A DNA stretch of 64,000 nt, taken from the NCBI GenBank assembly GCA_030407315.1, contig JALQPE010002041.1:1-64000 (forward strand), read 5' to 3'. Source of the stretch: Asparagopsis taxiformis (taxonomy: Eukaryota > Rhodophyta > Florideophyceae > Bonnemaisoniales > Bonnemaisoniaceae). The notes beneath the pieces were generated by a model. The model was not told the origin of the DNA, did not search any database, and was given only the letters and a program-made list of their open reading frames with translations. The position numbers and the translations under genes are program-made. Positions 1-64,000 of the stretch are shown here, in pieces (positions within the stretch are counted from its first letter, which is position 1; each line of letters starts with the position of its first letter).

Positions 1-2142
1 TCATCACCTGCGCACGTAGTTTAAGATAGAAATGAGACTCGACTGTTGCTTTGTGACAGTTTTCGCAACACCTCTATATTCCTGCCTTCGAACTGACGGC
101 AAGTAGATTGCCGAGCCAGCGTTCAAGTAGAGGGGTGATACCACGCATGAAAAATAATCAGACGCGCCACATCGGTAGCAACACATCGCAATTTGGTCCT
201 TTCCCTACAGGATCGGCATTGAAACGATTGTAGATCACGTGTTTCAAATCTTTGCAGTTAGGCCTTTATATTGTTCCACAGTGGGTCATGTGAAGTTAGC
301 TGTCGTACCGATGAGCTGCGCGAGTGAGATAATTGGGAACGAGTTTTCTCCTCGATGTCAATATGCGTGCGAGGCGGTACCTGGCATCAGGTTGGCTTCC
401 ACGACGCATCTTTGAAATGACTCTGCGATGCGACGAACATCGCTGCGGCTGGACGCTGCTTGGGAGACAAGTACTTCGGCAAAGTCGTGCTTGGTCTGGA
501 AATAAGTGTGTTCCTCAATACAGCGCGGGAACATGTCTACTGGACTTGTAGCGCAGTAGCAGTTTGTGATCTACCTTGCCGGTAGCTCGGTATGGTTTTT
601 GAGAAAAACGCGACATGTGCGAGGCCTGATTGGTTGGCGTCTTAGTCTTGGCGGTGTGTCTCTTTGGAGATTTGGTAGGCATATCTAGTTTGCTTACGCT
701 TTACACGTGATACTGCAGTCGTATATCGCCATCAGTAGTTCCATGTGCGTATCCTCAAAGAAACTGCTGAACAAATCGCTCTGCGCCGATACGTCCGGCT
801 GAGATGATCTGAAATGAACGCGTCTTGTCGTGCGTGCGTCATGGCGTGAAGGAATTGTTTGGGACGAATTTGAATCAAAGTTGTTTGGCAGGTGGTTGAT
901 AATTAGTTCTTGGCATTTTTTTCTGTCCGGCTGAATGTTCATCCGCGGTGCCGTGTAAGATATATTCACCATCTTCCATTTCCAGATATCATGCTTCCAA
1001 ATCATCCGATGTGGTTACGTCGGGATAAAACAAATTGCAGCTTGGAGCAGAGAAGAGTTCTCGTCTACTCCTTCGAACATGCGTTTCAACACAATTGGCA
1101 CTCCATTATATCGGGCTGCTCTATAGCACAGAAGTTGTAACCGTGGAACCGTGCGGAACCGTGATCAACTAACGACCGATACCAAGCACATAACACCTGA
1201 ACGCCCCACTCGCCAACATCATCGCCAAGATGTCGTCTATAGACTAAAAACATGGTGCATTGCAGAAGAGTCCAATCCAACGAATGATGTTGAACTAGCT
1301 TTCGTGTCTCGCAAAAACTGCAGTTATGAGTTCTCAGTTCGGTGACGTCCAGAACTTCGCTGCGTGAGAACATAGATCGGTGCGCAGCATTCGCCAATCG
1401 ACCCGTTTCAACAGACGTCGCGTAGACACTGTTCATGCGGAAGTTGGAACCATTATTTGAGAACAGCTACGAGTTGTATGTGGTAAACGCTGTGCTTTGG
1501 CGGGATATATCGAATTAGGACATCGACTAGGAAAATTGTCGAGATGCAAATGACAGTAAATGGATTGAGAACGACAAAGGTTCTGTTTCATTACGTAGCA
1601 TCCGTGGTGTCACACTCGCTAGCGTCGAGTGTGGTACGCGGTAAGCAATGTGCTGCGTTGGTGTCAAGCTGGCACATCATCAGCGGATGTAACAGCGCTG
1701 GAGACGCAACTGGTGAAGCGCAACCGTTTCAATGGGCCGATGGCGGTGGCACCGTACATGAGCGGGTGTCTCACACATCCGCAGCACGACTACTGCACGA
1801 CACGACCGACGATCTTCGGGCGTTCGGGAACCTTATAACGGCGCCACAAATCTTGCCTGTATTCGGAGGACTGATCGGGGTATGGATCACACACCATATG
1901 CAGAAAAAAAAAAAGACGCGCGACCGTTCTGTCTCGCAGAGCTGGGAACTGGCGATGGGCGATTACTATCCGACGTTGTTCACATATTAACGCGTCTCTC
2001 CGCCCGACCGGTCGACATCTCGTTATCCGAAGCGAGCGCGTCGCTGCGTGAGCCACAAGCGCAATGCTTGTGGTTCACGACCTGCCAATGAAGTAGCTAG
2101 TTGTTGGCGCGCACCGGGACTGATATTTCATGGCGGATATGC
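1..2142. other. No recognisable gene; 3' flank of the chromovirus
   Basis: Only short open frames (up to 148 codons at 1,544-1,990, plus strand) with no domain I recognise. The stretch contains A/T homopolymers, for example ten or more A at about 1,902-1,912. If the chromovirus on the minus strand kept its 3' LTR, it should start here below 2,143. I compared this stretch by eye with the 5' side of the element (8,871-9,260) and found no matching repeat. It is most likely decayed repeat DNA. Confidence 0.5.
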
Positions 2143-2340
2143 TCAGGGAGTGCTGAACGACTTTTTTTGGGATCGGCTTCTTCCGCTTGCGAAAAAAAAA
2201 CGCTGAATATAATTGAAGGGAATATGTTCTGGGGGTTCCCAGGTGTCGTCTTTTGCGCCATATCCTTCCCATCTCACGCGGAAACTCGTTTCTGGCGGCG
2301 TGATATTGCACTAAATGGCGTATAACGTATTCCTGCCCAT
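2143..2340 (-). pseudogene. Chromodomain at the end of the chromovirus Pol
   Basis: Downstream of the GPF module the minus strand reads EYVIRHLVQYH in one frame and then, after a frameshift near 2,285, FRVRWEGYGAKDDTWEP. This is the chromodomain layout: an aromatic-flanked first strand, the WEGY box, then TWEP before the C-terminal helix. In chromoviruses this domain reads histone methyl marks and directs insertion (family knowledge). The second frame stays open to a TGA at 2,143-2,145. It is split across frames, so an automatic ORF search is likely to miss it. Confidence 0.75.
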
Positions 2341-3489
2341 CGTACTCTCTCGTTTCACCCTGACTCTCGCTGGCCGCACCAGTTTCTCGCGGTTCCGGGA
2401 TGGAACCTGACCTTGTGTAGACGCTTCTGCTTGTCCGGGTACCTGCGATGGTACCTGTACATTCCCTTGTGGTCGGTTCGCGCGAGGAGCTACGACAACA
2501 CGATCCAGTGACACTGTATCTTCAAGACCTTCGTCTGTTAGGATAATGGCAGTGTGTGAACCCCTTTTCAAGACCTTGAAAGGTCCAGTTACCAAACTAC
2601 TTAGTTTGTGTTTAAACACCATCCACTGCCGCCTCTCGTCGCAAATAAACGAAATCTCCCTTTTTTACGGCATCCTTGAGTGGCCGAGTTCGCCGGTCAA
2701 AATCAGCCTTGTACCGTCTCTGCGCAACTTGTAGTTTTCTGCCTGCCGTGGCGATAAGTTTCCGGAGCCGGGCTTGGAAACGATTGCGGTACTGCATTCG
2801 CTTGGCTATCTTCGGTAGACTCTGTATTTCAAGGGATAAGTGGACGGGAGGTCGAGATAATACCAAATCAAATGGAGCCAGTCCAGTCACTCGATGGACT
2901 TGGCAATTATAGCCATATGTAATAGCGTCCGTAAATTGATCCCAGTCCTTTGCATCCTCCGAAATATATCGCCGGAGTGCTGCCAAAATAGTTCGGTTGA
3001 ATCTTTCGGCCTGTCCATTTGTTTGTGGGTGATATGCAGATGTGTACAGATTGCGGACACCAAGGATATTACATATTGTGGAAAAGTATTTCGATGTAAA
3101 TTGGCCACCGTTGTCGGATAGTAGGTAGACGGGGGGACCGTACACAAACACCCAGTTTCTGCAGAAAGCAGAGGCTACGCTGAATGATGTAACAGTTTTG
3201 AGCGGTACAGTCTTGGTTAGTTTCGAAAAGCGGTCAGTGATGACCAATAAGTATTTGTTGCCTGCCGGGTTGTTCTAAGAGGCCCCAAAATATCAATAGC
3301 GACAAATTCGAGCGGGGCGGCGGCGGGAAAAAGCTTAAGGAAGGATGCGTGCTTGCGGAGGTTGATGCGCTCCTTGGCACACTCCGGACATCCTCTCACT
3401 GTGGCATGCACGTCCATTGCCATCGATGGCCAATAATATTGCCGACGCAAGGTGGAAAACATGCGAGTTCCACCTGGATGTCCACTCAT
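2311..3489 (-). pseudogene. pol: Chromovirus integrase (three broken segments)
   Basis: Segment 3,217-3,489 holds the N-terminal zinc-binding H2C2 region (SGHPGGTR, YYWPSM, CPECAK). Segment 2,612-3,247 holds the catalytic core: DRFSKL, the LLSDNGGQFTS motif and YHPQTNGQAERFNRT, which give the D, D and E of the DDE triad. Segment 2,311-2,622 carries the C-terminal GPY/F module (TGPFKVLKRGSH). The segments lie in two alternating frames with short overlaps, so each junction is a single-base-type frameshift. The integrase inserts element DNA into the chromosome; this copy is unlikely to work as it stands. Confidence 0.88.
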
Positions 3490-3523
3490 GCGGGGAAAGT
3501 GAGCTAAAAAAAGACACGGGATC

Positions 3524-5059
3524 TTAAATCCTCAGGTACCACGATCTGTTCGGACTTGTCAACTGGTGACGTACGTACAAGTAGTCCACGTTGTCTAGCT
3601 TGAAGAGACAGGTAACCCCTTTGTCTAAAAGAGCCATTTTTTCACGGCAATACTTGTCAGAGTGTTGAGCATCCACGAAAGTGGTGATCGAAATTGGGGT
3701 TACTTCAGGTGATTCCACCGTAAGGATATGTTCCACAACCAATTCATCCAGCAAATCCAATTCAATTCCATCCCAAGTATCATCAGCATCTATGGCAGGA
3801 ATAGTCAGGGAATTTTGGGTTTGTGTGGTCGCCATCGAGTCGTCAGTGATAATGAAGCATGGTATCTCCATATCGACTTTAGGGCTCGATTCACCGTAAG
3901 TAGGCAAGCGACTTATGCAGTCAGCGATGGTATTAGATGCTCCTTTGCGGTATTGCACAGTAAAGTCGAATTCGAGCAGTCTCAGTCGCCAACGTGCCAA
4001 GCGCCCACTTGCGTCCGACAAGTTCATCATCCACTTGAGAGCCTGATGGTCGGTGAACACCTCGAAGTGCGTTCCTTGTAGATACGGGCGTAGCATATGA
4101 ACTGCCCAAACAACAGCAAGACATTCTTTCTCGCCCACAGAGTAGTTTTTCTCAGCTGGCGTCAACGATCGGCTCCAAAAGCCGATGGGATAGCGCTTAC
4201 CATCGTCCGGGTGAGTCTGCAACAAGCAGCACCCGATTTGATATTCACAGGCGTCTGTGTCGACAGAGAAGGGGAGATCGGCTCGAGGGAGACGGAGGAT
4301 GGGAGGGGAGATAAGAGCGGCTTTGAGTTTAGAGAATGCTTCCCTCTGCTCGCTTGTGAATGGATTCAATTTCGGGCCGATGCCCTGGCGTACTAGTGCG
4401 AACAGCGGTGCTGCAACGCGAGCAAAGTTCGGTACAAATCGGCGATAGACATTGCATAGTCCAAGAAACGATCGCAGATGCGTCTGCGTGGCCGGCTCTT
4501 GGAACCCCGAGATTGCGTCTGTGTTCTTGGTAGCCACTTCTAGGAGGCCGGGGCGGATGACATGGCCTAAATAGTCTACACTTTCCCTGAAGAAGTTGCA
4601 TTTGCGTAACTTCAACGACAGACCAGCCCCGCGCAATACGCTCAAGACCTCGTCGACGTGTCGAATGTGGTCTTCGGTCGATTTAGAGAATATGATGATG
4701 TCGTCTAGATAGACTAGACAGGTTCTCCAGCGGTAGCCCGCCAATAAAATGTCAATTGTCCGCTGAAAAGTTGCTGGTGCATTGCATAACCCAAACGGCA
4801 TGCGACAGAATCGATAGGTTCCGCAATGGCAAGTAAAGGTTGTCTTGTCACGATCCTCCTCGGCGACGCGGAGCTGCCAATAACCCGCGTTGCAGTCCAG
4901 AGTGGTAAACCAGCGTGCGTCGCCAAGCGAGTCTAAACACTCGTCCATTCGCGGCAATGGGTAAGTGTCTTTGACTGTGATATTATTCAATTCCTGTAAT
5001 CCACGCAAAAGCGAAGCGATCCGTCTTGTTTCGGCACCAGAACCACTGGCGACGCCCAT
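3524..5059 (-). pseudogene. pol: Chromovirus reverse transcriptase core and RNase H
   Basis: 511-codon open segment. It contains the palm-domain region FRMPFGLCNAPATFQ in a variant form (CRMPFGLCNAP) and the catalytic YLDD box (LVYLDDIIIFSKS). These are followed by the connection region (FLGLCNVYRRFVPNFA) and an RNase H domain with DTDACEYQIGCCL and FTDHQALKWMM. It copies the element RNA into DNA and degrades the RNA strand. It joins the preceding segment only through a frameshift near 5,000. It stops at 3,524 just before the integrase, where a seven-base A run on the plus strand (3,506-3,512) lies at the break. Confidence 0.9.
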
Positions 5060-6362
5060 TCTGAAGCAGCAGGTTCGATCACCCCACTTGCCAACATGTC
5101 ATCCACTTGCTTCCGTTCCGCTTCTCTTGCCCTTGGGCCAGCTCTGTACGGCTGACAAAACACTGGTTTTGCTCCCTCCTTGAGCTGTATTCGATGCTCA
5201 CTGACGCTAATCTCACCTAGCTGACCCTGCCACATAGTCGCGTATTTCGCCAGCATTGCCCGCACTTTCGATTGTGATTCGCTTGGTAAATGATCCAGAT
5301 CGACGTCTTCCACTGTGGTGGCCTCTTCGCATTTCCCCGAAGGATCCTCCATTAGCGGGGTTTCCGTAGAACCGCTGACTGTCGCCATCTCATGCCTCAA
5401 AACAGCGCTAGCCTCCTTGTCTGCTTCAGTGCAGACAGCACTACCTTGCAGTTTCTCGGCAGAAGGGCAGGACTCCCGCTCGTTCCCACTGGTCTCGGGC
5501 TTCTCCGTGTAGTTCATTCGCGGTTCGTTCGCACCATCAGACGGCAACAGTGCATTAGTATCCAAATTAATCGCGCAAATTTTTTCTGGTGCTGGGATAG
5601 CTGTGCCGATGACTTGCCCTTTCGATAATCTCTGCGGCACATTTGAGAAGTTTGCGACACGGACGACGCGAGCTACGTGCTTCTGCAAATCGATAACTCC
5701 ATTACTCAGTGAGACTTGTCGCTCTGTATATAATTTTGGACTGGTTTCCATAAAATGAAGCCCTGTAACATCAGTTTGGACCAAGACGTTAGTCTCTGTG
5801 TGGCCGCGGAGCGTGATAGTTGCGGCCACACGTATTCTCCCCTCCTGTATCTTTTTCACAAGCATTCTTGGCTGCTGTGGGCTTCTTTTCTTCTTCGGTA
5901 CACGGGCTGGCCGTCGTGCGATCGGTGCAACGTCACCGTTCGCTAGCACCACGCGCTGGTGCTGAGGTTGTATTGCGTCGACATGTTCGTCAATATATGT
6001 TGCGCCGAGGATGACATCGGCGCCCAGTTTGTTGACGACAACAAACGGTTGTCGTACGGTGTATTGCTCGATAGACACCATCAAATATATTATCCCTGGG
6101 TATCGAGGCGATGGTTAGACGCGCTTGCAAGGGAGACAATTCGTTGCGATTTGCTAATTTTCGTCTTAGCTTCAATTGACAGCAAATCCGCGCGTATCAA
6201 GTTTGGACCTGCACCAGTATCAAAAACTGTCAACCTCTCTGTTTGCGTTTTTGCGGATAGTCCGATTTTTGCACAAACTTTGTAGTTCCAGGCGGACAAA
6301 TAGCACACGTTACTCTCATTGTAGTTTTCCAGTGATAAATCGGGAGGAAGGCCGTATGGCAA
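4987..6362 (-). pseudogene. pol: Chromovirus protease and N-terminal reverse transcriptase (frameshifted)
   Basis: Two open segments in different frames. The first (6,090-6,362) carries the retropepsin active-site motif VFDTGAGPNLI. The second (4,987-6,084) starts with the end of the protease (GADVILGATYIDEH), continues through a linker rich in charged residues, and reaches the start of reverse transcriptase (VIEPAASEWASPVVLVPKQ, then SLRFCVDYR). The frame changes inside the protease near 6,087 and again after SLRFCVDYR near 5,000, where one base appears to be missing before the conserved LNNITVKD segment. The catalytic motifs remain readable, so decay is moderate. Confidence 0.85.
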
Positions 6363-6436
6363 TTCCGCCTTTACTGGAAATCCGCGCTTCTCGAGATGCG
6401 AGGGCGCTGTAGGGGAGAGAAGAGGTAATGTGTTTT

Positions 6437-7981
6437 CTATGCCCGCCGCTGGACGTTTTTTGACGTGTCTGGAATGTTGGGCGGACGTTCTGCCTTGGTC
6501 ATAGCGGCTGAGGATGACACTGGGCGGCGGAAACGACGGTTACGCGTGTTCTTGAAATTTTCCCGTTGTGATTTTGACGAGATTTCTGTAGTTGCAAATG
6601 ACGGTGTTCGGCCAACCTTGAATAGCCACTGCTTCTGCGACGGCGAGAGAGAGTTGTAATTTGCCATTTGTAGCGTGACAAGCCTTGAATCCGGCAATGG
6701 ATTAGAAATTAATGGACAGTTTGGCCTCCTATGACCGACAGCGAAACAGTCAAAACATATATCGGTCGGTCGGTTTTCATCGGGAGGCATCTGTGTGCCT
6801 CTTCCAGGTATTTCTGAGTGGTTTGGCTGAGTGGAGCGTGTAGCTCCATCGCTGGGGCTTTTTCGCACGTTATGATTGGCAAGGTGCCAAGGGAGGCGTG
6901 CCGGGGGGAAGCGGCTGGAGTTGTCTGATTCGATGGCTAGCGACTCAGAAGCCGTTTGTTGCAGCACTGCTTCGTAATCAGTGTCGTAAGAGATGGATTC
7001 GCCGTTAGATGGCGGCTCTGACGTTGGATGAGTGGCGAAGACGGCGTCAGCCGTCATCTCTTGACGCCTCGCTGCCCTCGATCTCTGATTTACGTTAGTA
7101 GCAGCTTTTGGGGTCACAAACATGGCTCTATGATGTCGGTCATTTGGTGCTCGCCTCTGGATTTGTACTGAAATCAGCGCGCGGTTGGAATCGCCAATAG
7201 CTTGCGCCCGCTCCACGCACTCCATAAATGTCATTTTCATGTCTGATCCCCTTTTTGCTTGTAGGAGTGGCCTAATATCGCCTCGTACACCTCTAATAAA
7301 CCTTGTAATGAGCTGTTGCTCAGAAAAAACGTTGCCACAAACTCGTGCTCTGCGGCGTAAACGAGTGCCATATGCCATCTCGTCCTCGTTAGCTTGCTGT
7401 CGGGTGGAATCGAGGTCGGCCACCGCCTTGTCAATGTATGTATCTTTGGCGTACGTGCGTAGAAGGTGTTGCACTGCCTGTGAATATAAGTGGAATCCAC
7501 CGAGCTGTTCCGCACCCAGATCAAAGTGCGCTAGATAGTTATCCCTCGCGTCTCCGTCTAGAAAGGACGGAAGAAGCAACATTGCTGCTCCCTCGCTGAT
7601 GTCATTCTCATCGCACTGGCGTTTGAATATGGTCAGAAATTCTAATATTCCAATTGGGCTACTGCCGTCAAACTTGCGTTCACCGACGGAGTGTGCTAGT
7701 AATCTGCGATAAGCGCCAATATTGGCGGTAACAACACGGTCGACTCTAGAATCGACGTTTCGAAGTCGGTATCGCCTGTAAGATATCACCTTGTTGAACT
7801 GGGCGTCTGATGAGCACAGTTCCGTTAACCCGCGTTCGTGCGGTCCCTTCCAGGCGTGGCCGCGGCGATTGTGCGACGGGTCAATCTCACAGTCGGTGCA
7901 ATAACATTCTGGTGAATTTTTTCTCCCTATAGCCTTGTGTGCACGGTGGCGAGTGTGACTATTTGATAGTCTGTAACGCAT
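6437..7981 (-). CDS. gag: Chromovirus Gag polyprotein
   Basis: 514 codons. The central part (about residues 90-270) has the helical, Trp-poor pattern of retrotransposon Gag capsid domains, including FLTIFKRQCDENDIS and the FIRGVRGDIRPLL stretch. Near residue 405 is a CCHC zinc knuckle, C-x2-C-x4-H-x4-C (CFDCFAVGHRRPNC), which binds RNA in Gag proteins. The tail is basic and low-complexity. Gag would package element RNA in a cytoplasmic particle. The ORF is intact from the ATG at 7,981, but the frame upstream of it is also open back to the coiled-coil ORF. Confidence 0.8.
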   Translation of the reverse strand: MRYRLSNSHTRHRAHKAIGRKNSPECYCTDCEIDPSHNRRGHAWKGPHERGLTELCSSDAQFNKVISYRRYRLRNVDSRVDRVVTANIGAYRRLLAHSVGERKFDGSSPIGILEFLTIFKRQCDENDISEGAAMLLLPSFLDGDARDNYLAHFDLGAEQLGGFHLYSQAVQHLLRTYAKDTYIDKAVADLDSTRQQANEDEMAYGTRLRRRARVCGNVFSEQQLITRFIRGVRGDIRPLLQAKRGSDMKMTFMECVERAQAIGDSNRALISVQIQRRAPNDRHHRAMFVTPKAATNVNQRSRAARRQEMTADAVFATHPTSEPPSNGESISYDTDYEAVLQQTASESLAIESDNSSRFPPARLPWHLANHNVRKSPSDGATRSTQPNHSEIPGRGTQMPPDENRPTDICFDCFAVGHRRPNCPLISNPLPDSRLVTLQMANYNSLSPSQKQWLFKVGRTPSFATTEISSKSQRENFKNTRNRRFRRPVSSSAAMTKAERPPNIPDTSKNVQRRA

Positions 7982-8042
7982 AGTTTGCCGTTCGCTGTCG
8001 CCCTCTGAACTACACGAATCCGCTGTAGGTGCAATAAACGGT

Positions 8043-8870
8043 TCAGGAGAGTTTTTTTCGAGGACTTTTCGTAGTTACCCTCAAATTGTTAGCAATACCA
8101 TCCACTCTCTGTTTAAGCTCGTTCATCTCTGCCTGCCTGCCCTCTAGTGAGGATATTTTCTTCTGCACCAAATGCATTTCGTGACCCAACACGGTCACGT
8201 CATCAGAGATGCCGTTGACGCGTTCAACAGTGGGTATTTTGCCCATATACCTTTCCATTACACTGTTTACCTCAATCTTGACCTGGGCTGATAAGCAATC
8301 TTGCACATGTTGCAGTTTTTCTGAAACGACATTCGCGACCGCTAGATGTATATTTTTTTCCAACTTGTTGATTTTTTCCATTATCGTACCGATTCCCTCC
8401 GGGTTGATTGCCTTTTTTTCTGGTACTGGAGGTGCGGGTAATGTTGGTGGTGATCGTGGTCGGCGGAGGTCAGAGAGGGAAGGTAGTTCTGCTTCCTGTG
8501 TCGCGCTATCAGCGACAGCTGTCACTGGCACGGCATTATCGTTCCCGGGCGTTTTCAGACGCTCTGGGTTGTCCCAAAGAGGTCTCGAAAGTGTCCTTGA
8601 AATCCCTGTGGGGTGCTGTCCGCTGGTAGAGGTGGGGGGTGGCAGAATGGCAGTGAACTCGGCATGATCAACCACCTCCGAGAAGGTTGGTTTGATGGGT
8701 CTATTCGAGTCCGTATGGGACAGCCTGTTAGAGTTTGTACCTCTCGAGGAGCGTGGAGTAGCTCCCGGGCTATTTTTTTCGCGGTGGAGGCGCCGCAAAA
8801 CTTGCGTGCGTGTTTCGCGCATCGAGCCAAAGCTCGACGGCGCTGTAGTTGGCCGACGTGGCGAATCCAT
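8043..8870 (-). CDS. Chromovirus upstream ORF, coiled-coil protein (N-terminal Gag part?)
   Basis: 275 codons from an ATG at 8,870. The first half is basic, Pro/Ser/Thr-rich and probably disordered. Residues from about 160 to 265 are charged and heptad-like and suggest a coiled coil. The frame ends in a TGA just after a run of seven A (T7 on the plus strand, 8,052-8,058). Past that run the +1 frame is open with no stop into the Gag ORF that starts at 7,981. I infer that this ORF and Gag were one long Gag, split by a single-base length change in the run. Similarity to a known family is not obvious for this half. Confidence 0.6.
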   Translation of the reverse strand: MDSPRRPTTAPSSFGSMRETRTQVLRRLHREKNSPGATPRSSRGTNSNRLSHTDSNRPIKPTFSEVVDHAEFTAILPPPTSTSGQHPTGISRTLSRPLWDNPERLKTPGNDNAVPVTAVADSATQEAELPSLSDLRRPRSPPTLPAPPVPEKKAINPEGIGTIMEKINKLEKNIHLAVANVVSEKLQHVQDCLSAQVKIEVNSVMERYMGKIPTVERVNGISDDVTVLGHEMHLVQKKISSLEGRQAEMNELKQRVDGIANNLRVTTKSPRKKLS

Positions 8871-9261
8871 CGCACGATTCGACTGAACAGCCAGTCGGTC
8901 AGCGTAGTAACCTCCTGTAGTAAAAAAATGAAATAAAAATTAGCGTTAGATTCAAGTGTTCTAGGTCGGAAGACCAATGTGGTCTCCTAGGTAGTAGCGG
9001 CGGCGCGAACGCAGCACCGAAAAGAAAAGTGGTAGAGCTTGTAGTGATATTTAGATCGTCACTAGAATCTTGAAGGTCACCGGCGCAGAGCCGTCGGAGC
9101 TAACGCTGCCCCCTCGCTCCGCGCCGGTGTTCCACACCTTTATTCAGTAAAATTCCGAAATAGTTCGGCGCCGCGCGAAAATGCTAAAAGTTTCAAATTA
9201 CCTCTAAAAGTCCAATTACTGGAATACTAGAAAGCTTACATGGCCAGCCTGAACTGTAAGG
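8871..9261. other. Spacer between chromovirus and DDE transposon
   Basis: 391 bp with no supported gene. It should contain the 5' LTR and leader of the chromovirus, but no repeat of it is visible at the other end. A GC-rich partial inverted repeat sits around 9,078-9,130 (the words GGTCACCGGCGCAGAG and CGCGCCGGTGTTCC). Confidence 0.35.
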
Positions 9262-10926
9262 GTGATACAGGCTTACAGTATTCCCTGTTCTGACGTTCAC
9301 TATACTACACCTTTGACGTACGCCAATAGTGGGCAGCAGAACAATATACTCAAGTATACTTCTGGAACAATTGTTCCAGAAGTTCAAAAAGCTTGTATTA
9401 CTCCTAGCGACGATGATATTGTACTATCCTCCGGCAGAGACCCCGTCACTTCTGCTGCGACAGTTCCTAAACTGTGCCATCCCGCTGCTTCCGACCATCA
9501 TGAGAACGTCACCGCAACAAACGACTCCGATTCGGATGACAACGACCTGTTTCTACAGGAGGAGGCAGAAGCGAAGCTCCTAATCTCTTCTCCCTTTATC
9601 ATGAACACGTCCAATCCAGACAAAGCTCGCAATTACATGACAGAATGGACAACGTTGTACGCTGTCGCCAAACTGACAGGGTCGACGAAATGCACAGCAG
9701 CAAACCTTCAGGAAGATCGCGTGTTGTTCGATTTCGCTAGACAAGGTTCCACGAACAAACACGTTCAGCGAAGTCTACCCCATTATTCGACAATTATGCG
9801 GAAGGTAAGACCGTGGCTGTTCTTCAACGCATGGTTACGTTCGGAAACCGTATACTTCCCTGTAAACGCAGAGCGTAGTGCAGCTCGTGTTGCCTCTTCT
9901 GCAATTCTACGAAGAAGCAAGGTCGAACAAAACAAAGCTAGTCAATCAGCACCTGTACTTATCGTTCCACCAAGCGAATATGCACGAGCAGACATTACTG
10001 CACCACATATATTCGACCTTGCGTGGCGTGATAACACACAATTGGATGCTTCCGACTCGGATGACATACTAAGTTTACATGGTAACGTGTGCAAGTCGAA
10101 GCTAGGAAAATTCAGAGAGTACTCCTTAAAAGGACAAAACTACACGATGAGGGCGGAGGCGGTAAAAGACGGCTTTCCCGTTTCTGCTTTCGGTGGTAGT
10201 ATTGTGGAACTGCATGTCACATCAGGGCAGCACGCCTCTTCTCTAGATCCTACTCTCAGTTCCCTTTTCCAACATGAATCACTATCTTCCAGCCATGAGT
10301 CGTTCAAAGCTATCAAATCTTCTTCATGGATAAACTCCGGTGCCACATTTCATAGTAGGCTTTCGGTCTCCCCGCATTCATATGGGTCCGCCTTCATCCT
10401 TCAGAAAGAGTCGTTCCGGGAATATGCTCGGCCGGGTGATCACCTGACAGTTTTATCACCCAGTCCTGAGTGTAACCCTACTCAAAATTGTGGTATACAG
10501 TTCTTCATTGGGCTTGTCAAACTGCTCTTTCTCGTCAACTCTGAAGGGCATTACAAAGTTGTCGGCGGAACTCGTGCAATCAATAATGTCAAGTTATTGA
10601 AACCAGGCACGATCCCAGCCCCTTTCATCCTACACATCTCCGTGGGGTTCTCAGCTGCGGTACCACATACTACGTCTATCCATTTCTTTTATACTGCGAT
10701 GACTTCAATGAAGCCTCTGGTAAGAAAGGGAGTGCTGGAGGATGCTATATGCTCCCAATGGGTCTTCCGCTGGACTGTCGCCGGAACAGTTCTGCTGTGC
10801 GCGTTATCGGTGTCACAGGTCCTGGTGTTAGTACAAACCATATCCTTCGACATATCTCTAGAGACATTATTCAAGGATGTACGTCGGGGTTTCGTGATGT
10901 CGATCCAGACGGCAATGAATGTCTAA
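9262..10926 (+). pseudogene. Transposase N-terminal region, first open segment
   Basis: 554 open codons beginning at a non-ATG codon; the first in-frame ATG is at 9,601. The product is polar with an acidic stretch (DSDSDDNDLFLQEEAEAKLL). It shows no clear domain, although LFDFARQGSTNKHVQRSLPHY could belong to the variable N-terminal part of a Tnp2-type protein. The last 240 bases or so of this frame are probably out of phase, because the catalytic YCDDFN motif lies in another frame over the same bases. A 26-bp perfect palindrome (9,358-9,383) lies inside it. Confidence 0.55.
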
Positions 10927-12575
10927 TTTTCCTGGACTTTATTGGTTTCGTATCGGATTATCCTGCCTGTTCTCATGTGCTAGATGTCATGGGGCACAAC
11001 GCAGACTGCCCATGCCATTTGTGTTTCTTTGTAAGAGGGGGGAAATATGGGAAGAACTCGCAGTTTGGCTACGACACCCGTTTACATTCGAGCTCTGATA
11101 CACACTTTCGCACATCCGAGCGAACAGCTGCTGTTCAGTCATCGGAAAGTTCTGCAAACATCTTGAAGTATCTGGGTTTGAGAACAGTGCAAAATATCAC
11201 AGACACTCCATTGCATCTCATTGAAAGACTACTTCATGAAGCTAGGTCCAAAGGGCTGGTTCCAACCGGGACACCACTCGGAAACGATGGTCTACGAATC
11301 CCTGTCGTGCCTGCTATTCTGGACCCATACCGTTCGACGTTTGTTGGAATTGACCATCTCGTCCATGGACTGGCAAAGGATGCTCTGGACAATGCTTTTT
11401 CAAGCTTGCCTAATGATGGTGTGAGAAGGCTGGCCGACAGGTTCATGGTGGATGCCCTCCGTGTATTGGGCCTCGCAAATCAGAACAGGATATACAACTT
11501 CAACGCAGGTGAAACTCATACAATGGGAATCTCGGACAGATTTGCAGTTCTCCTCGTCGCCGAACACTGCTTCAGGTCTTCTCTGAAATTCCAATCGCAG
11601 ACTACAAGGTCATCCGAAGGTAGCGGTTCAAGGTCACTCTAGGCTTCTGAAGAGCAACGCCATCTGTCTCTAGAACTTGTTCGTCTCCTGTCCTCTATAT
11701 CTGCAGCTACATACTTCCTACCACGAAAAAATATCGACGGTTCTGAGGCAGTACAGAGAGCTACAGGGAATTCTGCGCACAACGGTCTCCGTCGTCTGCA
11801 GCAGCTATCGAAAGAATATGCTACTCTAGTGGATGACCTGCTCAAGACTGTTCCTACCAGACAGCGGAGCACAGCGGTCTCGAAGAAACGGAAGATGCAG
11901 ACAGAAGGTATAGTAACGAATGATAATGACCACATTGAGATGGAAAACAAGACTGCTGGATTCCGGGCAAGGAAGATTCTTGACAATAAGCCAAACTTGC
12001 ACCGTCTCATTGAGGCATTTGAACACACTGTTCCTCTGCTCGGACACGCTCGCCAGGTAGCTGAGCTATCATTCGAAGCAACACATCAACAAATGAAACG
12101 AGGTCTAGAGCATTCCGGAGGTGCTGACAGACAGTTAGATGCTATGTTAGCGGCACTCGGAAACTATTGGAAAGGAAGCCTCCATCTTGCTTTGAAAAGT
12201 TTCTCCAATTCTACTCCAGCATCTGTGGAGAGACAACGTTCTAAACGGTTTCTCCTTCGTGTTCTATTCGGACGGGAGCACTGTAAATCCATGGAGAACC
12301 TCCCGGCTAGTACGCTGCATGACCTCTGTCAAGAACCCCTTCTCGAACATTTGAATAGGTCTTCTTTACCATTCTTCTCTTCTCCATATTCATATTACTC
12401 GTGGACAGGAGTTCCCTCTTCATTACCACAGCAGGATTTTCCTGTGGGCAGAATTCGGATGCAGTCATGCTTCGTGGAAAACCTTGCAAGGGAGCACGTC
12501 TCAGTTCTGCCCACCCTGCCTGTGCAGCTTCGCCCTCTGCTGCGTCTCGGGACTTTTCAAAGCCACAAGAAATAG
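10689..12575 (+). pseudogene. Transposase catalytic region with one internal stop
   Basis: One continuous frame broken by a single TAG at 11,640-11,642. It carries YCDDFN near 10,692, SDYPACSHVLDVMGHN near 10,950, CPCHLC near 11,008, and a conserved-looking block KPNLHRLIEAFEHTVPLLGH near 11,990. The last block is followed by ELSFEATHQQMKRG, which resembles the late helical region of these transposases. The Asp residues of the first two motifs would be catalytic. Only one stop interrupts the conserved core, so the inactivation looks fairly recent. Confidence 0.65.
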
Positions 12576-13018
12576 CTTCTGGCTGTGTAGTACAAGCTTG
12601 CTACTCAGCTTCCCCGTCTTCTATAATTCTACAGAAGACCTGTTCGCCTTCTTTTTGGGCTGTTACTACCGTGTTTGACCTGACTATTGATGGAAACATT
12701 GCTTCACCGGGAAACGTTTGCATACACGAATCTCACCAGGAAAACCTGTCTCCACCACACGCTATTGTTCTTCCAGTTATCAAGCAGAAGTCGTCCCCCA
12801 CTACGTTTGCTCCGAACACCGATTCCGGCTCCTGGTTTCTCCCTCTCACTTCAGGGGTTCGTAAGGTTGGTCTCCTCCACAATTGTAGCCCTTCATTATG
12901 TTCTGTGGAGCAAGGCACTTCGAATGGAGGAATTACGCATGGAGGTCCTTCGTTTATGGATGGTGGTTCCTTCTCTATCTTTGCAAGAGAAGATGGATAT
13001 CCGCCAAGGACTGCATAA
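12500..13018 (+). pseudogene. Transposase C-terminal region in a shifted frame
   Basis: Open frame to the TAA at 13,016. It contains VRKVGLLHNCSPSLC and ends with GGSFSIFAREDGYPPRTA, which looks like the conserved end of a longer protein (a Cys/His patch and then a glycine-rich tail). It follows the catalytic frame after a frame change somewhere in 12,480-12,575. The functional assignment rests on position and general pattern. Confidence 0.4.
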
Positions 13019-13310
13019 TACTCTAGGGTCTAGTACATAAGCTTCTCTACCATATTACTTCCCGTAAACAAACTTCCTCATATTGTAGCCTTTCCGTCAC
13101 ATACATCCACCTTGACATTGGCCATACTTATGTCCCTTGTCCCAAAAACTGTCAGACACTATGTTATATTTTATGTAACCATCTCTAATTCCTCGTCTAT
13201 ACCCCATTCATGCTTCTTCCAGAGCTTATCCATTCCTTGAACTGCCTCAAGCCTGAACCAGCTTCCTCAGGGCGGAACGTACCACAATAAAATTAAAGGC
13301 AAATTAAGTT

Positions 13311-13374
13311 TTTTTACTGCAGTAAAAACTGATATACCAAATGCATCTTCTTAGATCACTTTTTACTGCAGTAA
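13311..13374. repeat. Two copies of a TTACTGCAGTAA palindrome
   Basis: TTTTTACTGCAGTAAAAA at 13,311-13,328 is a perfect 18-bp palindrome. The core TTACTGCAGTAA recurs at 13,363-13,374. They may be termini or internal parts of a small non-autonomous element; the function is unknown. Confidence 0.6.
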
Positions 13375-13460
13375 CTAGTCATTTTTTCTAATTTTTCATC
13401 ATTGGCTCCTCAGCCTGCAATACACGTTTCCGCTCACAAGCGTGCAGCTGCACGCCAGCT

Positions 13461-13500
13461 GTAATGAAATAGAACACTACCTAGTGTTCTATTTCATTAC
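13461..13500. repeat. 40-bp near-perfect palindrome
   Basis: Arms of 19 bp (13,461-13,479 and 13,482-13,500) pair perfectly around a central CC; each arm is GTAATGAAATAGAACACTA or its complement. It would form a cruciform or an RNA hairpin with almost no loop. It lies just past the DDE transposon. Confidence 0.85.
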
Positions 13501-13705
13501 GTATTCATGACGAGTCCATCTCGAGTCCATGACGTGTTCATAGATCATCGATGATTTGTTTCTGATTTGTCAGTACGAAAAGCGCGCGCTTTCTCACTAC
13601 GCAAGTGAAATACGCGACCTCTGGGCTCACTCTGCAGCAGTATTTAAGCCTTGCGTCACGCCGGGCAACATCGCCAGCACCTGTCGCTCGGAGCACACCA
13701 CCTAC

Positions 13706-13775
13706 GCAGGATGGGGCGGCGGAGTGCAATCACATCCCTACGGATGTGATTGTGCCCCGCCGCCTCCATCCTACG
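13706..13775. repeat. 70-bp imperfect hairpin with GC-rich stem
   Basis: The inner stem is CAATCACATCC (13,728-13,738 approx.) with GGATGTGATTG, separated by four bases. The pairing extends outward with a few mismatches through a GC-rich section (GGGGCGGCGG against CCGCCGCC) to CGCAGGATGG/CCATCCTACG. The foldback of about 33 bases per arm is too good for chance. It could be a miniature foldback element, the precursor of a small RNA, or a transposon end. Confidence 0.65.
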
Positions 13776-14410
13776 ATAAGGTTTTCCAGCTCATTTAGTC
13801 TTTTAGCCATTCCTCCCATTCTCTTTTTCTGCGGTTCTTCGTTGTTCTTCTGCTAACATACTTTTCTGCCTTTCCTACTTTCTGTTTCGTCTTTCTCCAG
13901 GGCTACTGTCATTACTACGTTTTCTCACTTCTAATCGAGCTTTTGGCATACCGTTTCCAGCACTAACCACTGTGTCATCCACTTCTTTCCATCTATGTGC
14001 CAGCAGAAGTTTCTGGGTTCTCTACAATCCGCTTACTCAAGCTCTGGCTCCACTATCAACGGTATGTTCTCTCGCTTCTAACCATGCTTCTAGCGTTGAT
14101 GAAGTTACATTCCTAGCACTAACCATTGATTCATCTATTCTTTTCCTTCCAGGTGCCAACAGAAATTTCTGGCTTCCCCTCATCTCTCTTTTCATGCCTA
14201 TATGTATTTGTAGTTACTTTATGTAGAGCTAGTGTTTTGCCGTTTAGTATCTGCCATGGTGGCATAGTTCATAGTTCCGTAGTGCAGTGTACAGATGATC
14301 TTCATGTCGTTAAACTTTTGGCGTTAGCTGCCCATTTACCTATTCCATATCCACTACACCATATCGTAAATCTTGCGTACCCGCTACTGGCTGCAACCTA
14401 GTCTAATTCA

Positions 14411-15396
14411 TTGTCCCTATGCCGATTTCCATTCTACCTACATATCGTTTCAGTCAGACCTATCCGTCCTGCAGTTTCTCCGCAAAAGTGCGATGTGCCG
14501 CCCGTTCTACCTTTCAGTTTCTACCCAGAGCGCCCACAGGTGCAACCACTCTACCCAGTGGACATGGTCCACGCCCACTCGACGGTACAACCACTCTACC
14601 CAGTGGACATGGTCCACGCCCACTCGACGGTACAACCACTCTACCCAGTGGACATGGTCCACGCCCACCCGACGGTACAACTACTCTACCCAGTGGACAT
14701 GGACCACGCCAGCCTGACGGTACAACCACTACATCCAGTGGAAGTGAACCGTACCCATTACAGTGCTCCACGGTGGAATAATACCAGTGTCACGAGCAGG
14801 TGTTATAATAGAATATATCCGGGCTTTACACAGTACTGTAGTTTGGAAACTAACCGCGCTTTGCCTTGGGCCGTACATGCCCAGTCAATGGTCCCTTTCC
14901 AGATTATCGTTCGGCCAGTTCCACAAGTCAGCTTGGTCACGTCCCATAAGCAAAAAGTCACCTACTCTGGAATTATTCCAATGAATACAATAATCATACT
15001 TTGGTCACCGTCCATTCAGCGAGTGCTGCTTACGCCTGGTTTCAGACACCGGACCGTCACGGTGTGCCCATTATATTTTATAGTTTATTTCTACGAATCG
15101 CTCTGCACCTTCCACCACATATCGCAGTCACGGTGCACCCCATATCTAACTACACCCATATACAGTACTGGTTCCATTCCAACAGTCCGTGCCTGCGTGA
15201 CTTGGCCCGTTCTAGTCAACCCGCCGTCCTGCTCATATATGGACGTGGTTCATTTCCATCCCTACGTGTCCTTCCGTACATGGTTCAGCCATCACCTCAC
15301 GGCCACACCATAGTTCTGCTTGGTTCCTGCCTGCAGTAAAACAAAATCGCCGTGCTGGTCTCAGCCCATGATTTTTTACATTTTTTTCGATGGGCC
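14411..15396 (+). other. Stretch of long overlapping open frames, no supported gene
   Basis: A 300-codon open frame (14,411-15,313) and others overlap the minisatellite in all plus frames. The longest starts at TTG and has no domain, and its openness is partly explained by the repeat. A real gene is possible but I cannot support it. Confidence 0.25.
14541..14765 (+). repeat. 45-bp minisatellite, four good copies plus one decayed
   Basis: Units start at 14,541, 14,586, 14,631, 14,676 and 14,721. Each begins TACAACCACTCTACCCAGTG and ends GACGG. The first three differ at only a base or two, the fourth has several changes and the fifth many. Because 45 is a multiple of three, the repeat encodes a 15-residue unit (VQPLYPVDMVHAHST in one frame) and leaves several frames free of stops. 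Confidence 0.9.
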
Positions 15397-17016
15397 TTAT
15401 CCAAACGTTGGGGATGGGCGTTCCGCTAAAATATGGTGACTTGTTCTACTGTACAATACGGCATTTTCCATGGAATATTCTCTATTTTTGCTTATCCTGT
15501 GAAGCTCATGCATGCGGTTCTGCGTGACGATTAACTCCAGCCAGGAGGCAGCATAGTAACAAACCCACTCGGTGTGTGCCATCTTGTCGAGCACACTACA
15601 GAGAACTTCGCTGCTGCGGCCCAGAAGGTGGGACCACGCGTAGCGGTACACCACCGGCATCGGGAAGGCGCACTCGAATATGGGCGCGCTCATCCAAGCT
15701 GGAAGCGGAACGTACTGTTCGGTACGCAAACGGCGGGGCATGTTGTTGTACTCGACGTCCTTGAACGTGACAATGACACGAGCTTCGCGGCTGAGAAGCC
15801 GGTGTGGAGTGTTATTGCTCCCGTAAAACGAGCGTCGCAGCTCCATTCGCCACTCGCGCGTCCAGCGACCACGCGTCCACCGGGGATCCCCGGTGGACGT
15901 GTTCCCTCGAGGGAACACCTTCAGATCCCGGGGAAGCAGCCGCGCATCTACATCGCTGTAGTTATCCACGAGGGCGTGGTACCCGCTGAGGACGATGAGT
16001 CAGGCGATGGCTCGCACCATCACTTCATCTTCCTCCTCGCAGAGGTGATATAAATCTACTGGGAAGTAGGATGGGATGGGGATGCGGCAGGTGCCGTGCT
16101 CCATCCGCTTTTGCACGCAGATATCGACGTCGCGGGGACCATTCGTGTCCCGTATGGCTCGAAACCGATTGAGTATCGCGCGTTTGGGGCTCAACCCCAT
16201 ATGCTCCGCATACCCGCTGTAACCCGGTGAATTCCGAAGAAGCTGGCCAAATGCATCGCGGTCACGCGGAAACACCTCGGTGTCGATGCTATGCATCCAC
16301 TCGCGAATCTCGCGATCACGACGCTCTTCAGGCGAGGGTTCCGGTCGAGTATTCCGCGCAGGAGTCTTGGCGTACGGATCAGCAAGGCCACTGTTGTTGG
16401 CCACTGCCCCTCCCTGGGAGGAAGAACCCTGCAAGTGGGTTTGTGCCGCCGCGCGAGCGTCCGGCGGTAAATTGTCAATCATTGACATAATTTCACGCAC
16501 CCGTCGCTGCGTCGCCGCAGAGTCTGCTTGTTCGCCTTGGGAACCCGGATCCCGCTCGCCCGGGTTATTAGGATGTTGCTGCGTAACTGCAGGAGAGGAC
16601 GCACTAGCCACCCCCGGCGCTGGAACCGAAGGTGGGATTGATGGGCGGCTACGCCCCGCCGACCTGCTGAAAAGACCCGGCTGGTAAGCCGCAAGAGGAT
16701 CAGGAGCTTGGGGGTGTGACGAAGACGGATTTCCGTCAGGGTGAGAGTTTTTCGGGTTCCCGCCACCACTGGCCAGGACTTCCATCACGGCTGAAAAGCC
16801 GGGTTCAATGCGTGGGGCAAGCGCGACAAAAGGGTGCGCTGCAGGACCGAGGCCGCCGCTAGAACCGGTTTGAGGCCGTGAATTATCACCATTGCTGGTG
16901 TGGCGCGACGAACTCATAGCGCCCCAAGTGGTCGCTTCTTCCGCCTGCTGGTCGTAAGGATGATGGGAGTACGAAGTGGAAGGTGGTAAGAACGGAGGAT
17001 TTGGGGGAGGTGACAT
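15397..17016 (-). pseudogene. Unrecognised ORF interrupted by one in-frame TGA
   Basis: Two segments in the same frame, 16,000-17,016 (from an ATG at 17,016) and 15,397-15,999, are separated only by a TGA at 16,000-16,002. Together they span about 540 codons. The N-terminal part is Pro/Ser/Gly-rich and disordered. A conserved-looking part starts near REWMHSIDTEVFPRDRDAF and continues past the stop (VDARLLPRDLKVF, the aromatic-rich MAHTEWVCYYAASWLELI). I do not recognise the family. The location inside a repeat island suggests a mobile-element accessory or Gag-like protein. Nonsense mutation is the simplest reading of the TGA; readthrough is the alternative. Confidence 0.45.
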
Positions 17017-17921
17017 GGAAAAACACTGCGCCTGCGCAGGAGCTTGGCAATTAAGAAGGGGAGAATGTGGGACACTGCGCTTCTGCAGGGGGCGAGCATG
17101 CAAATTAATTGCATCAAAAACAGCTAAGGAGCTGGGGAGGATCGCTGAGCGGTCGCGAGTGCGTACGGATGTGGCTGAAGGATCGGGAACAAAGGTAACG
17201 GGCGCAGCGAGCGATGGATCCGAAGGGTTGGCGCCAATCTTAACTCGAATTCACGGACACGTGTAGTAGCGCGGGGTTACAGCAGGGACGCGAGCCTTTC
17301 CACACGTGTACGCCGGCGTGCGTACACGTCACTCTACACTAGTAGCGACACTATTAGCTATAGTGTCAATATTAGTTTACTGTAGTAGAAGTACACGAAA
17401 AGTGTCAGTGTAGTGGGGAATTTGTAGGGACCACAAGGTCCACCCCACTGGTTAACCAGGACCATCGGTCCTGGCCAACCGAGATCCGACTTTAACGTAT
17501 TTTGTACGGTGACTCACCGTAACGGATACAATAAAGTCAGTACTATTGTGGAATACATCCTATTCGCCTGTAAAGTGCCTTACAACCGCTCTTCAGCGCG
17601 CAACCTCTCTCGCAAGAGTAGATCTACGATTCCTAATCGTGTTCCGTCGCGCGTGAACCGCACAAAACACTGCGACATGCCGTGACGCCAAGTCACGGCT
17701 ATGCAGGAGACTCCTACCGCGAGGTAGTAAGACCAGATCCGGTGCTGGCAGTCGCGCACCCCATCCGGTCCGACTCGCACAAGGAGATACTCCGTTCGGA
17801 GGATTCGCGAGCCCAGCTAACCTTAAAGTAGGTTGGGGACGGCAGACCGAAATACTCCTAGTCGGAGGAATCTCGTGGAAGACCCGCTCTACCACTCTAC
17901 TGACTTCTTAGTCGAAGGCCG
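17017..17921. other. Spacer with clustered inverted repeats
   Basis: No supported gene. Three short inverted repeats occur within 180 bp: 17,304-17,329 (10-bp arms ACGTGTACGC), 17,347-17,367 (8-bp arms GACACTAT) and 17,456-17,474 (8-bp arms CCAGGACC). Small minus-strand open frames at 17,580-17,895 have no domain. The region could be an LTR or leader remnant of the adjacent copia fragment. Confidence 0.4.
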
Positions 17922-18818
17922 TTGCAGGACTCAATCCTCGAGTATTACTCATTTTCCTCCTTTCGGAATCCGGCTGATCACCGCCGATTGGATATCATTT
18001 CTACAGCGTACTCGCTGGATCGGGGCTTTCCTCTTTGTCGCTTGCGCTACTTCGTTTCGGGAGAATTCTATCGCTTCGCAGCGAGAAATAAGTCCTACAA
18101 ACACCAACACATTAAAAAGCTGGATACGAGGCGTTATGATTACAAAATCCTCATTGGTTCTCTTCGCTATCTATGCGATTCTACCAGACCTGATATTGCC
18201 TTCATCGTAGGACTCTTAGGTCACTTCTCCTACCAGCCCACTATGCATCATTGGAAAGCTGCAATTCGTGTGCTACGATATCTCAAATCCATGGCGACTA
18301 CTGGGATAAAATACCCCAGAGGCCTCAACTCAGGGTTAGTTGCCTATTCTGATTCTGATTTTGCTGCTTCTACTACCACACGCCGCTTCACTTCAGTATC
18401 TATCATTTTTTACAACGGCTCACCCGTCTCATGGAAATCACGCCGGCAACTACATGTCGTCACATCCACCCATGCGACTGAATTTGTGGCTAGGTTCCAA
18501 ACAACGGTACTACTTCAATCCATATCCAATTTCCTATCCGAACTCGGTGAAACCAACATTGTACCGATTCCGCTCCATATTGATAATGCCGCTGCTATCA
18601 TAACAGCTAAATCTAAATTTCCGACTCCAGCATCACGTCATATAGACGTCAAATATCATTAGCTCCGCGAGCAAGTTCACAATAAATTTATAACTCCCAC
18701 CAAAATTGTCTCATCAGATAACCCAGCGGATGTCCTTACCAAGGCTCTAAATCCCAGCCATTTCACGGACAATATCCATCTCCTTCGCCTAGATCCGCCT
18801 CCAGCGCGCGGCGACTGA
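17922..18818 (+). mobile_element. Ty1/copia fragment: end of RT, RNase H, with one nonsense codon
   Basis: Open frame from 17,922 to a TAG at 18,660, then open again in the same frame to TGA at 18,816-18,818. It contains the copia RT C-terminal box (LIGSLRYLCDSTRPDIAF), HHWKAAIRVLRYLKS, then RNase H motifs (VAYSDSDFAAS, VSWKSRRQLHVV, HIDNAAAI, SRHIDVKYH). The TAG falls where copia elements usually encode an aromatic residue after the YH pair; LREQV follows. The tail has the usual NPADVLTKAL motif. The 5' part (gag, integrase, RT catalytic boxes) is missing, so this is a 5'-truncated relic. Confidence 0.88.
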
Positions 18819-19734
18819 CGAATAACTTTCTTTTAACGCGCTGCATCCAGATCTATGCTCTGACGAATAACTTACACTTTACACCACTACTTACAGTAGT
18901 TATTTCATACTTAACCGCACGGCGACGAACTCGCGACGAAGTAAAGGACAGACCATTAGTCTTACAGTTATGGACGCATGTAGTCGAACTGGAATGTTTT
19001 CGAACGAAACAACTTCCTGGAATGGAATTGTACAGTCAAAAGGAGTACAACTGTTTGTACCGTGTGGAATGACTCGGGCCTGAGGGTGAGAACGGTCGAA
19101 TCTGGGGTGGCGCGACACTCAAATTTCGCACACTGTACAACATGTACCCAATCCATATCCTGCCGGCGCCGTATCGGAACCAATTCTTATTGCCACGTGT
19201 GCCTTGCACCAACAGAAACCCTTCCCGCGAACTCTGTACCGTGGAGGTTGTTGGTTGGCTGTTCGTGCCGGAATACTTTCTACGCCAAATGTCTGCGCAT
19301 ATCGCATCCGTCATAACCAAAATATCCTGATTATTTTCCAATCGCCGTAAACGGAGCGATTTTGTTGATTAGCAAACCTGGCCCTTATGCCAGCTGATCA
19401 ATACTCGCTCCAGAGATCACGCTTCGAAACGCCTACGAACCATGTGTCATACGAACACGACCCGTCTCTCTTATGAGCGATAAATCGGCGTCTGAAACTT
19501 AACTGTATGACGTATTATACCTGTCGTCCGCCTCTGTGCTGAATCACCATGGCCTGTCTACTATTTGTTTCATTAATGGCAAGGTGCATATGCGTTCATT
19601 ACCTACCCTCAACTGCCTGCAGTGCTGGGATGCCTCAAAACTCCGTGTACTGGTAACTAACCTCGCGCTCACCCGATTCACAAGGGTGGAGCCAAAGAGC
19701 CCGCCATTTGCGCCCCCCCTCTCTTTTCTCTACT
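18819..19734. other. Spacer between repeat island and gene-dense region
   Basis: Overlapping short open frames on both strands (up to 101 codons) with no recognisable domain. It must hold the promoter of the bestrophin gene at its right end. A C-rich tract (GCGCCCCCCCTCTCTTTTCTC) lies just before that ATG. I see no clear TATA box. Confidence 0.4.
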
Positions 19735-22700
19735 ATGCAGCGCCAAACCCCAATCTCCGACGTTGAGGCTCCTGCAAAGTCCATTCCTTCGTACTCCTCT
19801 TTTGGTCATGCATCCGCTGCCAAATTCCTCACGCATGCCGCCGCCACAGGCATTCTAGGATCCGGCCCTGCCGAGCAGCCGCCTTCAGACGCAACACCGC
19901 TCCGCATTGTGCTACAAACTGTGCCTTGGCGTATGCTCGTCGCCCAGCTGTTCTGGTCTTCCGCTGTTATGATGGTTGTGTATGCTTTCGCTGATCAAAG
20001 TTTCACCTCGCTTTCCGTCCCATTTTGGACTTCCAGCTTTCTCATCTCTTCATCCGTCGTATATGGCGTCGGCTGGGCCTTGTTTGTCTTGTTAGGCTTC
20101 TTCATTCGGGAGGCCTCCAGTCGTCATCGCACTGCCCGTACAGCTTGGAATCAGTCAATGGCCTATGCTAGGATAACCATCCGCCAAATGGTTCAGGTGT
20201 TCGCAAAGGGGCTTTGGCATCCAAATGATCAGGATAGAATAATAGCTCACTTTTTGGCATATCCCATAGCCCTGAAGATGATGATTCGCGGTGAGAGAGA
20301 ACGCCAGCAACTGGATACCATACTGCATCCCCTTGATGTTGATGATGTTATTCAATCCCAGGATATGCATATTCATTGCATACGTGTCATCAGAGGTTAC
20401 TTTTCGTGCTCGGAAACCGACGTAACCGTAGGATTCCAACCCGCCAGTCCCTCGACTGCAGGTATTTGTGCCCAGTTTAGTCAAATAGTTACTATTGACG
20501 TTATTGATAACATAACCGCTACTATTACTCGCATCGCAGAATTCAAACCTGCACTGGGTTATGTCAATCACCTCCGTATTTTCCTTTACATCTGGCTCTT
20601 TTTCTTGCCTCTTGCCCTAATCGAAACAAGCGGATGGTATGACATTCATCTTTGTGAAAAGCCCTTTTCATACACAGCAACTAACACTTCAATGCGTTCA
20701 ATGCAATCTCTTGTTCTGCAGGTTCACCCCGCTCTGGGCCGTCCTGATTACGTATGGAATTGGGATGCTATTCATAGTTGCTACAGCTCTCAATGAGCCC
20801 TTTGGTTTCGATGTACAGGACATCAGGCTAAACAGACTTGCAAGTGCAGACGCTTTGCGGTTCTTGAACATGTATCATGAAGAACGAACGTTACCTGACA
20901 TTATCAAAATTGACCACAACACGCCTCACTGGCTGGAAGAAGAACGGTTATATGACAAGAATCCTGTAATAGAATCGGCCATCGTGAGATTTTTCAAAAG
21001 CATTCCGTTCCTCACCTTTAAGAGAAAAGTTGTGCTGCCTTTACTTGTCTTTATTGCTTGGCAGTCTTTCATCGTATTTCTGACACGCGGCATAGCAGAG
21101 GATAGTCCCGAGCTAGGATGTCGCTGGTGGTGCCTTTATATTCCTCTCAGCGTTTCAACAACTTCATACGTAGGCCTCGGGGTTTTTCTATTAATGGGGT
21201 TCTGGATTAATGATGCATATGCTCGATACTCAACTGGCTTGCAATTATGGGAATCGACTTTGAAACCTGCTATGACCACACTATCTATTCAGATGGGAAT
21301 GATGTGCAAGAACGGGACCTGGCACAATAGAGATATTGAGCGTCTCTTCTCGCATATTGTGGCTATTGCGTATGCAGGTAAACAAAGGCTTCGAGAAAGC
21401 CGTGATCTATCTGATTTTAAGGCAATTCTGGCTCCAGAGGATATCAAAGCCATGTCGGAATCGAAGGACCTTGTTGATTACTGCCTTCGTGTTCTTTACG
21501 GATATATTTCTAGTATTGACAGACGAGACAGGGACACTGTCTTATCAGGAAAGCGCCCTATCAGTAATTCTCTTGTCATCATGTTCTTCCGTTGTCACCA
21601 TATTGAGAATGCAATCAATGCCTGCAGCACAATGCGAGTAGTTCCGATCTCGCCATCATTTACTCTCCATCTACATTTGTTCTCGATATTCTGGCTTATA
21701 TTGTTACCATTGGCATTCGTTCAACAAAACGGTTTTTTTTCGTACCTATATCTACCCCCGATTGCCTACTCTATTGTGAAGCTGCTTGTAATGGGTAACG
21801 AATTGTCTGATCCATTTGGAACTGACCCGAATGATATTCCTCTGGACAAGTTTTGTGCAGAGATCAAGGATTTCATTCATGACATCTACAAAGATACACG
21901 TAACGGGCCTGTTTCTTTCGTTCATGAATCCAGTGGTTACGAGGAAAGGTTTAATACTCCTCTCTCTAAAAACCTGCAATCGAAAGAAACCAATACATCA
22001 CACATGACGTTGAAACAAGCAGCTCAGATGCTCTTCTCGCAGTTACCATCGGTGCCGTGGATTGGGCAGATACTAGTCATGGCATGGATAGTTTCTGCTG
22101 TGTTTATCTCATATGGTCTTTCATTCACATGGGATGACGAGCGCAGGAACACAGGATGTCGGGAGTGGTGCAGCCCAATAGATGTCGACAAGAACATACT
22201 GTTAGAGACAGGATTTGCGCTATTTCTGATTCTGTCTTTCCGAGCTTCAGATGCCATGCGAAGGTACCACAATGCAGGGTCACTAATCTCAAAACTTGAA
22301 ATGGAACTAAGGGCAAGTATGATGGAAGTAACAGATGGATTTCAGGCCGGCTTATGGCACAAAAGTGACAAGCCCAGGTTTATTTCACACTTGATGCAAA
22401 TTCCCCTCCTGTTGAGAGATGAGTTTCTGGGGACCAATAAATGCGATGATGAGCGACTCCTTTCGGATGAAGACTATAGAAACTGTCTCAGCAGTTCAGA
22501 TCCGGTGAGGCATTGTATTGAGACTTGGGAAGCATATCTCTTATCGGTTGATGTTCCGACTGAAGAGTCAGGCTTGGACATAATGAAGAAAAAGCATTTC
22601 GCAGGGGGTGTGGTAATGTTTAGATTATTTGGTCAGAGTTACAAGGTTGGAAACATTGTGAGTCAATTAAGAGTCATCAAAAGGTTTCCCGTTGTAAGAA

Positions 22701-25482
22701 GCTACACTAATCATCAGAGGCTTTTCACTATTCTTTGGTTGGTTCTTCTGCCACTTGGAATGACTGCTCGCACTGGATTCCTCACTATACTATGGGCATC
22801 TCTGATTTCGTATGGAATTCTTGCACTGGAGTCCCTCGCAACAACATTGGTAGATCCACTTGGTGATGACGAACTTGATCTACCTATTAACAAAATGTTC
22901 ACCGAGACAGCTGAAAGATTAATCGAGGCAGTGAGGTCTACAAAATGTGATTTCAGGCATCATATTGTAGAATCGCCAGTTGCCAGTGATGCCCGAATTG
23001 GAACTTACTTGGATGGGATGAGCGTCAAAGACCAATACTGTTTACCAAAGTTTACGGAAGACGAAGTTGACGCAGGTAACTTTGCAGTTAAACCTGTCCA
23101 GAACTTCTGTGGACCGAAGAAGGAGATGATCAAACCGACGCTATTCGCTCACATGATACGTAGTGTTCCTTGGTGGGTTCTCCTAGCTGTGGCTACATGG
23201 ACTGCCCTAAGCGTGCTTATTTCGTACTTATTGAGAACTGAAACAGAAGATGTTAGATGGTGGGAGTCAAGAATATCTATTGATGGTGTTGTTGTGACAT
23301 ACGTTGGGTTTCCAGGTAAGAAATACTCATACTTACTGGTAATAACTTTGGTCAGGATTAGTGGATGTTCAAATTTTAGTTCCCTAACTACAGTTTTTTT
23401 CCTCTGAGGGATACGTTTCACTTATCGAATTCTTACTGCAGCCTTTTTGCTTCTTGGGTTCTATGTGCAGGCAGCATTCGATAGATATTCTGAAGCAGGA
23501 AATGTATGGGGAGATGATTTACGAGCTTCATGCCACTCACTGGCTGTACAGTGGTTCCTGCTAGATAGATCAGGCATTTGGCATGATGGAGACTCCGATC
23601 GGGTAATTGCTCACCTCGCGGCCGTACCCATAGCTTTGAAGATGGAACTACGAGATGAACGAGATTTGAGAGAGCTCAAAGGTTTGCTGTCTGAAGATGA
23701 TATCGGCAAAATTATGGCAGCTGAAAGCATGTCAGAATATTGTGTTGATGTGATCAGAGCTTACTACCTCTCTGGAATATGTCATCCCGAGCAATTTGCT
23801 AGTCTCGCAGATAGGGTTTCTGGCACTAGATCACCACATCTCAAGTTCGAGATTGAAAACCTTCAGGAAGCGCTACGACAGTGCAAGTTTCTGAAATCAT
23901 TTCCCATTGCGCATGGCTTTATGATATTACTTCGAGCATTGATAGGCATATGGTTCATCCTCGTTCCATTTGTACTATCTGAATCAAACGGTATGTTTTC
24001 TGAGATTCATTCGATTGAACATGTGCGGAGGCTTCTGGATGGGAAATTTAACATTGTCGATATGTCATTATTGAATATTCTCTTGAATACAGGATGGTTT
24101 GCGATTCTATGGGTTCCCATAATCGGATATGGGCTTCTTGGGTAAGCTAATGATTTACCGAAAAGGTGTGGAACACGAGCAAACTTCCGTGACGGGAATG
24201 CTGACTTCATCAACTTTTATCCCATGTATATTCAACTTACTAAAGAATGTACACCATTGCAGATGAAATTCAGCAGCCATTTGGAAGAGATTTGAATGAC
24301 TTTGACCTAGACAAGATGGCGGATACAATTGTTTCTGGAATACTATTTGTCAGGCAGAATTATCGCGGTGGATGTGAAATTCTAGTTGTTGAGACTGTAG
24401 AGAATTCTGGAAAGGCTTGGGAGAATTTCGAAGAAGATTCTGTTTCTGAAACGATATACGCAGCGTTATCTGATGACGGAAGCAAGAAAATTGGATCCAC
24501 TTCTCTGTTGTCATCTGTGTCAATGATACTACATGCTGTGCCATTATGGATGCTGGTAGCTACTGCCGTATACTCGGCACTTTCCGTGCTTCTGGCTTGG
24601 GCTATTAGTCAGAAATGGCCGTTGAATGAGTCGTGTAGTCCAGCCTTCTGCGTTCCGATTGCGATTGATGGGGTAGTGAAGGAATATGTTGGGTTTGCAC
24701 TGTTCCTTCTGCTAGGCTTTCGGTTGTACGACAGTCACTGGAGGTATGTCACTGCTTTGGCTGCATGGAGAGATGAAATTCTAAGTGATACGATACTCAT
24801 GAGCAACCGAATTTTTGAATTGTTTCCGGCTGGTGCGATTCATAAGGGAGACTTTGAGAGAATTGCAGCTCATTTCGCGGCATTTTCTATAGTGACTGCT
24901 GCTCGACTTCGAAAGCAAAAGTCTTGTGCCAAGGAGCTAAATGACGTAATGAATGCTGAAGATATTGCTCGTATCGAACGAGTGACAGAGCGAGGTGATT
25001 ACTGCATTGATGTGATTCGGGGATATCTCTCGGCAGCCGATAAGATAACAGACAAACCTGTAAGCCCATTGGTACTATGGATATTGTTTTTCCAGCTTGG
25101 CAAATTCAAGAATTATGCAGCAGAATGTGAACGAATGATAAGTATTCCGTTACCGTTTGGATATGTTCAACATATTCGAATATTCCTTGTGATTTGGCTT
25201 TTGACGTTGCCACTAGGTCTTGTGGAAACTTCAGGTTGGTGGACAATTCTGTGGGTAGTTATTATTGCGTACGGGGTGATTGGCATTGAGAGATGGTCTG
25301 CGGAACTGGCGGACCCATTCGGAACTGATCTATCAGATCTACCGCTGGGAAAATTCCGGGTCGACGCAGTCCAGAAATTGCGAATCAACCTGCGATGGTT
25401 CTACAATGGGAATGGAAGCGTGGTGAAGCCCGAACGGAAAGCGTTTCCGAGTGAAGATCAGGATATGAATGTGGAGCGATAG
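19735..25482 (+). CDS. Five-repeat bestrophin-like anion channel in one polypeptide
   Basis: Five exons (19,735-20,636; 20,722-23,315; 23,442-23,990; 24,093-24,141; 24,246-25,482) join in frame to 1,776 codons plus a stop. All four introns are GT-AG (85, 126, 102, 104 bp), and each junction restores a sequence conserved among the repeats, such as SGWF and VGFPAFLLLGF. Five bestrophin/UPF0187 units lie at about residues 55-340, 390-680, 740-1030, 1110-1390 and 1455-1735. Each has an initial TM segment after a VPW-like motif, a TM2 ending LLGF followed by a Ser/Ala-rich RY helix, and late TM segments. Each ends with the family motif PFG (P327, P665, P1013 as PLG, P1376, P1722). Bestrophins form homopentameric anion channels, so one chain could form one channel. 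I see no clear plastid transit peptide. The ATG at 19,735 is the first in frame. Confidence 0.88.
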
Positions 25483-25523
25483 GAGGTGTGTCCAGCCTTT
25501 ATGAAACCCATTTGAAAATTGAG

Positions 25524-26790
25524 TTACGAGGTATCTGTCTTATCGCGCTTCACTACGATTGCAGTAGATCCGCCACCTCCGTTACATATCGCAGCCACTC
25601 CATGCTCTGCCCCACGCTCTTTCATCGCGCTTAGTAAAGTCACAACGATGCGTGCTCCGCTGCACCCTAACGGATGTCCAAGACTTACCGCACCTCCAAA
25701 AATGTTTGTACGGTCATGGTCTAGACCCAACAGCTTGAGATTGGCCAAGGCCACCACAGAGAATGCTTCATTCACTTCGAACACATCAATATCTTGTATA
25801 CTCATCCCTGCTCTTGCGACCGCTTTTGGAATTGATACAGAGGGTGTGGTTGTGAAGTCCTCCGGCGCTTGTTCAGCATCTGCATAACTACAGATTGTGG
25901 CAATAACTTGCACGCCAAGCTCCTTGGCCTTCGATAGACCCATTAGTACCACTGCTGCTGCACCATCATTCAATCCAGAAGCATTTCCGCTCGTCACTGT
26001 ACCACTGCCATCTTTTAAAAAAGCAGGCCGCATGGTTGGGAGTTTCTCAATACTGGTGCGTTTGCATTCCTCATCCTCTGTTACAGTAATCTGCTTCCAA
26101 CCACTGTTTGCAACAACTGGGACGATTTCCGCACCAAATTTGCCCTGTTCAGTTGCTTGCAGGGATCGACGATAGCTTTCAGAAGCGTATGCGTCTTGGT
26201 CTTGACGAGAGAATGCATACTTTTGTGCACAGCGCTCGGCAAACATGCCCATATGTTTGTCTTCGTGTGGATCAAGCAATCCATCATGGATCATGCCATC
26301 AACAAATTTGCCATCGCCCATTCTATGACCAAAACGTGACTGCAGTGCGTAGTAAGGAATCATTGACATATTTTCCATCCCACCAGCTACGGCGACGGTT
26401 GCCACTCCAAGGGCAATGTCTTGTGCAGCCATGACGATGGTTTTGAGCCCTGATGAGCAAACCTTGTTCACCGTTGTACAGACGCATGAGTGCGGAAGTC
26501 CTGCAGCCAGAGCAGCTTGACGAGCTGGCGCTTGTCCGAGCGCTGCTGAACAGACATTGCCCATATAACAAGTATCAACGAGAGCGGGGTCCACATTTGC
26601 TCTGTCCAACGCGGCTGGGTACAGTTAGAAAACGATTGAAGTATAAGCAGTATAGCGTATCTTGCATCTTACCCCTGATGGCAGTTGCTGCGAGCTCAGT
26701 TGCTGGGACATTGGATAATGATCCGCCATAGGATCCGATGGGAGTTCGAGCAGCTGCAACGATGACGACCTGTTGGTGCGCGAGAGACAT
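25524..26790 (-). CDS. Acetyl-CoA C-acetyltransferase (thiolase)
   Basis: Two exons, 26,673-26,790 and 25,524-26,614, with a 58-bp intron (donor GTAAGA, acceptor CCCAG) that splits an Ala codon in AIRAAL; the product is 402 aa. It condenses two acetyl-CoA to acetoacetyl-CoA, the first step of the mevalonate route, or runs in reverse. The nucleophile is Cys92 in NKVCSSGLK, and the acid/base pair is His353 (GHPLGCSG) and Cys383 (CNGGGG). The N-terminus (VVIVAAARTPIGSYGG) starts directly at the catalytic domain with no targeting peptide, and there is no SKL tail, so a cytosolic location is likely. Its stop codon faces that of the bestrophin gene across only 41 bp. Confidence 0.95.
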
Positions 26791-27146
26791 ATTAGTGATC
26801 GGAGTTGGACAAAGCGGTGGTGGCGAGCAACGATGTGGTGGTGTTTATAATACAATACTGTAATGTTTTGGGCATGTGATGCTGAAAATGGACATGTCCT
26901 ATTGCCTCGAGAGCAGATGGATCAAAATCCCGTTATCAGCGAATTCGTCTGACAAAACTCTGACCGCACCTCAATTTAGGAACCATCCGCATACAGTCAG
27001 CCGTCATTGTGCCCGCAAACACTGTCATCCGGTCACCTATTTTACCTGCTTACCGCTGCTGCTTGGTTTGCCTCGAGGCAATCCTTCCGACACATCACAG
27101 TTGTCTGTGCCGATATTCATTCTCTTCGCTTTCACCTATTGTTATC
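26791..27146. promoter_or_regulatory. Divergent intergenic region, thiolase and glycosyltransferase
   Basis: 356 bp between two start codons pointing away from each other, so it must hold both promoters. No TATA box or shared motif is clear by eye. Confidence 0.4.
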
Positions 27147-29291
27147 ATGCTCACCTGGAGCTGGCGTGACAAATGCCGCTCCTTCATAGCTTCTTTGCCG
27201 TGGGAGTCGTGCGCAACTGTTCCGCTACCCCTCCCGCCCCATCAACGAAAGCTTGATACCCCCAATCCTTACTCGCGATTATCTCGCAGATTTCTTGCCT
27301 TTATCAAGCGCGAACTCAGTGCTGCCGTCACTCATGCCGCCGCTGTCATCACTGTCGTTCTAGTTCTTGTGTTCTTGCTCGGTGCCCAATCTTCTCTTCA
27401 CCCTACAATCCTCCCTGATTTGTCATTCACGACCCACCAAACTGTGCCATCCAACAACTCACTTCATCATGATCCCAATCTTTCTCCACTCAACCTCCAG
27501 TTGCATGATATGCATCAAGTTCCATTTCGATACTTGAACGAAATTAGTATGGACCAAAAAGAACGTCTCAAACACCTGCTCTCAACTCGAGCCTCAAACG
27601 CTTCCCTCGCGTATCCGACAAGACGTGCTGTTTTCGCTCATATTTCGCAATGTCACTTGTATTCTTGTATCCGAGCTGTCGCGAGTGCTGTCGTCTACGC
27701 TCAAACAACGGCTCGAGTGGCCGTCATTTTTGCACAGCCTATCGCTGAACACCATTTATCGGAATTTCTCATCGCCGACCACAAAACGGGGGGCGATTTA
27801 GTCAACCATGTTATCATCATACCGGTCTCCGAAAAGTTTGAGCGTTTCTCTTCGGATAATCATTCGATCATCACCGATTGGGCTGAATTTTCTGTTGTAG
27901 AAGCTGCTTTACCATCTGATGTGGTTTCTTCATCGCAAAATACAGAAAGTACATTCACAGCGGCAAACTCAATGCATTTTCCCACCGCAAGTACCAAAGA
28001 AGACAGCACCAATATTCGCGTCATTCAGAACACAGACAAAGTAGCTTCACTGGACAACTTGGCTGCCATTGATGCGCATGTTTCAATGTCGTTGACGGGA
28101 GTGATTTGGTCCAGGTATGTTCCTCGTATGATGCAGGAGCAGATCTTGTCCCATTTTGTTGAGAGGGCACCACCCTCAAAAAGGCATATCATTGCAAAAG
28201 CTTCTGTGATCGGGCGCCACCCAGAAACACAAAAGGGGGAAGTTACAGACAGCGTCCTCTATTCTGATTTCCACATCCCCAAAATCTTACTTCGCGGTAT
28301 GTCGCCAATCGCAAGAAAGCTGTTGCTACTCAAGCTGATTAGAAAGAGGAAGACCGGAATACGTAATCCCAAAATTGTTTTCATTCACGCTCAGTACGGA
28401 CTCGGCAACCGATTGCGTGCCCTGGGATCTGCGATGGCGTTTGCTAGGCGAACAGATCGAATTTTGGTTCTGATTTGGGTGCCAGATCAGCATTTGAACT
28501 GCAAGTTTACAGAGTTGTTTGTAAGTAATGATGAATTTGTGGTGAGTGACAGCTTCGAGCCTGGTGAGGGATGGCCGTTTGAAAGCAATCTACGTAATGA
28601 TGCACAAATGGCACAAGTGAAATGGTACAACTATATGAGAGTGAATGGAAAGAAGGTGCATACGTCGGATGATGTTGTTGAGGATGACATAGCACATCAC
28701 ATCTACATATCCACGTGTTACGTCGTACAGTCACCTGTGACGCCATTCATACTGCGAACGCAGAGTTCGTTTTGGCAAGTACTATGGTCCCTTACACCAC
28801 AAATCGACGTCGTACGACTTGTCGACAGATTTGCAGGAGCTCCAATTGACCAGATGATTGGAGTTCATATTCGAGGGAGAAGTATTAAGGCAGACATCAG
28901 CGGAATTAACGCAACAGATTATTCGGAAGAATCATCGAAAACGACGGACTACTGGCGGAATCTGACGCAAGTTGACACATTTGTGGAGGAGATGAGGAAA
29001 CAAACTGCAGAACAACAGTTCTACGTGGCAGCGGATCAGAAGGAGGTGTTTGAACGACTCGAAAAGGAGTTCCCTTCTCGGGTTTTTTACACGCCAAGAA
29101 ATTGTGATAGCAGAGACAAAGATTGTTTGCCGTTCGCACTGGCTGATATTTTGCTGCTGTCGAAATGCGCTTCGCTGCGCTGTAGTTACTGGAGCTCATT
29201 TTCGGAACTATCGGTTCGCATTGGCGGGGCTCGATTTTTATTAGCCGGCATCGATTTTGGGCGTCAACGACCAAACAGCACGAAGAGCTGA
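27147..29291 (+). CDS. Fucosyltransferase-fold glycosyltransferase, type II membrane protein
   Basis: 714 aa from the ATG at 27,147; the open frame runs further 5' but without an ATG. A single hydrophobic segment at about residues 62-80 follows a basic cytoplasmic stretch, as in Golgi type II glycosyltransferases. The C-terminal half has QYGLGNRLRALGSAMAFA near residue 415 and IGVHIRGRS near residue 570. These match the G-x-G-N-x-x-x-x-L start and the HxR donor-site motif shared by O-fucosyltransferases and alpha-1,6-fucosyltransferases. FALADILLLSKC and SYWSSFSELS near the end fit the last motif of this fold. It probably transfers a sugar from a nucleotide donor to glycans in the Golgi; donor and acceptor cannot be read from the sequence. 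The middle part (170-400) is poorly conserved. Confidence 0.7.
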   Translation: MLTWSWRDKCRSFIASLPWESCATVPLPLPPHQRKLDTPNPYSRLSRRFLAFIKRELSAAVTHAAAVITVVLVLVFLLGAQSSLHPTILPDLSFTTHQTVPSNNSLHHDPNLSPLNLQLHDMHQVPFRYLNEISMDQKERLKHLLSTRASNASLAYPTRRAVFAHISQCHLYSCIRAVASAVVYAQTTARVAVIFAQPIAEHHLSEFLIADHKTGGDLVNHVIIIPVSEKFERFSSDNHSIITDWAEFSVVEAALPSDVVSSSQNTESTFTAANSMHFPTASTKEDSTNIRVIQNTDKVASLDNLAAIDAHVSMSLTGVIWSRYVPRMMQEQILSHFVERAPPSKRHIIAKASVIGRHPETQKGEVTDSVLYSDFHIPKILLRGMSPIARKLLLLKLIRKRKTGIRNPKIVFIHAQYGLGNRLRALGSAMAFARRTDRILVLIWVPDQHLNCKFTELFVSNDEFVVSDSFEPGEGWPFESNLRNDAQMAQVKWYNYMRVNGKKVHTSDDVVEDDIAHHIYISTCYVVQSPVTPFILRTQSSFWQVLWSLTPQIDVVRLVDRFAGAPIDQMIGVHIRGRSIKADISGINATDYSEESSKTTDYWRNLTQVDTFVEEMRKQTAEQQFYVAADQKEVFERLEKEFPSRVFYTPRNCDSRDKDCLPFALADILLLSKCASLRCSYWSSFSELSVRIGGARFLLAGIDFGRQRPNSTKS

Positions 29292-29709
29292 TGCGAAGAA
29301 CGTTTGCGAGAGAACGGATCATTAATGGCTGAAACTCTGCTTGAAAGCATTGCGCTGTAGGAATCACGTTTGTTACTACAATGGCGATCTTGTCGTGTGC
29401 AATGGTTGGTAGGGCCAACATGGCACACTTGCCTTTTAATATTGCATGTATAGAAGAATAAAACCAGCTACTCACGACATTTGTAAAAACTACCGACAAT
29501 TCTGTTTATTGGAATAACTTGTGCCCCCCCCTTTGCGTGTAGCATGCCTTAAATAAAAACTGGATCAGGTGCCAATATTCTCCACCGTTTGCTTACAGTA
29601 ATTTATTCAAGTTCAAATATTCAAATTGCTTTGGGTACCTACACATTCTTTATAGATAGTCTCCCCGGGACAAGGTTAACACTTCCAAGGAACAAGTTAG
29701 ATTGTCGAA
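29292..29709. other. Intergenic spacer with likely poly(A) signal
   Basis: 418 bp between co-directional genes. AATAAA near 29,456 could serve the upstream gene; the rest should hold the NUF2 promoter. Confidence 0.4.
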
Positions 29710-31152
29710 ATGGTAGTACGCGGCACCCGACATGGCGACCAACTTGCCCCAGCTCCAGAAATTCAGAAGAACTATGGCTTTCCAAGAATGCCCTTCTCCG
29801 AAATCCTGGAGGATATGGCCGAATATGGCCATCCTATCGCGAGGGAAGTCATCAAGGCGCCGACCACTGCAGACGTCACCCAGTTTTTCGAGTTTTTCAT
29901 CTACCTCATCTATAACGTCAGCAAGGATGATATGTCACAGCCCAGTTTTGGTTGTCTCGATGTGTTAGCGTATCCCGAGTTACACGAAGCCTCTGTCCCC
30001 ATCTTACATTTCAGCCGTCAATGCCAAGAAATGTTCACTGCTGCCCATTTTGATGCATTCACTATCCGTGACTTGAGTGCCCCGGAAAAGTCTAGGTTCC
30101 ACTGGCAAATTTCTGCTCTCCTCAACTTTGCAAAGTTTCGTCAAACTAGACAACAAGCCTTTCAGGAACTTTCCCAGAATGAGGAGGACCTGGCAGTAGC
30201 CCAGTCTAATCTTGTTGCCCAGACTGCAGAGGTAACCAGCGAAATTGCAACTATCGAAGACGCAAGGGCTGAGAAGGAACCTGAGGTGGAAAAGTTAAAG
30301 GAGGAAATGGCCGGCATGAAATTGGAGTTCACTGATCTTTACAAGCAACAAATAGCAATCAGTGATGAAATCCGCGAATTGAAGACCGCATTCACAAAGA
30401 AGACTGAACAGTTTGAGTCTCACAAAGTAGCAAACATGACTTTGAGCGAAGAAGTTGACCTTCATCGTTCGCGCGTCTGCTCCTCTCCTGACCGTGTGAA
30501 GGGTGAGATTGAAGATATGCGAGAGACTTTGGCACTGGAGAAAGAAAATGTTGTGGGTACAGGTCGACGCACGCATGCAATGAGGTCGAGAACAATGGCC
30601 ATTTCAGTTGGCTTATCGAAAGTAGCAAATCTTGTCAAGACGCTTGAGGAGGCCCTTGCAGAGAATGAAAGAGTCAAGGCGCTAGGCGCGGAGAATGAGA
30701 CAAAGAGGACTCGAAACGCCAACCTTGATGCCGAGTTTGAAAGGTTGTCTAGTCTTAAGGCGCATCTCGAGCGCCAATTGGACTCCAAAGAACAGAATTT
30801 GACTCGAGTTGGTCAAATGGCTACTGAGAAGTATAAGGAAGCCAGTGATGAAATGCGTGCACACAGTGAGAAGAGAAAAGAAGTGCAAGCAGAACAATTG
30901 CAAACAGATCTTGCCATTGAAGAGAAGAACCGAACGGCAACACACATTCAACAGCAAATCGAATCATGTGCTGTTGCTTTCGCAGCAGAGCTGGAGCAAT
31001 TGACACAAGCGCAAAGCCTGTTGAACGAAAAGCTATCACACTATCACACCGATATTGTGAAATGTACGGATATTATTTCAACTGCTACTAGTGGAACTCT
31101 TGAAGCCTATCGAGAGGAAATCGCAAAGAATGCGGAAAGGTTTGTAGTGTGA
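29710..31152 (+). CDS. NUF2: Kinetochore protein Nuf2 (Ndc80 complex)
   Basis: 480 aa. The N-terminal calponin-homology domain (about 1-150) shows the Nuf2 signature FPRMPFSEILEDM at its start, then LAYPELHEASVPILHF and DLSAPEKSRFHWQISALLNFAKFR. From about 150 to the end the protein is a long coiled coil rich in Glu, Lys and Gln. Nuf2 pairs with Ndc80/Hec1 and with Spc24-Spc25 to bind microtubules at kinetochores. The length agrees with the family (about 450-480 aa). Intronless, starting at the ATG 29,710. The only one of the four Ndc80-complex genes in this window. Confidence 0.95.
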   Translation: MVVRGTRHGDQLAPAPEIQKNYGFPRMPFSEILEDMAEYGHPIAREVIKAPTTADVTQFFEFFIYLIYNVSKDDMSQPSFGCLDVLAYPELHEASVPILHFSRQCQEMFTAAHFDAFTIRDLSAPEKSRFHWQISALLNFAKFRQTRQQAFQELSQNEEDLAVAQSNLVAQTAEVTSEIATIEDARAEKEPEVEKLKEEMAGMKLEFTDLYKQQIAISDEIRELKTAFTKKTEQFESHKVANMTLSEEVDLHRSRVCSSPDRVKGEIEDMRETLALEKENVVGTGRRTHAMRSRTMAISVGLSKVANLVKTLEEALAENERVKALGAENETKRTRNANLDAEFERLSSLKAHLERQLDSKEQNLTRVGQMATEKYKEASDEMRAHSEKRKEVQAEQLQTDLAIEEKNRTATHIQQQIESCAVAFAAELEQLTQAQSLLNEKLSHYHTDIVKCTDIISTATSGTLEAYREEIAKNAERFVV

Positions 31153-31249
31153 AACTTGGTCACAGATAGAATGAATGCTAAGCTGTTGTACAAATGATAT
31201 GATTCACTAGAAAACACAATTTGAGACGTGTAGATGATGTTTAAGATGC

Positions 31250-32524
31250 CTATTCCCCAGCGTTCAAATCTACAAACTTATCTTTTGGTGCGCCGCATGC
31301 TGGACAAACAAAGTCGTCTCCGTAAAACTTGAATTCTCTGCCTGCAGCTGGAAATAGAGTGTAGCCACAGTCTGAACACTGATACGCATGGACGGCAGCT
31401 TTGGCCGGTTCTCCAGATCTAGCAGGATAATCAAGTTCAGCCACTTGCGGCTTTGTAGACTCTTCGGCTTCAGCGGCAGCCAAGGCCGCTGCTTCCTCAT
31501 CACGTTTGCGCTGTCTCGAGAGGATGACACCATCGAACAATACCTTTGCATCTGATGCATCCATTCGTAAAGTGGCAGCAGCTGTCATCGGCGCCTCTTG
31601 GATTTCATTTTCCTCGATCTGTTGATTCACGTATTCGCGATAGCATCGCTCGAGCATGTTGCGCTGCAGATCTCGCACTGTACTCTCGCTGTACGGAAAG
31701 AGCGGGACGAGCGACAGGCGCTGCACTTGCTCTGGGGGCAGCACGCGCTCTGCAAGGAAGAGTAGTTTTCCGAGCAAACTTGGCGCGTCTTGCATCGTCG
31801 GGGCAAGATTGTTGAAAACATTCACAGCCTTATCGTTGCCAATTTTAAGCAGGGCTTTGATAACAGCCACATCTTGAATTGTAGATGGTACAACTGTCTT
31901 CTCAGTGACGAGATTGCTCAAGTAGCTGGAAAACAAGGCACCGCGCAAGATACCTGGACCAAGTTTGCGTTTGTACTCGGAGGTGATCTCACGCATAGAA
32001 TCAGGGGTGGTACCATAAAGCACAACAAGCTGACCATATTCAGCCACGAGCTGCTGCTGACGGGCAACAAAGCGTTTCTTGGCTACCCACATCGAAGCCA
32101 TGACAACTGCTGTGGCTGCCATGTAAGGAATGAGCGCCCAGAAGCCAACTTGCTTTGGTGCCATTAGATCGGAGCGGCGCTGAGAAGGCAATGGCTGCTC
32201 CTCAGAGAAGCGATTTTGCTCGGGAGCAGCACCGCGACGGCGCATCGGAGTTACTGCACGCGCTGTTGCAACATGCTGCTCGTTGTCTGAGTTGGGACGC
32301 GGAGTGAGCCGAAAGGCAGACATGGTCGTCGGCGTGAAATGACATGGTACTGCACGGGGTGAGCGCGGACGATGGGACGGGCAGAAGTTGGAGGTGAGCG
32401 GCTGGGAACCGATTGGACGAATCGATGGCAGTGAAGAGGACAGGAAGGCAAACGGGATCGTTCGTCGTTGCATGGTTTGGAAAGTTAAGGAAAAGCGAAT
32501 TGGGCGGTGGGAGGGTGGCGGCAT
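31250..32524 (-). CDS. Plastid rubredoxin-domain membrane protein
   Basis: 424 aa. Residues 1 to about 115 are basic, Ser/Pro/Arg-rich and poor in acidic residues, like a plastid transit peptide. A TM segment lies at about 127-147. The middle part (150-330) is helical with KIGNDKAVNVFNNLAPTMQD and LLFLAERVLPPEQVQ, a domain I do not recognise. An Ala/Glu linker then leads to a C-terminal rubredoxin fold at 381-420, with iron ligands Cys383, Cys386, Cys407 and Cys410 (CSDC and CPACGAPKDKF). Membrane-anchored rubredoxins act in photosystem assembly in chloroplasts and cyanobacteria; whether this one does is inference, since its middle domain differs. It is divergent from the gene at 32,745, with 220 bp between starts. 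Confidence 0.75.
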   Translation of the reverse strand: MPPPSHRPIRFSLTFQTMQRRTIPFAFLSSSLPSIRPIGSQPLTSNFCPSHRPRSPRAVPCHFTPTTMSAFRLTPRPNSDNEQHVATARAVTPMRRRGAAPEQNRFSEEQPLPSQRRSDLMAPKQVGFWALIPYMAATAVVMASMWVAKKRFVARQQQLVAEYGQLVVLYGTTPDSMREITSEYKRKLGPGILRGALFSSYLSNLVTEKTVVPSTIQDVAVIKALLKIGNDKAVNVFNNLAPTMQDAPSLLGKLLFLAERVLPPEQVQRLSLVPLFPYSESTVRDLQRNMLERCYREYVNQQIEENEIQEAPMTAAATLRMDASDAKVLFDGVILSRQRKRDEEAAALAAAEAEESTKPQVAELDYPARSGEPAKAAVHAYQCSDCGYTLFPAAGREFKFYGDDFVCPACGAPKDKFVDLNAGE

Positions 32525-32744
32525 GATCGCGACTTGGTCGGTTGTTCACGATCGGAAAGACGTTGAACACGACCGAGGTTGTCCACGGTGCATCATCTGC
32601 ACGACTTGCAGATCAGCAAAGTACAATGAGATCAGCGCACGGAAGACGTGGGGCAGTCTGTCCCTTCCATCATCAAATTTATAAAATTTCCGAGCACGTT
32701 GCAGGCGCCTCAGTCCAAGCGCACTATCGTTCACTCGGCTTCAC

Positions 32745-34019
32745 ATGCAAGGGATATCGTCTCCGCCAATCGTGCTAAAACCACCTCCCCATCCCTCATC
32801 TCCCTTGCAATCATGCCCTGTTCGATACACAGTCACTGGTGATACTATCCTGGCCTTTGCAACTACTTCGCTGCTCACGGTAACCACCCTGCCATCCCCA
32901 ACAACTCCACCAGCTCAGGTCAAATTCATTTCGCAATGGCCCGCACCAGAAGACTTTGATATTGCTGCTATAGCCTTAACACCAGACGATTCAGCTCTCG
33001 CCATCATAATTCAGGATTCGCCATCGTTGTACCATCAATCCGCTCTCGTTCTGCTCAATCCTCGCACGGCAGCGCTTCTCATCCGCATTGTACTACCGTC
33101 GACGCTTTCATTTCCGCGCAACTGTCCAGGAAGAACTCTCGCGTTCATCTCGCCTCCCACTTCTCTACAATCCAAAGCAGCTCCAGAATACGATCCATCC
33201 ACAATTCCGGTCGCCTCAAACTTACCGCCACATCTCCGCCATGCTTATCACACTCTGGCATTAACCATCCCACAGAAAGCTTCTTCTCAACCATTTCTGA
33301 CATATAACCATGCCCAATATTCTCTCGCAGTTCACGCCGGCGCTGATACCTTAACAATCTATACCTTTCAATCAGGTTACAATGCAATCCTTCACACTAA
33401 ATCTCTAGATATCACCATCACAAATAGATCCTCATCGCTCTCGATGCACGTCATTCCAATTACTCCTTCCGGTACTCTTGTCCTTGCACTACTGGCCGAC
33501 AGCGAGGTATTCTTTATTGAAGACACAAGGATTGCATTTCATGTTCCATTATCCAAATTCAAACCTCTGGCCGTCACGTTTCTCGAGCGCTCCGCTCAGC
33601 AGTCCTATTCGTGCAAACTGTTGGCGACCCATCACCGGCCGCGAGTGCCTATTCCCAATCGCGCTCCTCTTGCAAATAGTCGGCATGTTGTATATATTCG
33701 CTACACACCGGGTAGAGATGTTGAAACCAAACCACTGTTCAACCCTACGACATCAGCTGTATCTTCTTTGACTGTACTTTCGCAACGAGAACCGCCATGC
33801 TGTGTATTGCTTGCTGAGAATGGGGATGTGAAGTTTCTGTGCGATGATGACCTATCTATATCGAGCATTAACCTGCAACAACTCGTTGAGCCGTATGTAG
33901 ATATGCACGCTTCCACAGAGACTCTTGTTAATTTCTTTGCCTGTGGGCCACACGTCTTGTTTGCAATAGGAAACGGTCCTAACTTGCTGGTCGCTCAGTT
34001 ACCCCATTTAACCATATAG
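32745..34019 (+). CDS. Hypothetical protein, probable beta-propeller
   Basis: 424 aa from the ATG 32,745. The sequence is beta-rich with repeated short hydrophobic strands followed by turns (TILAFATTSLLTV, AAIALTPDDSALAIII, SLAVHAGADTLTIYTF, VLALLADSEVFFIED, CCVLLAENGDVKFL), about one per 50-60 residues. That suggests a WD40-like propeller without canonical WD dipeptides. There is no signal peptide or TM segment. I cannot name the family; divergent nucleoporin-type or anaphase-complex-type propellers would look like this. It ends at the TAG 34,017-34,019. Confidence 0.6.
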   Translation: MQGISSPPIVLKPPPHPSSPLQSCPVRYTVTGDTILAFATTSLLTVTTLPSPTTPPAQVKFISQWPAPEDFDIAAIALTPDDSALAIIIQDSPSLYHQSALVLLNPRTAALLIRIVLPSTLSFPRNCPGRTLAFISPPTSLQSKAAPEYDPSTIPVASNLPPHLRHAYHTLALTIPQKASSQPFLTYNHAQYSLAVHAGADTLTIYTFQSGYNAILHTKSLDITITNRSSSLSMHVIPITPSGTLVLALLADSEVFFIEDTRIAFHVPLSKFKPLAVTFLERSAQQSYSCKLLATHHRPRVPIPNRAPLANSRHVVYIRYTPGRDVETKPLFNPTTSAVSSLTVLSQREPPCCVLLAENGDVKFLCDDDLSISSINLQQLVEPYVDMHASTETLVNFFACGPHVLFAIGNGPNLLVAQLPHLTI

Positions 34020-34349
34020 TAACTAAAACAAATCGACCGGCAATTGCTCGCTACCAACTTGCTTCGCTCTAAAATGCAATTTTCTCTCCTTGTCGTGCAC
34101 TAATATAAACATTTCTTATTGCAGGTAAAGAAACAATGTACAAGCCTTCGAAGTGGGTCTAGATGACAACTTATGGTCTCCGGTACAGTGCTTGAGGAAG
34201 CAGCAACCGCGAAAAGTTGATTTTATGCATTGACAGATGAACACACACCCAGTTTGTTCACTGCAACCCAAGAAACCCCTATCGTCCGAAACAGAGGTTT
34301 CGTTGCAGTTGTCCAGCGCAGTTGGCAACACTTGAACATTGCGATAACC

Positions 34350-35681
34350 TCACTCTGCTGCATCCTTCTCTTCCCCCTCACCACTTGGCCTGCTTGCTAT
34401 CAGAGTTGCCACAACAATCAACGCACCGCCAGCGAATCCTTTCGGTCCAAAACTCTCCCCCAACAGCAGTGCAGCTAGAGCACTTGCCCAAAGCGGCTGT
34501 GTTGAGAAAATGACAACAGCCTCACTTGCCGGCACGACCTGTTGCCCTTTCGTTTGCGCCCAACCAGATACGGCTGAAGAGAATAGCCCCGTCCAGCTAA
34601 CAACGGCCACGTTCACTGCAATTGCAGCCAATGTCCATGGTATCACTTCCTCCGTTCCGGATGACACGTCTGTCGGAGCATGATGATTGAGCACTGCCCC
34701 GATTTCCGCAAACGCCGTCCATGCAAATGATAACAATGTCTGTACAACAATCTTCGTAGCAACAAGCGGTGTCGCAGCTACTGTGTTACAATAGTTACTC
34801 AAGCGAATGATGTATGTGGAGAAAAAGAATGCAGACAAAATTTCTAGCACATCACCGGTTACACTAGAATCTGCGCCATGGCCTTTGTCCGAGCTCAAAA
34901 GTGCAACACCTGCAACAGCTACAACAGACGATATCCATGTTTTGCCCGAAACTTTACCCAGCCCAAAAAGCCCGGAAAGGACAGGAACGATCACGGTTTG
35001 TAATTGAACCAAAAACGCAGCCCGACTTGCACTGGTCTGCTGCAATCCTATCACTTGTGCAACATTTGCAAGGAATACATATACACCTAGCTCAGTTCCA
35101 GCTTTCAAGAAACTAAACCTGTTTTGCTCTACATTGTTTTCGCTTACGGTGTCTGCTGCACCTTTTCGAAACGCCGCAAATTCTGCCGCTAAAACAGGAG
35201 CGTATACAAGACTGGACATGAACAGACGTTCCGAGTTGAATATGGCAGCGATCGGATGAGGATCTTGCGAGAAAAGCAGACGCACAGCTGGTCCAAACGA
35301 ACCCCAAAAGAACGGGACGGAGTAAAGCAACCATCTGGCTGGAAGCGAAAAATTCAAACCTGCTATGGTAATTGGCACCATGTCCAAATCGGTTTCAGGC
35401 TCTATAGGAAGAGTGTGCTCTATGGGCGAAACACCATTACCAGTAGCCGAGGGCGGTGGGTTCGAAGAATGCTTCTTCATGGACAAATCGTTTGCTACAT
35501 TTCGCGAGGCGGATTGTCGCGAATCGTCGGACGAATTTGAACATGAAAATTGGGGTGCGCGAGGTCGCTTGCGTGCGGAAATAACTTTCCGTGGGTGAGG
35601 AGAGAAGGCGGACTTGAAAGCGGGGGAATGACCCACAAATGTAATCGGTGGTGTCATGGAAGCATGCGAAGATGAAACCAT
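34350..35681 (-). CDS. EamA/DMT-family transporter with plastid-type transit peptide
   Basis: 443 aa from the ATG at 35,681 (the frame continues 5' without ATG). The first 100 residues are Ser/Arg/Pro-rich with few acidic residues, a likely plastid transit peptide. About ten TM segments follow in two related halves, the EamA arrangement of drug/metabolite transporters: first half from LLYSVPFFWGSFGPAVRLL to AVAGVALLSS, second from VLEILSAFFFSTYIIRL to GGALIVVATLIAS. Typical EamA features are NSERLFMSSLVYAP, QTSASRAAFLVQLQTVIVPVLSG and VIFSTQPLWASALAALLLGE. The substrate is unknown. It probably sits in the plastid envelope. Confidence 0.85.
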   Translation of the reverse strand: MVSSSHASMTPPITFVGHSPAFKSAFSPHPRKVISARKRPRAPQFSCSNSSDDSRQSASRNVANDLSMKKHSSNPPPSATGNGVSPIEHTLPIEPETDLDMVPITIAGLNFSLPARWLLYSVPFFWGSFGPAVRLLFSQDPHPIAAIFNSERLFMSSLVYAPVLAAEFAAFRKGAADTVSENNVEQNRFSFLKAGTELGVYVFLANVAQVIGLQQTSASRAAFLVQLQTVIVPVLSGLFGLGKVSGKTWISSVVAVAGVALLSSDKGHGADSSVTGDVLEILSAFFFSTYIIRLSNYCNTVAATPLVATKIVVQTLLSFAWTAFAEIGAVLNHHAPTDVSSGTEEVIPWTLAAIAVNVAVVSWTGLFSSAVSGWAQTKGQQVVPASEAVVIFSTQPLWASALAALLLGESFGPKGFAGGALIVVATLIASRPSGEGEEKDAAE

Positions 35682-36312
35682 CCAGAATCGAGGCAGTATG
35701 CGCAATGAGATTGACAAGTTGAGGTTGTATCGGACTTGATATCAGGAGTTTGTTCAGAACTATCGCAGATCCCATGTCATCTCTGTCGTGAGAAAAATTA
35801 CAGTACAGCTGTCTACAGTACAGCTTGCGATGAACTACTGGTTACGTACTGTTGTTGAGTATCGGCGTAAGATATTCTTGTCAACCAAGGAATTTTTTGA
35901 GGTGCTAAGCGTTTGGTTACGTGAAATGATGCAGTGCGTCATTCTTGTGGCAATAGAATGGCAGCGGATGTTTTGTGATTAAAAAAGGGTCAATCACTCT
36001 CGCATTGCTCTAGTGTCTAGTCCCACTCGTGCCAAGAAATCACATTCTCTCTGTCTTCATATCCCATAATCGTGAATTCGATTGATTCCAATTAGCAGAC
36101 TAACTACCAAGCCAGGGTGGATTCGAGAAGTGTCATCTCTCCAAAATTGCTCCCGAATTGTTCAAGGAGAATGCATTTATCAATTCACCCTCTTAAAAGA
36201 TTACCGTCTTTATTTCCTTCAACAATGCAATCAACCCATTATCTTTCCCTGACCATACTACTGGCCATGTATTGAAACTCTACTCATTGAAACCAAACGC
36301 ACTCTTTCTCCC
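35682..36312. promoter_or_regulatory. Divergent intergenic region
   Basis: 631 bp between the starts of the EamA transporter (-) and the SBBP membrane protein (+). No gene is supported. A repeated TACAGTACAGCT/TACAGTACAGCTTG word occurs around 35,803-35,827. Promoters of both genes must lie here. Confidence 0.4.
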
Positions 36313-37950
36313 ATGGCTCGTCTAACCACCTCGCTGTTGCTTTCTTTTGCTTTCAAATCACTTCTACTTTTGATTGTTTCCCTGAACAGCGTTCAAGCTC
36401 TTGAACAAATTGCTTTTCATACTTCCCGAATCGAGAACGTTGCAAGTTTCAGCAAAAACTTGCTTCGAGATGTGAACACCTCTGACTCGATTACAGAAGG
36501 GAAGGCAATTACAAGAGCAGGTGGTGATTCTGTCTACATAGTAGGCCATATAATTGCCCTATCTGAAGATACAAATGAGCAATCATTCGCTCTAGATGAA
36601 TCTAGCGATTCTCTTGGTGATGTTGACATCTTCGTGCTAAAAGCGGTTCAAAACGGAACTGTAATATGGAGTAAACGAATGGGGTCTAGAGGAACAGACA
36701 GAGTTTATGATGCCATTTCTGATAACACGGGAAACTTGTACATGACGGGTACTGTAGGAAGAACTTTATCAGCATCGCGCGCTGGTGCTTTTGTTGTCAA
36801 GTATGACAATAATGGATCTAGAACTTGGGCGAGAACGTATGGATCTATTTCATCCGGAGATGTTTTTATGTCGCTAACTACAAACTTCGATGGAACTGAA
36901 ATTCTAGTGACAGGCAAAGCAGGAAGCAATTCGCCTCTACGTACCAACATGACAGCGCAAAATAGTGATATACTTGTCGGAAGGATTAATGCTACAAACG
37001 GGGAAATGATAAAACTGGCATTCGCGCAACCTTCATCAGGGTCGAAAGGGGCAGAACTGAACAGCATATTGCTGAAGGAAACTGCCTCTGGTCCGCGTGT
37101 ATTCGTTGCAGGAAGGTCAAAGCGCGACTCTGGCACCAACGCTATTGATAACTGTTTGATATTATCCTTCTCATACCCAAAGTTTGAAGTACCTTTAACA
37201 GCAGAATTCGCAACTCAGACGAATGACAATATTCAAGCATTGGCAGGTTCAAACAATGAATTTTCAGTTTACAGCATCGGTTCCACATACGTTAGCATCT
37301 ATGAGGAATTTAATATCAAAGTGCAAAGAGTGGATGCTGAAGATCTAAAGAGCGGGTGGTCAGAGACAATAGGGTCTAAGAGATTTGAAAATCAGGCGAG
37401 TATTATCACTGGGGCTGTTTCAGAGTTTGGGCGAGACATAGTCATTGACGAATTTGGAAACCTCTTGGTGTTGGCAGACGCTTCCGGTTCAATCACTGGA
37501 GACGTAGAGCAGGAAGCATTAACTCAGCGAAGACCAGCTTTGTTGATATTTGGTGCGAACGGCACGCTGTCACAAACAATACAGGCAAATGGAACAGAGC
37601 TTCGAGCTGCGGAACGTATGGTCGTTGTTGATAATCAACTGTTCGTATGCGGTTCGATACTGAATACCATGACATCGATTATGCAAATATATTTATCAAC
37701 AGTAAGTATGAGTGAACTTGCAAAGAGTGCAATATCAGCTGAAGAAACGGGATCGGCAGCGTCCACGCCACCTGCCGCAACTGAGACAAGTATACCCTCG
37801 GAAGCGCCGGAAGACACTGAAACACGTGGGATGAGTATCGCTTTAATCGCAGGTGTAGCGGGAGGCGCTGCAGCTTTAGTTGTAGTTGTAGTCGTGGTAG
37901 CCCTCAGCGTCCGAAGCAGGCTAGATCGTGGAGCTGGGCATGTGGCGTAG
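36313..37950 (+). CDS. Secreted SBBP-repeat protein with C-terminal membrane anchor
   Basis: 545 aa. Residues 1-30 form a signal peptide (basic start, long Leu-rich core, VQALEQ). The ectodomain repeats the seven-bladed beta-propeller (SBBP) pattern D-x-F-V-x-K...G...W...G...D, for example DIFVLKAVQNGTVIWSKRMG followed by DNTGNLYMTGT, then AFVVKYDNNGSRTWARTYG. Several N-x-S/T sites fit a glycoprotein. A Ser/Thr/Glu/Pro-rich stalk (about 475-505) precedes a single TM helix (about 510-535) and a short basic tail. The topology is therefore type I at the cell surface or in the secretory pathway. SBBP repeats are best known in bacteria; a ligand cannot be inferred. Confidence 0.75.
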   Translation: MARLTTSLLLSFAFKSLLLLIVSLNSVQALEQIAFHTSRIENVASFSKNLLRDVNTSDSITEGKAITRAGGDSVYIVGHIIALSEDTNEQSFALDESSDSLGDVDIFVLKAVQNGTVIWSKRMGSRGTDRVYDAISDNTGNLYMTGTVGRTLSASRAGAFVVKYDNNGSRTWARTYGSISSGDVFMSLTTNFDGTEILVTGKAGSNSPLRTNMTAQNSDILVGRINATNGEMIKLAFAQPSSGSKGAELNSILLKETASGPRVFVAGRSKRDSGTNAIDNCLILSFSYPKFEVPLTAEFATQTNDNIQALAGSNNEFSVYSIGSTYVSIYEEFNIKVQRVDAEDLKSGWSETIGSKRFENQASIITGAVSEFGRDIVIDEFGNLLVLADASGSITGDVEQEALTQRRPALLIFGANGTLSQTIQANGTELRAAERMVVVDNQLFVCGSILNTMTSIMQIYLSTVSMSELAKSAISAEETGSAASTPPAATETSIPSEAPEDTETRGMSIALIAGVAGGAAALVVVVVVVALSVRSRLDRGAGHVA

Positions 37951-38159
37951 CACCTCAATGGGTGTATAGTTGTCCAGCAATGCTAGTTCAACTTGAGGAA
38001 TTGAATAATTTCGAAACCAGATCAATTCAAATTGACATCCAATCAAATCATTCCAGTTATCCTGATCTCTCTCAACTCTTCCCAACCATTGAGACTATCA
38101 ATTTTTCGCATGCTCGACGAAGAGTCACACGCGCTAGCTCCTGCACCTGATAACTCATA

Positions 38160-39794
38160 ATGGCTCCAACCACTCCTGCGTTTACTGCCTCAACATTTTA
38201 TACTCGTATCAACTACCTGCATTCTTCAACATGTTCTCTCTTTGTCGGTCAATCCAATATTCCAACGCGGAACATCTATCAAAGGAAATGTTCACCAAAT
38301 AGTGGCAGGCGTATCTCAACGATGCACATTTCAAATCATGCACAGCCGCAAAAAGCTCTAGATGAGTATTTTGCGACTTGTGCCCGCGGCCTGGGTAATG
38401 TTCTCGCTGAAGAAATCAAATCTCCTCAAATTGATGGCGTTGTACTTGATATTGCTTCCTCAGGTGTTCGATTTCAAGCAAAGGAACCAGGACATATCAC
38501 TGGATACAAAGCTTGCCTATGGCTGCGTACGGCAATGCGCGTTCTCCTTCATGTATCCAGCACTGAGCTGCATTCCAATCAAACATCTACCTTTGCATAT
38601 GATGTAACGCAAAACGTATATGATTTTGTGAAAGATGCTGCGGATTGGGTTGCTATGCTTGAAGGTGGTACCAAGTCATTCAGTGTACAAGTTCGCGTTT
38701 CTGAAGCACCCAACAGTAGAAAATTGTCATTTTCAAGAGGTCGACGAGGTATACAAAATTCTGGAAGAGGTAGATATGCACAGCCGGCACCTACAATAAG
38801 TCCAAGTGAACATGCTGTACAGGTGTGTGTTAAAAACGCAATTTGTGATGCGATGCGAGATCTGGGTGTGGAGAAACCTCCTCGTCCTATATCGCATGCA
38901 GAGTCAGATGTACCACTTTTTATTACTCTACATGGTTCCTCTGTATCTCTGTATCTTGACATGGCTGGAGCATCACTACATAAGCGAGGCTACAGAAGTG
39001 GCAGTATGCACAAGTCTTCCCTTAATGAGTGTGTTGCAGCAGGGATGCTGTATATGGCTGGCTTTCAGCCGGATGGATCTTTCAAAACTCACAAAAGGGA
39101 GGATGAACGGCATGGAAGGTCCAGAACTGGTCTAACAGTTGTAGATCCCATGTGTGGATCGGGAACAATCCTAATTGAAGCTGCATTGCTTCGATTACGA
39201 GTTGCTGTGGGACTATATCGTCAGCACTTTGCATTTCAACAGTGGACCGATTTCGATATCAGCACATTCAAGCAAGTAGTAGATGAAGCAGTCTCTGCGC
39301 AGAGAGATGACGATTCTATTGGAGCTACATTTATTGGGAATGATATCAACCCTGCAGCGTTGGCGATTGCACGACGAGATCTAGAGAGAACAAAGTTGAA
39401 AAATATCATCAGCCTGCATCATGCTGATGCTACCGAATTGGCGTTACCACATGCTCCTACGCTGACGATCTGCAATCCTCCGTGGGGTATGCGGCTGGGT
39501 GGGGAAATTAATGCCTGGGAAGCAATGGGAAAATTCCTGCGTGAATATGCGGGGGGATGCACCGCCGTATTGCTGAGCGGTGACAGTAGCGTAACGCGTG
39601 GTCTAAGGATGCGAGCGAGACAAAAGAACGCGGTGCGAATTGGAAATGTTGATACAAGAGTGTTAATTTACGATGTTCTGCCAAAGCTGAGCGCGACGGA
39701 ACGAGCGGAGAGAAGCGCAAAAGGGAAGATCAATAGGGACACGTCGATTGACACTCGGGAGCACGAGTTGCTCGGCGAGTCCGCAGTTTTGTGA
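38160..39794 (+). CDS. THUMP-domain RNA (guanine-N2) methyltransferase, RlmL type
   Basis: 544 aa. After a Ser/Thr/Arg-rich leader of about 55 residues (probable organelle targeting) comes EYFATCARGLGNVLAEEIK, the usual start of RlmL/TrmN-type enzymes, with a THUMP domain to about 240. The Rossmann methyltransferase domain has the SAM motif VDPMCGSGT at about 328-336, GNDINPAALAIARRDLE as motif II, and the catalytic NPPWG at about 438-442 (N-P-P-W in place of NPPY). Bacterial relatives make m2G in 23S rRNA. The leader suggests plastid or mitochondrial rRNA, but a tRNA substrate is also possible. Confidence 0.9.
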   Translation: MAPTTPAFTASTFYTRINYLHSSTCSLFVGQSNIPTRNIYQRKCSPNSGRRISTMHISNHAQPQKALDEYFATCARGLGNVLAEEIKSPQIDGVVLDIASSGVRFQAKEPGHITGYKACLWLRTAMRVLLHVSSTELHSNQTSTFAYDVTQNVYDFVKDAADWVAMLEGGTKSFSVQVRVSEAPNSRKLSFSRGRRGIQNSGRGRYAQPAPTISPSEHAVQVCVKNAICDAMRDLGVEKPPRPISHAESDVPLFITLHGSSVSLYLDMAGASLHKRGYRSGSMHKSSLNECVAAGMLYMAGFQPDGSFKTHKREDERHGRSRTGLTVVDPMCGSGTILIEAALLRLRVAVGLYRQHFAFQQWTDFDISTFKQVVDEAVSAQRDDDSIGATFIGNDINPAALAIARRDLERTKLKNIISLHHADATELALPHAPTLTICNPPWGMRLGGEINAWEAMGKFLREYAGGCTAVLLSGDSSVTRGLRMRARQKNAVRIGNVDTRVLIYDVLPKLSATERAERSAKGKINRDTSIDTREHELLGESAVL

Positions 39795-40222
39795 AGCGGT
39801 CAAGTGATTATTTATAACTGTTGCTCTCAAGTAAATGATCCGTCCGTGCGTCAGAACACTCTGGTTTGTTGCATTCAGCAACAGCTGCCAGTTGTAGTAA
39901 GTGTGCTTGAATTTTAACAATTTTATAACCTTTAGCGCACTGTATCGCTGCCCCAAAACTTTCAGAAATCACAGCGAGCATTCAACGGAGTAGCTTACTC
40001 GGTTTCTACCTATAACTTTACGCACTGCTATTGTGCTATAATCGTTGCCTCTGCCCTTGCCAACTCCCCAGTATCGTGCCCGCACTTTTAGGAGTGAGCG
40101 AACAAACGAGCAAGTGATTTGTTCCGTCACTACATCAAATCAGGACCAATTGGTGCTTTCACATGAACCTTTTCCACCCGACCGAGCAATTATCCCTCTA
40201 ACTAGACGCGCTATTGCTTGGA
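39795..40222. other. Intergenic spacer
   Basis: 428 bp between co-directional genes; no gene or clear motif seen. Confidence 0.4.
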
Positions 40223-41068
40223 ATGAGGAAGTGCGAAGCAATATGCCAGAGGAGCCTCACAGTTCACTTGTTCGCAGTCATATTAGCTTTTCTAAGTGCA
40301 ACTGTTTCCGATGCAGTTCCGTTCCCAGCGAGTAACGTCGTCACCCCCAATTCACAGCTCCCAACACAACATCTACAATCTGTGAGGCTCTTTCACTTAC
40401 CAACATCCAACCGTTACATCCTCCCAAACTTCTCCCGAGCACAACTCAAAGCTACTCCTAAACAGACCACGGCTGAAAAGAACGAAGCCAAACAATCGAA
40501 AGGTAATGCCAAGTCACCGCAAACGACCGATTCTAAACAACCTCCGCAAAAGCCCATCGACTCCAAAGCCACATCTACTGATACTAAAGATCCAAAGAAC
40601 ACTACGAAAGATCGCGAAAACCAACAATCCGAGAGCCAAGCCTCATCAAACCAACCACCGGAAGAAAATGTCGAACCAGATGAGGAGGATCTACCCGTTG
40701 CCACGCAGGAAGCTAAAGTCGGGAAACCAATGAGTGCATCTGAAATGATTGCTCATGCACGCGAACAAAGCGCTGGTCTAATGAAGGGTGGTTTTATTGA
40801 ATTCGTTGAATGGCTTTTTGTGTTTATACTGGTCGCACCAGGAACATTCCCGGCCATTGGCTGCGTAATTTTGAGTTGTACAAGCTTTTGGAGACGGCGA
40901 CTGGCAGGTGCTTCATCCGCGGCCACAAACGCTGTAACAAATGCTGCCACAAGAACAGGTACAAATTCCACTGCGACATATCAGAGAGTACCTCTCTCTG
41001 ATAATGGGGCACTTACCGCGCGTGCTAGAGGAAAAGTTTCTGATGAGCGGGACGCCGAGGCCTTGTAG
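40223..41068 (+). CDS. Unknown single-pass membrane protein with signal peptide
   Basis: 281 aa from the ATG 40,223. A signal peptide or signal anchor spans about residues 10-31 (SLTVHLFAVILAFLSATVSDA). The next 150 residues are low-complexity, rich in Lys, Thr, Gln, Ser, Pro and Glu, and surely disordered. A second hydrophobic segment lies at about 188-215 (FVEWLFVFILVAPGTFPAIGCVILSC), followed by an Ala/Thr-rich tail with basic residues. I do not recognise a family. It could be a cell-surface or endomembrane protein with a flexible lumenal arm. It converges with the RanGAP gene, 184 bp apart. Confidence 0.6.
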   Translation: MRKCEAICQRSLTVHLFAVILAFLSATVSDAVPFPASNVVTPNSQLPTQHLQSVRLFHLPTSNRYILPNFSRAQLKATPKQTTAEKNEAKQSKGNAKSPQTTDSKQPPQKPIDSKATSTDTKDPKNTTKDRENQQSESQASSNQPPEENVEPDEEDLPVATQEAKVGKPMSASEMIAHAREQSAGLMKGGFIEFVEWLFVFILVAPGTFPAIGCVILSCTSFWRRRLAGASSAATNAVTNAATRTGTNSTATYQRVPLSDNGALTARARGKVSDERDAEAL

Positions 41069-41252
41069 TGAGAATCATACAGCAGTAGATTTTGGATTGC
41101 ACATAGATATGAAGCGTCAGGTCGCCTAGTTCGTTTCGAGACTTGAATAAATGTTACGCTCTTTCTTTTTCTGACCACAGGACACATCCAGGCAGTTACA
41201 GTTAAACATACAGCTACATAATCGTTCTTTGCATACATAATAGATATACCTT

Positions 41253-43232
41253 CTACACAGGTCGATATGTAAACGCCTTTTCTTCCTGTGATTGCGCAAT
41301 CGCCAAAACTAGGACGACAACGAAAATGCCAACGAGTAAACCACCCAGGCAATCAACGATGAAATCACAAGCAGATGGTTTGACCTGATCGCCCACCAGC
41401 AAGTAGTCCTCCCCGCCCCGAACATCATCGCCTTGTAATCTTGAAGAAGTGAAGTTCAGCCTGCGTCTTGTTGAGGGTGTACCAGATAATTCCAGTTCCA
41501 CTTTGACCTCCGACACTTCTCGGCCAAGTGATTCGATTGAGTTTTTCAGCGATCTTGCAGATTCTAATACGGCCAAGTCAGATAATGGCTCTGACTCGCC
41601 AGCAGCAACTGATGGAGAAGCGTTTGGTGCAATGGAAGAAGCTACAGAGGTTGACATTATTTCTTCTTGCTCATCACACCCAATTAGGGGTAGTGCCTCC
41701 TGAAATCCTTCAATCGCTCGATTTTCAGAAGGCTCAGAATTGGGTCCCGATTCTTGGGCTGCTTCTACCTGATCTGAATTTTCTGCTGTAACCTCGGTTG
41801 ACTGCGACGCTCCGCATACGCCTTCAGATTGTGACACAATATTCTCCGAAGACTTGGGACTAGTGTCAACTGATCGGGGACTTGCAGTACACTCAGAGTT
41901 GGCTTGTTGCCCTCGGCGGAATATTGAAAACCAACCTTGCTTCCGAACTACAGGCTGATCGATTTCGGTAGCACTTCGAGCTTCCACTTCTACCTCCCCA
42001 CCTGCTTGCTCAAGCTTCTCCAGTAGAAGTTCTACTTGTTCGGCATCCTGATCGGATTCGTTTGCTTCTTCCATGTCCGAAGTAGGGCCAAGGATGGGGC
42101 CAAAAATCTTAAAGAGACGTGCTGCAGTTGATTCTGTAACGTAGTTCCCATCAATGTTAAACGATTCCAGTGATGGCAATGGCTTTATGACAGCTGCTAG
42201 CTCCAACAGTGCACGAGTATTGGATTCTGTGCAGAAGACGGAAATATTCTTCAGCATCACAGACGAACTGGAGATTGCAGCTGCGATTGTGCGTATTCCA
42301 TCATCGCCAAGCTCATTACTGGACACATCCAGAACTTGTAAAGTTTCCGACTTGGATGATATTACCTCAGCTATTGCAACTGTGGAGTCTCCGGTCAACT
42401 CGTTGCCAGAAATGTCAAGATGAGCAAGTGGGCAATCCGAATTTGCAAGTGCATCAAGCATCAGGCCCAGACTGTCATCCTCGATATCTGCATCTGCCAG
42501 TTCAAGTTTGATCATCTTCGGCTTTGAAGACAATACGGTTGCAAATTGCTCAGCAGTTTGGTAATTCATATCATTGTCGGAAAGATTAAGCTCTTCGAGT
42601 TGTGATGCATCTTTGAGAGCACTGATTACAGCAAGAGTACCATCAGGCTTGGCACGGAGAGAGGACAGGCGCAAACTGCGGAGCTGCGGAGAATTCTCTA
42701 ATAACGGTACAAGTAGCTTAAGACCGTATGAGCCTAGGCAGTTGCTGTGGATGTGAATTGTGCGAAGCGAAGTAGGCGGACCGGGAGTGAAATAGGATGT
42801 CAACAGACGGACCGACTCGCCCGCCAAACCATTCTGAACGAAGTAAATGTGCTGCAGTGATACCTGCCCTTTAAAAAGTGGCTCACATGCAGCCATGCCC
42901 TTAGTTCCCAATGCATTGAAGCTGACATCTACGGAAATTAATCCTTTCCATTGGCCGATGGATGAAGAGAGCGAAGAAAGAGATCGGAGCGCTTCATCTT
43001 CATCCAACGAAGCAATACAGTCGGAGATGTCCACGTACTGAAGGCACTGCATGGCAGCTAGATTGGGGAGCAAAAGCCCCATACCACTGAGGGCACCGTC
43101 ACCTATGGCACAACCGCCCAACGTTATAGACTGCCATGGGGTATTTGCAAAGTCTTTAAAGAGCTCTTGAGCCTGCTTGCGCGAGATTATGGTGCGTTCT
43201 TTCGCGTTGAGTTTGAAAGCTGGCGCAGCCAT
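41253..43232 (-). CDS. RanGAP with a C-terminal transmembrane segment
   Basis: 659 aa from the ATG at 43,232. Residues up to about 385 are leucine-rich repeats of the RanGAP type: YVDISDCIASLDEDEALRSL, VDVSFNALGTKGM, then LEELNLSDNDM, LAHLDISGNELTGDS and LQVLDVSSNELGDDG. The last repeat is LESFNIDGNYVTEST, followed by an acidic stretch (MEEANESDQDAEQVELLLEKL), as in RanGAP. RanGAP stimulates GTP hydrolysis by Ran at the nuclear pore. Two oddities: a 250-residue Ser/Glu-rich extension ends in a hydrophobic helix (about 630-652, GGLLVGIFVVVLVLAIAQ), which suggests tail anchoring. Also, the loop after the first IA motif has SLDEDEAL where plant and yeast proteins carry an Arg-containing loop. 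Confidence 0.8.
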   Translation of the reverse strand: MAAPAFKLNAKERTIISRKQAQELFKDFANTPWQSITLGGCAIGDGALSGMGLLLPNLAAMQCLQYVDISDCIASLDEDEALRSLSSLSSSIGQWKGLISVDVSFNALGTKGMAACEPLFKGQVSLQHIYFVQNGLAGESVRLLTSYFTPGPPTSLRTIHIHSNCLGSYGLKLLVPLLENSPQLRSLRLSSLRAKPDGTLAVISALKDASQLEELNLSDNDMNYQTAEQFATVLSSKPKMIKLELADADIEDDSLGLMLDALANSDCPLAHLDISGNELTGDSTVAIAEVISSKSETLQVLDVSSNELGDDGIRTIAAAISSSSVMLKNISVFCTESNTRALLELAAVIKPLPSLESFNIDGNYVTESTAARLFKIFGPILGPTSDMEEANESDQDAEQVELLLEKLEQAGGEVEVEARSATEIDQPVVRKQGWFSIFRRGQQANSECTASPRSVDTSPKSSENIVSQSEGVCGASQSTEVTAENSDQVEAAQESGPNSEPSENRAIEGFQEALPLIGCDEQEEIMSTSVASSIAPNASPSVAAGESEPLSDLAVLESARSLKNSIESLGREVSEVKVELELSGTPSTRRRLNFTSSRLQGDDVRGGEDYLLVGDQVKPSACDFIVDCLGGLLVGIFVVVLVLAIAQSQEEKAFTYRPV

Positions 43233-43675
43233 TGTGCGATTGGCGATGGTCGGGGTGCTCAAAGAGATGACGAGGCAAAGAGACAAATTGTAGGTATATA
43301 CAATGTGTGAATGTTACACGCAGTAGATTTGCTGATCTAATGCATGAGGAGTCAAAGTCAGGGGAGGACGGTTGTTGCGACGGAAGAGCGGCAAGGGGAT
43401 GTGAAGCTACATCAGATGAGTGCGAAATATGAGTGTTGTTTGAAAACGGTCAACTTGTTCTCTCGTGCTTGATTGGCTGCTGAGATTATACTAGAAATTT
43501 GTTAGGTATTTCTGTGTAACGGCAAGACCCATCCTTTCGCTCGTCTCGCCAGCAAGTATCTGGAACATGAGCCAACATGTGTACCTTACAGCAAACCCTC
43601 CTGTCCCCGCACCCTCAACCACAGACTTGACTCCTTTTCACCTCAAGTTTTGTGAGCGCCTAACCTCCAGTCACC
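43233..43675. promoter_or_regulatory. Divergent intergenic region, RanGAP and EMC7
   Basis: 443 bp between starts on opposite strands; it must carry both promoters. No clear core element is seen. Confidence 0.4.
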
Positions 43676-44338
43676 ATGCATCTGCGCCTCACCCATAGCA
43701 CCCTTCTCTTCATTGCATCGCTGCAGTTGCTGTCCAGTTCAGCTCAAGCGATCGCACCCATTTCCATTAATGGAAGCGTGGCCCAACCTGTCGAAGCAGG
43801 TTTACGAGTCGTTGCCTACTCCCGTACTGGCCAAGTCGTGGATAGTGCCGCAGTTACAAATCACGGAGTTTTTGCGCTTTATTCGATCCCGCATCATGAC
43901 GGTGATTACAGTCTGCAACTACAACAATCTCAGTTCAACGAATATCATCACATTCATATCCACATCGCTAATAGGAAACTTTTGCATGCTCAAATTAGAT
44001 CTAACATTCTAGTTCCGCCACACACTCCACCATTAGATTCCGAACCCCGAGATCCAATCGACTTGCGATTCGTACCTCATGTTAAAGCAAACTATCTGTG
44101 TCTCAGTCCGCCTTGGCGCCTTCGCAACTTGTGGAATTACAAAATGCGCTTAATACAGTTTGCTGCCGTCGCTTTCGTGCTTTGGTTCCCACAGGTTCTC
44201 AAGTCGATGGACAAGGAAACGCGAGAGGAAATAACGGGGCAGAAAGAAGTCGATTTTGGCGACCCAAACAAACATATAAAAGCTCTGATATTGTTCGAAG
44301 AACCAACAAACGGCGCTACCGCACCCTCTACATCCTAG
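43676..44338 (+). CDS. EMC7: ER membrane protein complex subunit 7
   Basis: 220 aa. A signal peptide covers about residues 1-26 (LLFIASLQLLSSSAQA). It is followed by the EMC7 beta-sandwich (SINGSVAQPVEAGLRVVAYSRTGQVVDSAAVTNHGVFALYSIP), in which the sheet resembles a carboxypeptidase regulatory-like fold. Then PIDLRFVPHVKANYLCLSPPWRLRNLW leads into a TM helix (MRLIQFAAVAFVLWFPQVL) and the MDKETREE tail characteristic of the family. EMC inserts tail-anchored and multipass proteins into the ER. Length matches the family. It converges with the PNKP gene, with 60 bp between stops. Confidence 0.92.
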   Translation: MHLRLTHSTLLFIASLQLLSSSAQAIAPISINGSVAQPVEAGLRVVAYSRTGQVVDSAAVTNHGVFALYSIPHHDGDYSLQLQQSQFNEYHHIHIHIANRKLLHAQIRSNILVPPHTPPLDSEPRDPIDLRFVPHVKANYLCLSPPWRLRNLWNYKMRLIQFAAVAFVLWFPQVLKSMDKETREEITGQKEVDFGDPNKHIKALILFEEPTNGATAPSTS

Positions 44339-44398
44339 TCCGCACAGATTTTTGTACAAAATCCGCCTACTTGAACAATAGGCACCACTGGAGCTGTA

Positions 44399-45844
44399 TC
44401 AAGTCAACCGAGTAAACATATGTTTCTCTTCTTTCGAGGAGAACACGGGTAGAAATTCAACTTCTCCAACACTGTCGATACCCTCGTCTGTCTCAGGATC
44501 CACCTTTCTTTTCGCATAGGCATGGTAGGCCACAACAGGAACATGGCCGACAACACCCATGCTTGCACGCTCCCTCACAATGTTCAGATGCTCTGAAAGC
44601 TCCCTCGACGTGCACATTTTCAGAGCAATCACTTTCATGTTAGCATTCACCGATCGAGCAATTTCGATGTACTTGGCACGTGACGTGCGGTTAGGATTTG
44701 TGTTATCAATAACTACACTCTTTCCCCTCACAAGACCTTCTCGCGTTGCCTTGGCGCACCGCGAGAACGTATGCATGGTATCATTGTTAATCCACACGTA
44801 ACCACGTGGAATAAGATGTCGTTCCACAAACAAAGTTTTGCCAGACGCAGGGAAACCATGCATAAGAATCATAATCTGTCTTTCGGGGCCATACTCGCTT
44901 TGAGAGCTGCCAGCAAGTATATCTGCAGCTACCTCCGACGGAGAAACAATATCGTATAACAATTGATCCATATCTGTAGTCTCATCGAGGAATACAGTCT
45001 GTGAATCGGATCGGACGAGCTTGCGTGGATCAAATCCAGAGAGGACTTCGGTGGAAACAGCCTCCTCGGGCTTCTCCATGAAATGCTGCTCTGGGGTTCG
45101 GAAAGGAAGACCAATGTTAATACTAAAGCGCAGATCACTGTCAGAGAAGTCAGCCGCACATCCCGGCCTAGCTGGTCGGCCGGCAGCATCTCCAACATAA
45201 AAGGAATTTTGGATGTCAATTTGGTCCATTCCACCTTGTAGATGGGCGAACAAATCCCACATTCCGGTTGCAGGTTTTCGGAAATTATCTTTTCCCGTGG
45301 CAACAAAGGCACAGACGGGAGTTTTAAGTGCTGCAATGATTCCCTCCAAGCGTGTCTTTATAAAGGAAGCATCAATGCGGCCGTTTCCAATTCCTGCCTG
45401 ATTGGTGAAAATGACGCAAGTGAAACCTTCGCTGGCAAGTTTAAGGAAATTAACACCGATTTTGGAGTTTAGTAAGCGCCAATCGCCAGGACTCTTTGGA
45501 AACTTGGCTCGAGTCTTAGTGGTAATGAGAGTGCTGTCCATATCGAAGGCGGCCACTTTGACCTTGTCTCGTCCGCTGCGATTGGCTTCATTTTCGCCGG
45601 AATTGAGAGAATGTGGCATGAAGTAAATGAGGCCTTTCAAATCTTCGTTCCATGATCCACGGATTTTTGAGGCATCAGCACTTGATCTTTTGGTTTTCTT
45701 TGAGTCTGAACCGTCCGGGGCCGTGGTCAAGTTGCTCAAGGTGGACTGGCGCATGCGCTTCTGGGTCTTTTTCGGAGTATCAGGGGAAGACATCGAGTGC
45801 AAGAGGAGTTGGTTATCACAATTGTTAGTTCTTGCAGCGATCAT
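44399..45844 (-). CDS. PNKP: Bifunctional polynucleotide phosphatase/kinase
   Basis: 481 aa. The N-terminal 70 residues are basic and disordered, and I see no FHA domain, unlike animal PNKP. The HAD phosphatase has the DxDxT motif (AAFDMDSTLI) near residue 100, then FTNQAGIGNGR and FYVGDAAGRP. The kinase has the Walker A GFPASGKT at about 327-334, followed by INNDTM and VVIDNTNPNRTSR (lid and base-binding regions). The enzyme removes 3'-phosphate and phosphorylates 5'-OH ends of broken DNA in the nucleus. Order and spacing of the domains match the family. Confidence 0.95.
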   Translation of the reverse strand: MIAARTNNCDNQLLLHSMSSPDTPKKTQKRMRQSTLSNLTTAPDGSDSKKTKRSSADASKIRGSWNEDLKGLIYFMPHSLNSGENEANRSGRDKVKVAAFDMDSTLITTKTRAKFPKSPGDWRLLNSKIGVNFLKLASEGFTCVIFTNQAGIGNGRIDASFIKTRLEGIIAALKTPVCAFVATGKDNFRKPATGMWDLFAHLQGGMDQIDIQNSFYVGDAAGRPARPGCAADFSDSDLRFSINIGLPFRTPEQHFMEKPEEAVSTEVLSGFDPRKLVRSDSQTVFLDETTDMDQLLYDIVSPSEVAADILAGSSQSEYGPERQIMILMHGFPASGKTLFVERHLIPRGYVWINNDTMHTFSRCAKATREGLVRGKSVVIDNTNPNRTSRAKYIEIARSVNANMKVIALKMCTSRELSEHLNIVRERASMGVVGHVPVVAYHAYAKRKVDPETDEGIDSVGEVEFLPVFSSKEEKHMFTRLT

Positions 45845-48154
45845 GCGATAGAGACATAGTATGACGAGTAACAGGTGTGAACGTTTGTGTCGGGGCGTTG
45901 AGGTCTACCCGCCATTTCGATGCCAGAAGCAAAAATGAAAATAATTTGAACATTTTTCAATATTTTAAAATGAAAACAGAAAGTGTGCCAGACCACTGCG
46001 TACAGAAGATACCAGCAATGTGTATCCGTGTTAATGGCAATAACGTAGATTTGTTTCTGCCATGCAGTGCAACATCACGGAATGCATTGTGTGGACTAGT
46101 GGACCACGAGATGAATGACGGGAGGGAAATATGATACGGCGCATTTGCCTATGCAGTATCATATTTTGCTTTGAGAGCTTCCGTTCCAATGTAACATAGA
46201 ATACATATAGAGAAGCAAATCGAACATTTTACGTATAGAAAAGGGCGGATGTCTTTCTAACTGGGAAAAATTGAAAACATTCGAGCTGCGATGCAGAGAA
46301 ACAACTTGTGCCCTTTCTCTGTGTGTTGTGGATTGCGAGAGAGACAATGGTTCACGCTTTTATTCTGCTCACCATATGAAGATCACCGTTAAGGCAATGC
46401 AGCAGTTTTACGTAATAGGCAAACATCAAGTCGCTCGGCCAGACACGTTCGTGTACGGAACAAGGGATTTTAGTTCAAAGTGCACAGAAAAGTTGTCATC
46501 GTTGTCGTTCCAACGCATAGTTTAGCAAGTGAAAGACCCCAGGCTTTCTGCGATAATCTCAGACAGCATGCTTGGCTCTGCTTTCACCATGTCAACAGGA
46601 TTGTATGTGATGTCGATTAAGTCTTGCGATACTTCGAGATTGCGAGCAGATGAAGGATCATATTTAATTTTTTTATGCTGTGAATGGACGTGTAGAGGGT
46701 TGATGCGTTACTACTGCCACTATTAGACGATAACTCAGAACCAAATGCTCGCGAGTTTGGGATATGATTGGATGAAGTGTTCGCTGGTGAATGGAGCGAC
46801 GCGAATGTGGGTGCTTTCCAACTTCCACGAGACAGATAGTGCTAGTTGATGAAGACGGAGAGCCACAAAAGGTGCTGTGCTACTGAGCTGAGCCATTTGA
46901 CATACAGCTGGGCAGAGGTTTTGAAAAAATGATTATACTGTATGTTTACAATATCTGTAGATCAATGTAAATTCCTAATTTTAGATTAACTAGCTCTACT
47001 TGTATATACCACAATTGAATGCTCTTGTTTGCACTGTAAGCTGGATATACTGCTTTACAGCACATAACCCTGTGGCGGTCTCATACCTGCTATCTGCGGC
47101 GAAGCAGAAGCAGAGCTGATTTCAAACGGTGACGAGTGTTGAAGTCACTTGAGCAACAAAGCCGCAATCGGTAGGAATACGGAATATTTTGATCCAGTTC
47201 GCAGGCACCAAGAAATTGTGGTCCATAATGGCCAAACAGAATATTTCACTTTGTAGCAGATTCGAAATGCGCAGAATATTGGTGCTGTCGAGTCCGACTT
47301 ACGTTTTACCGGTGGAAAAGCGACTAGATGCAGCGCAATGCAGAACGTCTCGAGTTTCATAGCTGTATCGGTTTTACACACATTGTTAACTAGCGTTGCG
47401 CAGGTGGGCAGGCAGCATTTCCATCACCGAGCTGTAAACGGCCAAGTTAGCCATTGCATCGAATGTCTCGGGAGTGCTAAGGAAGCGGAGGGCAAGGAGA
47501 AAAAAAAGTGCACAGGCAACGACAGCTGCTGACGTCGGAACATGGGTCTTTACGAGATGGATTGCAAAACGGGATTGGTACGGATCGTAGATTTGACATG
47601 GAAATCTTGTGGGTGCGGCTAGAAAAAGCGTTCCATCAAGAAAATCGAGGTGCACACAGAACATGATATATTGAATTACCACGAGCGGCCGCAATAGTGG
47701 ACACGTGGATTATTTGATGCTCGTGTGTCGTCATCGCGATGGTGCCATCCCTATTGACATGATGTGTGACGATTGATTGAACAGATGTCGTTTTCGGCGG
47801 CCGGGGAGGCGGGCATGGTGTGGGTGGCGCGACTGAAATGAAATGTGGGGGATTGGTCTGGGCTCGGCGGCCCAGCTCAATTCGGGTGAGGCCAGCGAGC
47901 ACGTATTGCTTGGTGTCTACAGGTTCTAGAGCACCATCACGGACGGAAGTCATGAGTTTCAAAAGTAGCGCGCAATGGTGGATGCGACGTGACCCGACGG
48001 TCACGCTGAAACAGAATGTAATTTGACGGCTGGCATGTGCACGGCACGGCACGACGCGACGCGACTGGAGTGACAGATTTTCCATACGGTACCACATCTA
48101 AGGGACGCAACAGCAATTCTCAATTTTGTGGTGCGTTGGGGGCTTACAGTTGGA
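45845..48154. other. 2.3-kb gene-poor gap
   Basis: No well-supported gene. Short open frames occur on both strands. The best is a 153-codon minus-strand frame at 47,636-48,097, which starts at an ATG and has no recognisable domain. It would be divergent from the 48,155 ORF with 57 bp between starts. By looking for the GTTCRANNC box I found no convincing tRNA. Confidence 0.4.
47636..48097 (-). CDS. Possible small hypothetical protein
   Basis: 153 codons from an ATG. The middle (VTVGSRRIHHCALLLKLMTSVRDGALEPVDTKQYVLAGLTRIELG) looks like folded protein rather than chance translation; the end is Pro-rich. I do not recognise it, and it may be part of a spliced gene. Support is weak. Confidence 0.3.
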   Translation of the reverse strand: MWYRMENLSLQSRRVVPCRAHASRQITFCFSVTVGSRRIHHCALLLKLMTSVRDGALEPVDTKQYVLAGLTRIELGRRAQTNPPHFISVAPPTPCPPPRPPKTTSVQSIVTHHVNRDGTIAMTTHEHQIIHVSTIAAARGNSIYHVLCAPRFS

Positions 48155-48760
48155 ATGGCCAGCGTGCAACGTGTGTGGGCCATGGGACGTGACCATGGTG
48201 CAAATCTATTGCATGTCAACGGCTATTTTCGTCGCCAAACTGCCCATCTACATCGCCGCAATGATGCAATTGGTCCCGTTGGGATTCAACGCGCCAACAG
48301 TGCGCCCCCGCTCTGCCCCTATCCTGCCGTTGTGCCCCGTTTGTGCAATCAAACGCCGTGTCAACGTCTCCACCGTACATACGCCCATTCCGCCTCTGCG
48401 CAATTGAAATCATATCTTACCGGTTTCAAACCGATTTCCCATTCGGCTTCGTGCGCTGTGCGCCGTCGCCGCGCCCCTCAAGCCACCGTAGGCTTCATGC
48501 CCCGCCCCGCTGTACACATGTCCGCTCCAGAAATATCTCATGTGACATTCGTCCACACGACTTTTCTCGACGTATATGACCATTTGCCCCCAATGGCACA
48601 ATACTACCACTCAATTTTGTTACCACCCCCGTCACCCTCTTACACTTCTGCTCGACCAAACTGGCCGCCTCGTGCAAAAACTTTTGCTCCCGTTGATTTT
48701 CCTCTGTGGAACTTCATAGAGCCACCCATTCTGACTGCAATACCCTACTCTCGATTGTAA
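48155..48760 (+). CDS. Hypothetical protein of 201 aa
   Basis: Starts at the ATG 48,155. The first 120 residues are basic and rich in Arg, His, Pro and Ser, which could be an organelle presequence. The last 80 residues (from MSAPEISHVTFVHTTFLDVYDHLPP) are Pro- and aromatic-rich, with FAPVDFPLWNFIEPP near the end. No family is recognised. The reading frame may be real because the opposite strand and other frames are less open over its 3' half. Confidence 0.35.
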   Translation: MASVQRVWAMGRDHGANLLHVNGYFRRQTAHLHRRNDAIGPVGIQRANSAPPLCPYPAVVPRLCNQTPCQRLHRTYAHSASAQLKSYLTGFKPISHSASCAVRRRRAPQATVGFMPRPAVHMSAPEISHVTFVHTTFLDVYDHLPPMAQYYHSILLPPPSPSYTSARPNWPPRAKTFAPVDFPLWNFIEPPILTAIPYSRL

Positions 48761-48951
48761 TCCATAGATCATAGCTTGCTAGCTGTACACACATTCACAT
48801 CATTTCCCCATTCCACCACTTTCAATACCAGATAAATGCCTCTTCGCTTCCCCAGCTTTGTACCTATGCCGCACACCTCGCACACCTTGCACACACAACC
48901 TTTCCTCATCCCCCTTGCGCTGTGCTACCACCCCGTTTCCGGCCCTTCTCA

Positions 48952-51072
48952 ATGGTAACAGCAAAACCGCTCCACGGGTCAAATCCGCAACCTCTGCCTT
49001 CATCGCTTTCTCCCCCACGAATTGCCAACAGTTATGGCTCCATCAATTCCGCGTCCAAGCCACCTCTATTCCAAAAGAAGAAAACTACCACCTTCAGCGA
49101 TACGGTAGAAACAATACCCGATGACTACCCTTCCAGAGCTAAGCCCGCCGGGCCTCTGGCTCGCGTTTCCTCTCAACCAACCTTTGTTCCCCTCATGCAG
49201 ATTGACTTTGATGCCGTCGCCGAACAAGTCAGCGAGCATGTTGGCGGCTCCTTCACTACAGAGGAGCTCATCAGCAGTCTAGAAGACTCCAACAACACCC
49301 ATTCCGACGCACACCATGAGGATATCGACCCATGCGATGAACCTGAACCACTTGATCACCCCGCCCTCCAAGTTGTTGTTGCCGATAAAGACGACAAGCA
49401 AGATTTCTCTGATGAAGCTTTGGTTCTCAAAATTCGCTCTCAAGACACCCACCTCCCCGAATCCAATGCTGCTATCGTAGAAGAACACACCGATAGGCTG
49501 GACTCCGAACAAGATACCAACAGTGGCTTCGCCATCAACATTCCCGTATCCAACGATGATAATGTTGACGTACTTCCTACTGCTTCCTCATGGACTCAAT
49601 ACAATGCTACGTCTTGGACAAGCCGTTCTACTTTCCGAGAATCGGACAACATTCTCGATGAGGAGAACCCACTCCTTCCTCAAACCCCTGGTATTGATAT
49701 GTCCTACGTTGCCAGTGACGGCTCGGCTATTGTGCAGCGCCAAGGGCCTCGCAATGAAGCAGAGAAGCAAGAGGTTATCTATGCCGTGCCAAATGCCGAT
49801 AATCTCTCCAACCGTACGGGTTTGTTCATTCCCGTCGTTGATTCACGTGATGACCTACGCCAACTCATGTTGGTTGTCCCTCCGGAAGAAAGCTTACCGG
49901 ATGACTTGGATAAGGATCAAGTCGAGACCCAAAGTACGGCAAAAGCCACTAGGGAGTACATCGAAAGCTTTACCAACATGATCCCTCCCATTGTTGACGT
50001 TGAATCGACTTTGGAGGTACATGGTACTGTGGAGAATGCTACAGTTGCTGTCAATGTCACTCAACAAGTTTCATGGGTTGGATACTTTATTCTGTTCATC
50101 GCATTGGCTTCTGTTGCAAGCCAAGGAACTGCAGTCAAATGGCTACCCAGCGTCGATGGAATGATAGCAGCAGCATGGATGATGCAGGCGCAAACATGCC
50201 TGATGCTTCCAGTAGCTGTTTTTCAAGCCATGGCAATGAATAGAGAAGAGAAGACTGCACTGAGGAATCCGAGTACATTGATGCTTATTGTAGCTGCAAG
50301 CGTTGCACAAGTCTGCTGGGCATCAGGGTTCTTTCTAGCAATTGATTTCACTTCTTTGTTCCACGCATGGTCTCTCAACAATATCCATGCTCTTGCTATC
50401 GTTGTTATCACGGCGGGAAGAATGACTCTGTTCAGGGAAAAGGATTTACGATTGAGCAGCGAGGAGGAACATGGTGCAAGGGTCGCCATATTTGGTGTGC
50501 TAGTCATGCAAGTACCTGCTCTGTTGTCTGGTAACGGAAAAGTTCTATTTGGTGATACTATTGCAGCAATGAGTTCACTTGGGGCGATTGTGTTCCTTGA
50601 TCTATGCAAAGAATTGCGCAGTAGAATTCCGTTATTCGTGATGATGGCGCCTATTTCTGCTCTGAATTCCATCCTTTTCTCTTTCGCATCTATGGCTATC
50701 TCGGGTACTGATTTTTCGGTTTCAGACTCGGGAGCATTTGGATGGATCAAAAGTGACCGAATTTTTCTAGGGTTGTATCTCGGAGGTGTTGTTGGCCTGC
50801 TTGGAACGGTTTCATGTATTGCCGCATTGAAGTTCCTACCAAACGTTGTTGTTGGAAGTGTTCAAACCATGATGCCCGTCGTTGGTACAATTGTCGCAAT
50901 TCTAGTTGGCGTTGACACTCTTCCGGATTTCTGGTCTACGTGTGGAGGAGGGATTCTTCTTTATGGTGTGCTGCTTATTGCGGATGCCACTCGACAGAAC
51001 GAGACTACAGTTGTAATCAATTCGCATATTTCCGAGGTAACGCCGACGCCATCCAAGGGTATCGTGACGTAA
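48952..51072 (+). CDS. EamA-like transporter with long acidic N-terminal region
   Basis: 706 aa from the ATG 48,952. Residues 1 to about 365 are hydrophilic and strongly acidic after the first 90, with many Asp/Glu/Ser (DDYPSRAKP, HEDIDPCDEPEPLDH). The C-terminal 330 residues have about ten TM segments: WVGYFILFIALASVASQGTAVKWL, MLIVAASVAQVCWASGFFLA, LNNIHALAIVVITAGRM, VAIFGVLVMQVPALLSG, LGLYLGGVVGLLGTVSCIAALKFLPNVVVG, MMPVVGTIVAILVGVDTLP. This is the drug/metabolite transporter layout, and SLNNIHALAIVVITA falls where EamA proteins carry their first conserved loop. Substrate and membrane are unknown. It differs clearly from the EamA gene at 34,350 and is not a recent duplicate. Confidence 0.78.
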   Translation: MVTAKPLHGSNPQPLPSSLSPPRIANSYGSINSASKPPLFQKKKTTTFSDTVETIPDDYPSRAKPAGPLARVSSQPTFVPLMQIDFDAVAEQVSEHVGGSFTTEELISSLEDSNNTHSDAHHEDIDPCDEPEPLDHPALQVVVADKDDKQDFSDEALVLKIRSQDTHLPESNAAIVEEHTDRLDSEQDTNSGFAINIPVSNDDNVDVLPTASSWTQYNATSWTSRSTFRESDNILDEENPLLPQTPGIDMSYVASDGSAIVQRQGPRNEAEKQEVIYAVPNADNLSNRTGLFIPVVDSRDDLRQLMLVVPPEESLPDDLDKDQVETQSTAKATREYIESFTNMIPPIVDVESTLEVHGTVENATVAVNVTQQVSWVGYFILFIALASVASQGTAVKWLPSVDGMIAAAWMMQAQTCLMLPVAVFQAMAMNREEKTALRNPSTLMLIVAASVAQVCWASGFFLAIDFTSLFHAWSLNNIHALAIVVITAGRMTLFREKDLRLSSEEEHGARVAIFGVLVMQVPALLSGNGKVLFGDTIAAMSSLGAIVFLDLCKELRSRIPLFVMMAPISALNSILFSFASMAISGTDFSVSDSGAFGWIKSDRIFLGLYLGGVVGLLGTVSCIAALKFLPNVVVGSVQTMMPVVGTIVAILVGVDTLPDFWSTCGGGILLYGVLLIADATRQNETTVVINSHISEVTPTPSKGIVT

Positions 51073-51628
51073 TTCCAAGGTTAAAGTCGCCGATCCTTCG
51101 TACTTGACAATTCTAAACAATTGATTGGAACAATAGAAATTGACACGTGGATGGCGCAAATGGAACTTTCTGGGTTTCGTGAACGACCGTTGGGCACAGT
51201 AGTGTCCATCGATTTGTTTGAGAAGTGAATTACAATCGCTTCGACATGTATGTACATATAGGTATAAGTTAAAAGTTACGTATGGCATAAAATACTGTAG
51301 TGATATGTATACAATGGTCCAAAACATGGAAGCTTCTACTAAATTCAAGCCGGCTTGATATGACACGTGTACTCTCGTTCACTGTAATCCAATCGCACTT
51401 GTGACACCTGTCCTTACCGATGTATCCAGCTTCGGCCGGTTTGTCATCTATATTATCTGTCCATCCCGCGCACTCATGTGCTGTAAACTGGTTGCGCGGT
51501 AAAACATTTTCACCTTGAAGCGTCCCGCACCTGATATTCCGTGTCATCTGCATCACACTGCGCCATCACCGGTTCTTTGCAGTGACATCCTTTCTCGAAT
51601 TTCCGCTGCAGTACATTCCATTCCAGCT

Positions 51629-52732
51629 ATGGCTCACTCACACACCGTGGCATCAAAGACAATTGCGGCGGTGGAGCGCGCTCGTCAAGAAGTGAACAGT
51701 TTCAAAGCGCAGGTCGCTAAATTGGTGCGCCCAGATGCACCCGGTGAAGCAGCCAGCGTTGGTCGGGGACTTATCAAACATATCACCCAAGCTGAAGCTT
51801 TAGTGGAAAAGGTAGAAACAACTGTGAAACGTCTCAAAGCGGTGGGAAGAGTACCACCGCGTCCGACTGCCTCAGTTCCAGCTTCCGTACGTGCGAAAAG
51901 GGCCCTCTCAGTTCTCAGCGCCGGACTTGGTATGGAGAAAGGCACTACTGTAATGCCCAATTCCAAAGATCCACCCACTGAAGCAGAATCTCGAAACGTT
52001 AGGCGCAAACTTTCCGGTCCTGTCTTTTTGTCAGCTGCGGGTAAGCCTGTTGCTACTCCATTGCGTGAGGATGATTTTGCATCCACCCTTCAGATTGTCG
52101 CCAAATCAAGCCCAATGGGTGTAGGTCGAATCGGAACGAGGGGGGTTGGCTTCGAGTGTCGTAACGTGTTTCGCGCTTTTGTATATTTCAAAGAAGTTGA
52201 TCCACCTGCGACTATGTCGGCACTGGCTTCGAAAACTTACATCGTGCCAGAGCATATATCCTGTTTCGGAATCGATGAAACAAATGCGAGTAGATGGTCG
52301 TGCAGCAAATACGCTGTGTTCAATGTACTAACTGAACGTGCAAACGCTGCAATTCGATACTTTATGGCAAGAGAGGAAACTGGAGAAGCAGCATTTATGG
52401 CTCTCGCTGAATGGCTTGCGAAGCACAATACGCTATTCGTCGATAGAAGTGAAGACGGTAGATTTTCCGCGTTCGATACCTCCAGAGGTATCTTTCTACC
52501 CGCCTGCATCCATTCATTCGATGGAAGCGGTCAAGCTAGATTTACGCGAGGCTTCATCCCTCTCAGATCTAATTCTGCACAGCCAACTGTGCGCATCCCA
52601 CCAAACTCTCAAGGGCAAGCACCGGCACAAGCTCCAAGTTCAATTAATCCAAACAATGTTTCTGGTGGTACCGCACCAAGTCCACTACAGGGTGAGTTGA
52701 ACAGACAAGACAGCAATAGATCTCGCGGATAA
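51629..52732 (+). CDS. MED27: Mediator complex subunit 27-like protein
   Basis: 367 aa from the ATG 51,629. Residues 1-80 are helical with coiled-coil character (ERARQEVNSFKAQVAKLV, ITQAEALVEKVETTVKRLKAVG), as in Med27. The C-terminal part reads SKYAVFNVLTERANAAIRYF, then MALAEWLAKHNTLFVDRSEDGRFSAFDTSRGIFLPACIHSF. This follows the conserved Med27 order: a helix with a VF..(I/L)(T/S)E.A..A..YF pattern, L..WL..Y..LF, then the residues after the sulphur-containing loop, here without the Cys pair. Mediator links transcription factors to RNA polymerase II. The tail is Pro/Gln/Asn-rich. Assignment is by pattern, without alignment. Confidence 0.6.
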   Translation: MAHSHTVASKTIAAVERARQEVNSFKAQVAKLVRPDAPGEAASVGRGLIKHITQAEALVEKVETTVKRLKAVGRVPPRPTASVPASVRAKRALSVLSAGLGMEKGTTVMPNSKDPPTEAESRNVRRKLSGPVFLSAAGKPVATPLREDDFASTLQIVAKSSPMGVGRIGTRGVGFECRNVFRAFVYFKEVDPPATMSALASKTYIVPEHISCFGIDETNASRWSCSKYAVFNVLTERANAAIRYFMAREETGEAAFMALAEWLAKHNTLFVDRSEDGRFSAFDTSRGIFLPACIHSFDGSGQARFTRGFIPLRSNSAQPTVRIPPNSQGQAPAQAPSSINPNNVSGGTAPSPLQGELNRQDSNRSRG

Positions 52733-52944
52733 GCAGCAATTGACCAAATCCTGCAGGGACCGAATAGATCTCGTTTGATGTGCAATCGTGGAAATGTAAT
52801 ATCTGTACAGCACTTGGCTTTATGGGGGAATTGAGTACCGCGCTTCCAATTTTATGTACAGAACCCTTCATTTGTGTGCTTCTGCTTCCTTGCAATCATC
52901 AAGTTTGCATGGCACCAGTCCTCAATCTACTTGATGCTAATAAG

Positions 52945-53850
52945 CTAGCCGCCGAGAGCTCTAGACCGCAATCGAATGAGCTGCTCAATATCTGCCCTTC
53001 CGGACATGAGAGCAATATCGGCAGCAGACCTGCCGTCGGAATCTAGAGAGTTGGGATTTACACCGTAGTCAATTAGTTTGTCGACAATTCTGATAGCGTT
53101 GGGTGATCGAGTCATGACTGCGTAGTGAAGTGGTGAGCGACCAGTGGCGTCAGTTGCTGCGAAGAGGTTGACAGCATTGGCTTGATGGTGGGAGAAATCC
53201 TGCTGAGCACCTCCTACACCACGTGCGAGTTCGAAGAGGGCGTAAAGAGAGTCTAGATGTGCGCCTATAGCAGCAAAGTGAACTGCGTTTCTGCCAGTAT
53301 CAGGGTCTGTGACGTTAACACTAGTTATCGCGCCTGTTCGTACGAGCCTTGAGAGGGTAGGAATATCTCCTGATTTTGCCGCTTGGAACCATTCTGCCTC
53401 TGCTGATGGTTGTTGGCGAGCGGCTTGACTGAAAGAGGGCTGGGGTTCTTCACGTAAAGGTTGAGACTCTGGTGCTGCACAACACCTGTAACGAGTATGC
53501 TGTCTGTTTTGGTCAGTGCGATTTGAGATTGGTGTGGAGTCGATATTGGCGGCATAAGAGTAATGGGACGAGTTTGGAAATGGGATGGTGCGCTCTCTTC
53601 GTATGATGGTACGACTGTTTCTGACTAGCATATGGCCTTCTGATGAGAAGGCGACCATTGATTGTGGGTCGAAAGTTTGCAGTGGGACAGAGTCAACGGA
53701 CGCAATCAAAGCAGCAAAATAGGCGGTAGTGGATGGAGTAGGAATACGAGCAGCAAGTGGGGAGAGCGCGCTGACTGTATGCGGATGAATGGTGGCTGTA
53801 GATGCCGGTGGGGTTGTGAAGCTTAGAAAAGCGGTCATTTCGCGAGGCAT
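52945..53850 (-). CDS. Ankyrin-repeat protein
   Basis: 301 aa from the ATG 53,850. The first 150 residues are low-complexity and rich in Thr, Ser, Pro and Arg, possibly a targeting region. From about 152 to the end are four ankyrin repeats: EWFQAAKSGDIPTLSRLVRTG, TGRNAVHFAAIGAHLDSLYALFE, TGRSPLHYAVMTRSPNAIRIVDKLIDYG and DGRSAADIALMSGRADIEQLI. The repeats mediate protein binding; no catalytic domain is attached. It converges with the Med27-like gene, 212 bp apart. Confidence 0.85.
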   Translation of the reverse strand: MPREMTAFLSFTTPPASTATIHPHTVSALSPLAARIPTPSTTAYFAALIASVDSVPLQTFDPQSMVAFSSEGHMLVRNSRTIIRRERTIPFPNSSHYSYAANIDSTPISNRTDQNRQHTRYRCCAAPESQPLREEPQPSFSQAARQQPSAEAEWFQAAKSGDIPTLSRLVRTGAITSVNVTDPDTGRNAVHFAAIGAHLDSLYALFELARGVGGAQQDFSHHQANAVNLFAATDATGRSPLHYAVMTRSPNAIRIVDKLIDYGVNPNSLDSDGRSAADIALMSGRADIEQLIRLRSRALGG

Positions 53851-54840
53851 TTGGGGGCGACCGAAATAGGAAGCTTACTTAATGATGGCGGGATGGTAAA
53901 TATTGAGACAGTGATTTGGGAATGAGGAGAGCGTTGGAGCACGAGGTGCTGTTGATGACATGAACAGTGGCGATGCACTACAGTTGATTCGGTCACCGTA
54001 CAGCGGTCGGTCACGACTGTGAAAATTTTATGGTTCGATGCAGTCACTGACGACTGGAAAGGCAAAGGTGCGAATCGGACAAGTTGAAGTTTGTGAGACG
54101 ATTATTGTGCGCGAAATGGGATGGAACAATTGCAATTTCACACTGACGGATGTGCACGTTGGCTGGCTGGCGCGGTGGGTGATTGACTGCTTAGGTTGCT
54201 TGTTCGCTCGCTTGGTCAGTGGCTCGAATAAATTGAGCGAGCGAGAGATCTCAACAGTATCAAGTTGTTGGCTGTGCCTTGCTGCATCCGTGCGCTGGCT
54301 GCCACGTTGGCCGGGCATCACTAGTGGCGCCGCGCACAACGTGTTTGTGGCTAGAAAATGAGCACCCACTCTCATGGGCCAATTACATTGCCCCATATCT
54401 TGCGTCTCGCATTTCATTGGCTTTACTGTACTCCACCACAATTTTATTAAATTTATACAGTCATTGCTGTACTCTAATTTTTCATTCGCAAATCTCACTA
54501 GTCACATGAGTGTATTCTCCCGTTAGTCTCCAGCCCGCACGGTTTGATAATTCAACATTGCGTCTGTCCAGTTATCTTCTCATCGTGATTCGGAAAGCCA
54601 ACTAATGCGCTCCACTTGGATCATCAATGTTCATATCGCCCATCAAAACTGGTTGCTGACATGATGCATCCTCCGGTTGAGTAACCGAGAAAGTGGCGGC
54701 TACCGTACCGCAGTGTGCTGCAATAGCGTACGCATCTGTGGCCCATTTGCACACCGTCCGTCGTGCCATTTCCATTCACTTCCGACTTGTCTCCGAAATC
54801 TGATCCCAGTTCACCGGCTCTCACGATTTAACATCTCTGG
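53851..54840. other. 1-kb divergent intergenic region
   Basis: Between the starts of the ankyrin gene (-) and TTC27 (+). No open frame has a domain. An inverted GTGACTGAC-type cluster and GAGCGAGCGAG repeats at 54,230-54,245 are minor. It holds two promoters. Confidence 0.4.
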
Positions 54841-57774
54841 ATGCTAATGACGCCCCCTGTCCAGCGAGTACAACTTCCTGTCTCTAAATTCGAGCGTCTA
54901 TTGCTGTGTGGTGACGCCCATGCGCTCGCTGATTGTTCCTTACACGATGCCGCAGCCGTTGCGAAAGGAGATTTCGATGTCTTCAAACTAAAATCCACTT
55001 ATCCATCCAGATCCACTGCAATTGCACAACAATGTCTGCAAGCCTGTTCCGAGTCTGTCAATTTACACTGCCCTGCTCTCAATGAAGCTTTACAACATGC
55101 AAGCGCTGGTTCCCATACCGCTTTATTTGACTGCTATGTCGCTGGCGTTGCTCTCCTTCAAGCCTTCATTCGCGAGAATTGGGCTGGGCCTGTTAACCCA
55201 AAACCGAATCCACTCGATCTCCAGCAAAGTGAAAATGCTGCTTTCTTCCTGTTCCTGGATGGAGAGGACGTTGCCAGACCTGCTCGCTATTTACACTGGC
55301 TTCGAGCAGCCAAATACATTTTAGTTGACCACATTCAAGAATTTACTCGCAATGGTGCATTACTTGCACCTTGGTGGGCTACTCGTGCACTTCTTGCACA
55401 TCATTTTGTTCTGTCTGGCCCCACTCCCACTCTTCAGTACAACATATTTACAATGTACTGCCGTTTTATGGGCTCCTCCTGTTCAGAAACACGTTTCCTC
55501 TTCGGTGCTGGTCCCCAAGCTCAGCCAACTCCTGAAACTGATGATGAAGACGATTTTTTGCTTCCTGCCCCTGTCGCAGAAGGCGATACGTTCTTCGCCG
55601 AGGAAGAGCAACAATTTATTCAGGCACTGGATGAAAACATCCCAGAAGATAGAGAATTACTCATTCTGGCAAACCTAGAGCTATCTCTTGCTCAGAAGAG
55701 CTTTTATGATGGTGATGGTGCGCTGGCAAGTCTGAGGCGTGCGACGCGTATAAGTGGACTCCATCTGCAAGTAAAAGGTGAAATGGGGATTCGTACAAAG
55801 TATCAAACAAAGCCTACGGCACAATTGATAGCCAGGGCATTTCAGCATCTTGAGACTTCAGAGGAAGATGTTCTGAAAGCCACAGAGGATAAGTGTTCAG
55901 TATGGAAATTTCCGGTTCCCGGAAAACCCATTCGAAATAGTGGGGAAGATGGCGACGATGATGGAAATCATGAGAAGCGTACGAGCATTGAAAGCCTGGA
56001 ACACCTGTTGCCTAAAAACGTCCCTGTTAATGATTCTGATGTACTTGGGTATATTAAGCTGGTCGAAGAAAATATTCCCGAATCAAAAGGATCTGAATTG
56101 GAAATTGAGGATGATGGTGAGGATGGACCTGATGAAGAGAATTTCTTTGACAACACTCCTGCGCATGAACTCAAAGATCTGTCACCCTTGCAACAAGCAA
56201 TTATGCTTGGCCATGCTGCAATTGTCAAAGCTCGAAATGCCTCTCACACTTTGACAAGAGAACAAATGGCACCATACGTGGATCTTGTAATTAGAAATGC
56301 CGCCAGCGTGTTAGGAACTAGCAGCATTGTTCAAATTCGCGCGTTGATGCTGAGGGTAACTTTTGAACGCGAGCGAGGGAGATACCTAGAACGATGCATG
56401 TCACAAATGGAAGAGCTGGGTCGATTTATCGATGTAGACTTGCAAGGTGAGCCCAATCTGTATACTACAGCAGCTGCGGAGCGTACACTGTATGTATTTG
56501 GATCTGCTATGCCTCCTAGATGGGAACTCAAGAAGGAACTTGCCATTTCTTTCGGTAAGATTGGTTTGGTAAAGTCAGCCATGGAAATTTTTGAGAAGCT
56601 TGAATACTGGGATGAGCTGGTGGACTGTCATCGCCTCATTGGAAACATTGGTGCAGCAGAATCACTGGTACGTGAACAGCTCGAGATTTTGGATAGAGAT
56701 GTCTTGGAAGAAGGAATTGTGGATGAAGAGATTGATATGGTGAACATAAAAAATATTGTTTCCAGGAGAGCGGTTAATGCTCGCGCATCGCGGAGACCAC
56801 GCCTGCTCTGCGTCTTAAGCGATGTGATGCGAACCAAAGAACACTATGAAACAGCATGGAAGGAGAGTGGATTTCGATACGCAAGAGCAAAAAGAGCCCT
56901 TGGAAGGATGTGTGTTGAAGCTGGGGAATGGGAAGAGGCAGTTGGGCATTTCAAGGAGGCTCTTGCCATAAACTCTTTGTTCCCTGATATATGGTTCACA
57001 TATGGTTGTGCTGCAATTGAAGTTAAAAACATGCAGCTGGCAGCCCACGCCTTTACTCGTGTTGTACAACAAACTCCAGAACATGGTGAAGCATGGAATA
57101 ATCTTGGGCGTGTTCTTTACGATTTGGGCAAGAAGAGGGAGGCACTTAGTGCACTAATCCAATCTGCTAAAATGAAGAGAGATTCATGGCGAATTTGGCA
57201 AAATGTCTTGACCTTGGCGACAGAGACTAGGTCTACTATGGATATTCTGAGGGCACTCGAACGATTGCTTGAACTTCAGGGGAAAGATGGAGTTGCAGCG
57301 CAGCCTATAGGTGTGGCTGTGGCAGAAGTTATTCGCATGTCATCATCTGAAGATGCCGAAGATAAGGCTTTGGTAGGCCCAGCTTGTCGCAAACTTCTAA
57401 AAGTTCTTGGTCGAAGTACTGCTTTGGTATCAACAAATCCATCCATTTGGGCGGCTTATGCCGAGCTACATGAATTAGTGCCTTCAGCTGGTGGAGCCCA
57501 GAAGGCATTCGATTGCCGCCTCAAGCAAGTTCGATCATTGATAGCACATGGACGATGGAAAAGCGAAGTGCGCGAATTCCGTCATATGGCGATTGCCTCG
57601 GACGCGCTTGCAAAAGATGCCCTTGCGACAGGAAATTCCGCGAGCATCCGAGCCGCAGAGTTACACTTGGCCAGTGTCATTGAGCAAACATCATATGATT
57701 TCAAAGAAGATGAAGGGTTCTTACGGCTACTAGAAGTGAGAGATTCACTGCACTCAGAGGGTAGTACGGTCTAG
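54841..57774 (+). CDS. TTC27: Tetratricopeptide repeat protein 27 homolog
   Basis: 977 aa, intronless. The N-terminal half is helical with QQSENAAFFLFLDGEDVARPARYLHWLRAAKYIL, a stretch typical of TTC27/Emw1. The central acidic linker (about 360-440, DDGNHEKRTSIESLE, EDDGEDGPDEENFFD) separates it from LSPLQQAIMLGHAAIVKARN. Four or more TPR units lie at about 680-800: ALGRMCVEAGEWEEAVGHFKEALAINSLFPDIWFTYGCAAIE, MQLAAHAFTRVVQQTPEHGEAWNNLGRVL, KREALSALIQSAKMKRDSWRIWQNVL. The yeast relative acts in secretion and the animal one in folding of large complexes; the precise role here is unknown. It converges with the RBMX2-like gene, 70 bp between stops. Confidence 0.9.
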   Translation: MLMTPPVQRVQLPVSKFERLLLCGDAHALADCSLHDAAAVAKGDFDVFKLKSTYPSRSTAIAQQCLQACSESVNLHCPALNEALQHASAGSHTALFDCYVAGVALLQAFIRENWAGPVNPKPNPLDLQQSENAAFFLFLDGEDVARPARYLHWLRAAKYILVDHIQEFTRNGALLAPWWATRALLAHHFVLSGPTPTLQYNIFTMYCRFMGSSCSETRFLFGAGPQAQPTPETDDEDDFLLPAPVAEGDTFFAEEEQQFIQALDENIPEDRELLILANLELSLAQKSFYDGDGALASLRRATRISGLHLQVKGEMGIRTKYQTKPTAQLIARAFQHLETSEEDVLKATEDKCSVWKFPVPGKPIRNSGEDGDDDGNHEKRTSIESLEHLLPKNVPVNDSDVLGYIKLVEENIPESKGSELEIEDDGEDGPDEENFFDNTPAHELKDLSPLQQAIMLGHAAIVKARNASHTLTREQMAPYVDLVIRNAASVLGTSSIVQIRALMLRVTFERERGRYLERCMSQMEELGRFIDVDLQGEPNLYTTAAAERTLYVFGSAMPPRWELKKELAISFGKIGLVKSAMEIFEKLEYWDELVDCHRLIGNIGAAESLVREQLEILDRDVLEEGIVDEEIDMVNIKNIVSRRAVNARASRRPRLLCVLSDVMRTKEHYETAWKESGFRYARAKRALGRMCVEAGEWEEAVGHFKEALAINSLFPDIWFTYGCAAIEVKNMQLAAHAFTRVVQQTPEHGEAWNNLGRVLYDLGKKREALSALIQSAKMKRDSWRIWQNVLTLATETRSTMDILRALERLLELQGKDGVAAQPIGVAVAEVIRMSSSEDAEDKALVGPACRKLLKVLGRSTALVSTNPSIWAAYAELHELVPSAGGAQKAFDCRLKQVRSLIAHGRWKSEVREFRHMAIASDALAKDALATGNSASIRAAELHLASVIEQTSYDFKEDEGFLRLLEVRDSLHSEGSTV

Positions 57775-57844
57775 GGAGCGGAAGAGGCAAACAACCATGA
57801 CTGCAAATAAAAATATACTAATCGTCGGTCAGCTTGAAACGCCA

Positions 57845-58609
57845 TCAACGAGTTTCGCTTCGTTTAGCCCTTCTTCGTTTTCTCTCCTCTCTAATCTGAG
57901 CTCTCAGCGCACGCCTCTGTTCTTTTTCACGTCGAAGCCTCTCTTTCTCAGCTCTGCTGCTTTTGTTCACTTCGTTTCCGTCTTCCAAATCTGCATCATT
58001 ATTGGGTTCATCCTCGCTCTTTGAACGTTCTCGTTGTTTGGGAAACGCTGGTCCTTCGCCATTATCACTCTTCAGAGAATTAGCAGCTTTTCGCGCATCA
58101 CGCATATCTTGCAATCGTTTCAATATTCTCTCCTCCCTGTTGGTAGACTCTACTAGTTTAGCTTCTGCTGCATTATCCTGAGTAGAATCGGATTGCCCTT
58201 TAGATTCAATAGCTTGTAGCGCAGGGGGAGTAGTATCGAGACCGTCGTTGCCATTACCTTCACGAGGCTTGTAATCTTCAGCATGGTCAACTCGGATTGT
58301 CTTATCGAGAATTTTGGCCCCGTTGAAGTTATCTACGGCAAGTACAGCACTTCTCGGGTCATGATATCTTAAGAAAGCAAAGCCACGGGATTTTCCACTT
58401 TCAGTGTCTCGGATCAAATTGACGTGGACTATGACACCATATTGCTCGAAAATTGAAAGCAGGTCACCCTCGGTTAACACAAGGGGTATGCCTCCGACAT
58501 AGACAGCATCCGAATGTGCATATTTGGCGTGCCAGGAAGCGGATGTACCTGCTATGCCAAGTTTGAGTTCGTTTTCGTTGAGTCTGTTGATTGCTTCAAC
58601 TTTGTTCAT
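57845..58609 (-). CDS. RBMX2/Ist3-type RNA-binding protein (RES complex)
   Basis: 254 aa. The first 30 residues match the family start (INRLNENELKLGI, SWHAKYAHSDAVYVGGI), where VYVGGI is RNP2. RNP1 is KSRGFAFLRYHDPRSAVLAVDNFNG; the RRM covers about 35-115 and ends with IRVDHAEDYKPRE. The tail is Glu/Lys/Arg-rich (RLRREKEQRRALRAQIREERKRR). Ist3/RBMX2 joins Pml1 and Bud13 in the RES complex, which helps activate the spliceosome and retain pre-mRNA. Its presence agrees with an organism that still splices a few introns. Confidence 0.9.
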   Translation of the reverse strand: MNKVEAINRLNENELKLGIAGTSASWHAKYAHSDAVYVGGIPLVLTEGDLLSIFEQYGVIVHVNLIRDTESGKSRGFAFLRYHDPRSAVLAVDNFNGAKILDKTIRVDHAEDYKPREGNGNDGLDTTPPALQAIESKGQSDSTQDNAAEAKLVESTNREERILKRLQDMRDARKAANSLKSDNGEGPAFPKQRERSKSEDEPNNDADLEDGNEVNKSSRAEKERLRREKEQRRALRAQIREERKRRRAKRSETR

Positions 58610-58948
58610 TGCATGAATATGGCAGGTCCACGACAGCTCTGAATTGAAGGCCGAAAACGTAACGCGCTTGAGCGGGGAGTGCAGCTATCACGTAGGATCT
58701 GTTCTCCTCGGGATAACAGAGGGAGCCGCATAATTCGCGCATTCAGCACAAGTTTGAATTTGATCCAGGCTGTTCGCTGCGTATTGGGTGCATGTGCAAA
58801 ACGTACATTGGCATTTCATAAAAAAAACCAAAGTTTATTGCAGAATCCAGCGCAGACCGACGCTCAAGTTGATCGCTATTGCAAAGTTTGCCACTTTGGA
58901 CAATGGCAGTTCTATTGATAGAACATCGCTTCTGGAAGCTGAAGGTGA
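58610..58948. other. Intergenic spacer
   Basis: 339 bp between RBMX2-like start and NDUFAF3 stop, both minus strand. No gene supported. Confidence 0.4.
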
Positions 58949-59593
58949 CTATGGGTCATGTGATGGATATTCATCACGATAACCGATTGGCATCAAGGCT
59001 GCAGATACGTTTCTTGCCTCTTGATTTAGCACATTGAAAGTGTGACACGCGTTTTTGGTGTCCATGGATTCCACCTTCACATTAATTGAGCGAAAGAAGC
59101 GGGTTAATTCAGATGACATGGGCTGATAATCAAAAAGAGAATGCTATTCACGTCAGTACTCGAAGCGCGCTTTCAGAGGGTCGAGAACACATGTACATAC
59201 CAACAGTTGAGCACCCGTGCCAATAATACAAATGTCGGGACGTGGATTCATCAGCTTAATTAGGGCGAAAGCAGGTGGTTGAATTTGACTGAACCTGTCA
59301 ACGTTCCAGATAGTGGAGATATGTGGCATAATCAGCACGGAACCTGAAACGCGTACACCGCTAATTGTGAACGAGTTCGAACCAATCGATTCAATTACTG
59401 CACGCTTTGTGCTCTGCACCTCGTCGATATCCGCATTGAGATCCATTCCCAAAGCACCAAAGCTGTGAGACGCGGAATTGGACTTGGATGGCCCTGTTGT
59501 CTGATGCTCAGGTTGCGTGCGTGGCGTTCTATTCTTAGACGATCGGGATGCAAGGCCTCTCAAGGCTCTCCATTGTTTCGGCAAGTTGCGCAT
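58949..59593 (-). CDS. NDUFAF3: NDUFAF3-like complex I assembly factor (two exons)
   Basis: Exon 1 is 59,201-59,593 and exon 2 is 58,949-59,122; a 78-bp GT-AG intron lies between (donor GTATGT, acceptor ATCAG, phase 0). The product is 188 aa. The ATG at 59,593 opens a basic amphipathic presequence (MRNLPKQWRALRGLASRS), consistent with mitochondrial import. The Mth938-like/DUF498 domain shows FTISGVRVSGSVLIMPHIS, LMNPRPDICIIGTGAQ and, in exon 2, VESMDTKNACHTFNVLNQEA and AALMPIG. The animal protein works with NDUFAF4 in an early step of complex I assembly. Without the splice the reading frame runs into a stop in the intron, so a single-exon reading would lose the C-terminal third. Confidence 0.9.
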
Positions 59594-62092
59594 TTTGGGA
59601 TCGCGGTGTTGTGAATTCAACTGCAGGTTGATTGCAATCTGGAAGTTGAGGTCGTTAACTTTCGCAACTGCAAATAATCAGTGGTCATTAGTTCATCTAC
59701 CCTTATCTCATACCAAACTTTTCAGAAAGCCATAAATGCAACACGGATTGTCTTTCAGCGTAAAGACCTTTTCAAATTCCGCAGTTCACGTAAGCATGGA
59801 AGAAGAAGTGAAGTTTCGATGATGAGTTGGTTGAATGCCAGGACAAATTGAGACCTGCTGTCCGGGATCGGGTCTGGTCGACAACTGATCGGTATTCACG
59901 AATGGTTGAACTGATATTTGATTCTTGGTAATTTGTAAAATACAGTCAAATATTTTCGAGTAATTTAGATGTTGATCTCAGATCACTGATCCGTAACAAC
60001 GGCGAACGTGCGCGCCCGGGCGGCGGCGATTTGGGCAGAAACAGAACTGAAGGGGAACTACTTATACTGCTCGCTCGTTCGAGGGGGGACTCGGCCAGCT
60101 AAGTAACATCCTTCGATCTTGGGTACCTGAAGGCATCGAAGGAAAAACCTTGATATGGTCTGCGATGTGAGCTCAGAAGCTTCTGATTCATGACCTACAC
60201 CACGATAACCATTTACCCTCCAGGGAACTTGGATAATGACGGTAAGTTTGCGCTTCGTTGTCGAATGTCTGAGCACAAACTGCTCACTTGTTGGGCGAAG
60301 GTTCAGATGATTAAATATATATATTTGCTACTCTTGACATGGCTTCTGGCTTCTATATGGCCTTTCGCTAGGATGACGATGCATTTCTACTATCACTAAG
60401 ATCTATGATGAACCTTCTAGCGACCCATATGTCTACTCATGCCATGGAGGACTAACGTTGTGTTGCCAATTTTGTGTTTCAGATCCAGTCTCAGTATGAC
60501 CCAGGTGATTTGAAGGCCAAGCCATCCAATTGGTCTGTTGGTTTGCGCGTCATCCTGCACTGTCTTAGGTGATGCTTGGTCTTCACAGCAACACTTCTTT
60601 TCCACACCTAGATACCGAGAGTCACACGGTGAGACAATGTAATTCCGTGACGAGCAACACTCCTGTTGATCAATCGGTCCTGTGGATCGGGGCTGTTGTG
60701 TGTTCTTATCACACTCTGGTGAATGGGACCAGCGTAGAGCTGGTAGGAACTTGTACATTATCGGTTTGGATGTCTCGTTCCATGCGGCAAGTATTGCAAT
60801 GTTGGACAGAATTATGTTTGTCTGGGTGGTAAAGTTGTGACGCGGTCCATATCTGGCATCACCAGACTCTTTATGTGTATGGTGCGGCGGCCGTATTGTG
60901 ATGTGGATAACGTGAGTGTCGGGACTGGTTGGCTGTGTGGAACTAGAATGTTTGCTTGAGTAGACGTGTAAGTGATACATGCTATGATGTCGAATCCTAT
61001 GTATCAATATGGTCGCGAAATGTTGTCACGGGGAACGTGAGTGGATTGTATGTGAGGAAGAGCATGTTGCGTGAGGGGCTGGCAACCAGGACACGATCGA
61101 AGCATAAACCATGTGGTGGACAAATAGATTGTGAAAATATTTTGAGGAGCGTTTGTACGGCAAGAGTGACACGATCGTTTGACGTCTGAGGATTTATTGG
61201 GCATGTCATGTCGATTGGGGGCCGCGTGTGCTCGGAATCTCGTGGAAATGGCAATGGCAATGTGTGGATACCAAGTTGTGATGATTATAGATCTAGTATT
61301 TGTGACTGAGATGGATGCATCAACTCGAAACGGGACAGGACATCGCTAGGAGTATGGCAGAAGTAAAAATGCGTGCTGTCTCATAACAGATTCTAAAATA
61401 TAAAGCATGCGCAAGGCAGGAGGCAGAACTCGTGTGCAAAAGGGCTAGTGCGTGTCGACATACAATGGAGACGAATAAGCACACATGACAAGTGCAAAAG
61501 GTGTATCGAGATGATTTCTCTCGTGACAGAATAAACTGAGCCATCCATCCGCACCTCGCAGTGGTCAACTTAAATTTTCACATTCACTTGTGCTTGGAAA
61601 ACGTTGATTGTACGCTTGTGGGTGCGCCGAGACAAAGGACGACATAGCGGCATAAATGACAACGCAGAGCGGCGAACAGCTTGTTCGAGCAGCAAGTTCT
61701 GCGCAAGCAATCGGACAAACTGTTCAAAATTTGTATCCTCTGCGCATCGTGGATACCAACGTGGAGGGAGGCCACCGCAGGTTATGTTGATGAACAGCTA
61801 GAAAAAATGGAGGGAGAAACGTTGGGTTGAGAAAGTTGGCCAGCGCGCTAACCGAGCAACTGTCATGACGTGTGCTGATTTACTGCAACGCCAAGTAACA
61901 TGATGCAGCTCGTCACACGTGTCCACAGCCGTGTCCAGCAATGCATCTCAAAAAATATATATATTTCTACCCATCTCTAGTTGAAAAACACCAACCAACA
62001 ATTCAACGATTGTATATTCATACCGCTTTCGCAACAATAGCATCCATCTTCGCCACAAACATCGTGTCCCATCTTCACATCCCAACTCCATA
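59594..62092. other. 2.5-kb gene-poor gap
   Basis: No supported gene; open frames reach 196 codons (60,417-61,007, minus) but have no domain and unlikely composition. AT-rich runs occur at 60,313-60,327 and 61,951-61,966 (TATATATAT). The latter lies about 130 bp before the start of the next gene and may be its TATA region. I found no convincing tRNA by eye. Confidence 0.45.
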
Positions 62093-63217
62093 ATGGTTTT
62101 CATCGTGCTCGGAGCCGTCAAAGCCGTGAAAGCAGCAAAGATAGAATACCAGAAAGACAAACGCCGAAATGCGCTCATAACCCCGGTGGAAGGCTCTGCT
62201 TCCATGCTACGTGATCGTCCGGCGTCATCATCCACCACAAATGTCGGAGCCAACGATTGGTGGGGTGCAACTCCCACATCACAACCGCCCCCTCAGCCCG
62301 TCTCATCCACCATCGGTGCCTGGAGCAGAAATACAACATCAGACCAACCCAACCATTCCGAACCACCACCACCACCACCCATCAGTGCACCCTCCTCAAC
62401 AAGCGCCTCCCAATCCTCCGCAACCGCCGCACAACCAACTCCATCCCATTCCAACTCCAGCGCGTCCTCCGCCGCGCCGCCGACAATCGCCGACGTCGTC
62501 GCCTTTGCGCCGGCGAAGAAGCCCGTCCGGTCGCGCCCGTCCACAAAGCACGCGCCGGTGCAAGGCTCATTCGAAGAAGTACTGAACACGCGCGCGCAAC
62601 CGTCGCCCGTCGTGCAACCGCCAAAAGCGACCGATCCTGCGCGTCAGCCGGCGACCAAAGCGCGCGCGCAGCCAGTCCAACCCGGCGCGCCGCCCGTCCA
62701 CTCGCCAAAACCCGTCGACGGCTCCTTTGAGGCTGCGCTACTCGCGGGCGCCGTGGCACCGACTGCTGCGTCGCGTCCGCAGAAAGCGCAGACCAGCGCC
62801 GTCGCGAGTGGCAGTGCTGGCGCGTCGGCGACTGCTGCGCGACGCCCCCCCGTTCGGAAGCTCGCGCAGAACGTCGCGCAGGGCTCGTTCGAGGAGGCGA
62901 TGCTCGGAAAGTCACACTCGAATGGCGCGCAGGACAGGTCCCCCGCCACTGAGGAACGTGTCGTCGCTGGCTCGTTTGAAGCCGCCATGAAAGCGCAGAT
63001 GCAGACGAAGAATGTAGGTGCGCGAAGTACGGATACGTCGGCTGCGACCAATTCGAAGAACGCTCGCGGGCGGGTGGCGAAAGCGAAGCAGGTGGTCGCA
63101 CCGGTGCAGAGTGGTGCTGCCGCACCGGCTGCTGCGGCTTCCGGGCCGGTTGGTAGCTACTATGCGGAAGGCAGTATGAAACGAAGCACATTGTATCGTA
63201 AGAATGTGGCACAGTAG
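62093..63217 (+). CDS. Disordered protein with repeated GSFE motifs
   Basis: 374 aa, intronless. Residues 1-30 form a basic amphipathic or hydrophobic helix (MVFIVLGAVKAVKAAKIEYQ). The rest is Ala/Pro/Ser/Gln-rich and predicted disordered. Four short motifs recur: GSFEEVL at 158-164, GSFEAAL at 210-216, GSFEEAM at 264-270 and GSFEAAM at 293-299, each preceded by a small hydrophobic pair (PVQ, PVD, VAQ, VVA). PVEGSASML at 31-39 may be a fifth, worn copy. The spacing of 52, 54 and 29 residues suggests a multivalent binder of one partner. The 62,450-63,150 stretch is much richer in G+C than neighbouring genes. No family is recognised. Confidence 0.65.
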   Translation: MVFIVLGAVKAVKAAKIEYQKDKRRNALITPVEGSASMLRDRPASSSTTNVGANDWWGATPTSQPPPQPVSSTIGAWSRNTTSDQPNHSEPPPPPPISAPSSTSASQSSATAAQPTPSHSNSSASSAAPPTIADVVAFAPAKKPVRSRPSTKHAPVQGSFEEVLNTRAQPSPVVQPPKATDPARQPATKARAQPVQPGAPPVHSPKPVDGSFEAALLAGAVAPTAASRPQKAQTSAVASGSAGASATAARRPPVRKLAQNVAQGSFEEAMLGKSHSNGAQDRSPATEERVVAGSFEAAMKAQMQTKNVGARSTDTSAATNSKNARGRVAKAKQVVAPVQSGAAAPAAAASGPVGSYYAEGSMKRSTLYRKNVAQ

Positions 63218-63491
63218 GTCAAGTAGTCATATTGGATGTAGTAGATTGTCGATGCATGATAGCATCTAGAAACTAACTCCGGAACAAGCAGGTAATTATG
63301 CTAACAATCTTTGTCGCAGGATATGTATGTAACAATAAACATTATTGGACTAGTTTGAGACCAATCTGCTTGGTAGAAGTGGTTTCCATATTTACAAAAA
63401 GACTAATCGCCGGCACGTTTGCATGTTATCGGTCCGGAAGAGTTGCAAGAGAGTACATACGAGGTCAAGTTCAAGTTGTGGTCAAACACAC

Positions 63492-63969
63492 CTATGTTTG
63501 GTACCGACCGCTTCGGCCACTCCTTTCCTCCTTCCTCTTCCTCTTCGCCTCCTTCCTTTCCTTCTTCATCTTCTTCTTCGCTGCCTTATACTTCTCCCGT
63601 TCCTCATCCCGATCTACCGTGATACCATCTGCAGTAAACTTGAGCGGCACTTTTTCATCATCCGAACTTCCGTCGTCACTGTCCGTACGTCGCTTCCTCT
63701 TGTTCTTATCCAAGCGTTTTAGAGAAGCGACCAAGTCGGCCTCCTCGGGGAACACGAGCGCGCTAAGCTTCGCAGCATTGCGCTCGACGTTCTGAATGTG
63801 CTTGCGACGGTCTCTATCCGGCATGGGTTGGTGCGCCGTCGACAAACCGGCTTCCACTTTGCGAAGACGCATAAATGCATCTTGGGCACGCTCAATTTCA
63901 GCCATTACTGGATGTGAGCTCGGCTCTATCCCCTGCGTGCGGAGATACATGCAGAACAGACTGTTCACG
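63492..63969 (-). CDS. C1D/Rrp47 exosome cofactor, last exon (gene runs off the window)
   Basis: The frame has 158 codons from 63,965 to a TAG at 63,492-63,494. Its start is not an ATG: the coding begins NSLFCMYLRTQGIEPSSHPV, which in C1D/Lrp1 proteins lies well inside the domain. A splice acceptor (TTACAG on the minus strand, ending at 63,970) directly precedes it. I infer an exon beginning at 63,969, with earlier exons beyond 64,000. The visible part has the Sas10/C1D helix (EIERAQDAFMRLRKVEAGL) and a long Lys/Arg tail with a Ser/Asp patch (TDSDDGSSDDEK) that could bind RNA. C1D/Rrp47 assists Rrp6 in nuclear RNA processing. Confidence 0.85.
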
Positions 63970-64000
63970 CTGTAACAGAGCGTTATGTGTAGACGAGCTC

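Follow-up and report, generated by a model that had tools for sequence, protein, structure and literature searches.

A spliced gene of a red alga with five tandem bestrophin units, a candidate single-chain pentameric channel

The window, a 64,000-nt stretch of Asparagopsis taxiformis DNA (assembly GCA_030407315.1, contig JALQPE010002041.1), carries on its forward strand a gene at 19735–25482. Its five exons join into 5,331 nt encoding 1,776 residues plus a stop codon, with no internal stops. Exon 1 (19735–20636) opens at 19735 with the first ATG of the open frame and encodes the N-terminal tail and most of unit 1 (domain residues 53–345). Intron 1 (20637–20721, 85 nt) falls near the end of that unit, and exon 2 (20722–23315) supplies the rest of it, the whole of units 2 (residues 393–683) and 3 (735–1031), and the start of unit 4. 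Intron 2 (23316–23441, 126 nt) lies within unit 4, whose middle is encoded by exon 3 (23442–23990). A 49-nt microexon, also in unit 4 (exon 4, 24093–24141), is flanked by intron 3 (23991–24092, 102 nt) and intron 4 (24142–24245, 104 nt). Exon 5 (24246–25482) encodes the end of unit 4, unit 5 (residues 1453–1740) and the C-terminal tail, and ends in the stop codon TAG. All four introns begin with GT and end with AG. An earlier note on this DNA had proposed four such junctions producing a single 1,776-codon frame; the junctions lie where it placed them, and the frame is open after joining.

Six further distinct five-unit genes were modelled in the same genome, with the same unit order and most introns conserved. 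Models came from a joint splice search permitting a small exon, and each starts at the first ATG in its frame. Gene models, trees and dN/dS exclude four frame-broken copies (L036, L039, L040 and L041) and a further, interrupted copy on C2798 (L042, L043). Among the eight own-genome models, window gene included, the intron 1 position is occupied in all eight, intron 2 in six (absent from L037 and L038), intron 3 in seven (absent from L037) and intron 4 in six. The microexon is exactly 49 nt in all six models that have both introns 3 and 4 (the window gene, L031, L032, L033, L035 and L038). L037 has lost introns 2–4, and its units 2–5 are continuous in one exon.

Many database proteins are broken at the same sites. 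Our main set comprised 33 relatives; a third protein search, in which the best 7,994 candidates were scored, added nine new ones. Eleven of the 33 start near the intron 1 site. Family sequence is abandoned at the intron 2 site by three of the 33 and by six of the nine later relatives, and at the intron 3 site by two of the 33. Ten of 26 unit-5 relatives begin at a methionine one codon downstream of the intron 4 junction. Because intron positions are conserved in paralogues and relatives, and because one paralogue lacks introns 2–4, splicing of the window gene is supported by comparison of sequences.

Searched against Pfam, the joined protein matched Bestrophin_2 (PF25539) in five stretches (E = 1.4e-162, 540.5 bits), and each of the five pieces matched that family on its own (E = 7.3e-22 to 3e-41; 78.6–142.3 bits against a cut-off of 27). 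The proposed count of five bestrophin-like units in one frame was thus borne out, though by PF25539. The family originally named, PF01062, was rejected as below cut-off: its best match came only from the unit-4 piece, at E = 0.024 and 14.2 bits against a cut-off of 24.2. A search of this genome with PF01062 gave no match, and control genomes likewise gave none, so that search shows no absence. NCBIfam returned no family for unit 5. In the joined protein no rhodopsin family appeared at E ≤ 1, and the sole other family name was at the chance level of 0.27.

Domains start at residues 53, 393, 735, 1106 and 1453, giving spacings of 340, 342, 371 and 347. Three of these agree with the period of 340–365 residues read earlier, and the fourth makes the range slightly wider. 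Each unit was also said to have its own LLGF/RY box and terminal PFG box; this needs correcting for unit 3, which has ILSF and DPLG, for unit 2, where LLGF is LMGF, and for unit 1, with RH for RY. Pairwise identity among the five window units is 27–33%. The bestrophin fold is recognized by sequence in all five units, and by structure prediction in window units 2–3 and in the first unit of the relative P0030; the second fold comparison is a real test over model residues 1–311 only.

The earlier note suggested looking for the same architecture in other red algae, and a protein database search did find five-unit relatives in three species, Gracilariopsis chorda, Agarophyton chilense and Gracilaria domingensis. 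Deposited gene models reach 1,821 residues in Gracilariopsis chorda and 1,859 in Gracilaria domingensis. No intact version with two, three, four or six units could be demonstrated among the proteins examined; P0029, which shows nothing of unit 1, and P0031, which starts within unit 2, could be traced neither way. An apparent sixth unit in P0002 was rejected, being unit 5 split by a gap. Of nine partial proteins, five leave the family at the intron 2 or intron 3 site; P0019 and P0023 retain the tail of unit 1. In P0065 the frame is lost within the microexon region and a stop precedes unit 5, so this record does not hold all five units together. Users of these annotations should be warned that many database versions are partial, frequently cut at introns.

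Trees were built from 86 rows (seven own-genome models, 10 of the 33 relatives, five outgroup proteins) and from 52 rows (five own-genome models, four relatives, the same five outgroups, L044 and L046). Every repeat position formed its own clade, which argues for one old five-unit fusion followed by divergence. Together with the low identity between units and the neck residues described below, these position-specific clades support well a divergence of the subunits, which the earlier note expected covalent linkage to permit. In the rooted tree the five-unit family also took in L046, a gene from this genome with just one unit; L046 grouped with units 1, 3, 4 and 5, and unit 2 lay outside that group (support 85/90). 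If this placement is true, L046 would be a shorter version derived from a five-unit gene, or would reflect a more complex history.

We compared pore residues with KpBest of Klebsiella pneumoniae (PDB 4wd7, 4wd8 and mutants; PF25539-type), which has one unit per chain and five chains per entry, in contrast to the five unlike units on one chain of the window protein. The KpBest neck we take to be I62, I66 and F70. At these positions window units 1–5 have W/L/F/F/F, V/L/L/L/L and F/F/F/F/F, a hydrophobic neck. The outer neck is therefore Trp in unit 1, Leu in unit 2 and Phe in units 3–5, and the inner neck is Phe in all five. Counted over 174 rows (pieces of at least 200 residues, near copies included), neck residues vary from one repeat position to the next, with most of them conserved at any given position; at each of the five positions most rows retain the inner Phe. 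At the middle neck of unit 4, 14 of 38 rows have T, six have A and three have S. The aperture position (KpBest 180) is conserved within no unit position. In BEST1, according to two papers (PMC6081419, PMC6342527), the neck is I76, F80 and F84 and the gating tryptophan is W287. At the corresponding position, KpBest W252, window units 1–5 have L, L, L, M and I; the KpBest chain in our alignment is a W252F mutant and shows F there. No W occurs among the residues most often seen at each repeat position (up to five counted per position). Because aliphatic residues replace the gating tryptophan of animal and Klebsiella bestrophins in all five window units, gating is probably different from that of BEST1.

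The sequence comparisons give good support for a five-unit bestrophin gene in which unit count, unit order and splice sites are conserved and the subunits have diverged. One spliced gene would encode a membrane protein of 1,776 residues. Bestrophin subunits have four membrane helices, with the N and C ends both cytosolic, so the linkers, 47–74 residues long, could run through the cytosol from one unit to the next, and the chain could wind once around the pore to make a pseudo-pentamer from a single chain. AlphaFold modelling, which covered two and at most three units, reached pTM values of 0.85 and 0.81, an indirect hint of a defined placement of the units. That the five units of one chain close into one ring is our best inference; its weight comes from the founding number matching the ring size and from no two-, three-, four- or six-unit version being demonstrably intact among the proteins examined. 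On this ground the earlier view that five is no accident gains support, although inertia may also keep the number: with units only 27–33% identical, the repeat count now hardly drifts by unequal crossing-over, and five could persist for that reason. Since each position appears to have diverged independently after a single founding fusion, the ring would necessarily be heteromeric and its gate uneven, Trp/Leu/Phe/Phe/Phe outside and all Phe inside. The neck residues are observed in the sequence, and their role as a gate is carried over from the known bestrophin neck. By analogy with its family the protein is likely an anion channel, for Cl- or HCO3-. We give a probability of about 80% to the joint reading, a spliced five-unit gene, fused once and then diverged, whose chain makes one heteromeric bestrophin ring.

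Three other explanations were weighed against this. The chains might not close individually: several could interlink, or only some units might line the pore while others serve structurally, giving a larger assembly. The unit-specific neck residues, together with the deviant LLGF and PFG boxes of unit 3, would fit such a role for some units. We nevertheless regard it as unlikely, since five is the known ring size, most rows keep the inner Phe at every position, and purifying selection acts similarly on all five units (dN/dS 0.05–0.14 across two gene pairs). Quite unlikely, in our estimate, is a polyprotein whose linkers are cut and whose released units then form ordinary pentamers, so that fusion would do no more than fix equal amounts of the five parts. 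The linkers are long enough to invite this idea, and in two gene pairs dN/dS in linkers and tails is roughly double that of the units (0.219 against 0.096–0.135 in one pair, 0.144 against 0.047–0.083 in the other). Yet linker lengths are nearly fixed in the eight own-genome models (47–53, 50–52, 72–74 and 53–58 residues), though they span 46 to 126 in relatives. H-x-[TS]-P-x-W-[LMIV]-E, a motif of the unit 1–2 linker in the window protein, is present in 31 of 50 proteins searched; the near copies L031 and L032 differ less in linkers than in units; and the placement suggested by the pTM values also speaks against cutting.

The introns were deduced from sequence comparison, which leaves room for separate adjacent genes or a reading artefact with illusory introns. 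This we consider very improbable: units 1 and 4 are incomplete without intron removal, the intron positions recur in paralogues and relatives, L037 joins units 2–5 without introns, and the long Gracilariopsis chorda and Gracilaria domingensis models were deposited.

The preferred reading, a single-chain ring, has partial counterparts among known systems. Bestrophins have been studied as rings of five separate, mostly identical chains, and the window protein is no such classical homopentamer of one-unit chains. The thylakoid bestrophins of plants and green algae (VCCN1; Chlamydomonas BST4) have a single bestrophin domain per chain, against five here. Bestrhodopsin (rhodopsin-rhodopsin-bestrophin, PDB 7pl9) is similar in being a large algal chain containing a bestrophin domain, and it is the best PDB sequence match of unit 5 (E = 1.1e-17); its matched part, however, is a single stretch of a rhodopsin-bearing chain present five times per entry. 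A fusion of that type was excluded for the window protein, in which Pfam finds no rhodopsin domain. Four-repeat voltage-gated sodium and calcium channels made one chain with unlike repeats out of a ring of like subunits. The window protein, if its ring is as proposed, shares that principle, whereas those channels are fourfold and of an unrelated family. In open-licence literature, covered by titles and abstract openings, no five-unit or single-chain bestrophin was described among the matches listed.

We therefore think it rather probable that this is a natural single-chain pentameric channel, whose five unlike subunits were joined by a single ancient fusion in red algae and have kept a fixed order, whose gene family now counts at least seven members in this genome, and whose ring is of necessity heteromeric, with a gate of position-specific residues. 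If so, it would stand to pentameric channels as the four-repeat sodium channel stands to potassium channels, and the window gene would illustrate a symmetric channel turning asymmetric. In such a natural concatemer each of the five ring positions could be altered singly, making directly testable how many subunits have to move for the gate to open, and whether they do so in concert. No named anion or bicarbonate transport task for this red-algal family was found among the matches listed in the same literature; the multiplication of the family in this genome points to one. The red-algal five-unit family has expanded to at least seven genes in Asparagopsis taxiformis.

Joined over four proposed introns, positions 19735–25482 (forward strand) give an uninterrupted frame of 1,776 residues plus a stop. 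The introns, at 20637–20721, 23316–23441, 23991–24092 and 24142–24245, are 85, 126, 102 and 104 nt long, and all are GT-AG. The earlier note's claim that four such junctions create one 1,776-codon frame was borne out, as was its count of five bestrophin-like units: Pfam places five stretches of PF25539 (Bestrophin_2) in the joined protein (E=1.4e-162), and five pieces of the protein tested singly each scored far over the PF25539 cut-off. PF01062, the family proposed there, did not reach its own Pfam cut-off and gives way to PF25539. A profile built in this analysis puts units 1–5 at residues 53–345, 393–683, 735–1031, 1106–1394 and 1453–1740; pairwise identity among the five is 27–33%.

Four facts from sequence comparison argue for these introns being real. 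Spliced models were built for eight genes, the window gene and those at loci L031, L032, L033, L034, L035, L037 and L038 of the same genome; all have open frames of 1,776–1,824 residues with five domains each. Seven are distinct, at 54–77% identity, L032 being 96% identical to L031. All eight models have intron 1, seven have intron 3, and introns 2 and 4 each occur in six; where introns 3 and 4 are both present (six models), the exon they enclose always measures exactly 49 nt. L037 lacks introns 2–4, so its units 2–5 lie in one exon. Among 33 database relatives, 11 start close to the intron-1 point (profile position 251–265), three depart from the family sequence at the intron-2 point and two do so at the intron-3 point; the intron-2 point is also where six of nine new proteins from a profile search depart from it. 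Such database proteins were apparently predicted without splicing. Ten of 26 unit-5 relatives (P0034–P0059) begin at a methionine whose counterpart in the window gene lies one codon beyond intron 4. With a methionine available at this spot, the exact start partly reflects start-codon choice; what counts for intron 4 is that their frame does not run further upstream. Database protein P0065 (GEZJ01002761.1, a transcript-style name, which we take to be a transcript record) carries units 1–4 in a single frame across the intron-1 and intron-2 places. It loses frame within the microexon region (residues about 1410–1439) and then stops, which speaks against a clean five-unit transcript in that record; mis-splicing, a sequence error or a real isoform may be the reason.

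The earlier note had proposed seeking the same architecture in other red algae, and relatives were indeed present. The 33 proteins found with the 1,776-residue query include one from Gracilariopsis chorda (1,821 aa), four from Agarophyton chilense and one from Gracilaria domingensis (1,859 aa), with 27 others. The named relatives suggest that the host of the window gene is a red alga. Database labels of the named relatives are hypothetical, unnamed or Bestrophin/UPF0187, and literature searches found no description of a five-unit bestrophin of this kind. By the rule of this analysis, five near-complete units occur in 15 of 50 proteins: the eight own models plus P0001, P0002, P0003, P0005, P0006, P0007 and P0022. 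Unit profiles built from 11 of these 15 gave the order 1-2-3-4-5 in 31 of 41 classified proteins, 1-2-3-4 in five and 2-3-4-5 in four; permuted order was seen in none of the 41. The single six-unit reading (1-2-3-4-5-5) was due to unit 5 being split. Five of these nine partial proteins end at intron sites and two (P0019, P0023) retain a unit-1 tail; neither explains P0029 and P0031. The nine further proteins from the profile search were all in order, two reading 1–5 and seven 1–4.

Within the same genome (141 Mb, 3,156 contigs searched) there were 87 PF25539 matches, and 20 fetched regions were inspected besides the window. Ten of these (L031–L038, L040, L041) and the window have five units in order, with frame changes inside units in L036, L040 and L041. 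L039 carries units 2–5 and L047 units 1–2, each reaching the end of its contig; frame changes occur in unit 3 of L039 and also in L047. L042 and L043 (contig C2798) form a five-unit copy split by two long insertions, in unit 2 and unit 3. L045, L049 and L050 hold fragments only, and L044 (1309–2683, contig C2259) and L046 (839–2510, contig C2147) are single-unit genes. At L048, where the genome search had a weak match, nothing in the fetched region exceeded the reporting thresholds. Match patterns are near-identical within L038/L039/L040, L035/L036 and L033/L041, some with frame changes, which suggests recent duplication, errors in the assembly or haplotypes that were not collapsed. The L050 fragment (850–2080; 1,231 bases, units 3–4) lies on six contigs with 100% identity and on a seventh with 97% (those named are C967, C1718, C1719, C1727, C1728, C2296 and C2727), a pattern that looks like spread through a repeat or large duplications.

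A quick 86-row tree, made from 81 family units plus the outgroup proteins P0060–P0064, gave every repeat position its own clade, with SH-aLRT of 96, 99, 99, 99 and 99. A careful tree of 52 rows recovered the five clades with bootstrap/SH-aLRT of 99/94, 100/100, 100/100, 100/100 and 100/99. That each position is a clade in both trees indicates, on phylogenetic grounds, a single five-unit fusion before the splitting of these species and paralogues, with units unmixed since. Single-unit L044 clusters with the outgroup of bacterial-type relatives, in which P0063 alone carries a bacterial name. L046 (sequence read in part) is placed within the five-unit family: it joins units 1, 3, 4 and 5, and unit 2 branches outside them (85/90). 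It may be a shrunken five-unit descendant, or a sign of a more complex history.

Every unit is under constraint. For the window gene against L035, dN/dS in units 1–5 was 0.107, 0.096, 0.097, 0.120 and 0.135, and 0.219 in linkers and tails; for L031 against L038 the values were 0.047–0.083 and 0.144, and for the near copies L031 and L032, 0.160–0.252 and 0.174. Four of seven gene pairs gave no ratio, synonymous sites being saturated in all or nearly all of their parts. The neck is position-specific. Aligned with KpBest (the Klebsiella pneumoniae bestrophin), window units 1–5 have W, L, F, F, F at the outer neck position, V, L, L, L, L at the middle and F throughout at the inner. Over the set, with near copies included and rows not independent, the outer residue of unit 1 is W in 18/21 rows, that of unit 2 is L in 35/39, and that of units 3, 4 and 5 is F in 38/41, 29/38 and 34/35; inner F occurs in 20/21, 36/39, 39/41, 36/38 and 29/35 rows of units 1–5, and unit 4 varies at its middle position.

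We infer a single-chain pseudo-pentamer of unlike subunits, which accounts for why there are five units, why their order is fixed, why each is constrained and why the neck differs by position. Cleavage of the chain into single units appears unlikely, and so do higher assemblies. The argument from number is limited: once established, a count of five could be kept simply by inertia, because units so diverged recombine poorly now. What carries weight is the founding number matching the ring size, together with no shorter multi-unit version having been shown to be intact among the proteins examined. From family membership, the pseudo-pentamer would be a putative Cl- or HCO3- channel. In the animal bestrophin BEST1, three hydrophobic neck residues per subunit are established as acting as a gate, and W287F opens the channel (both PMC6342527). 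At the position of that gating tryptophan, W287, the five-unit proteins instead have mostly aliphatic residues over all rows (L, L, L, M, I in window units 1–5), so these proteins probably gate differently from BEST1.

Two neighbors of the window gene were noted. The open frame at 17904–18662 had no Pfam match at E<=0.01; its text resembles the end of a copia-type retrotransposon. A thiolase gene (PF00108, PF02803) at 25524–26624 on the minus strand lies tail to tail with the bestrophin gene, with about 40 bases between its end and the bestrophin stop codon.
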